NCBI GenBank assembly: GCA_014898425.1
Contig: RCSZ01000015.1
Coordinates: 62,001 to 126,000, forward strand
Origin: Botryotinia globosa
Taxonomy: Eukaryota; Ascomycota; Leotiomycetes; Helotiales; Sclerotiniaceae
DNA: 64,000 bases
Direction of reading: 5' to 3'
The position numbers and the translations under genes are program-made. Shown here in pieces: positions 1 to 64,000 of the stretch; position 1 is the first letter of the stretch; each line of letters starts with the position of its first letter. Below the pieces are notes generated by a model. It saw only the letters and a program-made list of their open reading frames with translations. It was not told where the DNA came from and made no database searches.

Positions 1-2216
1 TTCGCCAATAAAATTTGACGATGAATTGTGGCCACACTTCTACAGCCAGCTCATAACATTTCTCACTACCCATGATTCCCTTCCAGCATGGATTTCAATA
101 GTGGCTATTTTTTGAGTTTGAACGGCTGTACCTTTTTGGGAACCGGGTTAAGCAATGAAAACAACATCCGATGGTCAAGGTGAGACGAATATTCCGGAAA
201 GTGACGCGATGGAAGAAATCTTAGGATTTGTGAGCGAGGGATTGAATGCGTGGTTGACGAATATGTTATCTTTCAAAAACACTCTCTCCGTGAACGATAG
301 TGTTTATAATTATTGAAAATTAGTAAGATCTTTCCATGTCATTAGCGTGTCAATTGTAAATAGCAGATGGGAACCGACTTGTCTTCGACTATCCGGTACA
401 GTTTGAGGATGATCATAGGTGCTTGATGCTACATGTCAATACTCAGGATAATTTTTGAAATTTGGAAGGTGCAAAAAAAGCGGCTAATGTTTAGATGATT
501 TACCTACCTCATTGCAGAAACTATAGAAACGACGGCCATACCTTCCTCAAGTCACATTATAGCCACAATAATAATTCCGGTACACCAAGCTGAAAACCCC
601 GAACGCATAAATCTTGAATATGTTTGCACAATCTACCAGTCAATGTTCACCCTTTTCGAATCATCGGGACCGATTCTCATTCATCGAGCCTGCAATTTCA
701 TTTCTTCTGCTCGACCCTCATATTCGGCCACAAAAGATCCTACCATAAATTCATTACTCATTGTTGTAATCTCAAAACTTGACTAAATCATGATACTGAA
801 AATACAACAAATTCAGCATTGACTTGAACCGTAGGAAATGTGATTTGCATTATTGAAAATAGTATTTATGAAAATTTGCGATGCGCAACATACCACTTTC
901 TGATATCACTAGCGCTCATTAAGGTTCTTCGCTTTTGGGCTTCATTTCATGACCTGAAATTTCTATCATTTGTCTTTAAGAACGAGTATCTATCTACCTA
1001 GTACTTTCTTGCTGATCTGTTGGGGATGATTTTAGATTAGAATCCTAATTTTGCTTATGGTTAATCAACCTACAGGATTTTGTGATTGTCAGATTGCTTT
1101 GGAGTGATAATATTGGAATTTGAAGAAGCTGTCACTTTTCAAGGTGCGACGTGCAACAAAACAGTTCCAATGTAGCTGGCGTTCTTTTTACCTTTTCCAA
1201 GAAAACCTTATTCCACATCTGCCAAACTGCAGTGCTTTACTTTGAGCATAAATTGTGAAGACCATACTCAATACGGCGGTTTGATTGATACAGAATCATG
1301 TGATTTGGCTTTTGCCCATACTTTATATGTAGTTGTCAAGAGGACTGAACGTCTGTAGAATATTCTATATGGATTCGAAAATCAGATCTCATTTTAATGT
1401 GACATTTCATCGCTTGAGGAAACTCTATTTCCATTTGAAGAAGGGCAAATCATATTCTGTCTTTCAAAATCTATTACAAATTAAACGGGTGTTCTATACT
1501 TGTAAGTTTTATGTTATAAATATATTTTGCGTTTTTCATTGACGAGTATATCGTTTGGAGCCTTGCAAATAATTTTGCGATTCTGAAGTTGGTGGTCGAA
1601 ACGGGGCCTACCTTGGGAGATGCGATAGGTATGCAACAAAACTTATTGCCATGAAGGAGTTAAAGCCTCGTTAAACTTCTTTCCAGGCTGGCTTTGGTGG
1701 CGGCAAATGAATATCTTCTAGGAAGTGCAAAGTAAGAACCATGTTGATCAGGTGAAAAGGGTTTCTTGACTGCCTTCACCCTTGAGTCTTGATCACTTCT
1801 TGGTAATAGAGGAAAAGCGGAATGTTATGTAAGAATGCAGAAGAAGTCATGAAAGAATCAATGTACCGAGAGATGTCTGTGGCAAAAAACTGCGGGATAA
1901 CACGCGACATCAAGGACATCAAGCTCCAGAAATAGTAGGACTGAACAAAAGCCCTGGCTACCAACTTTACGCCACTCATATACTTGCAACTAAGTGTGCG
2001 CCTTGGCCAATCTAATGGTCCTCGTCGTCGCTATTTGGACAGAGCGTAGGAAAATCCCAATGCTTTTCGCCACTTTTCGCTAAACGGATAAGAATTCAAT
2101 CATCATAAATGCATCTTCGATTTAAGCAGCTAAACATGTCTGCCTCGCTCATCCGGATATGTACAGTCCTCTTCCTCAAGGCCCAAATTTTCTCGTGCAT
2201 TCTCGCCATGGATCAT
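1..2216. other. Left-edge intergenic region
   Basis: I see no supportable gene here. Open frames are all under 70 codons, carry no recognisable domain and have no convincing splice structure. The first few hundred bases could be the flank of a gene lying outside the window. Base composition is ordinary for this genome, unlike the AT-rich islands further right. Confidence 0.6.
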
Positions 2217-3038
2217 CTACTTTGTCCTGATATGCTTCAACTTCTTATCACTCCATAAGAAGTTGTTTGCATATGCCTTTGGCGCAACCTTTCTAACATT
2301 TGGCTCTTGAACGAAATACTCATAACCCTGCTTCTCTGCAAACCTAATAGCATCCTCTTTGGTTTTGAAATTGACATGTGTGCCTTGCATGAAATCGGCC
2401 GATGATTGCCAACCCATAAGAGGATTTTCCCAACGGTGACCCTTGGACAAAATGTCCCAGTCCATACGCCAGAGGTGACCATGCCAATCACCGGATTGTG
2501 TGGCGGTTTTAGCAGGTCGATAGATGCTAGATAGATTTGTATCAGTTATTTACTCGGGAGTTTGGACATTGGTGTGATCGTCATGTAAGGCTTGATGTTG
2601 ATGGCGAACATACCGAACCGTTCGAGCTTGCAACTCAATAGGAGCACCAGATAAGACTGCAGCCGGCAGAACTTCTCCCTCTTCGCTACCATTCATAACA
2701 CGCTTTGGGATTGGTGTGAACAATCTGCCGGTTTACCATCAGTAACTGTCCTTCCTTCCAGTACACAATTCGCCGTTGCATTCTCCATGGAAAACTCACG
2801 AAGCAGCTTGGTCAACCTCCACTCCGTAATCTGGTTGGTTATGCTTAACCAGTGTATCCTTTGATTGTGGGTGGTTGATCAGCGATGATTCTCCTTCATT
2901 ACGTTTAGGGTTTGTCATGTTCGTAGGCGTCAGAGGAACACCAGATTCGCATCTCACTCCATTTGGTATGGAGCGCAGCCCAGTGGGAGCTGTTGCGCGC
3001 AGTAATCGCCCTGCGATTGAAGGACGGAGGAGTGACAT
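2217..3038 (-). CDS. NDUFS4: NADH:ubiquinone oxidoreductase 18-21 kDa subunit, NDUFS4 type
   Basis: Accessory subunit of respiratory complex I on the matrix arm. Three exons: 3038-2800, 2724-2614 and 2526-2217, with GTGAGT and GTATGT donors; they join in phase to 219 residues. The N-terminus, starting MSLLRPSIAGRLLRA, is basic and hydroxylated like a mitochondrial presequence. The C-terminal two thirds carries the family signature: ARTVRIYRPAKTATQSG, then GHLWRMDWD, RWENPLMGWQSSAD and the end AYANNFLWSDKKLKHIRTK. A non-ATG codon extends the frame 7 codons upstream, so I chose the ATG at 3038. It is divergent from the ATP synthase subunit f gene, which fits shared respiratory control. Identification is strong; the symbol is that of the animal orthologue. 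Confidence 0.93.
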
Positions 3039-3306
3039 AATGTGTATAGTAAGTCGCAATTGAGGGGAAGATTATTGGATGTTTGATTTCGAGGTTCCTT
3101 GAGGCTCCGGGATGTGCTTACATAAGCGCACTAGTGGAGGCTTTCGGAACGAGATTTGAGGGAAGGTTGAAGACAACATCAATTCACCGTTCCTAGATTT
3201 CATCACGACGTCAGAAAAGGTATGTGTTATTGCAGAGCATACAATCACTGACATTGCTTATTGCTCAAAGATCAATTGGGCTGATTTTTTTGTGGTAGTC
3301 TCCAAG
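3039..3306. promoter_or_regulatory. Shared divergent promoter of NDUFS4-like and ATP17-like genes
   Basis: Only 268 bases separate the two start codons, so the 5' untranslated regions and promoters must lie here together. Two ATTGG pentamers (reverse CCAAT) occur at 3074-3078 and 3275-3279. CCAAT boxes are bound by the HAP/NF-Y complex, which controls respiratory genes in fungi; that link is inferred from the family, not shown by the sequence. Confidence 0.6.
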
Positions 3307-3843
3307 ATGAGTTTCGTTACACGCAGAGCTCTTTCCACCCTCATCCCCCCCAAGGTATGTCCTCTATACCCCTCCACACCTCTCACTCATGAGGCGAACT
3401 AACTCAAGACTAGGTTGCCTCTCCATCTGTAAGTTATATTCCGCCGCTACCGTGTTTGTTCCCTCTCTCTCGGGCTTTCCATCGACCTCCACAACCCCCG
3501 AAATATTAGCCGCATAAATATCATGTCTAACGACGGACTAGGGACTCGGAGCTGCCAAAGATGCTGCCCGTATGCAGCGTGTAGTTAGCTTCTACGAGAA
3601 ACTTCCCCGTGGACCAGCACCAGAGGTCAAGGCCAAGGGATTGTTGGGTAGATACCAAGCCAAGCACTTTGGAAAGAACCCTTCTGCCACACCTATCATT
3701 CACGCCTTGATCTTTTTGGTTGGTATTGGTTATGCTCAAAACTACTACTTCCACTTGCGTAAGCCTTTACATCTTTGGATTTCTGTGAATCACTAGACAA
3801 CTAACAATACGGGGCAGGTCACCACAAGAACAATGCTCACTAG
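3307..3843 (+). CDS. ATP17: Mitochondrial F1Fo ATP synthase subunit f
   Basis: Small membrane subunit of the Fo peripheral stalk in the inner mitochondrial membrane. Four exons: 3307-3354, a 15-base microexon 3414-3428, 3542-3758 and 3818-3843. Together they give 101 residues. The N-terminus MSFVTRRALSTLIPPK is a short presequence-like segment. The family core follows: KLPRGPAPEVKAKGLLGRYQ, then one transmembrane segment near residues 75-93 (IIHALIFLVGIGYAQNYYF). The protein ends HLRHHKNNAH, encoded across the last intron. Length matches yeast Atp17 plus presequence. The microexon codes VASPS and is needed to keep the frame. Confidence 0.93.
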
Positions 3844-5156
3844 ATGGATGATGAAGGAGAGAAGGTCGATGGAGAACATATGCGGGCACTGTGTTACTTG
3901 GGTGTAAATAAGGAAAGGAATAGATGAATACCAGAGAAGCCGTTAGTTGGATCTCATGCGTTGTGGTCATTATAATGGGTGTGACGCAATTTGTGCCCTC
4001 AAACACCCCTAGCAATGATTACCCTGTCTCGAGCCCATGTGGTGGAAGTCCATTCCAACTCGACAAGCCTACACTTACATAGCACAACTACATAGGCAAG
4101 GCGATGGCCACCACACATACCCAATTGAGAACCTCTTGAGATTCATTACATATTTGCATCCCCTCCATCAAAGTTTTGAGGGATAACAGGCAATAATCCC
4201 ACCAGAAGATGTTAGACTGCACCTTCATTCCATACCATTGCCTTTGCTATCACAGCTATACCCTATGAACAGTCTTCGACGTACTAAAATTTGAGGGAAC
4301 TGTGCCGTGGGAGGAAATGAGCTCAAAACCATTTGAAATCTCATTACTACATCACGAAAATTGACTGGCCCATCGCTTTTCGCAATGTAACAGTCGCATG
4401 TGTCACCCCGAGTTTGTCCTACCTATATGTTTTGGGTTATCTCAAGGATAAAGCAGCCGATGTAGCTGTGACTCCAAAACCGTAAGATAACCTTATTGGA
4501 GTTGGGAGAATAAACAGAGAACCTTACCACCTGACTTTCGTTCGATATCAAAACGATGAGGTGAGTGAATTTCATTGGAAGTACCTCTGTGTGTTATTTT
4601 ATCTTGCATTGATCCGAATTTGAATTTTATAGAAATTTATCATATCAACAAAGATAAAGAAGTGATATATGATTGATTCACAACATGTCATTACCAAGGG
4701 TGCACACACACTGTCCTTTTTTTGTTCATATTAAAATTCACTTCAGCCTCGAGGAGATTCAAACGCTAACGCTTAGCATTATCACGCTACTACCTAAATA
4801 GGTTAGAATTATATTTTGAATGGCCCGTACCTTAAACTTCGACATGATACATAATAGTGTCCGTATCGTATGAAAGTCTCCCGCCAGAAGACAAATCAAC
4901 TTCCCTATTTCCTCCCATTGACTCCTCCCTTCTTCTACTTCTCCGGATTTCAGTTACCCAAGATATAAGATATTGCGACCGCCTTTATTGAGGATATCCT
5001 ACCTAATTTGTCGCAAGCCAACCTCACATTTACGAAAACGAATTCCCCCCACCATATTCACATCTTCAAGGTTTAGAAAGCTTGTACATTCACGGAATAC
5101 GATCGGGTCAACGTATGCGCAGTCACTTCGATACCAAATAAACATTTTGAAGACGT
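3844..5156. other. Intergenic region
   Basis: Carries the 3' flank of the ATP synthase gene and the 5' flank of the large RGG protein gene. Short open frames on both strands have no domain or splice support. A weak tRNA-like stretch near 4745-4800 on the minus strand was examined and rejected. Confidence 0.6.
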
Positions 5157-8100
5157 ATGATGGCAACTGAAGCCACTCCTCAGAACTTCGCGACGTCATC
5201 TAAATCTCCTGATCATGAGCTAGTTAGTCTAAATATTAAACGATCCCTTGAAGTTAATCGAAAAATGCTGACATGCGCCTAGAACACTACTGAAACTAAG
5301 AGTCAAGATGTCCCCTCCGACAAATTTCTCTCTGTAGATGGAGCGACTGCGGATAGAGATGGAAGTAAACAGGATTCAGATTCTCTCGAAGTCATCAACA
5401 ATAACTCGGCGGAGGTCAGTGTTAATGGAGGATCGGATACTGAAGCCACAAAAGCGGAAACCTCGAAAAGTGGTGATGACAAAGGTAGTCATATTCGAAC
5501 AACCTCGACCCTTAAGAAACCAGTTCCATCTTTCAAGGCAGTTTCAGTAAACAAGACTTTTTTGGCATCGAAAGCTTCCACGGCTGCAGTCCCATCGAAG
5601 GCTGGAGATAAAGGTCCTGCAGTTTCTAGTCCCGCGCCAACAACTCTCACGGCTTCAACCTCAACTACACCAAAACCTAGATTGGTCGCGAAATCAGGCA
5701 GTGGCCTCCGTGATTCAGCTCCACGAGCTTCAACTACCGCAAATGGTGGGAAAGCTAGTGGTGCTCCGGATGCGAGTGCCGTGTGGAACAAGAATAGACG
5801 TATGTTACACAATATGTTGAAAGGGGGAATATACTAACATATGATAGCTGCTGCCCCACCAGAGCCCAAGCGATTTACGGATGAAGAACTCAAGCAACGT
5901 TATGGTATTCATTTAGCGACCAGATTACAATCCGACGACCCTGGTAAGCAGGCAAACTGGGCAGATATCGACGACGACGATGATGACTGGGCACCTGAAT
6001 CAATTGAATGGACGGATGGCACGAAAATTACTCTACCGCACGCAGATGATGCACCCCCTCCACCTCCCGAACCCGTACCAGAGCCTGCGCCAGTTGTAAA
6101 GGAAATTAAAAAAACCGAACCCCCACCAAAGCCATCAAAATCACCAGCACCTCAGGCGATAGCTGCTCCTGCTCCTCGACTTGGGTCCGGAAAAGCTGGA
6201 TTGGTACTCAAAGGTGCTCCCGAAAAACCTACTCTCGTTGCAAAACCACCTGGACCTCCAACACCTGTCAAATCTCCATGGGCTCAACTTCCTCCAGTCG
6301 AAAAAGTGGCCCCTGTCGCAATTGACGTTCCCCAACAATCTCAGCAAAATAGATTCAACCAACGCGATCCTCATGGATTTTCTGGTATGCCACAACCACC
6401 TGCGAAAGAAATTGCGGCCGATGATTTCAGCCGAACATGGAGAGAAAGCAACGCACATGCTAATCGGGAGCTCTATAATTCGCAATCTGGTCGGTATGAG
6501 CCTGTTAACGAGGGTCGACGTGGAGTTTCTAGATCCGATGGACAATCTCGTGGTCCTGCAGTGCTTCAAAGACCATCGCATCAAGATGGACCCGCAGAGC
6601 CATCTGCCGCTTTTCAAACTCATCACACGAGTGCGCAACAAGGTAATTATGGACGCCGTCGCACTTCTTCTAATGTTAGTGGGGGAAGTGGAAATTTTGC
6701 TAGGCGTATGAGCCGCGGTCATGATATGCCACCACCCCACGAAATGTTAAACGCACGCAGAGGCTCATTGGCAGCTGTAAGTGATGCGCCGTCTTCGCCA
6801 AGAAACTTCTCCCCGTCTGGTCAGAATTATCCAAATCAGCAACATCAGCAACGAGGTTATCAAAACCAAAATCAACCATGGCAATCTCGCGCATCGCCAG
6901 CTGTTAGTCATGCATCTCCTCATTCTACTTACGGACAACTTGCTTCAGGTTCGGGTGATATGCACATGCATGGTCAAGGTCCACCACAGGGCCCACCAGT
7001 GGGCGCCGCACGTGACGATGATGCTTTGGAAGAACAAAAGATTATCATGAGACGAACTCGTGAACTTGCGATCAAGAGAAGACAAGAGGCTGAAGCCAAA
7101 GAGGAGGCTGAGAGAAAGGAGCGTATTCGAATCAAGCTTGAAGCGATGGGCCCACCTCCAGAGAAGAAAAAGGTTAAGGACGAGCCGGTCAAAGAGGAAA
7201 GCGTTCCTACCTCAATTCAAGCCCGCGAAGGAAAAACACCTGTTCTGACAAAATCGACGGAAACGGAACCCTCTAATGATGCTCACGTGCATAAATCTGA
7301 AATCACGAATGAAAATGATAATGCACGTCACATTGAAGGAAATTCTACAGGCTCCGAACCACGATCAAATGGTGTCTTCCAGCCAAGTGCTTCGGCGCCT
7401 ACGCAACAAACTATACCCGATAACCGGAATTCACAATCATGGCAGAGAAATTCAGCTTCAAATTACCCGGCTGATAGATTCACCTCATGGTCGGCTGCGC
7501 CCCCACCACCACAAAATTCGTCTTCGCGGATTTGGGGACCTCCCACAAATGAAAAAACAATTGGAAACGGTACTTTTAATCCAGAATTGAATAGGCTTCC
7601 TGAGATGTCTCGCTCATCACTCTCAGATATGCCTCATTCATCTGCTCATCCAGGACCAATTGGACCACCTGGCGCAAACCGTGGCAATGGTTCTTATCAG
7701 GCAAATCGTGGTCAAAACCAATACAACTCCCGACCACCTCCAATCGGACCTCCATCGGCGAACAGAGTACCTCAACCACCAAGATCATACGAGGATGAAC
7801 AGCGAAAAGCTATGGCTAGACAAGTTTGGGGTGGTGTACCTGATAGAATATCACAAGAGGATACAATTCTTCATCAACAACATCAGGAGGAAATGGAGCG
7901 CAAACGTGAATTAGAAGCCGCCGGTATTGTAGAGGAGCTTCCTCAGCCTGTCTACGAAGACACCTGGAAGCAAGTTACATTAAATGAAGATGGCACAAGA
8001 AGTAAGGCGAAGAAGGTTTCGACTGCTTTAGTTGATGGGAGATCGTCGAATCCTTCAGTTTTGACGGAAAATGCTTCTCACGGCAATGCTCGACCCGAAC

Positions 8101-9212
8101 TGTCTCGAACGCAGTACAACAACAATGCATGGCCGGGTCAAGAGACTAACGCATCAGGTACACATCGAGAGTCGAAGTTCTTCCCGAGCCACAATCGCGA
8201 TGTTCGCCTCGAAGAGATGAATGGTCATGGTTTCGAACGATCATCATCACCATCTCCACCTCCACCTACCATGGATGGTCACCCGGCTTATGATAGTGAC
8301 TTTGCACGTCCACATGTTGCTCTACCACCTCCATTACCTGTGGTTAGATTGCCACCTCCGACCATCGTTGCACCAATTGCTCCTCCTCGCCCGACCTCTT
8401 TTGCAGCCGCAGCCGCAGCCCCTGCAGTTCCTGCCATCAGTCAAATTCCTGGTATGGTAGCCCGTCAGGGACTCGCGCGGGCTGGGTCAACTTCTTACGA
8501 CATTCGCAGAGGTGCACCTTCATCCACCCAAACAGGAGAGTGGAAGGAAAAAATTGATCAATTGTTCGGCAAGAAGTCTCCACCAAGAACTCACGCTCTT
8601 GCTGTCGATTCTTCTAGCAGACGCGCATTCGATCATTCATCAGAGTCACAAACTTCTACCGCCACTGTGGTTTCCCTCCCTGGCTCCGTCAACGATAATT
8701 TGATTGGCGAACAAGAATCACTCGACACGAAGCCAGCTGCGGAGGAATGCTTTGAGGAACAAGAGATGGGCTCGTTACCTGTCATTAAAATGCCACAAAC
8801 TACACCACCAAATGCCTTTCAACTTGCTTCTCCTCCAAGAAATATTCCTCGAAAGTTCCTCATGTCTGATACAACATCCGCAGAATCAATGCAATTTCCA
8901 CTGGAGATCAGCAACAACGTCGGTTCTCTTGTAATTTTGCTACCCGGTCAGGAAAATTTTAAATTGGTTCAACTACAACTACCTCGAACTAGAAGCAACC
9001 CGCGACGTGGACGCGGCGGATCAAGACAAACTTCGTCAACACATCCAAGGGGTAGTCGTGGTGGAAGAGATAGCAACAATGGCTCTTCCTCCACCCCTCG
9101 TGAAACCCAACCTTCAAATACAAACAACACTTCTGGGCGTGGCCGTGGTGGAAGAGGATTCGGGAATAATACTAGCTGGAACCGCCATGCTGCCACACCA
9201 GTTCACACTTAA
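5157..9212 (+). CDS. Large proline-rich protein with C-terminal RGG motifs (unnamed)
   Basis: I do not recognise a named gene. Three exons: 5157-5222, 5283-5799 and 5848-9212, giving 1315 residues. Branch sites GCTGAC and TACTAAC precede the acceptors. Most of the protein is low-complexity, rich in P, S, N, Q and G. Two parts look constrained: an N-terminal block ending the second exon (AVWNKNRPAAPPEPKRFTD, then LATRLQSDDPGKQANWADI, an Asp run, DDWAPESIEWTDGTK), and a charged helix around EEQKIIMRRTRELAIKRRQE likely to be coiled coil. The last 70 residues hold RGRGG, RGSRGG and GRGRGGRG repeats typical of RNA-binding or granule proteins. A role in mRNA metabolism is inferred only from composition. 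The first intron has a weaker GTTAGT donor, so the extreme N-terminus is less certain. Confidence 0.85.
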
Positions 9213-10119
9213 ACGTCAGAATAGTTCAAGAAGACACAATAATGGTCATCATATTCTTTCACGAATATTGAACCTTTAACGTGTATTTATAAGAGCACCC
9301 TTTTTCTTTCTACACAACACCACTTTTTCCTTCAAAATATCTACACTTGTAACTTCGAATCCCTCATAAGTGGGTTATTGTCTCGTCAGCGATCATCAAG
9401 CAATTTGGGTTGCATTATGGATCGCAATGTACATTTGCACGCAGTCATGACTTGCTTCTTACTGTTTTTCGAGAGGCATAGGCATAGGTTTAGATGACAT
9501 GAAGGTCATTATTTACGACGATATGAGGGGTAACAAAAAGGAATCATCTGGACATTGAAATAGTCATGAGGATTCCTAAGAAACTCTCAATCACAAGTAC
9601 TTCATTGCAATTTGTTTTGCTCTATGGCTGTACATTCGGGATGACAGCAATGCCAAATGAAAATGGCTGCTTACCACAATTTTCAGATGAATAAAATATT
9701 CAAAATCATGAAAACATATACAAACCTTTGATGAAGAATGATGAACATGATGTGATTTCTATGTGAATGATGAAAGCGATACACTCAATCACCCGAATGG
9801 AATCTGCTCGATAAAGGCTGTCCACTATTTATGTCAATCTCAATGAAAATGATTGAACTTTGTAGCCACACAACCCCTCCAATACCCCTCTGAACATGTT
9901 GGAATCTACATTGATGGTTTATTACAAGTCAAATGAGAATGAGCTCCATTTTAAAAAGGATCAGATTTATTCCATGATTTATTAACTTGATTTGTAAAGT
10001 TAAGGGCGCATTATGAGTCCGTGCGCACATTATTATATCATACCTAGGTAGTACCTAGGCACCATCAGATATCAAACATCAAATATCTACCTCAACAACC
10101 ACATTATACAACATCCATC
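9213..10119. other. Intergenic region with CTAGG palindrome
   Basis: No gene seen. A near-perfect palindrome, ACCTAGGTAGTACCTAGG, lies at about 10042-10060, roughly 60-80 bases upstream of the next start codon. Related CCTAGGTA words recur at several other promoters in the window. Confidence 0.5.
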
Positions 10120-11718
10120 ATGACCAAGAATTATCCCTCTGTATCTAAATCTATGATTAATCCACCAAAGAAGCAGATCAATCTACTGAGAGGCTGGCCT
10201 CATACATCTCTTCTTCCCACTTTGTACATTCAGAATGCAGCAAATAAAGTCCTTACAAACCCAGATCTAGCTAATCCGGGATTATTGTATGGACCGGATC
10301 CAGGCCCATCAAATTTGAGGGAGAGTGTAGCGATATGGCTTGGAGAGTTCTACTATGAGTATCATCCTTCTTCTGGCTCCAACTCAAACGCAGGAAAGAA
10401 TGATCGGGAACCATTGAATAAAGATAATCAAGGTACACAGACAAGTCCAGAAGCAGATAGGATATGTATTACGGGAGGAGCATCGCAAAATCTAGCATGT
10501 ATGTTACAGACATATACAGATCCACTAGTTACGAGAGTATGGATGGTTACGCCAGGATATTTTTTGGCGGGGAGAATCTTTGATGATAGTGGATTGAGAG
10601 TGAGAGCTGTTGGGGAAGGTGATGAGGGGGTGGATTTGGAGGGATTGGAAAGAATGATGAAAGAGGCAGACAAGGAGGATAATGGTGTCGAGGTATGTTA
10701 GCTATTTCACGTGATTTGAAACACGATGATGTCTACCAGTATTCTAGATTTATGAAATTTGGTATGTGACATAATAGCAAGGAATGACGCTGACAAACGT
10801 GGATAGCCTATCAAAGACTCAAAATCGAGGCCATGGGGTAAGATCTACAAAAACATTATCTACTGCGTCCCAACCTTTTCAAATCCGTCTGGAAAAATCA
10901 TGACACTATCATGTCGCACTTCTCTGGTTAAATTGGCTCGCAAATACGATGCATTAATCGTCACAGATGATGTCTATGATTTTCTTCAATGGTCTACTTC
11001 ATCATCTTCATCTGATGCTCCTCTCAAAAAGGCTTTACTTCCCCGTCTCGTCGATATCGATCGTACACTCGAACCTATCCCTGATGCAGCCAGTTTCGGA
11101 AATGCAGTAAGTAACGGCTCATTCAGTAAAATAGCAGGACCAGGTGTTCGTACCGGATGGGCTGAAGCAACTCCAAAATTCGCGTTAGGATTGAGTCTAG
11201 TGGGTAGTTCGAGGAGTGGTGGATGTGCAAGTCAGTTGACTGCTACTATTATTGATCAGGTTTTAAGATCGGGAGATTTGATGAAACATATTGAGGGAGT
11301 ACTTCAACCTGCTTATAAGGAGAGATGTGAGAGAATGATGAGAGCAATTGAGAGGGAATTGGGTCCATTAGGTGTGACGGTTGAAAATACGGGAATGGAA
11401 TCGGGTGAAACAAAAATCTTTGGAGGCTACTTCATTTGGTTGAATTTGCCAGATGGAATTGATGGTGATTTAGTAGCGCAGATGGCATTGGAAGATGAAA
11501 ATCTTGTGGTAGCTAAAGGAAGCATTTTCGAGGTGCAAGGAGATGAGAGTGTGAAGTTGTCTAGGGGATTGAGACTTTGTTTTTCGTGGGAGGAGCCGGA
11601 TGATTTAGAAGAGGGTACTGTGAGATTAGGGAGAGTTGTTAAGACAGTTTTGGAAGGGGGTGCTCTAAGAAGTGGGAATGGAAGGGGAAATGGAAAGAGT
11701 CTTGCGGAATTCAAGTGA
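10120..11718 (+). CDS. PLP-dependent class I/II aminotransferase
   Basis: Fold-type I pyridoxal-phosphate aminotransferase, closest in style to the yeast YER152C/2-aminoadipate transaminase and valine-pyruvate aminotransferase group; the substrate cannot be read from sequence. Two exons, 10120-10692 and 10807-11718, give 494 residues. Features in order: LLYGPDPGPSNLRES (substrate/cofactor loop), ITGGASQNLACMLQTY (phosphate-binding turn), YCVPTFSNPSGKIM (Asn contacting PLP), IVTDDVYDFLQW (Asp and Tyr to the ring), and the Schiff-base lysine in NGSFSKIAGPGVRTGW near residue 299. The intron is 114 bases. It contains an internal acceptor/donor pair flanking 22 bases, but including that microexon breaks the frame, so I excluded it. 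Upstream part is Ser/Asn-rich around residues 88-115, a species-type insertion. Confidence 0.88.
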
Positions 11719-12624
11719 TTATGATATGATTAGAAGCAGGGGCGGTTTTGAATAGAATCATCTCTACAAGGAAACCGGCTACAATCGATCTTGGGCGACT
11801 TATTGAACATCCGGATCCAAGTCCTAGGAATTCCTAACATTTGGCGGTGTATGATTACTGCCAACTGGGCTCATCTGTCTAGTAAGCGACAACGGAGAGT
11901 CTATCGATACCTATCACTACCTTGGTATCGATCGAATGAAAAAATCAATGCATAGCTATTCTTCAAACAAACTTGTATATAATGGTAAGAATACGGTTCA
12001 TTAAAGGGTACCAAGGCCCCACTTGAAATACTATTATGCTTTGAAGTTGCAAGTGCAGATACTTCAAAATTAGATGACGGAGATCATGCATAACGATGAT
12101 TCTAGACGAGAGAATTCTTGCCTGATTTTCAGAAGACGAATTCTACATAATCATAATCATCTTTCCATTCCAACGGGGAGGTAATAACCCAGAAATGTAT
12201 GCCCATTCGAATAGGGGTCGGGGAGGAGCACATAGATCGGGACATTATTGAGTCCTGGCAAACAAGCTTCATCAGCGCGATAACTTGCACGTATTGAAAT
12301 AAGTTGGAAACGAATCTGATACCTTAATATATACACAGAAACCCAAAATCTATATACTTTATGCATAACTCTTCGAATGCGCCACCAAACATGGTAGCGA
12401 TTGTACCTCCAATCCTGTCTTGGTCTTTGTCCCATATAAAAGTCTACTGGACAGCCACAAAACGAGCGCACTAGCTGTCCTATCTAATCTCATCACATCA
12501 TAATACTCGAAATGAATCATCATTCAGCAAAAACTACACCCTGACTATTCCCCTAGCCTTTAATTCCACATCCCTCACTTAACTCCAACTCATCTCCAAC
12601 TCTTCTAATCACCCTATACAGCCC
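11719..12624. other. Intergenic region
   Basis: Lies between convergent genes (aminotransferase on plus, glucanase on minus). A minus-strand open frame of 104 codons at 12157-12471 is intact, but it shows no domain and no phase-consistent splice partner, so I do not call it. Confidence 0.5.
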
Positions 12625-13755
12625 CTATTGTTGATAAACCTTAACCGAATTAATCAACCAATAAGCTGGCGCAAACGCCGCAGGATTCGCTCCTACATAG
12701 GCGTTACATGTACTCGCAACGCTAGCGCAATTCCCACTCGACCAAACCGATCCCGCCCAATCCCCACAAAACGTCGTATCGAAAACAATTTGTTGATTCG
12801 CAAAGAAACTATCAATATTACACCCACTTCCTCCATTGAATGCCACGAGGGGTAATCCCCAATTACCCGTTACGGGTTTTCCGGCAGTGACATCAGCGGG
12901 TACACTACCTCGAGGCCAGAACCAGACATAGATACCGGAGGATTCCCACTGCATGGCATAGACACCTCCACCAACAGAATTGAAACCATTTCCGTAGGAA
13001 TTGGCTTTATTGGTAAGTACACCACAACCATTGTAGCCGCTGTTAGAATTGCAATTCGGATCGCTCAAGGTAATACCGGGTTGAGAACCAGCTGTATTGA
13101 TTACACAGCCAGGTCCGGTATGTAAGGTCATGCTATTTGTGCCGGCGAGATTAACACCTTCGATGACGTCGATTTCTCTAGGATATAGTCAGAATTTCAG
13201 GTGTGGTGGAGAAGTCCGGGTATAAGCGAGAGAAAAGAAAGATGCGAAAGAACTTACCCTCCAAATGGCCAATTAGGACCAACGAGCCAAACTAGAAGAA
13301 TTATTAGTCAAACATGGAACCTAAACTTTTCGAAAGAATTACTCACAAGCGGGCCAGATTCCGCAGATGGATCCAGGCATATGGGCAATATCAGCAATGA
13401 AAAGACCATGATTATATGCCTTATTACTCGTAAGTCTGACTGATGCACGACCAGCTGAAGGGTTAACCGTTTTATGATCAACACCTAAGTAGACCTGGGC
13501 ATGATTGGTGTTGATGAGACCCTGTGCTGAGGCAGCTGATTGAGATTGATATGATACATATCCATGAGTAGGATCTTCACCCGTGAAGAAGCTAAATGAA
13601 GAGAGGAAGTTGGCAGAGTTGTAAGTGTCCTTGAGGTTATAAGTAGCAGTGGCATACTGTTGATAGGTTCCTTGAATATATGGAGCCAGAGCAGTAATTG
13701 TGAGAGGTAAGGATAGTAAGAGATTCGTGTAAAGGAAGGTAGATCTAGGAGACAT
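12625..13755 (-). CDS. Secreted glycoside hydrolase family 16 beta-glucanase
   Basis: Probable endo-1,3(4)-beta-glucanase acting outside the cell on its own or foreign beta-glucans. Three exons: 13755-13347, a 34-base exon 13291-13258 and 13177-12625; joined product 331 residues. An N-terminal signal peptide is clear (TFLYTNLLLSLPLTITALA). The GH16 signature spans exons 2 and 3: GPNWPFGGEIDVIEGVN, with catalytic Glu149, Asp151 and Glu154 in the E-x-D-x-x-E arrangement. Aromatic substrate-cleft residues follow (GVYAMQWESSGIYVWFWP). Even cysteine number in the C-terminal half suggests disulfides. No GPI signal or carbohydrate-binding module is present. Linkage preference is undecided. Confidence 0.92.
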
Positions 13756-15599
13756 CTTGATTGATCAAGGATAGATGTGTGGAATGAAGATGATTACACA
13801 AGAATTTACAGAGGCTGTAAAAGCCAGTGGATATTACGCTTTAAGGAAGGGAAATTCAAGAAGTCAAATCAGAAGGAGTGTAAGATCTGCCATTGGAAGA
13901 TCCAAAGTGGACAAGATGAGCACTTATATGCTCACTATAGAAAAAGCTATCACTTTCCCAAGACGACAATGAGTGTTTAATTAGATCACTTGCCATGAAC
14001 CACACCGCCGAGTTTAAAAATCATTCCCGTCTTGTGAGTGTAACATGCTTCCTTGTCCATCAGAGTTACAAAAGAAACACAGCGAAAGGTTGTAACGTAA
14101 TCAAGTATCTTCTGATATCCAAACCATGTGCGAAAATCCGGGGTAGTGTCCCAATAGTCCGGATTTCAGTCTGACAATTGCGAAACTTCCAATTTCTCAT
14201 TTCAGTGAAACGATTCAGATAATTCGGGGTATCAAATTCTTCCTCGACTGAGACATTACTTTCTTCTTGCACAAACAGTTCTAGTTCTGAGTTGACGGAA
14301 TAATGCTGAACATTGTATTTCTTTTCAGATATCGAGAACTTGAGTTCAATCCACCTGTCCGGACTATTTGATGCTCTAATCCGGAGTATTTGATCATCTC
14401 AATTCTTGGCATGCCTGGACCTGAAGAATTTGATATTTATTCGCCGAATTGTACTTTCCAATTTAACTTGCAATATCCGAATCCATAAAGCTTGTGCCGG
14501 ACAAGAGACGGAGGGCAGAAGGCAGAAGGCAGGCAGTAATACATATGAGTGACCAGAACATGCGAACAACATCCCCACGAATGAAAGTTATGAGAAGACA
14601 TATTATATCTTATCATTTACGCCAACATCAAAGCCACAGTGTTTGTAGTTCAATGTTGATCGTTTCCCATGCATCCATGTATACTCTTTTTAATTAAGGG
14701 GTATTGCTACGGAATATTCATGACCACTTGAGACACAAAGATCTGAGCCTCAGCCACTCGACAATCTGACAGAAGTAACCTGAACACTAAGTGAGCCCTG
14801 CAGAAATTACAGATTACCTATTGAATTGCCAAATGAGTGTTGAAGATTTCGTTTCAAAGAGTGTCAGCAGCGTAGTATCGATCTTTGAATTATGCGTTGT
14901 TTACCCTCGTGAACCAAATTACCGGACCCTTTTCTATATCGGCTGATATCTTCATCTAGTACTTCACAATCATTTGATCGTGTATTACCACCGAGTATAA
15001 GTCCGAATGATTTCATTAACACTTGTCTCGTTCTTTCTTGGTATTTTTTGACCATGGGGAAAAATCCTCAAAAACGCGGGGATGTAAGACCTCGGTAGTG
15101 GTTGTGCATGACATGGTATGGTATCGTGGTGTTGACGGCATGAAAGGATACTTTGCTGCTTATAATCTAATAAGCATGTTCTAACCATACAAGCAGTTCC
15201 ATACTGACCTAGTTTATCAATCCTTCCGAGGTATGAGATTCAGTCTAATTTACAATCCCGTCAACCTTCTAGTGACATAGGTTGTATTGATTGTTTAAGC
15301 GGACCTGAGTCTTAACCCTATCAGATCCCAGTAGTGATTTTCCCACCCGACGCAGTAAATAGATCTAATCAGATTTTGCAAATCCAAAAAAGGTTAGTTG
15401 TAGTTCAAAAGAAGTATAAAATTTCAATACTTATTTGTATACTTTTCTTCAACTGTCGAAAACAAGAGGAAATCTTTTTAAACTTGCTCCCTTGCTATAA
15501 AAATTCTAGACTGAACTAATAACACTAGACGCTAGTTTGGAAACCACTTTTTAACGCTAGTGGTCGTTATCATACCTTCACTCCATAACCAATTCATCA
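13756..15599. other. Intergenic region
   Basis: About 1.8 kb without a supportable gene. It holds several short open frames with no domain, a GGCAGAAGGCAGAAGGCAGG short tandem repeat near 14513-14533, and repeated TCCGGA/TCCGGAT words between 14130 and 14400 of unknown meaning. Confidence 0.55.
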
Positions 15600-16844
15600 T
15601 CAGGACCAATGATCAGTACCATACCAAGCTGGATCCCAAAAAGTACGTAGTTGTACACCTTCGCTTCTTTCATTATATAAATGACCGCGACGAAGAGAAT
15701 TCAAAGGCAAAGTTACAGCCTCAGTTGGATCTTTAGCAAGGGCAATGCAACTACACATAGTATCCTCATCACTATCAGTATCAACAAATCCCCCCATACA
15801 AAATCTCAATATATCATCAGTCAAAAGATCCTCATGTTCTTCCAATCTTGGCTCCCTACGAATAGGTCCTCCTCTAGTTCCATCCATTTCCCATAACCAC
15901 CCATCTTCACCCCTGACAAAAGCCACAAAATTTCGTCTCGGCTTCTCGGCTTTTCCTGTTGGTGATGCTTTATCCCCTAAACCAGCAATAGCCTGGTGAG
16001 CGTCTTCATAATTTTGGTCATTATATAACATTATTGCTCGGTCATCAGGTGCCAAGGGAATAGATCGTTGATAGAGTCTAGATAATATGGTTTCAGGGAG
16101 AATATATCTATGAGCCTGTCCATTTAAAAGGCAATGTAAGAGACCCATAGATCCGCAAGCATCAGCAATTACTCGTTTGAACCAAATCACAGGTTGATCA
16201 GGTCCGCTCCCTTTATAAGGTGGTTTTGCCATTTCCTTTGCACGTGTAATTGAATCCCAGGTAGATGTGAAAGGTATAGAAAAGAGGAGAGCATAGACAG
16301 GACGAGGTATGTTTTTCAATGAATCCGTTCCAGTCAATGAACAGACATCATAAAACTTAAGAGCGGGAGAAAGTCCAAGTTTAATGGCAAGTGCATTCAT
16401 CACTTCTGATTTATTTTCTGATTTGCTGTCAGTGTTTTTTCTTGAGCGAAAAGAATGAGAATAGAAGTTCTCCATACCAAGTTTCGTAAAGGTCAGTCTG
16501 TTGTCGACCATTCTTGCACCTGATGGTCTCAAGTTCATTTGGGGAGTCAGATTCAGAGAAGTCCCAGGATCAATGTCCCTCGTGTTTGTCAATATAGGTG
16601 CTGCTTTTATTGCTTTCGAAGAACTCTCAGATTCCGGAATCTGAGATACCAGCGGTCTTGTCGGAAATTCCTCAAGTTCTGAATCTGACGATACCAGTGA
16701 TTCTGTTGTTGAATATTCAAATTCCGGTTCCATTTCAAAGACTTTATGTTTTGGATCATCAAGATCAATCTTTTCAGTTGCTGGAAAGAACATATCCGAC
16801 GTATCATAAATATCAAGGGCGTCTGAGTTCGGATTGAAAGTCAT
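15600..16844 (-). CDS. Ubiquitin C-terminal hydrolase (peptidase C12) homologue, active site altered
   Basis: Single-exon gene of 414 residues. The open frame extends upstream only from a non-ATG codon, so the start is the ATG at 16844. Residues 1-145 are acidic, Ser/Glu-rich and probably disordered; a UCH catalytic domain follows. Matches to the family in order: LGLSPALKFYDVCSL, IPRPVYALLFSIPFT, VIWFKRVIADACGSMGLLH, KPRRNFVAFV and GWLWEMDGTRGGPI. The nucleophile Cys230 and the catalytic Asp321 are kept. The oxyanion Gln, six residues before the Cys in UCH-L3, is Arg224 here. The catalytic His that starts the H-F-I-A-F strand is Asn305. Known UCH enzymes cleave small adducts from ubiquitin C-termini; with these changes the protein is probably weak or inactive and may bind ubiquitin instead. 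Loss of activity is inferred. Confidence 0.87.
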   Translation of the reverse strand: MTFNPNSDALDIYDTSDMFFPATEKIDLDDPKHKVFEMEPEFEYSTTESLVSSDSELEEFPTRPLVSQIPESESSSKAIKAAPILTNTRDIDPGTSLNLTPQMNLRPSGARMVDNRLTFTKLGMENFYSHSFRSRKNTDSKSENKSEVMNALAIKLGLSPALKFYDVCSLTGTDSLKNIPRPVYALLFSIPFTSTWDSITRAKEMAKPPYKGSGPDQPVIWFKRVIADACGSMGLLHCLLNGQAHRYILPETILSRLYQRSIPLAPDDRAIMLYNDQNYEDAHQAIAGLGDKASPTGKAEKPRRNFVAFVRGEDGWLWEMDGTRGGPIRREPRLEEHEDLLTDDILRFCMGGFVDTDSDEDTMCSCIALAKDPTEAVTLPLNSLRRGHLYNERSEGVQLRTFWDPAWYGTDHWS

Positions 16845-17233
16845 GATGAAAGGATGGATAATGTGGTAATATGTATAACTACTTGATGAATTGTGTTGTC
16901 CAAATTGATTGATCAATAACGTTGGTTTCAATTGTAATAAGTGTGATGTGAGTAGTCATGAAGTTGAAGCATTAATGGTATGTTGAAAGTAGCTGAGATA
17001 ATAAGTCATGACATGTCAACGCCTTCCTCTTTGGTAGATTGTCACAAGAGTTTTAGTTCATCAAAGTACTTTCTAGAAAGGAGGGTTCGAACAACATGAA
17101 TCAATTCAATATTTATTCACAACATGCACTCTGACATTCATCAAATCATCGCATATATCATTCAATCGTAATCATAGGAATCGTCTCCCGGGCACAAAAC
17201 TACTATCGATCCATGGTCAGTCATCAAACTTCG
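16845..17233. other. Intergenic region
   Basis: Upstream flank of the UCH gene and downstream flank of the MFS gene. I see no further feature. Confidence 0.5.
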
Positions 17234-19349
17234 TTACACATAAATCACTGACTGCCTTGTACCTTCCACTTCTACCAAAGCACGATGCTTCCATCTCGAC
17301 TCTCGACTCTCACCCCCAATTCTCCTTTCCAATCTCATAGCGACCATCAACCCCAAACCCAACAACCCCGCTGCCAAAACAAATCCACCATTCTCATCCA
17401 TCCCTTTTGCAAATCCTAAACTCCATACTCCTGTCCCCAAACAAGCACCTACTTGTTCCAAGATTCCCATTCTGACATAGAATTTTTCAATCTCTGATCT
17501 TCCACTTCCTTTTCCTTTGCAATTGGTTTCATCCACTTCTATTTCCAAATCTTGCAACAATCCTCGGGCCGAAGTTATATATCCCCCTTCTCTCACATTA
17601 TTCTCTTCCTCAAAATCATCAGAATCTCCTAAGCCCGAATGAAAAACTAAACCACTCCCCCAAGCAAGTAAAGCAACTTGTACCGGACTCCCCATCACAC
17701 TTCCTCCAATAGCCAACCAGAATATTGCTCCTCTTGTTGTTGGAAGTGCCAAGAGTATTAAACTCATAATATTAGCGAGCAAACTCCATTTTAGAACCAA
17801 GAAATCATTTCCCTCAATACATTCTATTCCCTCTCTTTCTTCAATTCCCGATTCGTTTTCTTCTTCGCTACGAATAAACAAGATTCGTAATTTTCTTCTT
17901 CGATTCATGAATTTCATGATTCGTGGGAGAAAGACTAGTAGGATACTTGAGCCCAATAAACAAAAACTGTAAATGGTAGTAGTAACATTATATGGAAGAT
18001 TTTGCGAAAGACTAGTGAATTGAGGGTAAAGGATATGGATTTTCAGCGAAAAAGTGACGAGAAAACCTAGAGATAGGAATAAAGTTTGCGGATTGATGCG
18101 AGAATTTGGTTTCGTGTGTGATGGAAAAAAGTTTGTATTCGTAGGTGATGATACGGATGAGATGTCGTGATTTGTTGAAGCTGGTATGGTTTCTGAATCG
18201 TCGTCTTGCTCGTTTTCTTCGTCAATGGAATCTCTATACCTTCCCCTTTCCATACCTGTATTCCTTTCTAAACTCTGTATGTTGGTATTTGACTCGATGA
18301 ATTTTCCTGAAGGTAAAAGCATCGCAATTCCAATAGAAAGAATCCGGAATCCAACCGCAAGCGCACAAATAACCCAAACACCATATTCATACTTCAACAG
18401 AAAGCCTGCGAACGAAAGAGCTTTGAAACTACTGAAAAGTTGTAGAGCTACGAGACGATATAAGGTAGAGGATCTAGATTAGTTATGATCAGCATTTTGA
18501 TATAAGAAAAGGTTCCAGAATATATGAGACGCCTGGGGAATGCAAGAAAAATATAATATGGTAAATCCAGGTATAAAGGCACTAGGGATAAACAGAAAAA
18601 CATACAAACGTCCATTCCCACCCTCAGAATCTGCCTCCTCACCAATATAAGTATATAACAAACTAACCATAACCACTTTTCCACCCCCTATCAGATCAAA
18701 AACCGGTATCAAATAAATCCATCTAATATCCCACGTATCAGAATTCCAACCTATCTCCCCATGAAATATTAGCATCTCCAAATATTAGCATCCCCAAAAA
18801 GTTCCAACCTCTAAAACACACAACCTATAATTTTCAATCCAAATCTAATTCTCCCCCAAATCTAATTACCTGGAAGAGATGAAAAGAAAACTCACACACA
18901 ACCACCCACCACACTCCCCCCAAAACTCCACTCCCAGCAACCAACCCCACAATCCCCCTCCTCATTCCCCATTTTCCTGCAATCCACCCCCAAGGTCCCG
19001 TCAGAAATATCCCCGGAATATAGCTCAAAAACTGAAATATCCCATTTATCTCGGCTATCCTTGATTGTACTGGTGGAGATTTACATATATCATCTGACGA
19101 TAAATATACCTCGGAAGAAGCGGAAGAAAAGGGAGAAGAAGAAGGAGTATAAGTGTTACAAATATATCGTTCGATGAGAGGGAGAAATGTAGAGCTGAGT
19201 AAGAGAGAAGAGATAGTTGAGAAGAGGAGGAGAAGTGTTGCTATTTGACTTGAAGTTAAATTTTTCATTTTGGATGGGAGTGAAAGGAGTGGAGAGCGAG
19301 GGAGATTGGGAGGAGCGAGAAGAGCGGGATAGAAGATTCGGCCGAGCAT
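17234..19349 (-). CDS. Major facilitator superfamily transporter, unknown substrate
   Basis: Three exons: 19349-18870, 18754-18606 and 18473-17234, giving 622 residues. An alternative acceptor at 18775 would add 7 in-frame residues. The open frame continues upstream of 19349 only from a non-ATG codon. Twelve or so hydrophobic segments are visible. The first half has SQIATLLLLFSTISSLLLSS, then a loop with Cys pairs, then IFQFLSYIPGIFLTGPWGWI and GKWGMRRGIVGLVAG, which resembles MFS motif A and its following helix. A long acidic cytosolic loop (SIDEENEQDDDSE) separates the halves, as in many MFS proteins. The second half ends EQVGACLGTGVWSLGFAKG. The product belongs in a membrane; no substrate can be assigned. 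Confidence 0.8.
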
Positions 19350-20618
19350 TGTCTTCGCTGGTTCGTTCAAAATGAAAGGTCTATAAGGTAGAATAACTAT
19401 TATTAATACGTTAAAAGGCAATGAATTATATCAAGTCCCATCTCTCGCTTAGGTGACTTGAAAGGGATGGGGAGGTAAAATTGAATTTGATAAGAGAAAA
19501 TGTTAAGTGGAAGCATATGCTTGCTATAAGATAGAACATGACGAGAATGAAGCGTATCTGAATAGATAAGATGGGATGAGAGCAATATAGTTAGTTACAC
19601 AGTGAGTACAAGCAGGTACAAGCAGGTACAAAGTACAAGTACAACAGATTCCAAATGACATGTTCCCATGCATAAATAAAGTCTGGAGAGTACAGTTGAC
19701 AAATTAAATACCGGCTCACCGATACCAAACCGTTCATTCTACCGAACAAGACATTTGTTTGTAGAAAATTGATACTGTACGGTCACGGTCACAAGCCCGC
19801 TTCATGACCTTCCCGAGGTCTTTCCACTTTCATACCCACCAACCCCTTCTCTCTTCCCCTATCTCTTCCCCTCTCTCTTCCCCTCCCCCTTCCTTCCAAC
19901 CTCAACCTCAACCTCAACCTCAATCTCAATCTCAGCCTCTCCCAATCCCAATCCCAATCCCGATCCCGTGCCTCCGCCTCCGCCTCCGCTTCCGTCCCTC
20001 AAATTCTAATTCCCTATCTCCCTATCTCACAGATTCACAAACCCATGCATTCACCCGCTCTACTTCAAATTAAGAAGAAAAAAACATCACACTGCTCCTA
20101 AAAATCCATGCACAAACTACACACAAAATATGCAAGTAATCCCTCGGCTGAAAATTCCAAGACGATGCACGACTTTGTCTTTGTACCCTCCCATCGTCGT
20201 ACTAGTATCGAAATTCTCAATCGTATTCTTCATTGTGAGATGAGATGAGATAACATGAGATAAGATGGAAAGATAGGATGAAGATAAAGAATGAAAAAAG
20301 AAGATCCGCTTGGTCTACTCTAACCGTCCTAGAATCTTCACATCTATATAATTCAATGAAATGACAACAGCTGATATTAGAATCAACCCAGATGATCAAT
20401 AACTCCCATTTCTAATTCTAAAGCTTCGAATTTTAATATCAATATGTCCTTCCCACCGGATCAATACCCCAAGAATATCCATCTTCCCGTCTTCCCAATG
20501 AAAATGCATACATACAAACATACATACAATGTCAATACCACGAAACACAATACCACAGAAGAATCTATCAAGTGCTCGTCCCTTCTCTTCTCTTCTCTTC
20601 TCATCTAAACTCTTCACT
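19350..20618. other. Intergenic region, CT-rich
   Basis: About 1.3 kb between two minus-strand genes. It contains the pyrimidine-rich hexanucleotide array listed separately and a short TACAAGCAGG-type repeat at 19611-19645. Open frames here are repeat translations. Confidence 0.55.
19898..19998. repeat. Compound hexanucleotide microsatellite
   Basis: Consecutive six-base arrays: about four AACCTC units shading into AATCTC, then about four CCCAAT units, then about three CCTCCG units. All keep a six-base register, which suggests one ancestral array that drifted. Confidence 0.85.
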
Positions 20619-21996
20619 CTAAATACCCAACCATCCCTTCCCTCTCTCATAAACATAAAAGCTTACCGCAACCATCGGCACAACCTTAACATAACCAATC
20701 GTCAACCCCACAAAGAAACCTCTCCATCCCCTCTCCCTAACAATCATCCTCGCCGTCTCCCCAATATGTAACCTTCTCCCATCTCCTACAGTTCCGCCAA
20801 CCTGCATTCGTCTCCTTATCACTTCCAAAGGATACGCACTCGTTTGAGACACCAATCCCGCTACACCACCCGCAAATAATTCCGCCCACGATCTAAGCGG
20901 TGCTGGTTTATTCTCCGCATAATGTGCTGGTTTCGGAAGTGTCGTGTACTGTTTTAAACTCTTATGTCTTAATAAATCTCCCGCAGTATCATGCGTTAAA
21001 AATGACATTCCAGCATATGGCAACATCCCCAATATTGTCGCTGAAAATCCTCTGTAAAAGTTCGCCAATCCACTTTTGGGAACAATACTCTGCACTGCAT
21101 TTTCTGCTCCGGCAACTAGACCTCCTACCCCAGTTGTTGTAGATAATTTAGGCTGCGGCGGAACTTCATGATATATTCTCCTACAAATTTCTCCCAACCC
21201 CGCGCTTCGTCCTTTTGTCTCGAACGCTAATCTAACCCTCATAACCTCTAGGGGATAAGTGAAAAATACACTTGTTACTCCCGCCAAACTACCGCTAATC
21301 AACCTTCTGAATGGCGTCTCGTATTCATGTTTTGGTATTATCGCTGCGCGGATTTGTTCATATGCTAGAAATTTAATCGCAGCATATGGAAATATACGGA
21401 GAATAGTCGCAGAATGTCCGCGAAAGAGTCCACGCAGTCCCTCATCGCTGTGAATGTCTCGCATGGCTGTGATGTAACCAAACCAGGAGCCGGTGTATTT
21501 GGCGAATTGAGGATTACTAGCTTGGAAGAGGATTTTTACTCGGTCGAGGGGGGCGACTACGGTTTTCGCCTGGGGTAAATGTTGTTAGATACATCGCTCT
21601 TGGTGCCCAAGATATTTCTTCCTGTAGATTTCGCAGATAGAAGTCGTAGAAGATTGAAGAGAGAATACATACTGCACTACCAGCCAATCCCCCCGCTAAC
21701 CCCGTTCTCCAAATATAATCCCAACTTTGTTTATTTTTAATCTCCTTTCCCACGGGCTTTAACCTCACCTCCTCTCCGATCCTCTCCTTCTGCCCCATTC
21801 TCGACTGCTTATTCCCCAATACTACCGTATCATCATCCGTTGGACAGATAGCTGGGGCGGATTTTCTTCTCCTATCGGCGACTGCGCTTGCCATAGTTTC
21901 GACTGTATTGTTGTCGTTTGTCTCTTGTGATCCGTTCTGTTTTGTAAATATATTTGTTGAGCTCGATGAGGCATCCTTGGTCATATCATTCCCCAT
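20619..21996 (-). CDS. LEU5: Mitochondrial carrier protein, LEU5/Graves-disease-carrier type (coenzyme A transport)
   Basis: Inner-membrane solute carrier. Two exons, 21996-21673 and 21569-20619, make 424 residues; the intron falls just before the first signature, joining AGSA to AKTVVAPLDRVKILFQ. Three carrier repeats are visible with PLDRVK, YPLEVMRVR and YPLEVIRRR at the odd-numbered helices. Aromatic/glycine matches follow each (GLFRGHSATILRIFPYAAIK, FYRGFSATILGMLPYAG, GFFVGLTIGYVKVVPMVAVS). The ARG/IFPYAAIKF pattern and an insert between repeats 1 and 2 match Leu5p and human SLC25A16/42-type carriers linked to CoA. The N-terminal 85 residues are polar and specific to filamentous fungi. 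Transport of CoA is inferred from the subfamily. Confidence 0.88.
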
Positions 21997-23101
21997 TTGT
22001 CTGAATCTTATTCCTCTCTCATCGATGAATGTACCATAATAATTGCTCTCATTCCATGGAGCAAAGTCTCTTTCAAGACTCCATTTGTAAATTTGCCAGT
22101 TCTTCGCAGGATCTTAAGGGATTGAATTGTTCGTGATGTTCGTAATATTTTGAAGAGATACCTTCAATCAAATCGCATGTGTGTATCTGTATCGTCTCTA
22201 TTTTCTGTTTACAATCTTCTGGGACCCTTCACCCGCAAACGTCATACTAGCGCCGTACAATCGGTCGGTACTCGGTAATCTTCCCCTCGCAGAAACGGAT
22301 ACACATTGGATATGGATGTTTATTTTGCCATGACCAAATACAATTTTCAAAGGTTTGAATTGTTACTTCAATATTCACAAAATTCAGACCAAATAGAAAC
22401 TTTCAATTTATATATATTTTTTCTCTTGTAAACTTGTAAACAACGATCCTCATTTTTAAAATCGAATTATCCCGTAAATCTTCTTCACACCTAATTACCT
22501 AATATAGAGACCAAAATTCTCAGTATCAAACCTCGGGTCTACGGTATTCATCGGCTTAACTTTATCAGCGTGATCAGCAGAGAGTTGATTCGTTAATATT
22601 TCCCTACAAGTAATATTTCCCCCGATATCAGAGAAGAGCATGATATCTAATAAAATGTCTAGCTAGAAGTCTCTGTGAAATTGGCTGTACTCGGTCGATT
22701 ATCAATTAACAGCACATTCATATGACTATATATATCAGGAGAACAAACTCCAAGAATGAGTTGGAAATTCAGAAGAAGAGTGGTATTTGCAAATTCAAAT
22801 ATTCATTTAACTACACCTTCAGACTTTTTCATCAATGTAAACCACCCATCCCTATTCCCATTCCATACCATTTTCATACCGAACACCTCCAGTGAAGACG
22901 ATAGATGAAGTAAATAATCAATCATCATCGATCAACCAGCAATCCCACAGATTATATACCTTTTTCCAACTCCCCATCCCCATTCCTATTTCCATACCAT
23001 CCCGCCCAATCACCATTTTTTAAGACTCGCTTCCTACCCTTCCCATATGCACTTGATTCATCCATCAATCCATCCATCCAATCAACTCAATAATTTTTAC
23101 T
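21997..23101. other. Intergenic region
   Basis: Contains the 5' flank of the carrier gene and the 3' flank of TSC1. No gene or clear repeat seen beyond CT-rich tracts near 22950-23060. Confidence 0.5.
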
Positions 23102-26100
23102 TTATACAAATGCTCTCAACCCTCTCAACCCACTCCCTTTTTTCTTTTCTTTTGGACTACTCTTTGGACGCTCATCCGCACCGCTCCCACTTCCCTCCCT
23201 CCTCCCTTTATCTTTTCCACTATCCTTATCCTTCTTCACTGCTCCGATATTTCCAAGTCCTCCTGTTTGAATGTTAGACAATAATCATAAAGAGTCAGAA
23301 AACACAAGAGACAAAGTATCATCTTCCTTTGACCTTCTACTTTCTTCAACTTTCTACTTTCTTCAACTTTGAATTCAATGTACGATTTACTAGACTGAAG
23401 AAATGATTTACTTACCACGACCATAACCCCTCATTTCACTTTGCGGCTTAACCTTTGGCTTGGCCTGGGCTTCCAAAGAATCCCTATCACTATTATTGCC
23501 ATCTCTACTCATTGTCCCGTCCGAATGTGAGGAACCAGGCGCTGGGCCAAAGTTACTTGAATGAGAAAATCTACCTCCATAAAAATCTGGACTTGTCGGT
23601 GAACTTGTAGGTGTAGACCTAAATGCGTGGCCTGATGTTGGACTGTGAGAATCTATCCTGGGCCGAGCAATAAAACTTGATGTACCAGTAAGTGGAAACG
23701 TTGCTTTAGGTACAAGACTTCCCGGCCTTGTCGAATCTGAATAGCTATGAGTTAATCGACGATGATCTCTTGGAGGAATATGTGGCCCAGGCGATCCATC
23801 AATACTCATAGGTAAATCAGACACTCTATCTTGCGCCGTCAATGCTTCCAGATAGTCTTGCTGTAACTTGGTAAACCGTTTCAAAAGATTAGAATGGGCT
23901 TTCTTCATATCATCCATGCGTCGTCGCGATCCAGCTAATGCCTCATCAATGACCTTTTGTTTTGCAGGATCGAATTGTTTAAAACCGGTTTGATTGACGT
24001 TTTGTGCTTCTTGAACTTCTTTTTGACATTTGACAATCAATTGTTGTATTTCCGCATCCTTGGCTTTTAATTTCATATTGAGGATTTCGATAGTATTGTA
24101 AGCTTGTTCCTCATCTTGTTTCGCTTGATCCATTTCAACCTCTAGAGCTTCATATCTTCGTAATTTCGTAGTAAGCTTTTCGGCCTCGATGCGCAATCGC
24201 TCCAATTCTTCCTTATTTGATTCCACCACTTGAATTTCTTGAGTAGCATGAGAAACCTTATATTCGGCTTGAACAACCAGTTGCCTTAGATTGTGTATAT
24301 CAATTTTTGATGCAGACAATTCACGCTTCAATTGATCACCCTCCACTATCCACTTCTTTTGTTCCTCCTTCAATAATCGCAGTTTAGCCGTCAAGTCAGA
24401 TTCCCATTTCCTAGAATGATTTCGACTCTTGTCAAATTCTTTCTTCATCTGTACCATGGCTTTCTTGGCATCTTCCAATTTGGCTCTCAATATTTTGTTG
24501 GAGTTGATCAAGTTCTGAGTTTCGGCTTCGACTCTTGCTTCACGAATAGCCTTTCGACGAAGTTGTCCAATGTGAGTAAGATGTTGCTGTTTAAGATAGC
24601 GTTCAAAATTCAAGTCATTTTTCAATAACATAATATCTCTCTGTAAGTATGCAACTTTCGTAGAATCATTTGTCCCGGGTCTCAAAGATGGTGAACGAAG
24701 GGCGTGTGCACGGGTGAGTGATTGTAAGTATGAATCAACATGAGAAGTATTATCTTGGGCATGATGACTCAACGCAAGTGATTGTACGCTATCGTTCGTG
24801 AAAGTTTGATAGATACCACCTCTAATTGAACCAGCTCGTTGAAAATCCAGCATATCTTGTAAGTGAGTATGTGAAGGCGATGTAGGCATGACTGGAGGTA
24901 ATGTAGGACTATCTAATCGCCTTTCCGGTCTCAAAATAGGGGAGTCCGCAATCGAAGGCATCGATTGACTTGTGAAAGATGCCCTTCTCAATACAGAATT
25001 TCGTAGTGCTTCTGGTGACGCAATGGTAGGCGGCCCAGCATATCTCCAACTTGCATGTCGAGACTGAGCAGGTGTGAATGCATTATGTTCTGTCAGTGGT
25101 TGATCTGGAATGTCGGCATTAGTATCAATGTGTAGATTTGGCAATTGTGATCTTGATAATGGAGCTTGTTGAGCATATCCTGGTATGTATAGTGCCATAC
25201 ATTCAGTCACAACATCCGATGCTTCACTTTTCATCCATCGATTAGTATCTGACAATTCCTGATCAATAGTCATTGTGAAGAAATTTGGATGTAAAAGATG
25301 AAGTTGTCTGAAAGGTTCAGATCGTTGTCTTATTTCCATAGGTTCAACTGCGAATTCATTGGCTCCTGGAAATCCTTGATGCCTTAGGAATTTTTGAGGT
25401 TTTCGAATGTAACTCATAAAATTCATTGGATAGAGGCCGTAAAGAAATGTGTAATAGTGTAACAATTCCGGGACAGATACATCTTCCGAATCCAGCAAGT
25501 AAGATAATTTAGTCCATGAACTTGTACTGTGAGTACTTCTATCATCTTGATCGTCAGATGCCGAATTATCCTCATACTTTCGTTCCCGATCCCAAAACAG
25601 CATTCGACTGTAGATATTGAAAAGCGCAGGGAGGTGCTTGGAGAGAGAGCTTGGAATATGAGGTAGGAACATAACCAAAGCCGTCATAGCCAATGATACC
25701 ACTCGAGTCGAAGTATCTATTTGTAAACATCGTAGGAGATTATCGAGGAGAGGAGTTTGAAGGAGTTGATGTAAGTGAGGAGGTTGATGTCGAATGAATT
25801 CGCAAAGTAATGAGAGGGCAAGAATTCGACTGTCTTTTTTAACGAAGAATTGGTTGATGGCAGTCAAGAAGTTCTGTAAACCGTTAGAATTCCACCTCCA
25901 TTCCCGGATTATAGTGTACATACCTTTGGTCTCTTCCTTCCAAATGATATAAGTATACTCCTTAATTGACTCTCAATGAACCTGGAATTCTCATCAAGGC
26001 TTGTAGCGACACTGTTACACTTCGCCAACCAGATCGCAATTAAATTCTCTGCCACTGTATCCGAAGTATTAATGGCATCTTCTACATGTTCCTCATCTTC

Positions 26101-26534
26101 GTCGTAAATAAGGATTTCCAGTAAAGTATTCCTAGCTTCCAAAGCCAATCCCTTCTCTTCTCCAAGATGACTCAATACTGGTATACATAATTTATCCCAC
26201 CATTGTAGCATTCTACCACCACCCTTTATCGAGGTTCGTAATCTTCGCAATATGGATAGAAAGGGGGCATAGCGGGTAGGATGGTCACAGATATCCTTTT
26301 CATAAATGGAGAGTAATTCCTCCTGGATTTTCGTGGCGTCGGATTCATCGTGGGTAGGATTCTTCTCAAGGTAGGTATGGATAATTCGCACAAGGTCGTC
26401 GGGAAGTGGTAATCGGGTAGAAGTTGTTACTGATGTTTTGATTGCTTTCGTCAGGTCCTTGAGTGAACTGTATTAGATATTGTTAGTTGAAGACATATAC
26501 CAACGAACATGGAAATACCATACCCGGAAGACAT
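23102..26534 (-). CDS. TSC1: Hamartin homologue TSC1
   Basis: Scaffold of the TSC complex that restrains Rheb and TORC1. Four exons: an 11-base first exon 26534-26524 (MSSG), 26467-25924, 25873-23416 and 23262-23102; all phases agree, giving 1057 residues. The N-terminal hamartin domain is an alpha-solenoid including SILRRLRTSIKGGGRMLQWW, NFLTAINQFFVKKDSRILAL and ALVMFLPHIPSSLSKHLPALF. Residues about 590-830 are a long coiled coil with heptad pattern (RKAIREARVEAETQNLINSN onward). A Ser/Pro-rich tail follows. Exon 3 would stop at a TAA just past the donor GTAAGT; splicing to 23262 instead adds a basic tail ending GSGLRGLRAFV. The tail exon is supported by a CTAAC branch site and an open frame. 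Neighbouring genes give no functional link. Confidence 0.9.
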
Positions 26535-28026
26535 CTTGTCTTCTTCATTGATAGCTCTAGCAAATAATGCTCCTCTTGAATGCTTTACCAAGCTTTTCGG
26601 TCATGCCTCTAAGCTCTTCTAAGATGCGGGGTCCTGATCCTATCTCTCTACTTTTCTTCGAATCCGTCCGATCAATCAATCATCAATCGATCGATCATTC
26701 AATCAATCTGTTTGTTTCAATTCCTTATCATATCATTATCGAAAGAAAAAAAGGCACCGTCTACCATCTCCTCGCTTGGCACATGGGGAATAATCTCATT
26801 GACAGAAATCTAGAAATAATCTTCGGGATGCAACAAGGTATCGTAGATCATCTGCAAGTATTCATGTTGGGAAAAGGTAGTGCGGAATTTGGTCAATCTT
26901 TGTTGCTGACGTTGGAAAGAAAATGTCCCTCAAGTACATGATTCACAAGGGTTCACCTCCGCCTTACACCCTACAGGAGCTTTCATCCTTGTCCATTTAT
27001 TATTTTCTTTTTTCTTGGAACTTTATCTGGAGAAATTGATTCATTTGTTCTGATAAGATGGAGAAGCGAAAGACGGTCATATTATTCTTATCGCCGAATC
27101 AGCTGATGGGAAGTTGGCTAAACGTCATAGAAAGAAAGGTCACTAAGAGGTAGATAGGTATATAAAAAGTTAAATACGATATACACTTTTTATATCCACT
27201 ACCGCCTTTCATTACATCATATAACACAAAAAATCCTCCAATTTCCAACTATCATGCCAACTCCAAAGATACCAAGAACCATCGATACAGTACCTTAAAG
27301 TATACTCGCCTCCTTACCCCTCAATTACCGAGCTTCATTGTTCCTTGCAACGGTATTCTCGTGCATAACACATCATCAACTCCCCTCATGTATCAAAAAT
27401 GCATAACGAGAAGTAAATTAGTTAAAACCAGAAACGGGATTGTCGATGATATCGGTACTTAGCAGGTGTTCTGGCCTGGAAAAAAGTGAGTGGAGTGGAT
27501 AATGGAAACGGAACGGGAACAGGACAAATTATATGCACCAGGTACCTATTATGGGAATTTCCCGTTCCGTCTTGACACAAACACCAGTCGATATCTATAT
27601 TGGTGATGGTCTACTAGATATATACTCAACACTGTTGAATACAATAATTGGACATAATCTAGAATATCCTCGACCTCTTTGTTTGGGGTTTTGTAAGAAG
27701 TACTTGCAGATTCTCGTATCCTCCCATGATCAACCTCGAACTAGATTTTGCTCTATTCTTATTCTCATCTCTCATGATTGCATATAGTATCAATATTCGG
27801 GTCTGATGGCATAAAAGTAATACACTTCCATATCGATCTTTCGGACTATGGTTTGAAATTCATTAATATTCATTTATTCGCATTTCTATACGCCCCTCTT
27901 CTTCAGATACGCGTACAACTTCCTGTGAAGACTTCTCCTCTCCGTTACTTCTTTCACTCGTTACTTCTTCCACTTTTGTACCCCCCTTTCTCTCAGAACT
28001 TCATGCTCAATCTCATCTCACTTTCT
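26535..28026. other. Intergenic region
   Basis: About 1.5 kb. It has the TSC1 promoter side, with an ATCAATC/ATCGATC-rich stretch at 26675-26712. The rest is 3' flank of the dienelactone-hydrolase-like gene. Open frames up to 138 codons on the plus strand show no domain and lie partly antisense to the last exon of that gene. Confidence 0.5.
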
Positions 28027-29051
28027 TTAAATCAAATGCTCATCAAACCAAGTCACAGCCTGAATAAAAGCCTGTTCCTTGGCATATTTCTCCACCTTCT
28101 TGCTCAAATCACATCTGACCGAGAAACCATGAACAGTTTGACTGTACAAATTGATTTGATAAGTAGCCCCGATTTCTTTGAGGATTTCTTCTGATTTGTG
28201 ACGTTTTTCGGATGGGAAAATCTCGTCGGTTTCAGCGGCTGCGATAGAGAAGGGTCCCTTGATTGCGCGGAGTTCATCTTCATCGACAAAACTTGGGAGA
28301 GTATTAGTTTGTTACTCAAGGGTTGGGGTTGAAACCACAATATTTTCGGGAATTGGAGGAGAGGGAAAGAAAGAAATGAGATGAAAAACGTACGAAGGAT
28401 GAGCAACATATCCCACATCAATACCCTTTCCTTCAGCCATGAATCGAGCAACATATTTAGCACCAAAACAGTATCCGACAGCTCCAATCTTGGTGTATCC
28501 CTTCGACTTCAAGAATTCAATAGACTTTTGAACAATAGGATCAACATGTGGGAATGTGTGTGGGTTGTTTCCATCAGAACCCTTGGTTAACCATTGCATG
28601 AAGTCGAAACCTTCAGGGAGATTAAGAGACATTGGGTCTTTATTAAAGAGATCGGGGACGATGGTGTAGTAACCGTTGGCGGCATATTGATCAGCCATCA
28701 GTTGGGAGTTTTGCCCTGGTCAAAGAAATTCCGATTAGTTGCTTGAAGTTGAAATCATTGTGGATATAGTAGAGAAAAACATACAGATACCGATAACATC
28801 TGGAAGGTAAAGAATGGCAGTATCCTTGTGAACCTTTTCTTTAGGCTCGGCAACATAGGTCTCAATGGTATCAGCAATCTTGATAGTTGATCCTGTTGGT
28901 GTACCCCTAAGAGAATATTTCTGTAAGCTTCACATTCACAGACCCAAACCCAAACCCAAACTCCACCAAGGGTTCATCTCATCGAGAGGATAAAAACTTA
29001 CTCGTGCTTAACACCTAGTGTACAGCATCTTTGAGGTGCGTTTGAAGCCAT
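28027..29051 (-). CDS. Dienelactone hydrolase family protein
   Basis: Alpha/beta hydrolase of the DLH family, resembling yeast Aim2. Four exons: 29051-29002, 28906-28785, 28715-28394 and 28291-28027; product 252 residues. The catalytic triad is complete: Cys140 in GAVGYCFGAKY, Asp187 in AAAETDEIFP and His219 in QTVHGFSVR. The start MASNAPQRCCTLGVKHEGTP is typical of fungal members. No signal peptide, so probably cytosolic. Bacterial DLH opens dienelactones from chlorocatechol breakdown; the fungal substrate is unknown. The first intron carries a short CCCAAA tandem repeat at 28942-28960. It is divergent from the mitoribosomal gene, with 732 bases between starts. Confidence 0.92.
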
Positions 29052-29783
29052 TTTTAATATGTATTGAGGTTTAAAAAGGTAAATTGATGTCCAGGTTTTG
29101 ATGTAAAAGGTAAAAGAAATCAACAAGATTGTTGATCAAAAACACGACAGCAACAATCGATACTTATAGATCTAGAATGACCAAATCTACCCCTCCACTA
29201 GGCTATTTACCAGGGAGGTAGTGGATCTGACGGGGCCATTGATGTGGATGCTTATCAAATTCACACTTCACGACTGGGAAGGAAGAGGTTATATCCGTGG
29301 TATTAACTCCATCGCAATGGTATAATTCCGAAGAAACTCGTCGGAGAAAAGGATTGCGAAGCTCGCTTTTCGCAGTGGATGCTTTTATAGGAAAGTCATT
29401 GCGGAAAACTGTGGTTAATGCGGGAAGGAGTTGTGATCATCAATGAAGCCATAGAAGCCACAGAAGCCATATGATTGGTGATTCGCCATGAGATGCCTAG
29501 GTAGTACCGGTAGATAGGTAATGATGGAAAATAATCGTTCGGATGGTGGAAACACTAGAAGCCGGGCAAGCTTTACGAGATATGAGTGGTGGGCGTTCAT
29601 CAGGTTCTCGCCTTTACGAAATCATGACTAAGCGATGGATGCACCAAAACCCCAAGACAAAGATACTCGCGGATAATTGTGCTTATCGCGTCAAATGAAT
29701 CCCGATAATATTTCCTGCGCTTATTTTTATCTGATACTGGTGATTTCCATGAAATAGCTTCAAATCTCAATTCCACATCAACA
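29052..29783. other. Divergent intergenic region
   Basis: Upstream region of both flanking genes. It includes GCCTAGGTAGTACCGGTAGA at about 29493-29512, one of the recurrent CCTAGGTA words. No gene seen. Confidence 0.5.
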
Positions 29784-30604
29784 ATGGCAGCACCACTTAC
29801 GGCCGTCGCTCGAGCGCCCAAAATGGGTCGCAAAGAAGTATTTCTGTACGATTTTCCCTCACCATCCCGCTTCTCACCATCTGGAGACTAACTCCTCTTC
29901 TCACTATAGTCCCAATTTCACCATAACTCTTCTCCGCACACCAAATCTACCACCCTCATTCGCTTCCTTTATCGTACCCCTCAATTTGAACAAGTTAGAC
30001 TTAAGAGACTATTTATGGAATGCATACGGAATCGAGGTTCGAGGAGTACGAAGTTATATCCAAGCGCAAAAATTGAGGGAAGGAAAACCAGGTGCAAAAG
30101 TACCAACGCCTAGGAAATGGTTCAGGCCGAGGAGTATCAAGAGGATGATGGTGGAGATGGATAGACCATTTGTATGGCCTGAAGAACCCAAGGACTTTTC
30201 CGAGTATGTTTTATTTTCGATTTCGAAGGATTTCTACATCTTTGCCGGGGAAGTGATTGGTGTAGTGGGGGAAAGCCGAGGGAATGAATGTTCGAAAGAA
30301 AATCTTAGAATGGAGAATTGGAATGCACAATCAAAAGCACAAAGGCTAATCATATGATATTTATAGTTGGGATCAAGAAGGAGTCAAGAAACGTCAAGAA
30401 TACGAACAAGAATTACAAACAGGTCAATATCCAGATGCCAAACAAAAGCCCAGCAAAGAACGTCTATCGATCGCGGAGCAAGCAAGGCAGATTTTGCAAG
30501 GAAAACAGAAATGGGCACCTACGAGAGATACTTGGATGAATGTAGGAGAGGAAGTTGAGGTTGAGACGGATGTGAAGGTTCCTCGTATTGGAAGACGGGA
30601 ATAG
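29784..30604 (+). CDS. MRP20: Mitochondrial ribosomal protein uL23m
   Basis: Large-subunit mitoribosomal protein near the peptide exit tunnel. Three exons, 29784-29845, 29910-30203 and 30367-30604, give 197 residues in consistent phase. The uL23 core reads PNFTITLLRTPNLPPSFASF, then VPLNLNKLDLRDYLWNAYG and EVRGVRSYIQAQKLREG, with the W-F-R-P-R-S-x-K-R-M basic patch. The C-terminal exon is charged and helical, as in other fungal uL23m proteins. The second intron is 163 bases, longer than most here, and its removal joins SE to DWDQEGVKKRQEY. No long presequence is evident, though the first 20 residues are basic. The symbol is that of the yeast orthologue. Confidence 0.87.
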
Positions 30605-30998
30605 TTGAAGATTCGAGGAAGTGTGGCCATTAAACTTTGGAAGAGCATGTGTATGGCGAGATACATTGTATGAATAATTCATTGAATGGGGTATATGTTT
30701 ATGAAGAATAAAAACATCTCTACACCAATTCGGATTTGACACTTTTCGTTTAGGGGCTCTTCCAACCATTCTAATATCAGTTATTTCTCCCTCACAACTA
30801 TGTTGAGACATACTAAAGACTTTTGAAAGAGCTCATTGATGGTGGTGTAGCTGATTAAAACCTCCAAGGTTGCTCGGCTGCCTCTCAAATCATCCAATTT
30901 GTAAGAACTTTAACGAATTAACATCATTCACATAGTTAGTTTCCCGCCAATATCAACCCGAACGTATTTCCAAATTGACAATTGATATCCTTCTCTCT
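30605..30998. other. Convergent intergenic region
   Basis: Carries the 3' ends of the uL23m gene (plus) and the METTL4-like gene (minus). Nothing else seen. Confidence 0.5.
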
Positions 30999-32728
30999 TC
31001 ACTCCCCGTGACTGTTCTCATTCTCCCTATCTTGTCCATCCTTCACTTTCAATACCTCATCAACTGTTCCATCAACATCATCACAGCCTTCCTCAACAAC
31101 CCAAGCGTCATCATTCTGGAATTTTAAAACCTCATTTCCCCACCCCCACCACCCAGCTGTGAGATTCCTCGCGAAGATTTCTAAACCCCTATAATCTTGC
31201 AATCCAAGTAGTTGTCCAAAAAGAAACCTCACGTTAGGTTTTCGTGAGTGTAAATCAGGGACTCCAATTATAACCCTTCGTTTTATGGAGAGGTTTGAGT
31301 TTTCAGATTGAGACTGAGATTGAGATGGAGTTTGTGAGGGTGAGGGTGAGAGTAAGGGTGAGGGTGATGGTAAGGATGAGGGTGAAGATTGATTTGATCC
31401 CTCGAGGTCATATTCTTTCTCAATATTCAATCCCTCATTCCCAACAGACGTCTTGAATTCGGAGTCTCCTACTCCAACACTCCCCCTCTCGTCCTTCTTC
31501 CGTCCCACAAGTAAAATCTCCCATGGTTTCCTCCAAGTTCCTGAAATCTCACACATCGGTTCACCATTTGATGTAACTTTAAGCCAAATCCATTCTTCTA
31601 TTAATTCAAGACCCCAGTGATCAAACACCCCTCCTTCGTCCAAGATCATGGAACGAAAAGCGGGTTTATTAGTTATCCATATTCCAACGTAGCCATTGTG
31701 TTCTATCTTATGGCATGGTAGGCTGTATTTGATCAGATATTTAGCTTGAGATCTTAAGAGAGGATGTGCTTGATAGAGCTGGATATGGAAATGGAACTAT
31801 ATATCAAGAAACAGGTGTACATCAAATACGCAATTGGACATGGTACAATGTAAAATCAGAGTACAGTCAAAGCCGAGGGAGAGCTTGAGAGAAGAACAAG
31901 GAACCGAAAACTTACAATCTCAACAAACTCTCTATTCCTCCAAATCCCGAAGCAGTAGCATAAGAATCTTTCCGTAAAGCAGATCGATTAGGCCAAGGCG
32001 GATCGGCAATTATCACATGGAATTTTGGAAAGTCTTGATGTATTTCTATATTGGAGAAATTGTTACTTTCAGGTATATTGCCATATATCATTGTAGATTT
32101 AGCTGGCATTATTCCTGAATCCCCATTGATCTCAACGCGTTTTGAAAGTTCCGAAGCATTTTCAACTTTGATGACGCTTTGCTGAGATTTCTCCGTTTCT
32201 TCTGGGACAAATTTCCTTTTCCTTCTGGGTTCCTCTAAGTTATAAGGATGTTAGTAAATTTTGAAATCTAGAATTTAGACAATTTCATACTCATCCTAAA
32301 CTTAAAAGAAAGAGAAGGAAAAAAAAGGTAGGAAATTAGAAAGACAACATTCAAATAAACTCACCATGTTCTCCCCAAATCCTCTCTAAACAAACTTTCC
32401 CCTCCCATCTCTCATCCCCCATCATCTCATCAAGCGCAAGTTGAACATAACGCTCCAACATCAATTCCTCAATTCTTTTCTCTGGAGCATTCCTAAGAGC
32501 TTTTGCAGATTTAGGTTCGAGTGATGGATAGGGTGTATCTATTGGTTTACAAGATAGCAACCTTTTATCAGTCTTCGGACGCGAGGCGTGTTGCTCGGAG
32601 GAAAGTGATTGAGCATCTTCGATTGATCTTGGGATATCAATTAAGGTGACAGTTTTACTGAAATTCTGATAAAGGATATGTGATGGGAGGTTGAATGCTT
32701 GATTACTTGGAACTTTCGACTCGGCCAT
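30999..32728 (-). CDS. METTL4: MT-A70 family adenine N6-methyltransferase, METTL4 type
   Basis: S-adenosylmethionine-dependent methyltransferase. Three exons: 32728-32365, 32234-31916 and 31752-30999, product 478 residues. The DPPW catalytic motif lies at residues 199-202 in VIIADPPWPNRSALRKD. Further family marks follow: GYVGIWITNKPAFRS, ELIEEWIWLKVTSNGEP, RKPWEILLVGR, HSRKPNVRFLFGQLLG and the METTL4-specific LEIFARNLTAGWWGWGNEVL. Human METTL4 methylates U2 snRNA and has been reported to act on DNA adenine; the fungal target is unknown. A Ser-Pro/Ser-Gln repeat insert sits between the kinked strands, near residues 350-385. The second intron (165 bases) has only one phase-consistent acceptor, CTTAAG, so that join is the weakest. 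The start at 32728 is the first ATG. Confidence 0.86.
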
Positions 32729-33347
32729 AATCCTATATGCCTTTTCGTATGTATGAAACTCCTCCACAAATGTGAAGAATATATCACGTGATTAGACATG
32801 AAGCTACCATTCGCGAGATTTAAATTTGGAGATTTAAATTTCGTTTGAATCAGTCACAACATCGTAATATCACCCCAGCTTCATAATATCACCACGGCCT
32901 TGGATGATATTCTGTACGGTTTCAAACTGTTGAGATTGAAGTACTACTTTTTGAAGATATGGAATTTTGTATTCAAAGTATATATCCACATAATCATAAA
33001 TAAGGTACAAAAGAAAATCCAAGAACTAATCCAGTAGCACTGGTGTCACATTGCAAAGTAATAATATCAAGTGAGGTTCATGAAGTTTGATTTCCTGTAT
33101 ATGCTTATAAACATAATTTCCTCCAATGACTAATAACTATATACATCTCGCTCAACGACATTATCATACATAATACCCGTGCAGACGATGCTGCTTCCCA
33201 AACGCCAATATATGCATGCATTACTTAAATCCACTCATTTATCATCCACTGCTCTTTTCCCCTTTTGTTCATATCATATTGACATATCCTCATTCACCCT
33301 TATTATCCTACCATTCAATCATCACGATTATAAAGCCAAGGGAATAC
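32729..33347. other. Intergenic region
   Basis: Upstream flank of the methyltransferase gene and downstream flank of the sugar transporter. A direct repeat of AGATTTAAATTT-like words occurs at 32817-32842. No gene seen. Confidence 0.5.
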
Positions 33348-35250
33348 TTAAGCGTTCATAATCTCAGGTTTGTTTTCATGAGCAGCAAATCCTCCAGGAG
33401 CAGTCTCAGGGAACATTCTCTCATCATGTTCCAACATTGGTCGTCCAGCCATTTCACTCTTCTTGATATCCTTTCCACCCTTGGTCAAGAACATACGATC
33501 AGTATCAACACCATTGACACCTTCAGCACCAAGAGACTTGGGATCCCAGCTAGCGGATGTCAATGGGTTAACGTGAAGAACGTACATGGTATCAATTTCC
33601 TCCAAAGAACGATCCTTGGTCTCGATGACGAAGAAGAATACAATCCAGAAGAGAGCAAAGAGAGAACCAGCAAAAACAAGACCATAATAATAATCGATAT
33701 CGTTGGTGATGAAAGTGGTGAAGAAAGAGATGAGGAAGTTGAAGAGCCAGTTGGATGCGGTAGCGAGAGCCATACAGGAAGCTCTGTAACGGGCTGGGTA
33801 TAATTCTCCGACAATAGCCCAAACCAATGGTCCCCAAGTAGTAGCGAATCCAACAATGTAGATACAAGTGAAACAGATGAGAACGGCACCAGGTGCTTTA
33901 GCATCGGCTTGTCCTTCAATCCTGAAGTGACCGACGAACGAGTAGATCAACATACAGATGAACATCTCAGCTGCACCAACCATAAGAGCCTTTCTACGAC
34001 CACAGTTCTTAACAATCCAGAGACCACCAATGGTAGCGACAACGTTGACAGATCCAAGAATGATAGATGTAACATAAGAATCGGAGATACCACCAGACTT
34101 GAAAATGGTAGTACCGTAGTAGAAGAAGAAGTTGGCACCAGTCAATTGTTGACCAGCTTGAAGGACCATTCCGAGAAGTGTACGGTACAACATTCTTGGT
34201 CCAGTGAAAATTTCGTACCATGGGTGATCACCACCTTCTCTCTCGGCTGCGAGTTTAGTTTCGATTTCGAGAATTTCGGCATCGATGAGTGGGGAGTAAG
34301 GGTCGACACCGTTAAGGAGAGCCATATTTTTACGAGCTTCATCTTCACGTCCGATACGGTATGCGAAACGAGGGGATTCAGGCATGAAGAGAACAGCGGT
34401 ACCGAGGGCAATGGCCCAGAGTGCGGAAAGACCATTAGGAATACGCCATTGAGCACTGTTGGTGTAGGTAGAGTGAGTTCCGTAGTTGATCTATTTGATG
34501 TTAGTAAATTGTCATTTCCTTCTGAAGAGATTTGACTTACCATGTAAGCAGTCCAGATACCAAGAGTAATCAACAATTGATAACTGGAAACGACGGCACC
34601 ACGAATATTCTTCGGCACAGACTCAGATTGGTACATGGGAACACTAGTACTCAAAGCACCAATACCCAAACCAGCAGTGAATCTTCCCATGGCGAATTGA
34701 ACCCAGTGAGTTGTAGAAGTAATTTCGATAATAACGCCAATAATGTAAAAGAATGCGGAACTGGAGATGGTGTAACGACGACCGATTGTATCGCAGAGGT
34801 AAGAAGATCCAAGACATCCAACGAGAGTACCGGCACAGAGAATAGCGACAATGGTTCCTTGACGAACAGCAGAGAGTTCGCCATTTTCACCGAATCGAGC
34901 TAAGAAATCGGACATTTGTACGAAACCTTGAGACTTTATTAGAATTTTATTACTTCTGCACCATATTGGAGGAAGAACAAACCTGAAATTTGACCAGACT
35001 CATAACCGAACATGAAACCACCAATAGATGCGATAGCACCAAGAGTAATGGCCAATTTAGTAGCTGGAAGGTCATCGAGTGCTTCTTCAGGAGAAATATC
35101 ATGATGTTCTGGTGCAGAACCATTCAAGGATCTAGCGACACGAGGAGTGTCGGCTGGTGTGTGTGCTGCTGGTGTTCCCTCTGCACTGCTGAGGTGTTTG
35201 TCAGAGATAACAGCTGACTCTGTAGTCTCCTTCTTATTGAACAACCCCAT
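33348..35250 (-). CDS. Hexose transporter, MFS sugar-porter family
   Basis: Plasma-membrane sugar carrier. Exons 35250-34983, 34926-34541 and 34490-33348 give 598 residues. Sugar-porter signatures are all visible: GGFMFGYESGQISG in helix 1, D-x-x-G-R-R after helix 2 (CDTIGRRYTISS), R-F-x-x-G-x-G-I-G-A-L-S-x-x-V-P-M-Y-Q-S-E, PESPRF at the start of the central loop, LQAGQQLTGANFFFYYG in helix 7, NCGRRKAL, and ETKDRSLEEIDTMY after helix 12. This set matches fungal HXT-type glucose/fructose transporters. The N-terminal tail (about 65 residues) and C-terminal tail are hydrophilic and cytosolic. The upstream 2.6 kb has no gene, leaving room for a large promoter. Exact sugar preference is not readable. 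Confidence 0.92.
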
Positions 35251-37867
35251 GATTTTTACACTCTTCTTTTGTAGAGGGAAGTTAAATTATTGATCAACAA
35301 CTTATCTCAAAGGCACAATTGTATAGCCCCAGATGGAATGAAAAGTTGAAGAGTTAAAGACGGGGAGCATGGAGAGAGGGGGATATGGGGATGATGATGA
35401 TTATATATAAATACAAACAATCGGAAATGGCAACAGATGTGAGTGGAGCACGACTCCGTCAAAATATCTTATTAGGTGGCCCCGAGGTGATGCCTCCATG
35501 ATTTAGCCCACATTCCCATCATTTTGTCATGCGGACGGTGGACCAGATAGAGATTGGAAGAATGACTTTAGCCCCCAAATTGGGGAAGCTAGTCAAAGAG
35601 GTCTCAAGACATTACAAGATTTTTCTTTAAGATGGAGAATGTTACCAAAAGAATATTTGGTGGTGGGTGGAGTGAAGAAAATAGAGTCCTAGTCAAAGTG
35701 TTCAGGATTAGCCATAGCTCCCCGTCCCGTTAGTTAGTATATTGTCAGTGGTCACGACAGAGTAGGGTATTGCTTGTACAGCATTGGGTTTTTTTGGAAT
35801 TTAGGAAAATAGACGATTGCAGACCGTGATTGGTATGATGGACAAAATGGCCGAGAGCCAAATAGTTTGAATATGGAATCCGACCAATATGAAGAAAATC
35901 GGGTCCATCTCAAAGTGACGACCGCGATAGCACCGAAGACTAAAGAAAGGAGCGTTTAATCCCTTGTTGTGGGATGTTTTGTGAAATTATGAAATCTGAT
36001 TGACGTATGTTTGATTCATGTTCATCTATACGTGGTACTTTGATCCTAGATCATTTGTTTCGTATGGTTGTTGAAGCATAATGAAGAATTTCCTCACATA
36101 TCATGACTTTTGAAATGCCGTCTGAGATATCAACCTCATGATGATTTGCCGTTTCCACTTGACCTTTTTTGGACTAGATGTGTCGATTAAGTGGATATTG
36201 AGGCTCACGGCTTGTCCTTTCGGATACCATGATCCTCACTTCACTTGGAACGGCTTAATTCCTGGACCCATAAAAACGAGTAAAGCCTATGAAAATTGAA
36301 GGAAAAAAACAAGGTTCCACGAGTTTGCGGCGGGAACGAAGCGGCAGTCAAGAAAGGTAAAGCCAAGTATCTATGATCCGACAAGCGAGTGAAAAAAAGA
36401 TTAGGTTTGCATGGCATAAGGATCTTGAATTGGCGCCCGTCATACAAGAGTGCATCCAAGAGTGCATCCAAGACTGCATCCAAGAGTGCATCCAAGAGTG
36501 CATCCAAGAGTGCATTCAAGACTGCACCCTTTGAGGAGGCTGCGTGTCATGCGTATATCGCGTGTTTCTTGATATTGTTTTGATTTCTAGAGCCGAGCGG
36601 ATGAAAAGGATAGAGTACCTACCTCGTAGTTTCAAAGAAGAATCCGGTTATTGTGTTTTTCCCAATTAGCCATATAATTCTTTTCTCTTATCAGTACCCC
36701 CCGAGGACTAACCGATTGAGTCGCTCATCTATTTCCCAGAATAGTACAACATATCAATCAGAAAAATAAGGCGAACTTACCTTACATTTTTTGAATTGTT
36801 TGATGAAACCCACATCAAAAAGGTCATATTTCGGTTTTATTTCAACGACAACCCATTCAAAACTCCACCTCGTGGAAGTTCTCTCGGCCATACTCTCATG
36901 TCGAAAGATCAACCGTGTAAGTTGTAACGCATAAACATCTTACCAGTATGAAATCTCCAGATACTACACGGATACATACGTAATATTCATCAAGGAATGT
37001 ATGAAATTTGGCCGAAATGTGTTGTTCGATGGAATTCTTTTCTTCTTTTTGTGGTACCACGGCGACAAACGACGACAAATGTACCACATCGTCGCCCATG
37101 GGACCTCCTCATTTTCTCCCAACTTTGGTTACTTTTACCCATGGGACACGAGAAATGGAGTACCGGTATGCAATTTGGGGTGTACACTGTACTCCGTACA
37201 ATCTGGATTCTCGGGGGCCCCCCTTTTTGATACTTTTGATGTAGATGGTGCCGTTATGCCGGTGAGTGGTAGTGGACGACAATGACGATGTTTTTCGGGG
37301 ATTTGCTTCAAAGTTGATGAATGAGGAATTTCTCGGAATCACCCCACCGATGAATAATTTATATCACGTGAGATCTTCAAAACTCGAGTCATGTTATTTG
37401 TGAACACTTTTTGCTTTTTTGCTTCCTTCGCGTGTTTATTCGCAAATGCATCTCGAAAATTCATTCAGGCGGAACTTTATACATAAGTGCTTAGGTAGTC
37501 AAAGAGTCTTAAGATCGAAGGACTATCATTCGGTTATCCCGTCTCGGTCCCGTACACTTTGTTTGAAATATGGTCCCAAGCTCACCACGCTCACCAAGCT
37601 CTACGACGTGGAGGACATCTACGTACAAGAGCAACAGACCTTGGTTGATAATTGGTGAGAATTATTAACGACTGAATAATTTCCTTCCAATTCATATAAG
37701 AATATTCGAAAGGCAAGAGAAATAAGGACATGATAGGATGTTTTCATGATGAAATATATCTACTTTATTTGTGGTTGAATTTTTGTTGAATTTAATTACT
37801 GATCAGTGATATCAAAGTGATCAAACCTGACTGGCGTGTTTTTCTCTTATGAAGAGCCAAGCCAATA
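35251..37867. other. Long intergenic region upstream of the hexose transporter
   Basis: About 2.6 kb. It includes a CCCCCAAATTGGGG palindrome near 35572-35585 in the transporter promoter and the 12-base minisatellite listed separately. The stretch 37000-37300 has open frames in several phases on both strands but no domain. A 79-codon frame at 37419-37658 (plus) is unsupported. Confidence 0.5.
36443..36527. repeat. 12-base minisatellite
   Basis: About seven copies of GTGCATCCAAGA with occasional GACT for GAGT. Because the unit is a multiple of three, both strands stay open through it (ASKSASKS on one, LDALLDALLD on the other). This is a repeat effect, not a gene. Confidence 0.9.
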
Positions 37868-39222
37868 AAGCCTACCGAGGCCGATAACGCGCATTTAGCC
37901 AAAACCCCAAAAATAGATTTCTGCCTAAGCTAAAAATGTATTTAGAATTTAGAGGTGTATATATATTAGAATAAAACTTTCAATTCAATATATAACCTTA
38001 AAGAAATTAATAAAATAAAATAAAAAGTGATATTTTTATTAATTAGAATTCAAGGAATCGATTGATATAATTCTTTTTGAATTATCTTAAAAATTAAAAT
38101 TTATATTTATTATTGAAATATTAGAATAATAAAAGATTAAATATTGAAAGCGATTTATTATTCTAATTTATTGAAATATTTCAATAATGAATATAAATTC
38201 TAATTTTTGAGATAATTTAAAAAAGATTATATGAATCGATTCCTTGAATTCTAATTAATAAGATTATCTTTTTTCTTTTTCTTTTATTAATTCTTTTAAG
38301 ATTTTGTATTGAATTGAATAGTTTCTTATATAAGTTGGAGATTGATTAATAATCAAACCTAATCTTTAAGGTATTAATATAAAAAATTCGAAAATTAGAA
38401 TTTATTAAAGTAGAATTGAATATAAAATTTGATTTTCGAAATAATTGAAAAAAGATTATATGAATCGATTCCTTGAATTTTAATAAATAAGATTATCTTT
38501 TTTCTTTTTATTTTATTAATTCTTTTAAAAATATATACTGAATTAAATAGTTTTTTTATATAAATTTAGAATTGATTAATAATTAAACCTAATCTTTAAG
38601 GTATTAATAGAATAAGTTAAGAATTGATTAATAATCAAATCTAATCTTTAAGATATTTATAAAAAAATATTTCGAAAATTGGAATTTATTAAAGTAGAAT
38701 TAAATATAAAATTTTATTTTCAAAATAATTCAAAAAGAATTATATAAATTGATTCTTTAAATTCTAATTAATAATAAAATCTTTTTTTATTTTATTTTAT
38801 TAATTTCTTTAAAGTTATATATTGAATTGAATAATTTCTTATATAAATTAAGGATTGATTAATTATATAATAAGATAAGGAATCCTTATCGGAATTCTTT
38901 CATTTATAATATAATTGTTTATACATAAAAAGAAAATTATTTAAAAAAGATTTTATATTAAAATTTGAATATTAGTATACTTCTTTTCAAAAATCCTAAA
39001 ATAGATTTTAAAAATATAATAATATTAATAATAATAAAAGCTTTCTAATAATATAATATTTTTTATAATAAAATTATAATTTATATTGTTCTGTATAATA
39101 CAATTTTTCTTTTCAAGATTTCTATAAACACACCATACAAATTATAGAAATTTTTTTTGCTTTAGGCAGAAATCTATTTTTGGGGTTTTGGCCAAATGTG
39201 TGTTATAGGCCTCGGTAAAGCC
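37868..39222. mobile_element. AT-rich TIR element, probably non-autonomous and RIP-decayed
   Basis: Ends form an inverted repeat of about 60 bases. The left end at 37868-37930 and the reverse complement of 39159-39222 share TACCGAGGCC, ATAAC, CATTT, GCCAAAACCCCAAAAATAG and ATTTCTGCCTAA. Differences are mostly G/A and C/T, as RIP would leave. The interior is extremely AT-rich with stops in all frames and imperfect internal repeats. No target duplication is certain. The superfamily is undetermined. Confidence 0.8.
38221..38860. repeat. Internal imperfect tandem repeats of about 230-285 bases
   Basis: Three diverged copies recur inside the TIR element, marked by ATGAATCGATTCCTTGAATT at 38231 and 38460 and a decayed form near 38743. 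Each is followed by TAATTAATAAGATTATC-like and AACCTAATCTTTAAGGTATT-like blocks. An inverted partial copy lies upstream near 38045-38090. Confidence 0.75.
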
Positions 39223-39463
39223 ACACATTATTGCCCTGACTATCAATCCTTGGTTACCGTTCAAATTCCATGCTAAGATGATTATAAATCGTTCTAGAAA
39301 ACACCAAGAGTTTGGTTTCTTAGACCCTTGGAAGTTGGTGAGTTTTAGATTTACATGACTTCTTAGAGTTTTTGTATTCTTTAGTAAGTAATATCGTAGT
39401 TGTTTGAGTCTTTCAAATTAAAGACATATCACGAATAGTAAAGGAAAATAATAAAGAATCTTA

Positions 39464-39831
39464 GGGCCCGTTCGAATTGTTTTTTTAATTTATTATTAAA
39501 ACGAGTTTGGTAGATTTATCAATTAGTAATTTAGTCTATATTTTATTAATATTGAATTAAATTTATAAGTTTATGAAATATAAAGTAATAATATATAAAT
39601 AAATATTAATCAAAATTCTATTACAAATTTAGTAAAATTATTATACAAATTTTTGAATTTATTAATTAATATTTTATAGCTTTCTATAAATCAATATCAA
39701 CATTCAACAAAATGATTTTTTATAATTTTATTATTAATATAAATTATTAATTAATATTTGTATTCAATAAATATCTATTTAGATTACATTTGTTATTAAT
39801 ATCACCTAAAAAAATCGATTCAAATGAGCCC
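39464..39831. mobile_element. Tourist/PIF-Harbinger-like MITE
   Basis: A 368-base AT-rich element with terminal inverted repeats: left GGGCCCGTTCGAATTGTTTT, right (reverse complement) GGGCTCATTTGAATCGATTT. It is flanked on both sides by TTA (39461-39463 and 39832-39834), the three-base target duplication typical of PIF/Harbinger elements, whose ends often begin GGGCC. The interior has no coding capacity. Confidence 0.75.
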
Positions 39832-40086
39832 TTAACTAGTATAGAATATATATTAGAAAGATTGAGTTATTTACTATAATTTAATTTTTCAGTAAAGTCT
39901 ACGCCAAAATCATTCTTTCAATTCGTATCATACTGTAATCAAACACTTCATTCTAAATGTCAATATTCGTAAGATAAAAACTATTATAGATCAAAGATAT
40001 CGGACTTATTAAGATTTTTATTAATTCCTTCGCGTTTTATTCGTTCTCTAATTTCTAAACGTCGATTTGTTATAGTAATCATGCGT

Positions 40087-40532
40087 AGCTGTTCGTTGAA
40101 CACCAAAATCACATCAAAAATAATTATTTTGCTCTATTTATAATAATAATAATAAAATATTGAAAATCATTATATTAAATCAAAGTTTCTTAAATATTTT
40201 TATTATATATTAAAGAATTTAATTTCAATATTTATTATAATTCAAAAATATAGGAATATTCTTATTTATAAAATTGAATTAATATCAAAAAAAAGTTCTT
40301 GATTTTCGCTTATTTTACTAGTAAATTTCAATATTTTAAATTTATATTAACTTTTTACATAAATTTATAATCAATAAAAATTCTAAAAATAAATAATCTT
40401 ATTTTTATTAAAATATAATTAAAATTAAAAAGATTAATATAAGATTCATTATATATAAATTATAATCTTATAGAAAAATATGTTGATAATTTACATGAGT
40501 TTTGATGCGATTTTGATATTCGACGAACAGCT
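40087..40532. mobile_element. AT-rich TIR element (MITE-like)
   Basis: Inverted ends of about 35 bases: AGCTGTTCGTTGAACACC at 40087 onward pairs with GATATTCGACGAACAGCT at 40515-40532, followed inward by CAAAATCRCATCAAAA on both sides. Mismatches are transitions. The interior is AT-rich and non-coding. No target duplication could be fixed. Confidence 0.65.
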
Positions 40533-40633
40533 GTGCCCTAGTACTGTATTCTTCAATTGACTGATGTTCCATTACCCGTTCATCATCAACACCCTCTATA
40601 TCAATTGGAGCTTTCACAGACAGCTACTTCACT

Positions 40634-40689
40634 ATCGGTTGGACCTTAATCGGTTGGACCTTAATCGGTTGGACCTTAATCGGTTGGAT
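40634..40689. repeat. 15-base minisatellite
   Basis: Nearly four copies of ATCGGTTGGACCTTA, just outside the right end of the first AT-rich island. Confidence 0.9.
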
Positions 40690-41126
40690 CATTACCAGGT
40701 GAACTTCCCCTCACATTCACCACATGCAATACCGTTCCAGAAAATACCATCAATCAGTAGCCCTATTTCCGCTACCAGAAAATTACCATTAATTAGCAAC
40801 CATCATAAGAACTCTATGCAATCATTCACTTCGAGGAATCGCATGGAAAGGAAAAAGTAGAATTTTGAGGCAGATACTACTGTAGCATGGAACGATATTT
40901 ATTCACCAAACTAAAGAAACGAAGAACACAAAAGGCGTACAAGGAAACCAAAACAGAACAATTTTCAAAGAAAACAGTATTTATTTCATTATCGGTATAT
41001 TAATGTACAAAGAATTATATATAATCGCCAACAATCATACCACATCATTCATTAATAAGCTCATCCCACCAATCACAACAGTTATTATACAAAAATCATC
41101 AAATCTTTTTCAACCACAAAGACTTT

Positions 41127-42683
41127 TTAACCAGCTTGGTACATTGCCAAAGCAGCCACATGTGGGTTGACATTTGACAAATTAAAAGCAGTATAAGTTT
41201 GATTTGTATCCGTCAAAGCCAAAAACATAGTGCCGTTGATAGCTGGATCACCCTCATAAGTTGAAACATCCGGCTGAATAGTCATAGCATAATTAACACC
41301 ATTTGCTGATGAAACATTCATGAGAGGTGAATATGTAACATTCAATTGGGAAACCCACATTGCCCATGATGGTGTACCAGCACTGGTTGAAGTGACGTAA
41401 GAATTATTTGGTCCAATGGCTTGACCGGGGTTATCCCATTGAAGGTAAACCTCACGTCCTGGGTATGAGAGAGGAATCGATCGGTTTTGGGAAATGGATG
41501 CTGAACAATCAAATCCAGTGACATTGTTACCAACACATGAATCGATTGGTGCCAACTTTGAATCACTTGGTGCAGCAGGACCGAATCCTGCAGTCTCGTT
41601 GAAACCAGTTTGTGTAGCATTACGACGAGCAATGTTTGGTTGATTGAGAATGGTAAGTTGTGGGAAGTTTTGCCAAACAAGACGCTTGGAATTGGCTGGA
41701 CATGAAGAAATATATGGTGCGAGAAGAGTCCACGCCCATGATTGTGGGATACCAGTTTCAAACCAAACTGGCATGGGAAAGAGACCAGCGAATTGACGGA
41801 AGATCATTTGTTGACGAGCTTCAGTTGCAATTGATTGATCAAGAAGTTGTGCAACTTCACGTGAATCAAGATGAGCTTGGAAACCCCATACTCCAGATTC
41901 TCCATATCTAGTAAGCTTTTGAGTAAAGTCAAATGCTTCAGTAACGGTAGTGAAAGGATAATTGTATGTGCATTGTGGTGTTGCTCCACCTGGTCCTCCA
42001 AGTAAATTGGAAAGCAAAGTAGCATGGCCAGCTTCTTGATCGGCCATAAATTCGATGAGGAATCTATCACTAGGTGTGAGACCAGCAGCCGTAAATTCTT
42101 CTTCGGAGAATGTAGCAAGAATATTATGGAAGAGATCGAGTTCAATCCACTCTTGATAAAGACCCAAAAGAATTGATTGATAATCGAAATCAGATTGGAC
42201 ACGATAGACTGGTTCAGTGCCATTGGTTCCAAGTCCACCAGCTGGTTGGTATGGAATTGGTTGTGGCTCGTGAAGTGTACCATCAGGTACATATGTTGTT
42301 TCTGCTTTTCTAGCTGGCAGAATTGGTACATCACTGGCTAATGCGATAGTACTCAAAGCTCCAGTGGTTGTAGGTGTACCACTGTATGGGCCATGACTTG
42401 TGACACCAGTCACTTCAGGACTGATGATTGGTGGGAGTGGAGCAGTGGCACCTGGAATTTCTGATGCTGGAATTCCAGCGACTGAAGCGACTGATGAAAC
42501 TGCTGCGCTATTTACAGATGGCTGTTGATTGTAGGAATAGACTCCGAATGGTGAGACAGAACCGGAAGCTGCTGGGGAGCCTGTAGCAGCCTGGATTTGT
42601 CCATCGCTGATTTGACTGATGGAAGCTGGAACAGCTGCGACCGCTGCCATGAAGCTAGCAGTGATGCCTGCCTGATAAAACAT
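41127..42683 (-). CDS. rds1: Rds1-like stress-response protein, secreted ferritin-like fold
   Basis: Intronless, 518 residues. The open frame runs nine codons further upstream (ATG at 42710), but the start at 42683 gives a clean signal peptide, MFYQAGITASFMAAVAAVPA. A Pro/Ser/Thr/Ala-rich linker follows, then a ferritin-like four-helix domain: FDYQSILLGLYQEWIELDLF, with later EFMADQEAGHATLLSNLLGG and SREVAQLLDQSIATEARQQM. The Glu/His positions in these helices (E-x-x-E and D-x-E-x-x-H) are those used for metals in ferritin-like proteins. Fission yeast rds1 is induced by starvation and stress, and filamentous fungi carry many homologues. Metal binding here is inferred. The gene sits alone between two RIP-type repeat islands. 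Confidence 0.88.
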   Translation of the reverse strand: MFYQAGITASFMAAVAAVPASISQISDGQIQAATGSPAASGSVSPFGVYSYNQQPSVNSAAVSSVASVAGIPASEIPGATAPLPPIISPEVTGVTSHGPYSGTPTTTGALSTIALASDVPILPARKAETTYVPDGTLHEPQPIPYQPAGGLGTNGTEPVYRVQSDFDYQSILLGLYQEWIELDLFHNILATFSEEEFTAAGLTPSDRFLIEFMADQEAGHATLLSNLLGGPGGATPQCTYNYPFTTVTEAFDFTQKLTRYGESGVWGFQAHLDSREVAQLLDQSIATEARQQMIFRQFAGLFPMPVWFETGIPQSWAWTLLAPYISSCPANSKRLVWQNFPQLTILNQPNIARRNATQTGFNETAGFGPAAPSDSKLAPIDSCVGNNVTGFDCSASISQNRSIPLSYPGREVYLQWDNPGQAIGPNNSYVTSTSAGTPSWAMWVSQLNVTYSPLMNVSSANGVNYAMTIQPDVSTYEGDPAINGTMFLALTDTNQTYTAFNLSNVNPHVAALAMYQAG

Positions 42684-43413
42684 TTTTAAAAGTTCAATGT
42701 GAATGAACAAGTAAAAGGCGAGAAATCGATGCTTGAATGAAATAAAAATTGAATGAAAACAAGTGATTGATATAGATATTCAATTGCCACGGGAAGCTAA
42801 GGAGGTTCATGACGCTTGTCATAGAAAGCTCTTGGGGAACTATGAAGTAATGAAAAATAACAAATATATCCTTAGCTTGTCGAAATTATAACTGTTGATT
42901 GGTTCAAGAAAAGTAATTTTCATTATCATCCTTTACGTCAACACATTCAATGGAGAAAAGCTGGAGAAAGCGGTTTGGTACATGCGGTAGTACGCAACCG
43001 GTGGGAAGGTCTAGTATCGGTATCGGCATCTAAATCTTGGTTATGGGAAAGACCTTAAATATGGAAATGCATCGGGATTAAAGCCTTTCGAGGAGTAAAT
43101 GTTCCGGCTATATAAAATATTAGCAAATATTCAGTCGATCAAATTTCAATATCAAAAATGGAGGGACATGGAAATTCGCCTCAAGTTGTATGAGTATTGG
43201 GAAAGGGAAAGCTACTATTGTCCATTTTGTATGAAGAAACCTACCATACCCTATTCTCTATGAAGAAAGCTAAGAGCTAAGAAAGTTAGAATTCACGATT
43301 CGACATTAACGTCATAGCTACTCGTTTAATTTCCTATAAACTTCTAGTAACTCTATGAGAGTACCTCAGTCCATTCAAGAATCAAGTGCTTTCGTTGTGT
43401 CCGTGGGTCGCAA
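42684..43413. other. Intergenic region upstream of the rds1-like gene
   Basis: Presumed promoter of the rds1-like gene, ending at the left edge of the pogo-like element. No gene seen. Base composition is normal until about 43410. Confidence 0.5.
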
Positions 43414-43415
43414 TA

Positions 43416-44941
43416 ACCGATATCCCTACATCTTGCACAACCCCATATCTTGTACAACTTTTAGAACCTCAAAAAATATCAACTATGAAATTTATATTGA
43501 ATATTATATTAATTATAAAAAATTATATATAATAAATAATAATTCAAATTAAAACTGAAAAGAAATTCAATATAATTATCATTATGAAAATTTATAATAT
43601 CGATTGTTTTATATTATATTAATAATATAAAGGACAAATAGCTTTTTGTATTTTTGTTTATAAAGATATCTATTAATATTTCAATAAAAAGTAAGAAAAG
43701 GATTTAATTAATTAGATCAATAAGCTGATATAAAGATTTATATTTTTTATAAGTTATATAATTAAAAACTTAGTAAAAGAGATTATAGGCTGATTTATAG
43801 AGAAGAATTAAATAGTTTATTTTATCAAAAAGTATAGAAATCGTTTTAAAAATTAATATTTTCAATGTATTAATAATCTATATATTAAAATTAATAATAT
43901 TTATTATTTTAAATATTTTTATAAGCTAGTTAGTATTATTTTTAATATATAATTGATTTTTCTTATATAAAAGTTTTTGTTAATCCCTTTTTTTTATTTA
44001 TTTAATTAACAAAAGCGATTACAAAATATAATATATTATTGAAGAATATATATAATTAAAATGAAAAGAGTTTTATAATTAGATTAATATATTTTATAAA
44101 AAGGATATTAAATATTAATATTTATAAAAAAGAAAAAATAATGAAAACTATATAAAACGAATTTTAAGAGTTTATTAACCTTTTAGTATATATCTATACC
44201 AATAATATAATTATATTATTTACTTTATTATATAAAAAGGAATCGGGGAATCTTTAAGATATATGGGTTAATAAAGTAAAGGAAGAGGATAAAGCTTATT
44301 TTGAAGCTTTAAGTAATGAATAGTCATCTAATGCTTTTGATTTTATATAACTTCAAAAAGTATTTTAATATTATATATATTTAAAAGCAGGTAAAGAATA
44401 TTATTTATTTATTATAAATAATTATTCTAGTTATATGAATATAGAGTTTATATCGAAATACAATGAATTAAAAATTATATTGTTGATTTTATTATTATAT
44501 TCTATATATTGATTTCAACCTTTTGATTGCAACTTTTTCCTTTTACTTTTGATAAATTATAATATAATATTGAATGATTTATTATACAAAAGTGAAGGAT
44601 TATTTAGAATTATAAAACAAAACTTCTAGATTATATTCAAAAAAACTTAAATTCAAATTTGTATAATATATAATATATTCTCTTTTTTTAAAAAAATGGG
44701 CATTTATTTTATATATAAAGAAACTATTATTATTAATATCATATCTAAATCTACCCTTATATTATTTATATCAATGTAATTATATAGGAGTAAATTTAAA
44801 ATCTCATATAATATGAAAGCTTTTTGTAAACTCAAATTAGAATTTCAATATCAAAATAATTCTAAAATCACTTTGAAGCTTTTTAAGACTGTTTTTATTA
44901 ATATAATTAAAACTAGTATTCAATTATATAGAGCAAAGAAA

Positions 44942-44977
<36 letters not shown>

Positions 44978-45598
44978 TAATTTAAAAGATTAAACCTAAT
45001 AAAAAAGAAAACAAATAAGGCATATTTGTACTCCCCTAATGCTATTTCAAAAGCTAGGATATATCAATCTACTAAAAAACTTGTTATTTAATAGGAAAAG
45101 GAAATCAAAAAGCTAAAGAAAATTGAAAAAAAAGTCGAAAAATAAAAGAAGTATTTAAAATTATAAAAGAAAACTAAACAAAAAAAAATTAATTATCAAA
45201 TTCTATAGGGTTTCAAAAAGTATAATAAAAAAACTTCTAAAGTACAAAATTCATCTATTAAAAAGAATAAAAACACTTCAAAATCTTTTCCTATATTAAA
45301 TCTAATATTTCAAAAAGCTATAAAGCTTTCAAATAATAAGGAAATTAATATTTCAATAAATAAAAAGGAGAGAATAAAAACCAAAACTAAAAGAAAAAGA
45401 GTGATTATAATATCTATAAGATTTAAATCTTAATTATTTTATAATTCTATACAAAAATATTATATTATATTATAAACATTTAAAAATTTCAATCTAATAT
45501 CTTATAAATTCTAATTATTATTAAATATTGAAATTATAGTAATAGTGAAATTAAGATTGTGTAAGATATAGGGTTGTACAAGATATAGGGATATTGGT
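43416..45598 (+). mobile_element. Decayed pogo/Fot1-type DNA transposon
   Basis: A 2183-base element flanked by TA on both sides (43414-43415 and 45599-45600). Its ends are inverted: left ACCGATATCCCTACATCTTG, right (reverse complement) ACCAATATCCCTATATCTTG. Each is followed by a second CAACCCNATATCTT-like block, so each end holds a doubled motif. Size, TA duplication and the internal DDE remnant fit pogo/Fot1. The inside is extremely AT-rich, with a 30-odd-base A tract at 44946-44977. Confidence 0.82.
44280..45430 (+). pseudogene. Remnant of a pogo/Fot1 DDE transposase
   Basis: No open frame survives, but one plus-strand frame between 44290 and 44540 still aligns by eye with the family core. 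LFIINNYSSYMNIEFISKYN sits where transposases have the second-Asp block D-x-H-S-S-H. ELKIILLILLLYSIY is followed by a stop and then FQPFD, matching the family's K-I-I-L-L, P-P-H-S and Q-P-L-D pattern. His-to-Tyr, Pro-to-Leu and Trp-to-stop changes are what C-to-T/G-to-A mutation gives. Lys-rich frames further on resemble the transposase tail. Confidence 0.7.
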
Positions 45599-45600
45599 TA

Positions 45601-46625
45601 TCTCACAGTCTCCTAATAATTAACCCCAGAGTTCTCATTCTATTTTAGATCTAATGGCGGTATGATGGATAGTGTCGAATTAGTTTCCTTTATCTATCAA
45701 AGCACCTTCATCTATCAAAATAAATCACAAAGCTAGATCCCTCATCGAGATACTACGACATACTAGATATTCCGTATCATATCGCGCCAGATGGTGACAT
45801 CTCGATTCTCGTTTTCGGACCTGATATTTGTTTTTTGGTAAGGAATTTGCAATTATTTGTGCATATCTCTCTCTACTAGTACTTGGATCAAGATTTCTGG
45901 GTATGAATTCTCATGAGTTCTCAGTATAAGCGAGTCTCCAGCCAGTCAGTCAGTCTCGCCAGCCTCGCCAGTCTACAAAGCTGGTATAAATTCCATTGAA
46001 AGTAGATTGATGTGGCGAATTCCGAACTTCGAATTTTGTCCGATGTTATGAACTCATGATGAGATGAAATTACCCCTTGTAGATGATCAGCACAGGGAAT
46101 TAAAATCTGGTTTTATCAAATCCCATTTATTTAATCAATGCCATAACATCAGCCGAACTTGTGGTCGATGACGCTTTGAAGTTGACTTCCTATTGAAAGG
46201 AAATCATAGCCGATAATGCTGCTTTCTTGGAGATCTGCAAAAGATTGTACAAAAGACTGTGCGAAAGACTTGAATATGCCATGCCATGAGGAAGAAGTAT
46301 TATTGTCAACACGCGAGCCACGCTCAATGTACCGGTAATACTCTCGTTTGAAAGAAAATTGTTTGTGAGATGAATCTACTAGCACGTGATTAGGTCGGTA
46401 ATCCAGGTGATGGAAGACCGCGAGGACGGAGAGGCAGCTTCATGCCGAAGATGACCCGTCTCCATCATTAGAGTCAACTATGAGACGACGATAATAATAT
46501 TAATTTCTATGAACATCTCACCATTTCCATTTCCATTTCCTTTTCCAACTCCAAAAATATTGCCAATTTTCTCATACTACATGAGATTCACTCCAAGTCT
46601 TCTTTTTCGTCCTTCACTCCTCAAA
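45601..46625. other. Intergenic region
   Basis: Normal composition resumes after the element. It holds short CAGTCAGTC/CTCGCCAG repeats near 45944-45975 and a TTTCCA microsatellite at 46523-46545 in the 5' flank of the next gene. A 78-codon minus frame at 46149-46385 is unsupported. Confidence 0.5.
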
Positions 46626-47395
46626 ATGGCACTTCATCCTCCACCAAATAATTCCAAACTCATTTGTAAGTTTTACCAGAACCCCGTCATGACTACTCAC
46701 CCACATATCTAATCAAGAGTCATACTACAGTCGCACCCGCCAACGACAAAACCAATGCCCAAGCAGATCAATTCGTAAAAGGCGCACTCGATCGTAAAGA
46801 TCTCGATTCCAATCCACTTACACAATTTCATTCATGGTTTTCCCACGCACAAAAAAATGGTGTTTACCATCCAGAAACCGTTTGTCTATCAACTGCCACT
46901 TTACCTTCCGGTCGCGTATCAGCACGCATGGTATACTTGAAAGAATTAGATGCCAAAGGTGGATTTGTCATATATAGTAATTGGGGAACAAGTAAAAAGG
47001 CGAAAGATATTGCGGAAAATAAATGGGCAAGTCTTACATTTTGGTGGCAAGAATTGGAACGACAGGTTAGAGTTGAGGGAAAGGTAGAGAGGTTACCTGA
47101 TGAAGAAAGTCAGGTTTATTATGATTTAAGGGCGAGGGGTAGTAGGATTGGTGCTTGGGCTAGTCCGCAGAGTCAGGTATTGAAGGGGAGAGAGGAATTG
47201 GAGGAAAGAGTTAAGGAGGTTGAGAAGAGATTTGAGGGACAGGAAAAGATACCAGTACCGGAATTTTGGGGAGGATTAAGAATTATACCGGAAATGGTAG
47301 AATTTTGGCAAGGGAGAGATAGTAGGTTACATGATCGATTTCAATATGAAAAGAAAGAGGATGGAGAGTGGGATATTCAAAGGTTAAGTCCATGA
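46626..47395 (+). CDS. PDX3: Pyridoxamine 5'-phosphate oxidase
   Basis: FMN enzyme that oxidises pyridoxamine- or pyridoxine-phosphate to PLP. Two exons, 46626-46665 and 46731-47395, join LI to FAPANDK in phase; 234 residues. Family blocks in order: SGRVSARMVYLKELDAKGGF (FMN and substrate contacts), IYSNWGTSKKAKDI, FWWQELERQVRVEGKVERL, RGSRIGAWASPQSQVL and the C-terminal signature EFWQGRDSRLHDRFQYE. Length matches fungal Pdx3. In-frame ATGs at 46509 and 46581 could add a longer N-terminus with presequence character. I prefer 46626 because it gives the usual short fungal start, MALHPPPNNSKLIF. PLP supply connects it to the two PLP aminotransferases in the window only through general metabolism. 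Confidence 0.93.
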
Positions 47396-47695
47396 GTAGG
47401 AAAATTGAAGATGTCAGAATAAGAATTGTACAACACAACTCCAACACAACTCAATTGAAGTATTAATCTATTGCTGACTATCGTAGAGAAGTTTAGAATG
47501 ATTATATGATGATTATATGCTTCTTCTTTTTAATTTCTTTTTTGAAATTCTGGCAACATATAATATTATCGTTCATTTCCACGGAAAGTTCTGTGAGCAA
47601 TATGAAGCATTACTCTCTTTGGATGTTCACGTCATCGATTACATGTTGAGAATTTACAACATTACAATATAAGAACATTCGACACTCTGTCTGCT
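47396..47695. other. Intergenic region with 5S promoter
   Basis: The 3' flank of the oxidase gene and the upstream region of the 5S gene. A TATAA at 47669-47673 lies about 25-30 bases before the 5S start, where upstream TATA elements of fungal 5S genes occur. Confidence 0.55.
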
Positions 47696-47813
47696 ACATA
47701 CGACCATAGACTGAAGAGAATTGGGCATCCCGTCCGCTCTGCCATACACAAGCTTCAGATCGGTGGATTAGTAGTTGGGTGGGTGACCACCAGCGAATCC
47801 CCACTGTTGTATG
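47696..47813 (+). rRNA. 5S ribosomal RNA
   Basis: A 118-base stretch begins ACATACGACCATAGACTG and ends CTGTTGTATGT; the two ends pair as helix I. Internal conserved blocks are intact: GGGCATCCCGTCCGCTCTGC and GTAGTTGGGTGGGTGACCAC, then CAGCGAATCCC. A T run directly follows (47814-47819), the RNA polymerase III terminator. Single dispersed 5S genes are normal in filamentous ascomycetes. Confidence 0.95.
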
Positions 47814-47819
47814 TTTTTT
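47814..47819 (+). terminator. RNA polymerase III T-tract
   Basis: Six T residues immediately after the 5S RNA. Confidence 0.8.
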
Positions 47820-47882
47820 CAGTACTTTTTGCCATTTCGCCTTCAACATCACATTTTCATTCATTCATCAATTGGTTTAATT

Positions 47883-47925
47883 ATGGGGGCAAGCCCCCAA
47901 ACCCCCATAGCTCGCTGCGCTCGAG
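47883..47925. repeat. GC-rich nested hairpin
   Basis: GGGGGCAAGCCCCC forms a tight stem-loop. TATGGGGG also pairs with a later CCCCCATA, and CTCGCTGCGCTCGAG follows. This stands out in an AT-rich spacer 70 bases after the 5S gene. Its origin is unknown. Confidence 0.6.
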
Positions 47926-48412
47926 TATATCCATACCTACTATGTCATGAAGATTATATTTTCCTTTTATCTGAAAGGTGTAATTACCGCTTGACTGACT
48001 TTGTTGACATGGCTTATATTAGGGACCATTGTTAACTGATACATGAATACTGGTTTGGTTACTATTAAAATCACGATCAATTCTGATGCCGATATATTGA
48101 CTATATATATATATATATACTGGAAAACTTTCCACGACTCAAGTACAGATTGGACTTGATATTTTCTCACTGGAGAGACTGGTGCTGGTACCAGAATGGA
48201 TTCATGTCTTTGTGCGACATCATTATCTTGCTTGAAGTTGGGAGAAACTTGTGAAGTGGCATTATCTTCGGAGAATAGTACAATCAATACCTACGGAAAA
48301 CGATATTCGGGATACCCGACCCGTCATGTCTAGAGGCGGGCCGGATAAATTCAATCATGTGATGTTCATTATCTCCGGTTCCCGTTTCGTAGGACTTTCG
48401 GTAGAGCTGATA

Positions 48413-48475
48413 TGCATGCGGTAGATTCAGAAAATGGGGCATCCCGTGCACTCTGCCATTTCACAACTTTGAGAG
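48413..48475 (+). pseudogene. 5S rRNA-like fragment
   Basis: GGGCATCCCGTGCACTCTGC at 48438-48457 matches the 5S block with two changes. The surrounding bases (TGCGGTAGATTCAGAAAAT before, CATTTCACAACTTTGAGAG after) loosely follow the true gene. The 3' half is not recognisable and helix I cannot form. Confidence 0.65.
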
Positions 48476-48558
48476 GTATATCTTCTTTTGTTACTTTAGG
48501 TAGTAGAGAGATTTTCTCCTTGTTATCATCACTTGCAATGAATCAAATGAATCAGGCA

Positions 48559-48650
48559 ATATCCTTCAACTATATCCTTCAACTATATCCTTCAACTATA
48601 TCCTTCAACTATATCCTTCAACTATATCCTTCAACTATATCCTTCAACTA
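48559..48650. repeat. 13-base minisatellite
   Basis: Seven nearly identical copies of ATATCCTTCAACT in a row. Confidence 0.95.
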
Positions 48651-48770
48651 CTTCTTCCTCCAAGTTCAGAGCTTGAATCAACTATATCAAGCAATTTAAG
48701 AATAATAAAACATCCGAGAAATCCAGATATAATTGCATCATCTCAGCATTTCAGACCTGTTATCTCATAT

Positions 48771-49388
48771 TTATATTTCAAATTCCACCCCTCCACTTTC
48801 ATAATCCTCTCTCAAAACATTGGCTTCTATCTTCTTTGCTTCTTCCCTATCCCCAATCAAAACATGCATCCAATAACCCTTCGATTTCACCACATACTTC
48901 TCTCCACTCTTCAATACAACTTCTGGAGCTTTTATCTCAATCTCCTTTGTTTCTTTAGCCCCAGCAGCGATAGTAATTATATCATCGTCCGAAAATACAC
49001 CTTCTCGTGGCATCTTTCGATTAAGTTTTAATCCCAAACATGGAGCCAAATCTCCTGTGGTCAAAGATTTGAATTCAAAAATTCCCATAGGAACAGCTCG
49101 TAGGTCAAAAGGAGTAGACCATCTGAGAAAGGAGATAGCTTTATCTGATGGATTACTCAAGGTAACTTTCAACTTGATGATTGCTGAATCTTGTGTCTCG
49201 CGGTCGATTTTAGTAATATCCGAGATTGATATTTGAATGGGAACATCATGTTGATTTGTCAAAGGTGATTCCATTTTGATGAATAACCCGCAAAGTATAA
49301 GAGCGACAAGTATAATGATAAGCTTTGGATTTATTGGGAATCTGCGATGAGATGGAGAAAGCGGATATTGTTCACGACGATGTAACAT
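48771..49388 (-). CDS. Membrane-anchored protein of unknown function
   Basis: Intronless, 205 residues. A short basic N-terminus is followed by one hydrophobic segment at about residues 22-38 (PKLIIILVALILCGLFIK), giving a type II signal-anchor layout. The rest would lie outside the cytosol. It is beta-rich, with IKLKVTLSNPSDKAISFLRW, TPFDLRAVPMGIFEF, LNRKMPREGVFSDDD and TIAAGAKETKEIEIKAPEVV. This arrangement resembles the beta-sandwich pro-region seen in fungal secreted M35-like metallopeptidases and in lone conserved fungal proteins, but no protease motif is present. Function unknown; existence as a gene is likely because the full-length frame is intact and domain-like. Confidence 0.75.
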   Translation of the reverse strand: MLHRREQYPLSPSHRRFPINPKLIIILVALILCGLFIKMESPLTNQHDVPIQISISDITKIDRETQDSAIIKLKVTLSNPSDKAISFLRWSTPFDLRAVPMGIFEFKSLTTGDLAPCLGLKLNRKMPREGVFSDDDIITIAAGAKETKEIEIKAPEVVLKSGEKYVVKSKGYWMHVLIGDREEAKKIEANVLREDYESGGVEFEI

Positions 49389-50641
49389 TTCGAGAAATCT
49401 TTTCCGTAAGTATGAAAAATGGGATCCTCAAACATATGAAGAATTGTATCTTTGTTTGGCAAAAGCCAAGACTGACTATCTCAAGATAGAAGGTCGGATA
49501 TCAAAGTGTGGGGTTGTTCCCGCACCCGCCACAACTTTATCCGAACGGCAGTTTTTTATCAAGATCAAGAGTGATCAATGTAGGTGTTATGCTTTGGGAT
49601 TTGTGCTTTGGATCCTTACTTTTTAATCGCTGTTATATTTGAAAATTATGATGTCTCTCGATACGATTGAACTCTAGAGACTTTCGGGTAGGTATGTCCC
49701 TTCATCGAGGTATAATCTAATTGGGTAGTACTTAAAACCACACTCGGCACTTTACGTATACTTTCGTCAACTAAGGAGACAAGCGAGGAGAGATAAAGTA
49801 TATCAAATTTAGGTCTTGAGAGACTTGTAAAGCTGTATATTTGAATTTCTGATTTCAAATAAATTGTATATGATATCTTGAATTCAAAGTTTTGACAAAA
49901 CTCTATTGTCGGAAATTCCATTGCCAAATCTCAGAGTTTCATTACATCTTTCAAGTCTCGAAGTGTATATATGTATGACCACGTGATCATCAGACAACAT
50001 CATACAATTATAGCACATCATGACCACTCAAATAACCACCTTGATTACTGATAAATAGTATTCCCCTGAAGTAGGAGCACTAATTTAAGCCGACTTGATC
50101 AATAGTAGTTGGGGATAGTTGCAATAATAGCCTTAACTATCACCTTGAACTACCTAGTATTTATCTCATCTCACAACTAGTCAACTTCACAACTAGTCAA
50201 CCTCACAACTAGTCAATCTCACAACCACTTAACATCCTCATTCTCCATACTGCACACCACGCCTGCACAATTTCAATCCTGTTGTATTACCTTTATTCGT
50301 AAATTTCTTATGCAGTGAACTGAATTGTGGTGTCATTCACGTAGAATATATGTATATTTCATGGCCATCTACATATGCATAGCGAGGCTTGGTGTAATTG
50401 ACACGTTATTTAATATACAATTATATCGAATCACTTCATAGTGGAACGTGGAATTTGACTCAAATGCATGAGGTCTACTGGTTTTCTTTCTTTCAAATGT
50501 ATTATCATTTCTTCTTCTCAATCAATCCTAATATCAGTCTCGTCTTCACAGTCACTAGGTATCAACAATGAAGTCCACCAAAGTGCTATTCAATTACCTT
50601 AGCAAAATTTAAGAATTCATTACCCATTACTTAGTTTATAG
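49389..50641. other. Intergenic region
   Basis: About 1.25 kb without a supportable gene apart from a possible tiny first exon (50568-50582) of the next gene. It contains the 15-base repeat listed separately. A 93-codon minus frame at 49646-49927 lacks support. Confidence 0.5.
50170..50230. repeat. 15-base minisatellite
   Basis: About four copies of TCACAACTAGTCAAC with single-base drift. Confidence 0.85.
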
Positions 50642-51600
50642 AATATACTATGCAATTGGAATCATTATCCAGACCGTCCGTCACGATGTAGAGGGACAAA
50701 TATTCCAGGAAGTATGTATTGCACCCGGCGTACGTTATCCAAGCCTGGAATCTCTCCGTCAAGATTCATATGGACTCTATTTTCTTGATTCAAAATCACT
50801 GATTATTGCAATAGACAAATGTGCGAGATGCATCAATGCTGTTGAGCCTCGCTCTCCCTTTTGTTCTCAGCGTAAGGTTTTGTTTGAATGTTAAATGAGA
50901 ATGTAACTTTCTAGGTCGACTTATTGATCATGGGAATAGATAAACAGTCCGCCGGCAGAAAAACCAAATGTAACGAGAATCAATGCAACGAGGCGCAATG
51001 CAACCGACCTGCTTTAGGGAATGGAATAAACTACTGCTCTCACCGCGAGTGTGAAATTACAGCTTTTCGTGGTTCCCTATTCAACATTGTGGTTCCCTAC
51101 TCAATATTCCGCTTTCGATACTGATCAAAAGAAGATAAATGTCTTGATCGGAATTGCAATAAGTTGATATCTGTTGGAATGGCATGGTGTTCAGAGCGTA
51201 AGCATTCACATTTTATCAAGTCAAAATAGAATATAGGACTGATGTATTTCCTCCAGATTCCAGATGTACCATACAAAACTGTTATTCCTTGAGAGTTGAC
51301 CGCGCGGCGATGTGCATAGCTCACAAATGTCAAGATCCTACATGTGGTAATTACCAATTCGATCTCTCGAGATCTTGTGTAAGCCATAAGTGTCATTTCA
51401 GTGGATGCTTAAGAAAAAGGTGTTCGGAATATAACGTGTGCTGCGACATTCATAATTGCTGGAACTCATACTGTCAAAACTTGAAGGAAATGAATGGCGG
51501 GAGAATGTTTTGTCTGCCTCGCAATTGCTCGAAGTCGGGATGCTTATCACCTATAGTAGAGGGAACAAAACTTTGTGTAGATCATGTTCGGGTGAATTAG
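50642..51600 (+). CDS. Cys/His-repeat protein A (possibly decaying)
   Basis: Unrecognised gene, paralogous to the neighbour at 52004. A phase-consistent model has exons 50642/50645-50711, 50815-50871, 50940-51044, 51132-51197 and 51257-51600, about 212 residues. Repeats of C-x2-H-x(1,2)-C-x4-C are clear in the last exon: MCIAHKCQDPTC, SCVSHKCHFSGC, CCDIHNCWNSYC, FCLPRNCSKSGC (His replaced by Arg) and a closing LCVDH. The junction HSRCTIQNC matches HSTCTIGFC in the paralogue. Warning signs: the codon aligned with the paralogue's ATG is ATA, although a tiny upstream exon MKSTK from 50568 could supply a start through a weak donor. One intron needs a GC donor (51045), and another must skip a good CTAG acceptor that leads to a stop. 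The 5' half is therefore uncertain. Zinc binding is inferred from the ligand pattern. Confidence 0.55.
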
Positions 51601-52003
51601 GTATGGGATTCACCAGTATTGATGGAAATTAATGAAAACATTGTTAACATTAATAGTAAACAAGCATCATGATCTTCTTCATCACAGATATAACCAGGCG
51701 TAATGAATAGTATATGAGTCTTGACTGAATGACATGAATACATTATTCTCTCTACATATTCACTCACCAATCCTCCAAGTAAATTAAAATCTACCTCGCA
51801 CCAGGGTCATGATAATTTCCTTCTTCATTTTAATCAACAATTGATCATTCAAATGTTTTCTTCCATCACATCACATCACATCACATCACCTCACCGTCAA
51901 TTCCATCTTATATAAGAACCAAGAACCAAGACTACCCACCAACCTATCCCTCAATCCAAAAAACCTACAATCTACCATCAACCATCAACCACCTCAACCC
52001 AAT
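51601..52003. other. Intergenic region between the Cys/His-repeat genes
   Basis: A CACAT microsatellite lies at about 51866-51890. TATATAAG at 51909-51916, about 90 bases before the next ATG, is a plausible TATA box for the downstream gene. Confidence 0.6.
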
Positions 52004-52637
52004 ATGCCTTGTCATTGGCAACCCCGTGGAGAAAGACGATGTAATGGAGTCAAAGAACCCGGAACCATTTTCTGCAAAGAACGTAAGTATATGTCTTTTC
52101 CTCAAATATTCATCCATAATAACCATATCAAAAGATATATGTCACAACGAAAAATGTCCCGAACGAATGCTCAATTATGATACATGGTGGTGTGAAAAAC
52201 GTATGTAAAATCCCCTACTCCCCTTCCTCAATTCCCTATGAAGACAACCAAAAACTAACACCAACCCAGACTCCACCTGCACCATCGGATTCTGTCCCCT
52301 CCCCCGCTATCATTCCTCCCTCACCTGCACCACGCACAAATGCCACACCCCCAACTGTATATTTCCACAATACCTCCCATCAAGCTACTGCAGCGGACAC
52401 AAATGCCACATCGACAATTGTCTACGTACACGCAAATTGAGCAATCGATTTTGCGATCGTCACGAGTGTATGATGAGCGAGTGTTTGAAATTGAAGGAGA
52501 TGGGTGGTGGGACTGTGTATTGCGCGGCGCATACTTGTCAGATGATGGGGTGTTTGGAGGGGAAGGAGGGGGAGGAGGTGGAATTTTGTGAGGGACATGG
52601 GAGGGAGGTGGAGAACGGTGGGGGGAAGTGGATTTAG
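52004..52637 (+). CDS. Cys/His-repeat protein B
   Basis: I do not recognise a named family. Three exons, 52004-52082, 52135-52200 and 52270-52637, give 170 residues. The whole chain is a run of C-x2-H-x(1,2)-C-x4-C modules spaced by 10-12 residues: FCKEHICHNEKC, WCEKHSTCTIGFC, TCTTHKCHTPNC, YCSGHKCHIDNC, FCDRHECMMSEC, YCAAHTCQMMGC and a final FCEGH. Each module offers three Cys and one His, enough for one zinc ion, so six small zinc modules are likely. No signal peptide or membrane segment is seen, so an intracellular site is likely. Both introns are phase 1 and split the His codon after its first base. The last 25 codons run into GGA/GAG-rich DNA. Paralogous to the gene at 50642-51600. Confidence 0.82.
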
Positions 52638-52809
52638 ATTTGGAGTGGGGGTGAGGGTGGGGGTGATGGGAGGAATGGATGGGAGGGATTTGATGATGAT
52701 GATGTTTGTGAATGGAATGGATAGGATTGGATAGGATAGGATTGAGGTTGAGGTTGAGGTTGAGGCTGAGATTTGTATCTTGATATAGGGGATATCCATG
52801 TAAATAATT

Positions 52810-53066
52810 GAGAGAAACCAGAGAGAGAAACCAGAGAGAGAAACCAGAGAGAGAAACCAGAGAGAGAAACCAGAGAGAGAAACCAGAGAGAGAAACCAGA
52901 GAGAGAAACCAGAGAGAGAAACCAGAGAGAGAAACCAGAGAGAGAAACCAGAGAGAGAAACCAGAGAGAGAAACCAGAGAGAGAAACCAGAGAGAGAAAC
53001 CAGAGAGAGAAACCAGAGAGAGAAACCAGAGAGAGAAACCAGAGAGAGAAACCAGAGAGAGAAACC
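52810..53066. repeat. 12-base minisatellite, about 21 copies
   Basis: Near-perfect GAGAGAAACCAG units, with a few degenerate ones to about 53105. The unit length is divisible by three, so several frames on both strands stay open for over 100 codons (RETRERNQREKP or SLWFLSLVSLSGF). They begin and end with the array and are not genes. Confidence 0.95.
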
Positions 53067-53227
53067 ATAAATCAGAAACCAGAGAGAGAAATCAGAAACC
53101 AGAGGCAGGAACTCCCCTATCCCTCTCCATTCCCAATTCACCAAGAAATATACTTATAAATCTCCTGCTTACCCACCCATCTATCTATCTACCCGATATT
53201 CTCTTATTGTAATAACCAAAAGATAAT

Positions 53228-53334
53228 GAATTCAAGGAACTACCAGAATTCAAGAACTATCAGAATTCAAGAACTATCAAAATTCAAGAACTATCAAAAT
53301 TCAAGAACTATCAAAATTCAAGAACTATCAAAAC
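53228..53334. repeat. 17-base minisatellite
   Basis: Six copies of AATTCAAGAACTATCAA, the first degenerate. Confidence 0.93.
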
Positions 53335-53789
53335 TGGATACATTTAATGAAATGAATGAAACATACATTACAGCACACGAAATAAAGAAAAGACCACACA
53401 ATAATTCAATATCAGAAATCGAGTCGAGATCTATTCTTCCTTTCATTCCATCATATATAAATAACCATCTACCTATGATAACCTCCAGATCAAATAGCTT
53501 AAGCTTCTAACCTCATGTGAATCATTTGAAAATCTAATGAATCGTATCTTCCCTACCCTTACCCCAATCCCAATCAATCCATTCCTACTAAATGAAATGC
53601 CTTGTTCGACAAACTCATCTTCTTTAGCCCATTCATCATTCTTTTCTTCCATCCCAGTACACCGTCTAATCAATCCAGTAATTCATTTCCTCGTTTCACA
53701 ACCACCACGGATTGTATCTTTCATTTGTCATTGCCACTCACAGCCCCTAGCAATTCCTCAAAATTCCACTCACAATTTATCAGTACCAC

Positions 53790-53820
53790 TCACACCCTCA
53801 CACCCTCACACCCTCACACC
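53790..53820. repeat. 10-base tandem repeat
   Basis: Three to four copies of CTCACACC/CACCCTCACA type, directly downstream of the aspartate aminotransferase stop codon. Confidence 0.8.
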
Positions 53821-53832
53821 ATAACCCATCAC

Positions 53833-55155
53833 CTAAAGATGAGCACTCTCTTGTTGTGTCTTCCTAACAACCTCATCAACTGCCTTTGCAAAATAATCAA
53901 TATTATTAGTATTCAAACCAGCCATACTAATTCTACCATTCTTTGTCATGTAAACATGAGCTTCACTTCTCAATTCCATGACTTGTTTCTCAGATAATCC
54001 TGTATATGAAAACATGCCAATTTGTTCCGTGATATGATTCCATTTTCCTGGTGTACCCATTTCCTCAAGTTTGGATCGAAGTTCTTTACGCATGGTAATA
54101 ATTCTTCCAGACATTTCTCTCAAATTTGCTTCCCATTCTTTGAATAATGATTCATCATTCAAAATAGTACTAGCAATTCTAGCACCATATGCTGGAGGAT
54201 TTGAAATTTCGGATCTTTGTAAAATAGCCAATTGACTCGAGATTCTGGCAATGTTTTGCTCGGCATCTTTTCCTCCTCCAGTAATGAAATGAAAACATCC
54301 AGTACGTTCACTGTATAAACCAAGATTTTTGGCAAAAGATTGAGCGATACAAAGTTCAAAACCTTGTTCAATGAAATAACGAACGGCCCAAGCATCTTTT
54401 GCCAAGTCTCCCGAAGCAAACCCTTGGTATGCACAATCGAAGAAAGGGAAATGTTGTTTTTGTTTCAAAAGAGCGGCAAGTTCTTTCCATTGATCTTGAG
54501 TTGGATCCACACCAGTAGGATTATGTGCACAAGCGTGTAAGAGAATGATACTCTTATCCGGAGCATTTTGAATGGTATTCTTCATTCCATCGAAATCGAG
54601 ACCTTTTGTGGATTTTGAAAAGTATGGATATGTAGCGACTGGCAGATGAACATTGGAGAAGATTTGATTATGATTTGCCCATGTTGGATTACTGAAATAA
54701 ACCGTAGGAGAACCTGGGTAAAATTTCTTGATGAAAAGTGCCCCGAGATGAACAGCGCCTGTTCCTGATATAGTTTGAACTGAACAAGAACGTTTCTCTG
54801 CCAAAGCTGGAGAATCTGCACCAAGCATAAGTTTCGCGGCTGCAGATGTAAAAGTGTTGAGACCAGTGATGGGAAGGTATTCGTGATTTAGAGCGGGGTC
54901 ATTACGAAGGATTTCATCAGCCTAGAAATCAATATTAGCAGATGTTTAAATAATTCAAGCAATGAAATTGAATACCTTCTTGACAACAGGTAAAACCCAA
55001 GGTTTAGCATTGTTATCTCTGTAAGCTCCAATACCCAAATCAACCTTTTTATCAAAAGTATCAGCACGATACGCAGCCATTAATCCAAAGAGGGGATCTT
55101 CGGGAGCTTGAGGAACTGTATCCTCTGGAAAGCTTGTATTGGATAATTGAGACAT
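53833..55155 (-). CDS. AAT2: Aspartate aminotransferase, cytosolic/peroxisomal type
   Basis: Interconverts aspartate plus 2-oxoglutarate and oxaloacetate plus glutamate using PLP. Two exons, 55155-54976 and 54921-53833, give 422 residues. Landmarks: DLGIGAYRDNNAKPWVLPVV at the start, SGTGAVHLGALF (phosphate loop), ACAHNPTGVDPT, FPFFDCAYQGFASGDL (Asp and Tyr on PLP), Lys258 in SFAKNLGLYSERTGCF, and the substrate-binding Arg of GRISMAGLN. There is no mitochondrial presequence. The C-terminus is Ala-His-Leu, which fits the PTS1 consensus (S/A/C)(K/R/H)(L/M); yeast Aat2 also ends in a PTS1 (AKL). Peroxisomal import is inferred from this. It is the cytosolic-type paralogue, not the mitochondrial one. 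Confidence 0.95.
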
Positions 55156-56231
55156 GATTTGATATAATTTGAAGTCTTTCTTTATGAGAGGATGTTGAAG
55201 AAGAAGAAGAGGAAGAAGAAGATGGTGAAGAAGATTGAAGAGAAGATTAAAGAGAAGAAGGCGAATTGATAATAAAGGGAGGGGAAGAAGATTTAAATGT
55301 CATGATATATCGGTAATCTTGGCGTAATGATTGTTGCCTCTAAAACCGCGCAAACATGCGGGACCCGTGCTGAGCCGTGTCTCGCTTGGCGGAATCTGGG
55401 GTGATTTATGATACCGGTGGACATCATGATACGGTGATAGCTGATACCTGATACTACCTTGATATAATTGAGTTATTTCGTATCAGATTTTAGTTAATGG
55501 TATGTACGTAAGTAAAGATTAATAAAATGGTTTTATTATATTAAAATTCAAGACTTGATCTTGTTCTTATATAGATACCAGTAATAGATGTTAATATTTG
55601 AATGAACCGAGGCATGATCTTCTATTCTGCTCTCTCTCCCTCTACCTACTCCCTTTACCTACTCCCTCTATTACTCCATGTATTGATCCGAGGTTTCAAG
55701 ACTTAGATACTGTGGACATACTAGATCCTCACCACATCTTACCTAGGGATATTCAATTTGAGGGAAAATCAAAACATACTTCAAAATACCTCCAAATCTT
55801 AACCAAATTGTCCAAATTGTCAAAATTGTCAAAACTTCGGCATTGACGTTCAACTATATCAATTGCATATATTGACCCATAAATAAACTCCCGGTGATAG
55901 ATATATTTCCTTCATTTGGATTCGGGTACCTGGCCAAGCATGTCACGATAAACGTTCAGGTAGCTGGAGTGTTTAGGTCGTGTTCAGGTAGCGTTCAGGT
56001 AGTTTTACATGTAAATGAATGAGATATGATTGGTACGCTTCTACGGATTACTACATTATAAAAAGTTTCAGATATTAAATACTTGGTATCCCACTTCATT
56101 GCTTCATTACTACTCTGTCGAGTCGGTACCGTTACTTCATTACTCATTGTTTCTATGCTTCACTGCTCCGTTACTTCATTACTCCATACTTCGTTACTAT
56201 TAACTTCTTACATTCCTCCTGTAACTAATCC
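55156..56231. other. Intergenic region
   Basis: Promoter of the aminotransferase gene, with an AAGAAG-rich tract at 55190-55290 in its 5' untranslated side, and 3' flank of the syntaxin gene. Short repeats occur: AAATTGTCA units at 55806-55834 and GTTCAGGTAG units at 55956-56003. No gene seen. Confidence 0.5.
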
Positions 56232-57467
56232 TCATATCACTAAATCCCATAATATCAAAAAAGCACCAAGACCACATGATGCATAGAATACATACTTGGC
56301 TGTACTCTTTCTTTCCGTTGCTCTCTTCAACTCTTTATTGCCTCCCCCAACATTTTCGGTAGTTTGATAAGATTGTTCGGCTAGAATTTCAATTTGTTCC
56401 GCTTGTGATGCTACACTGTTTAAGAGTTGAGTTTGAAGTTCCGAAATTTCAATCAAGGACTTTTCTGCTGTTCTAGGAAATAGTTAGTAAAAAGTCAAGA
56501 ATGATATCGAGAATGATATCAAGAATATCCCAAGAGTCATCCAAGAATCACCACCAAAATCATCCATCAACCACCCCAAAAATAAAAAAAACATACTTGA
56601 CTTGATCCAAAGTACTTTGATAATGTTTTACCATATCATGATTTTCTTCCGCCAACATTTGTAATTGTTCCAAACTCAATTGATCATCCGATGGTTGTGA
56701 TGGTGACGGTGATGGTACCTCAAGATGAATATCTCCACTTGATGTAAACTTTGTTGATGATGAATCTCTCAAATTCCCAAGATCTGGCATCATAGCTCGA
56801 GATTTGGCAAGATTACTCTTATTCTTTTCCACCTCTCTCATAATTCTAATCTCCATCATTGAAGCTTGAAGTTTTCCACATTCCGAAAGTTTTTGTCGTA
56901 AATACCATATAATATTATCTCGATGTATCTTGATGGCATTTAATTTTGCTTCTTCCAATTGTTGTTCCAAAGATTTTGATTGTTCTCCTCCTCCTGCTGC
57001 CCAATTTCCAAGTCTTCCAAGAGCTCTTGCATATTTACTTTGAATTATGAGTGTTTCGGTAGTATATCGTATTCCTTCAGCCTCATCCATACTCTTTATA
57101 TTGAAATTCAATTCTCGTAATAACTTTTTCGTTTCGGCATCAATTTCTTCTCTTTGTCGATCGGTAAGATGTCTTCGTTGTTTCGTCTTGGAAGATATGT
57201 TTGTTCGTCTTGCTGGAGGTGCTGTTGTTGAAAGGTAAGATTGTCGTATATCTTTGAGATAGCTATTCAATGAAGCTATGTGGGAATTCTAATGGGGGGG
57301 GGGAAGAAGTAAGTTATATGTGCGGAATAGATTTTGGTATAACATACTATGCGATAAGCTTCCTTTAAGAATTCATCAATATTTTGAAGAGTCAAAGAAG
57401 GATCAACGGTAGGAGGGGCATTAAGTCCCATTAACAGTTTATTGAACTCGGGAGTGATGTCTGTCAT
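56232..57467 (-). CDS. UFE1: Syntaxin-18/Ufe1-type ER t-SNARE
   Basis: Qa-SNARE for retrograde Golgi-to-ER transport. Three exons, 57467-57348, 57288-56597 and 56472-56232, give 350 residues. The syntaxin-18 N-terminal domain is clear: TPEFNKLLMGLNAPP, then FLKEAYRINSHIASLNSYLK, LTDRQREEIDAETKKLLREL and IIWYLRQKLSECGKLQASMM. The SNARE helix runs through LEQLQMLAEENHDMVKHYQS, where the zero-layer Gln falls, and on to ISELQTQLLNSVASQAEQIE. A C-terminal tail anchor follows (YVFYASCGLGAFLILWDLVI). The last intron interrupts the SNARE motif at VK. A polyC run of nine C residues lies just before the second acceptor (57291-57302). Divergent from the DHA1 transporter gene. Confidence 0.93.
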
Positions 57468-58031
57468 GATTGAGGTCTCGGTAATGTATGAAGAAGTTAA
57501 ATTCCATGTATGGAAGAGGTAAAGGCATCAATATTGAATGATGTTTGAATAGCTTCACGTTGATAAAAACTGGTCTGGCCAGATGCGATGGATGACAAGG
57601 CTGAAATAAAAGTAGAAATGTTTATGTAAGAAATTTAAGCTTTGTGCTCCGCCAATAAGAATGGATGATTGACGATTTAACATTCAGCCTGATTAACAAA
57701 ACAGAATGACTGAATTGCGAGATCAGCCGAGGTCTTGCGAGTGTCGCTTGACGAATGAACGTCTACACTATGTATGTATTTATTGATGGATCGGATCTAG
57801 ACTGCCGTAAAGTACCTACCACTAAAATGATTAGGATTTGATATTGATTGATTTCCATCGTTTATTATGGTGATAAAATGGGAATAACTGAAATGTTTGA
57901 TCGGCTTTAACTATCGTTATATAACCCATGTCTTGGTAAGTGATTTTCATCATCTTTTCATCATATCTCCTCCTATTCTTGTTTCCTTACTCGAATATCA
58001 ATTTCATTTCACATGTTTTAATTTCTTCATT
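57468..58031. other. Divergent intergenic region
   Basis: 564 bases between the UFE1 and transporter start codons, presumably holding both promoters. The transporter frame is open further upstream to 57897, but the reach there is not protein-like. Confidence 0.5.
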
Positions 58032-59867
58032 ATGATTGAAGATAATCGATTGGAAAATGTGGGAAAATCAGAAGAGATACCTAAAGAAACGAATCTACCA
58101 AGTACTACGAGTATCATACCCGAAGAATCAAACCTACCAAGTACTACGAGTATCATACCCGAAGCGAATCCAATATCAAAAGATACCATCGCACACAACC
58201 CAAAAAAATCTACAGAACCTCATCATCATGATCAATCCACATTCATATCCTCACACCCATCCGCTTCTTCAATTGTAGAAGATCATGATGAAACACACAA
58301 TCTCGAATTAGCACCTGTGGTGTCTGGTCCACCATATTCGGCTTTTGGTGTATGGAAAAAAAGATACATTGTTGGAATGTGTACATTGGCAGCTTTCATC
58401 TCACCTACATCGGCCAATATTTACTTTCCAGCTCTCAACCCACTCGCTGCTGATCTCGGTGTATCCAATACCCTTATCAATTTGACTCTCACATCTTTCA
58501 TGATCTTTCAAGGTCTTGCACCAACCGTTTTTGGTGATTTAGCAGATATGGCTGGAAGAAGACCTACATATATTATTGCCTTTATTATTTATTTGGGTGC
58601 AAATATTGGGTTGGCTTTACAAAACAGTTATGCTGCTTTATTCATCTTACGTTGTTTACAAAGTTGTGGAAGTAGTGGTGCGATTGCTTTAGGATTCGGT
58701 GTGGTTGCAGATGTATCAACAAGTGCTGAACGTGGTTCATATATGGGAATCGTTGGAGCTGGTACAATGATGGGTCCTGCTATTGGTCCTGTTATTGGTG
58801 GTATCTTGGCTCAGTTTCTGGGATGGCGAGCAATCTTTTGGTTTCTCGTTATTCTCGCTGCTTTGTTCCTCATCCCATTTACTCTTACGGTACCAGAAAC
58901 TGGTCGTAATGTTGTTGGTAATGGATCTATTCCACCTCAAGGTTGGAATATGACAATTATTGATTGGTGGAAATATCGAAAAGAAGAAAAATCGGAAAAT
59001 CAACTTTCTCGAACCGCTACAGCTGAAAGTAGAAAACTGGCTCAAGCTGAACTTGCAAGTAAACGACAATTACGATGGCCAAATCCTTTAAAGACTGTTT
59101 ATATTGTCATGGAGAAAGATGTTGCCGTGGTATTATTTTATAATGCTTTAATTTACACGGCATTTTATGATGTTACCGCTTCTCTACCTCAGCTCTTCAA
59201 AGAAATTTATAATTTCAATGATTTACAAATTGGGTTATGTTATATTCCATTTGGAAGTGGTTGTGCTTTGGCTAGTATCATCAATGGTAAGATGCTAGAT
59301 CGAAATTATCAAAAGATTGCTAGAGATATTGGATTTAGTATCGATCGTAAGAGAGGTGATAACTTGAGACATTTTCCAATTGAAAGAGCTAGATTAGAAA
59401 TAATTTGGCCTCTTTTAACCATGGGACTTGCTTGTTATTTATCTTATGGTTGGGTTTTGGAAAAGAATGCCAATTTGGCTGCACCACTCATACTCCAATT
59501 CTTCTTGGGACTTTTTATTAATGGGTCGTTTAATATTCTTAGTACACTTGTTGTTGATTTATATCCACAAAGTCCATCTACTGCAACTGCAGCAAATAAT
59601 CTTGTGAGATGTTTACTTGGTGCAGGTGGAACAGGTATTATTACTATTATGATTGATCATATGGGAAGAGGATGGTGCTTTACATTTATTGCTCTTGTAT
59701 GTATTATTACGAGTCCAATGTTATGGATTGAATTAAAATTGGGACCAATTTGGAGAGAAGAGAGAATGGTAAGAATTGAAAAGGAAGTAGAGAGAATGGT
59801 AAGAATTGAAAAGGAAGTAGAGGGAAGGAAAGTTAGGGAGAGAGTAGAAGGGGAGAATGAGAAGTAA
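58032..59867 (+). CDS. DHA1-family drug/polyamine:H+ antiporter (MFS)
   Basis: Intronless; 611 residues from the ATG at 58032. An in-frame ATG at 57897 would add 45 residues, which look like untranslated leader. The N-terminal 95 residues are hydrophilic and include a duplicated NLPSTTSIIPE. Then come 12 membrane helices. MFS motif A is FGDLADMAGRRPTYI; the antiporter motif C is VGAGTMMGPAIGPVIGGILA. GYVPAL-type start (SPTSANIYFPALNPLAADLG) and LRCLQSCGSSGAIALGFGVV match the QDR/TPO/FLR DHA1 group. A central cytosolic loop with RKEEKSENQLSRTA separates the halves. The tail ends in a 10-residue duplication, ERMVRIEKEV, and the stop codon lies at the edge of a minisatellite. Likely plasma membrane; substrates unknown. 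Confidence 0.92.
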   Translation: MIEDNRLENVGKSEEIPKETNLPSTTSIIPEESNLPSTTSIIPEANPISKDTIAHNPKKSTEPHHHDQSTFISSHPSASSIVEDHDETHNLELAPVVSGPPYSAFGVWKKRYIVGMCTLAAFISPTSANIYFPALNPLAADLGVSNTLINLTLTSFMIFQGLAPTVFGDLADMAGRRPTYIIAFIIYLGANIGLALQNSYAALFILRCLQSCGSSGAIALGFGVVADVSTSAERGSYMGIVGAGTMMGPAIGPVIGGILAQFLGWRAIFWFLVILAALFLIPFTLTVPETGRNVVGNGSIPPQGWNMTIIDWWKYRKEEKSENQLSRTATAESRKLAQAELASKRQLRWPNPLKTVYIVMEKDVAVVLFYNALIYTAFYDVTASLPQLFKEIYNFNDLQIGLCYIPFGSGCALASIINGKMLDRNYQKIARDIGFSIDRKRGDNLRHFPIERARLEIIWPLLTMGLACYLSYGWVLEKNANLAAPLILQFFLGLFINGSFNILSTLVVDLYPQSPSTATAANNLVRCLLGAGGTGIITIMIDHMGRGWCFTFIALVCIITSPMLWIELKLGPIWREERMVRIEKEVERMVRIEKEVEGRKVRERVEGENEK

Positions 59868-60225
59868 GAGAGGAGAATGAGGGAAGTAAGAGAGGAGAAT
59901 GAGGGAAGTAAGAGAGGAGAATGAGGGAATTAAGAGAGGAGAATGAGGGAAGTAAGAGAGGAGAATAAGGGAAGTAAGAGAGGAGAATAAGGGAAGTAAA
60001 AGAGGAGAATGAGGGAAGTAAGAGAGGAGAATGAGGGAAGTAAGAGAGGAGAATGAGGGAAGTAAAAGAGGAGAATGAGGGAAGTAAAAGAGGAGAATGA
60101 GGGAAGTAAGAGAGGAGAATGAGGGAAGTAAAAGAGGAGAATGAGGGAAGTAAGAGAGGAGAATGAGGGAAGTAAAAGAGGAGAATGAGGGAAGTAAGAG
60201 AGGAGAATGAGGGAAGTAAAAGAGA
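59862..60225. repeat. 22-base minisatellite, about 16 copies
   Basis: Units of GGAAGTAAGAGAGGAGAATGAG with G/A variation (AAGAG or AAAAG), starting at the stop codon of the transporter gene. Purine-only on the plus strand, so it could form triplex DNA; that is inference. On the minus strand it reads as a Leu/Ser/Phe-rich open frame that is not a gene. Confidence 0.93.
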
Positions 60226-61466
60226 AGAAGATAAGAGAGGGAAATAAGGGGAAGAAGAAGAAAGTAAGAGAGAATAAAGTAAGAGATGAAGTAGGAAATA
60301 CTAATACTCAAATAATATCGAATGAGGAAAAGATGAAGGAGAAAGTTTAATAATCTTTCGTATATTCAATGATTTAAGAGTTTGTATCTAGTATTTAATG
60401 ATTTGATTTTAGTACATATTCATTTGAATTTATACGTGAAATGATTTATATATTGAAAAGACTGAATGATATGGGAGGAAAGATTGAACTTGTGGTTTTT
60501 GATAATTATTATCGCTTACCTAGGTAGTATTCTATATAATAATAAATGAATAATGAGTATTATTTATTTGATTTATATACGCAGCATATACTTCCATCAG
60601 GATCATACAATCATATAAGATCATGTCCGATTATATATAATCATATTCAATTATATATAATTCATACAATTCATAATATTCATACATCATTCATTTATCA
60701 CCTGTATTCATTTACTATTCATAACTCATCAAATTTCTAGACCACCAGACTTATCTAGTATGTAGTCATCCAATCCCAAAAACTCCATCTTTCCCCCCTG
60801 ATTTATTGCCTTATACGTAAGATTCGGATATATTATTTTACCCGGATTTCCTGCTTATCGATCGGATTTCTTTCTTTTTTTAGTAAGCACCATGGATATA
60901 TATATATGAGCAATCAATATTTTCATTTCCCCCATCTTTTTCTTCTTTTTCTTCTTTCTCTTCTTCTGGAATCAAAAATTCTAAGAATATTTCTTGGGGG
61001 TTGGAAAGTTTAATATGATTGTTTGTTCTTTTGATGGATGATCTTGAGTTCTGAGTTCTTGAATCCTTGAATCCTTGAGTCTTCGAGGGAATAGACTAGT
61101 GTTTTACTCATCATACTTACTAGGTATCAACACCCAGGTATATACTAGGTACTTCTTGAACTTTTCTAAATCTGGAATTATTTATTGAATGAATGCAAAT
61201 TAATCAAAGATATTCTATATCTTAATTCATTCTCAATACAGTCAATGTTAAATTAATATATATATTTCACCTACTTTCAATCATATTCAAATACACCTTT
61301 ACGACACAAGCGCTCTTACCATCATTCCTTTTCAAGGCATTTTATAACACAAGCGCTCATCATAATTCCTTCCAACATCTATATTTTATATTACTTTTAT
61401 TGGAAACATTTATATCTCTTTCCCCTACAAATTCCAACCTCATCATCTCGAATCCATTATCACAAT
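60226..61466. other. Intergenic region
   Basis: AT-rich spacer with ATAATCATATAATTCATA-like repeats around 60600-60720 and CTAGGTA words at 60521 and 61121-61150. No gene seen. Confidence 0.5.
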
Positions 61467-62855
61467 ATGATGGAAAAATCCAAACTTCCCGATTCCACTC
61501 TACCAAACTTTCGACAATTAGAATGTGAAAAACCACCAAGTCCACTTACTTGTCAACAAGATTCATCCTCTACTTCTCATAAAGGTTTAATTACATATGA
61601 TGATCTCCCATCATGGCATCAAGATAATCCTTCAATCTTTACTTCTTATCGACCTATCACTAACTCTCTTCGGGATTCTCTCAAAACATTCTTTACACTT
61701 CATAATGAAACCTTTAATATTCATACTCATTCTATACCCTTTTTTATATGTCTTCTCCTCACTGGACTTATCTTTTACATCTTTTCCAAATATTTTCCAG
61801 AAAGTCCATTGGTTGATCGATTTATTTTTTCCATCTTTTTTCTGACCACCATGATTTGTATGGGGTTTAGTATGGGATATCATACGTTGATGAATCATTC
61901 GAAAGGGGTAGCGGAGATTTGGTTAAAGTTGGATTTCGTGGGGATTGTCCTGTCGATTTTGGGGGATTTTATAACGGGGATTTATGTTGCATTTTATTGT
62001 GAGTGGAGGTTTCAAGTAGGATATTGGGTTATGGTGGGTTTTTTTGTTGTCATAATCGTCATTATATTCTTCTTTTACCATCACCTTTCCTCCCCTTTTT
62101 CGTCCTTCTATCTTACACCTCCACCCCTCTCCTTCTCTTCTTTATCCTCTCCTTCTTCTCCATCCTCTCCTTCTTCTCCGTCCTCTCCTTCTTCTCCATC
62201 CTCTCCTTCTTCTCCATCCTCTTCTTCTTCTCCTTCTTCCTCTCCATCTTCTCCATTACCACCCCAAACCTTCACATAACAACCATAACAACCACCACCA
62301 ACATACTTACACCACCTAGATCATAACTCTCACTTCCACAACCCTCATCCTCCTACTACATCCACATTTTCAAGGTCTTCGTTGGCGTACATTTCGAGTA
62401 TGTATTTTTATAGGAACTGGATGTTCAGCTTTCGCTCCTATTATTCATGCCATTGTTTATTTTGGTTGGAATCAAGTTGTTACTGGAACCGGTATGCCTT
62501 GGTATCTTGGAGAAGGTGGATTTCTTGTTCTTGGAGCAGTGATTTATAGTGTGAGTTCTTTTTCTTTCTCTTTCTTTTTTTCGTGCTTGGATTCCGTATG
62601 CGTCGGAGTAGAGAATATCGATTCTAGATGATCTGTAAAGGTCTTACTTTTTCGAATAATTAATGGACGAATAGAAAACTAATATCAAAAAAGCTACGTA
62701 TACCAGAATGTTATTTTCCGGGTAAATTCGATATAATAGGTCATTCACATCAAATTTTCCATCTTCTAGTGGTGGCAGCATCGATAATGCATTTGGTGGG
62801 GTTATTAAAAGCATATGAATATGAGTATTATTATCCGAGATGTTCGATGAGGTAA
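61467..62855 (+). CDS. PAQR/hemolysin-III family seven-helix protein
   Basis: Membrane protein of the adiponectin-receptor/IZH group. Three exons, 61467-62033, 62320-62550 and 62694-62855, all phase 0, product 319 residues. The expected zinc ligands are present: His139 in GFSMGYHTLMNHS, Asp156 in LKLDFVGIVL, and the H-x3-H of GHSHQIFHLLVV (about 285-289). Other family marks: LPSWHQDNPSIFTSYRP at the N-terminus, HPHFQGLRWRTFRV and RIPECYFPGKFDIIGH. Relatives act as ceramidase-like receptors or in zinc/sterol homeostasis (yeast Izh); which applies here is unknown. The first intron is 286 bases because it contains a CT-rich minisatellite. The donor GTGGGT is unusual but gives the only domain-preserving join. 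Confidence 0.88.
62144..62250. repeat. CT-rich minisatellite inside an intron
   Basis: Units of about 15 bases, TCCTCTCCTTCTTCT with CCA/CCG joins, six or so copies. It lies wholly within the first intron of the PAQR gene and stays open as SSPSSPSSPS. Confidence 0.9.
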
Positions 62856-63072
62856 TTTTCGGGGATGGGGTAGTTTAGCGGGGAGGGGGCGGAATTGTAA
62901 ATTGATGGATGGACTCGGGGGAATCTTGGAAGGAGTAATTGATTAAAGGTTGATGATAAAGAGGTAACAGAATCGAAAGGGGTTATTGGTGTCTCGGAAT
63001 TTGGGGATTTGATGGGATGGGACGGGAGGGATTGATGTATGTCTGGAAAAGTTTATGGTGATCATTTGATCG

Positions 63073-63466
63073 CTAATAGTCGGCTCTTATAAGCGGCCTC
63101 CTAGTTCCTAGTCGGGGAAAGCGGTTGTCCCCGGAAAGCGGTTGTCCCCAAAAAATCTTGGTATATATTTTATTCAATTCTGAAAAAAAAAATAGTAAAT
63201 TTGATATTATTGAATTATTATAATCTTATTAAATTCAATAATATTATCTATTACATTTAACTTTAACTTTATTTATTATAATAAATAGAATAAATAAATA
63301 ATAAGAATCAATATTTTATTAATAATTATATAATTTATAAAGATTGTAATTGATATAATTCAATTATTATAGTATTTTCAAAGTTTTTTGGGGACAACCG
63401 CTTTCCGGGGACAACCGCTTTCCCCGACTAGGAACTAGGAGGCCGCTTATAAGAGCCGACTATTAG
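63073..63466. mobile_element. MITE with perfect 83-base terminal inverted repeats
   Basis: 63073-63155 and the reverse complement of 63384-63466 are identical over 83 bases, beginning CTAATAGTCGGCTCTTATAA. Each arm holds two direct copies of AAAGCGGTTGTCCCC. The 228-base centre is very AT-rich and non-coding. The outermost bases read TA on both sides (63074-63075 and 63464-63465), compatible with a TA target duplication as for Tc1/mariner-type elements. Perfect arms imply a recent insertion or escape from RIP. Confidence 0.9.
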
Positions 63467-64000
63467 AGGACTACATGTTGGAGAATCGCTTTGATGATAA
63501 AGTAGAATGTGTATGGATGGTTGTATGAAAATTGAGAGTGGATGGTAACTTGAGATATTAAATAAGTAATGATAATGAATATGAATTATGAATTATGATT
63601 TCGGGAGGAAGAAATTTGGAGAGATTTTGTTTTGATCGGTGGAATATAAAATGTTGACTTGATTTCTTCTTCTCAAAATCTGATATTCGGCCACCACGGC
63701 AGTGGCCCCCGGAGGGCTAGCGGAGCGTCGCTATTGATTGATGAATAGATGGAGAGATATTTAATAAATAGATTTTAATGGAATGAATAATGAAGTGTAT
63801 TTGGGGAGATGGTTTGTGGATTGGGGATTGAGGAAGGAGGTTGGGGAAGGGGTGAAGAAGTGAAAGACTAACCTAGAGGAGTGAAGAAATTAAAAATGTA
63901 AAAATGTAGAGATGAATTAATGGATAGAGGGTGAAGAAGCTAGTATATACTTGGTCTTGAGATTTGATTCGAAGATAGAGTAATGACTTTAGATTTCTTG
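63467..64000. other. Right-edge intergenic region
   Basis: No gene seen. It contains a second GC-rich hairpin listed separately and AATATGAATTATGAATTATG-like short repeats near 63574-63600. Confidence 0.5.
63689..63733. repeat. GC-rich hairpin
   Basis: GGCCACCACGGCAGTGGCC forms a six-pair stem with a seven-base loop. It is followed by CCCCGGAGGG and CTAGCGGAGCGTCGCTA, each partly self-complementary. It resembles in style, not sequence identity, the hairpin near 47.9 kb. Confidence 0.6.

Follow-up and report, generated by a model that had tools for sequence, protein, structure and literature searches.

Tandem fingers of the form C-x4-C-x~10-C-x2-H, joined by a Gly-rich linker, make up the Zf_WRKY19 family (PF24906), and TNFAIP3 has a series of seven zf-A20 fingers (PF01754), with the spacing C-x(2-4)-C-x11-C-x2-C. 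Metallothioneins are defined by clusters of C-x-C or C-x-x-C pairs. The zf-C3Hc3H profile (PF13891), a 'potential DNA-binding domain', has 62 positions. TRM13 makes 2'-O-methyladenosine in tRNA and has one CCCH finger, near the N terminus of this tRNA methyltransferase (PMC5740945). We analyzed two genes, A and B, at positions 50642-52637 of a 64 kb stretch of DNA (the window) from Botryotinia (Botrytis) globosa (Leotiomycetes, Sclerotiniaceae). The preliminary description had presented them as a tandem pair built almost only of Cys/His modules, and the data confirmed that they are homologous neighbours of this composition. From their sequences, the products may be an undescribed version of a familiar kind of protein, with putative single-zinc knuckles in series.

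The A/B unit was nearest to Zf_WRKY19 in ligand spacing, but the Gly-rich linker is absent from A and B; identity with that family was rejected, as its profile (cut-off 27 bits) was not listed for the whole proteins or for 30 module stretches. Identity with zf-A20 was also rejected; its profile (cut-off 21.6 bits) was likewise not listed for whole proteins or module stretches, and the fourth ligand, Cys in zf-A20, is His in the A/B modules. The nearest profile was zf-TRM13_CCCH (PF11722), likewise of a CCCH finger, which was found for two different module positions, below its cut-off of 20.9 bits. It scored 18.7 bits against module A4 of B. aclada (E 0.0014, profile positions 12-29), 17.4 bits against B1 (E 0.0034-0.0035, profile positions 8-28 of 29) and 14.5 bits against the B. 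narcissicola relative P0007, and matched 2 of 25 modules at E up to 10. Since 30 distinct module stretches were scanned, the best E value was about 0.04 after that many tries, and the match, although it recurred in two module positions, is no more than suggestive. B1 of B. aclada did not match this profile. Unlike TRM13, A and B have seven to nine serial fingers without an enzyme part, and the TRM13 methyltransferase domain was not listed for A, B or their eight relatives. Weak matches to zf-C3Hc3H (14.5 bits for B1 of B. aclada and 14.9 bits for A9; cut-off 27) covered the first third of a profile that is much longer than the A/B units of about 20 residues.

A strong match to a known family was looked for in Pfam, NCBIfam and PDB with A, B and their relatives, and nothing exceeded any family's cut-off. 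Module and protein profile searches of Pfam and NCBIfam thus agreed with the preliminary description in placing the unit outside the named families; none of five family members matched in NCBIfam. In PDB, the best match to a single-protein query was a guanine deaminase (E 0.8), the family profile found nothing, and the module profile found two cotransporter sequences (E about 0.9); these matches were taken as chance. The same was concluded for weak E values below the Pfam cut-offs for VWC, Colipase-like, TAXi_N, zf-TAZ, PDDEXK_12, zf-CGNR, Dumpy_DPY, zf-C3H1, CxC6, Nab2-zf4, Sh_2 and LELP1. Searches of the B. globosa genome with family profiles placed nothing in A or B (Zf_WRKY19, three weak places elsewhere; zf-A20, two weak places elsewhere; zf-C3Hc3H, none), and are weak negatives, as one of them reported hits as low as 14.2 bits but missed B1, which scores 17.4 bits. 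AlphaFold2 models were without confidence: the mean pLDDT was 31.5 for the B. aclada B protein, and a piece of B spanning two modules reached 40.5.

Structure of genes B and A

Gene B lies on the forward strand and has three exons with GT-AG introns, which encode a product of 170 amino acids. Exon 1 (52004-52082) contains the start codon and a variant first module, B1 (C-x9-C-x10-C-x2-H), exon 2 (52135-52200; 66 nt, symmetric phase 1) contains module B2, and exon 3 (52270-52637) contains modules B3 to B7 (52278-52337, 52341-52400, 52404-52463, 52467-52532 and 52536-52598), the tail and the stop codon. The B. aclada protein EAE96_009076 (P0001; 68% identical) aligned with protein B without gaps over both exon joins. 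Protein B consists of seven CCCH modules, six of them of the strict form C-x4-C-x(10-12)-C-x2-H in addition to the variant B1, with linkers of 1-2 residues between modules. All 21 Cys residues are in ligand places and, with seven ligand His, give 28 ligand positions. In 20,000 residue shuffles of B, the maximum number of strict modules was three, compared with six in the real protein; a chance run of Cys and His as the origin of the B modules was ruled out by these shuffles and by the ligand conservation described below.

No annotated gene B of B. globosa was listed in three protein searches, and the gene is probably absent from the public annotation of this species. A second open frame (52123-52440, forward strand; 105 amino acids, Pro/Thr-rich) overlaps the exons of gene B but is out of frame with them. 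The B. elliptica prediction P0002, which includes a piece of the B orthologue, is mostly in another frame and is similar to the 52123-52440 frame; this alternative frame is probably a gene-calling error. Directly downstream of gene B, a thirteen-base tandem array, GAGAGAAACCAGA, is present in 22 copies (52810-53096), and further short tandem arrays were seen at 50170-50225, 51069-51108 and 53229-53333.

Gene A (about 50642-51600, forward strand) was modelled as five exons that form one open frame of 218 codons. By this model it has nine modules, where the preliminary description had counted at least five, and the suggestion that module number varies also held, with seven modules in B and nine in A. 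Exon 1 (50642-50729) contains module A1 (C-x11-C-x10-C-x2-H). Exon 2 (50815-50871; 57 nt, symmetric phase 1) was placed on its open frame and contains module A2 (C-x2-C-x10-C-x2-H), which was in no annotated relative's protein. Exon 3 (50940-51044; 105 nt, symmetric phase 1), followed in the model by a GC donor, contains module A3, which has an additional Cys at its head and is preceded by a linker of nine residues. Exon 4 (51135-51197; 63 nt, symmetric phase 1) contains module A4, and exon 5 (51257-51600), which accounts for most of the annotated B. globosa protein EAF00_010139 (P0003), contains modules A5 to A9 (51265-51324, 51328-51387, 51391-51453, 51457-51522 and 51526-51585) and the stop codon. 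Modules A3 to A9 have the strict spacing, except that Arg takes the place of the closing His in A8. Protein A has 30 Cys residues, with one C-x2-C (in A2) and one C-C (in A7).

Support for the exons of gene A comes from the open frame and, to some extent, from the relatives P0004 and P0008. Module A3 was also present in P0008 of B. tulipae and, partly, in P0004 of B. aclada. Module A4 was present in P0004, whereas the annotated P0008 joins A3 directly to A5, so that either A4 is missing in B. tulipae or the annotation is wrong. P0003 matches the window frame at 51202-51600 after its first seven residues; its annotation begins only in exon 4 of gene A, with an acceptor placed 27 nt upstream of that in the present model. 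For two reasons we infer the later acceptor of exon 5 to be the more likely: it gives gene A the His present in B at the corresponding intron, and a branch-like CTGAT site, read by eye, falls between the two acceptors. Gene A has no in-frame ATG at the position of the start of gene B; an in-frame stop codon lies just upstream, and no in-frame ATG occurs before 50714. The closing residue of A8, Arg in B. globosa, is His in P0004 and P0005. The missing start, the GC donor after exon 3 and the Arg of A8 suggest either decay of gene A in this strain or a fault in the model.

Module unit and ligand conservation

The exon borders and the first module showed that the natural unit is C-x4-C-x(10-12)-C-x2-H (CCCH). 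The C-x2-H-x-C-x4-C unit proposed in the preliminary description was therefore in the wrong register: the six junctions it had identified in gene B are real, and what it took for a separate closing C-x2-H belongs to the last module, of which it forms the end. Counted at junctions not cut by introns, C-x2-H-x-C-x4-C occurred eight times in the six frames of the window, three times in A, four times in B and once elsewhere (10512, minus strand). The spacing had been described as regular, and so it proved, although it was not absolute: A2 has C-x2-C, and the first pair of A8 is spaced x4 in B. globosa, x5 in P0005 and x7 in P0004. The last module of B has x11 in B. globosa and x10 in B. aclada.

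All six introns as placed (two in B and four in A) cut the codon of the closing His after its first base, between C and AY, so the single-module exons are phase-1 symmetric; the lengths of internal exons are all multiples of 3. The splice sites of gene A, and with them the match between its exons and modules, belong to a model guided by this split-codon rule, and the two introns of B, supported by P0001, are the ones independent of it.

Proteins A and B are homologous, with 38% identity, and share most of their module lengths as well as some residues specific to individual modules. In their order along the proteins, A1 corresponds to B1 and A4 to A9 correspond to B2 to B7, so A carries two extra modules, A2 and A3. 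Five of the seven positional pairs had the highest score of their row (A1-B1, 61; A5-B3, 34; A6-B4, 36; A7-B5, 52; A8-B6, 56). A4 scored 35 against its partner B2 and 36 against B1 and B6, and A9 scored 31 against its partner B7 and 32 against B6.

The ligands are conserved above the rest of the proteins. Between B and P0001 of B. aclada, 28 of 28 ligands were identical, compared with 85 of 138 other residues (P = 6e-6). Gene A gave a similar result against B. aclada A (P0004; ligands 26/27, other residues 68/126, P = 9e-6) and against P0005 (16/17 and 49/77, P = 0.01), and between the paralogues B and A the figures were 27/28 and 35/133 (P = 2e-12). The excess was not significant for two close pieces, P0006 (7/7 and 38/47, P = 0.26) and the first 49 residues of P0007 (7/7 and 40/42, P = 0.73), each compared with B. 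The comparison covered A, B and the relatives other than P0002, P0003 and P0008.

Relatives and genomic neighbourhood

Eight relatives (P0001-P0008) came from three protein searches, which covered 5.8 billion sequences; six of the eight were assigned to Botrytis or Botryotinia species. B. aclada also holds an A/B pair with consecutive tags, EAE96_009075 and EAE96_009076, recorded on contigs of equal length, and pieces of B orthologues were found in B. elliptica (P0002), in B. narcissicola (P0007) and in P0006. As far as was found, the family is restricted to Botrytis, although absence elsewhere is weak evidence, as hits depend on predicted proteins and on five-residue words in common, a limit that matters above all for small intron-rich genes. 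Two protein queries against the B. globosa genome itself (45.7 Mb, 27 contigs), for which few candidates were scored, gave no copies beyond A and B. In viral contigs, none of 32 pattern matches was confirmed. Among the literature matches listed, for terms other than the locus tags, no paper was recognisably about these genes.

On either side of the pair, by eye, an open frame at 46670-47395 (forward strand) looks like pyridoxamine-phosphate oxidase and one at 53833-54921 (minus strand) looks like aspartate aminotransferase. AT-rich tracts (12-26% GC in 500-base bins) at 38000-40500 and 43500-45500 flank an open frame at 41127-42779; on visual inspection, these tracts may be degraded repeats.

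Putative function of the A and B proteins

The explanation that we consider the most probable, and hold with some confidence, is that A and B are Botrytis-restricted intracellular scaffolds of serial zinc knuckles that bind protein or nucleic acid. Each CCCH module probably takes one zinc and would fold round it, with the closing His and three Cys as ligands. The whole protein would then be a rod of small knuckles, seven in B and nine in A, and the variable module loops of 10-12 residues would bind protein or nucleic acid. Each of the leading modules is a phase-1-symmetric exon of its own, so that gain or loss of a whole exon could change the module number with the frame intact.

The conservation of the ligands is also what would be expected of a metallothionein-like buffer, a chain for the storage or detoxification of Zn, Cu or Cd in which nothing but the Cys and His would count. 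The invariant ligands amid a drifting remainder, the 21 Cys and seven ligand His within 170 amino acids of B, and the different module numbers of A and B agree with it. However, protein B has C-x4-C and C-x2-H only, without the C-x-C or C-x2-C pairs of metallothioneins, and pure metal buffering, which had been put forward for these genes, is less likely because module-specific residues, along with most module lengths, are kept between paralogues that are 38% identical. On balance such a buffer is unlikely. The possibility that A and B diverged from a known CCCH finger linked to RNA or chromatin, of the TRM13 or C3Hc3H type, and multiplied in tandem draws on the zf-TRM13_CCCH and zf-C3Hc3H scores given above; every one of these fell below the curated cut-offs, B1 of B. 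aclada failed to match TRM13 and the methyltransferase part is absent, and we regard this origin as doubtful.

A secreted, effector-like protein with disulfide bonds would be small, Cys-rich and confined to one genus, as A and B are so far as found. AT-rich tracts lie 5-13 kb away, and the B. aclada B orthologue reaches a hydropathy of 1.50 in its first 48 residues, at a stretch that holds ligands. However, judged by hydropathy, there was no strongly hydrophobic N-terminal segment at the starts of A or B, for which the highest 9-residue means in the first 48 residues were 0.64 and 0.61, respectively. The number of Cys in B is odd (21; A has 30) and His is kept as strictly as Cys. Intracellular zinc is favoured over disulfides because three Cys and one His are kept per module, the Cys total of B is odd and hydropathy at the start is low; zinc knuckles would thus be the better fit, and a secreted protein is very improbable.

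We propose tentatively, at less than even probability, that the serial zinc knuckles of A and B form a genus-restricted family with its own signature, in which the array varies by one-finger, phase-1-symmetric exons and the two proteins make up a natural series in module number. Public gene models are affected: the three protein searches listed no gene B for B. globosa, and the annotation of gene A begins no earlier than exon 4. If the proposal is right, the zinc-finger catalogue would gain a repeat module not yet described, and A and B would be a compact example of an array in a fungal protein that changes its length through the gain or loss of exons.
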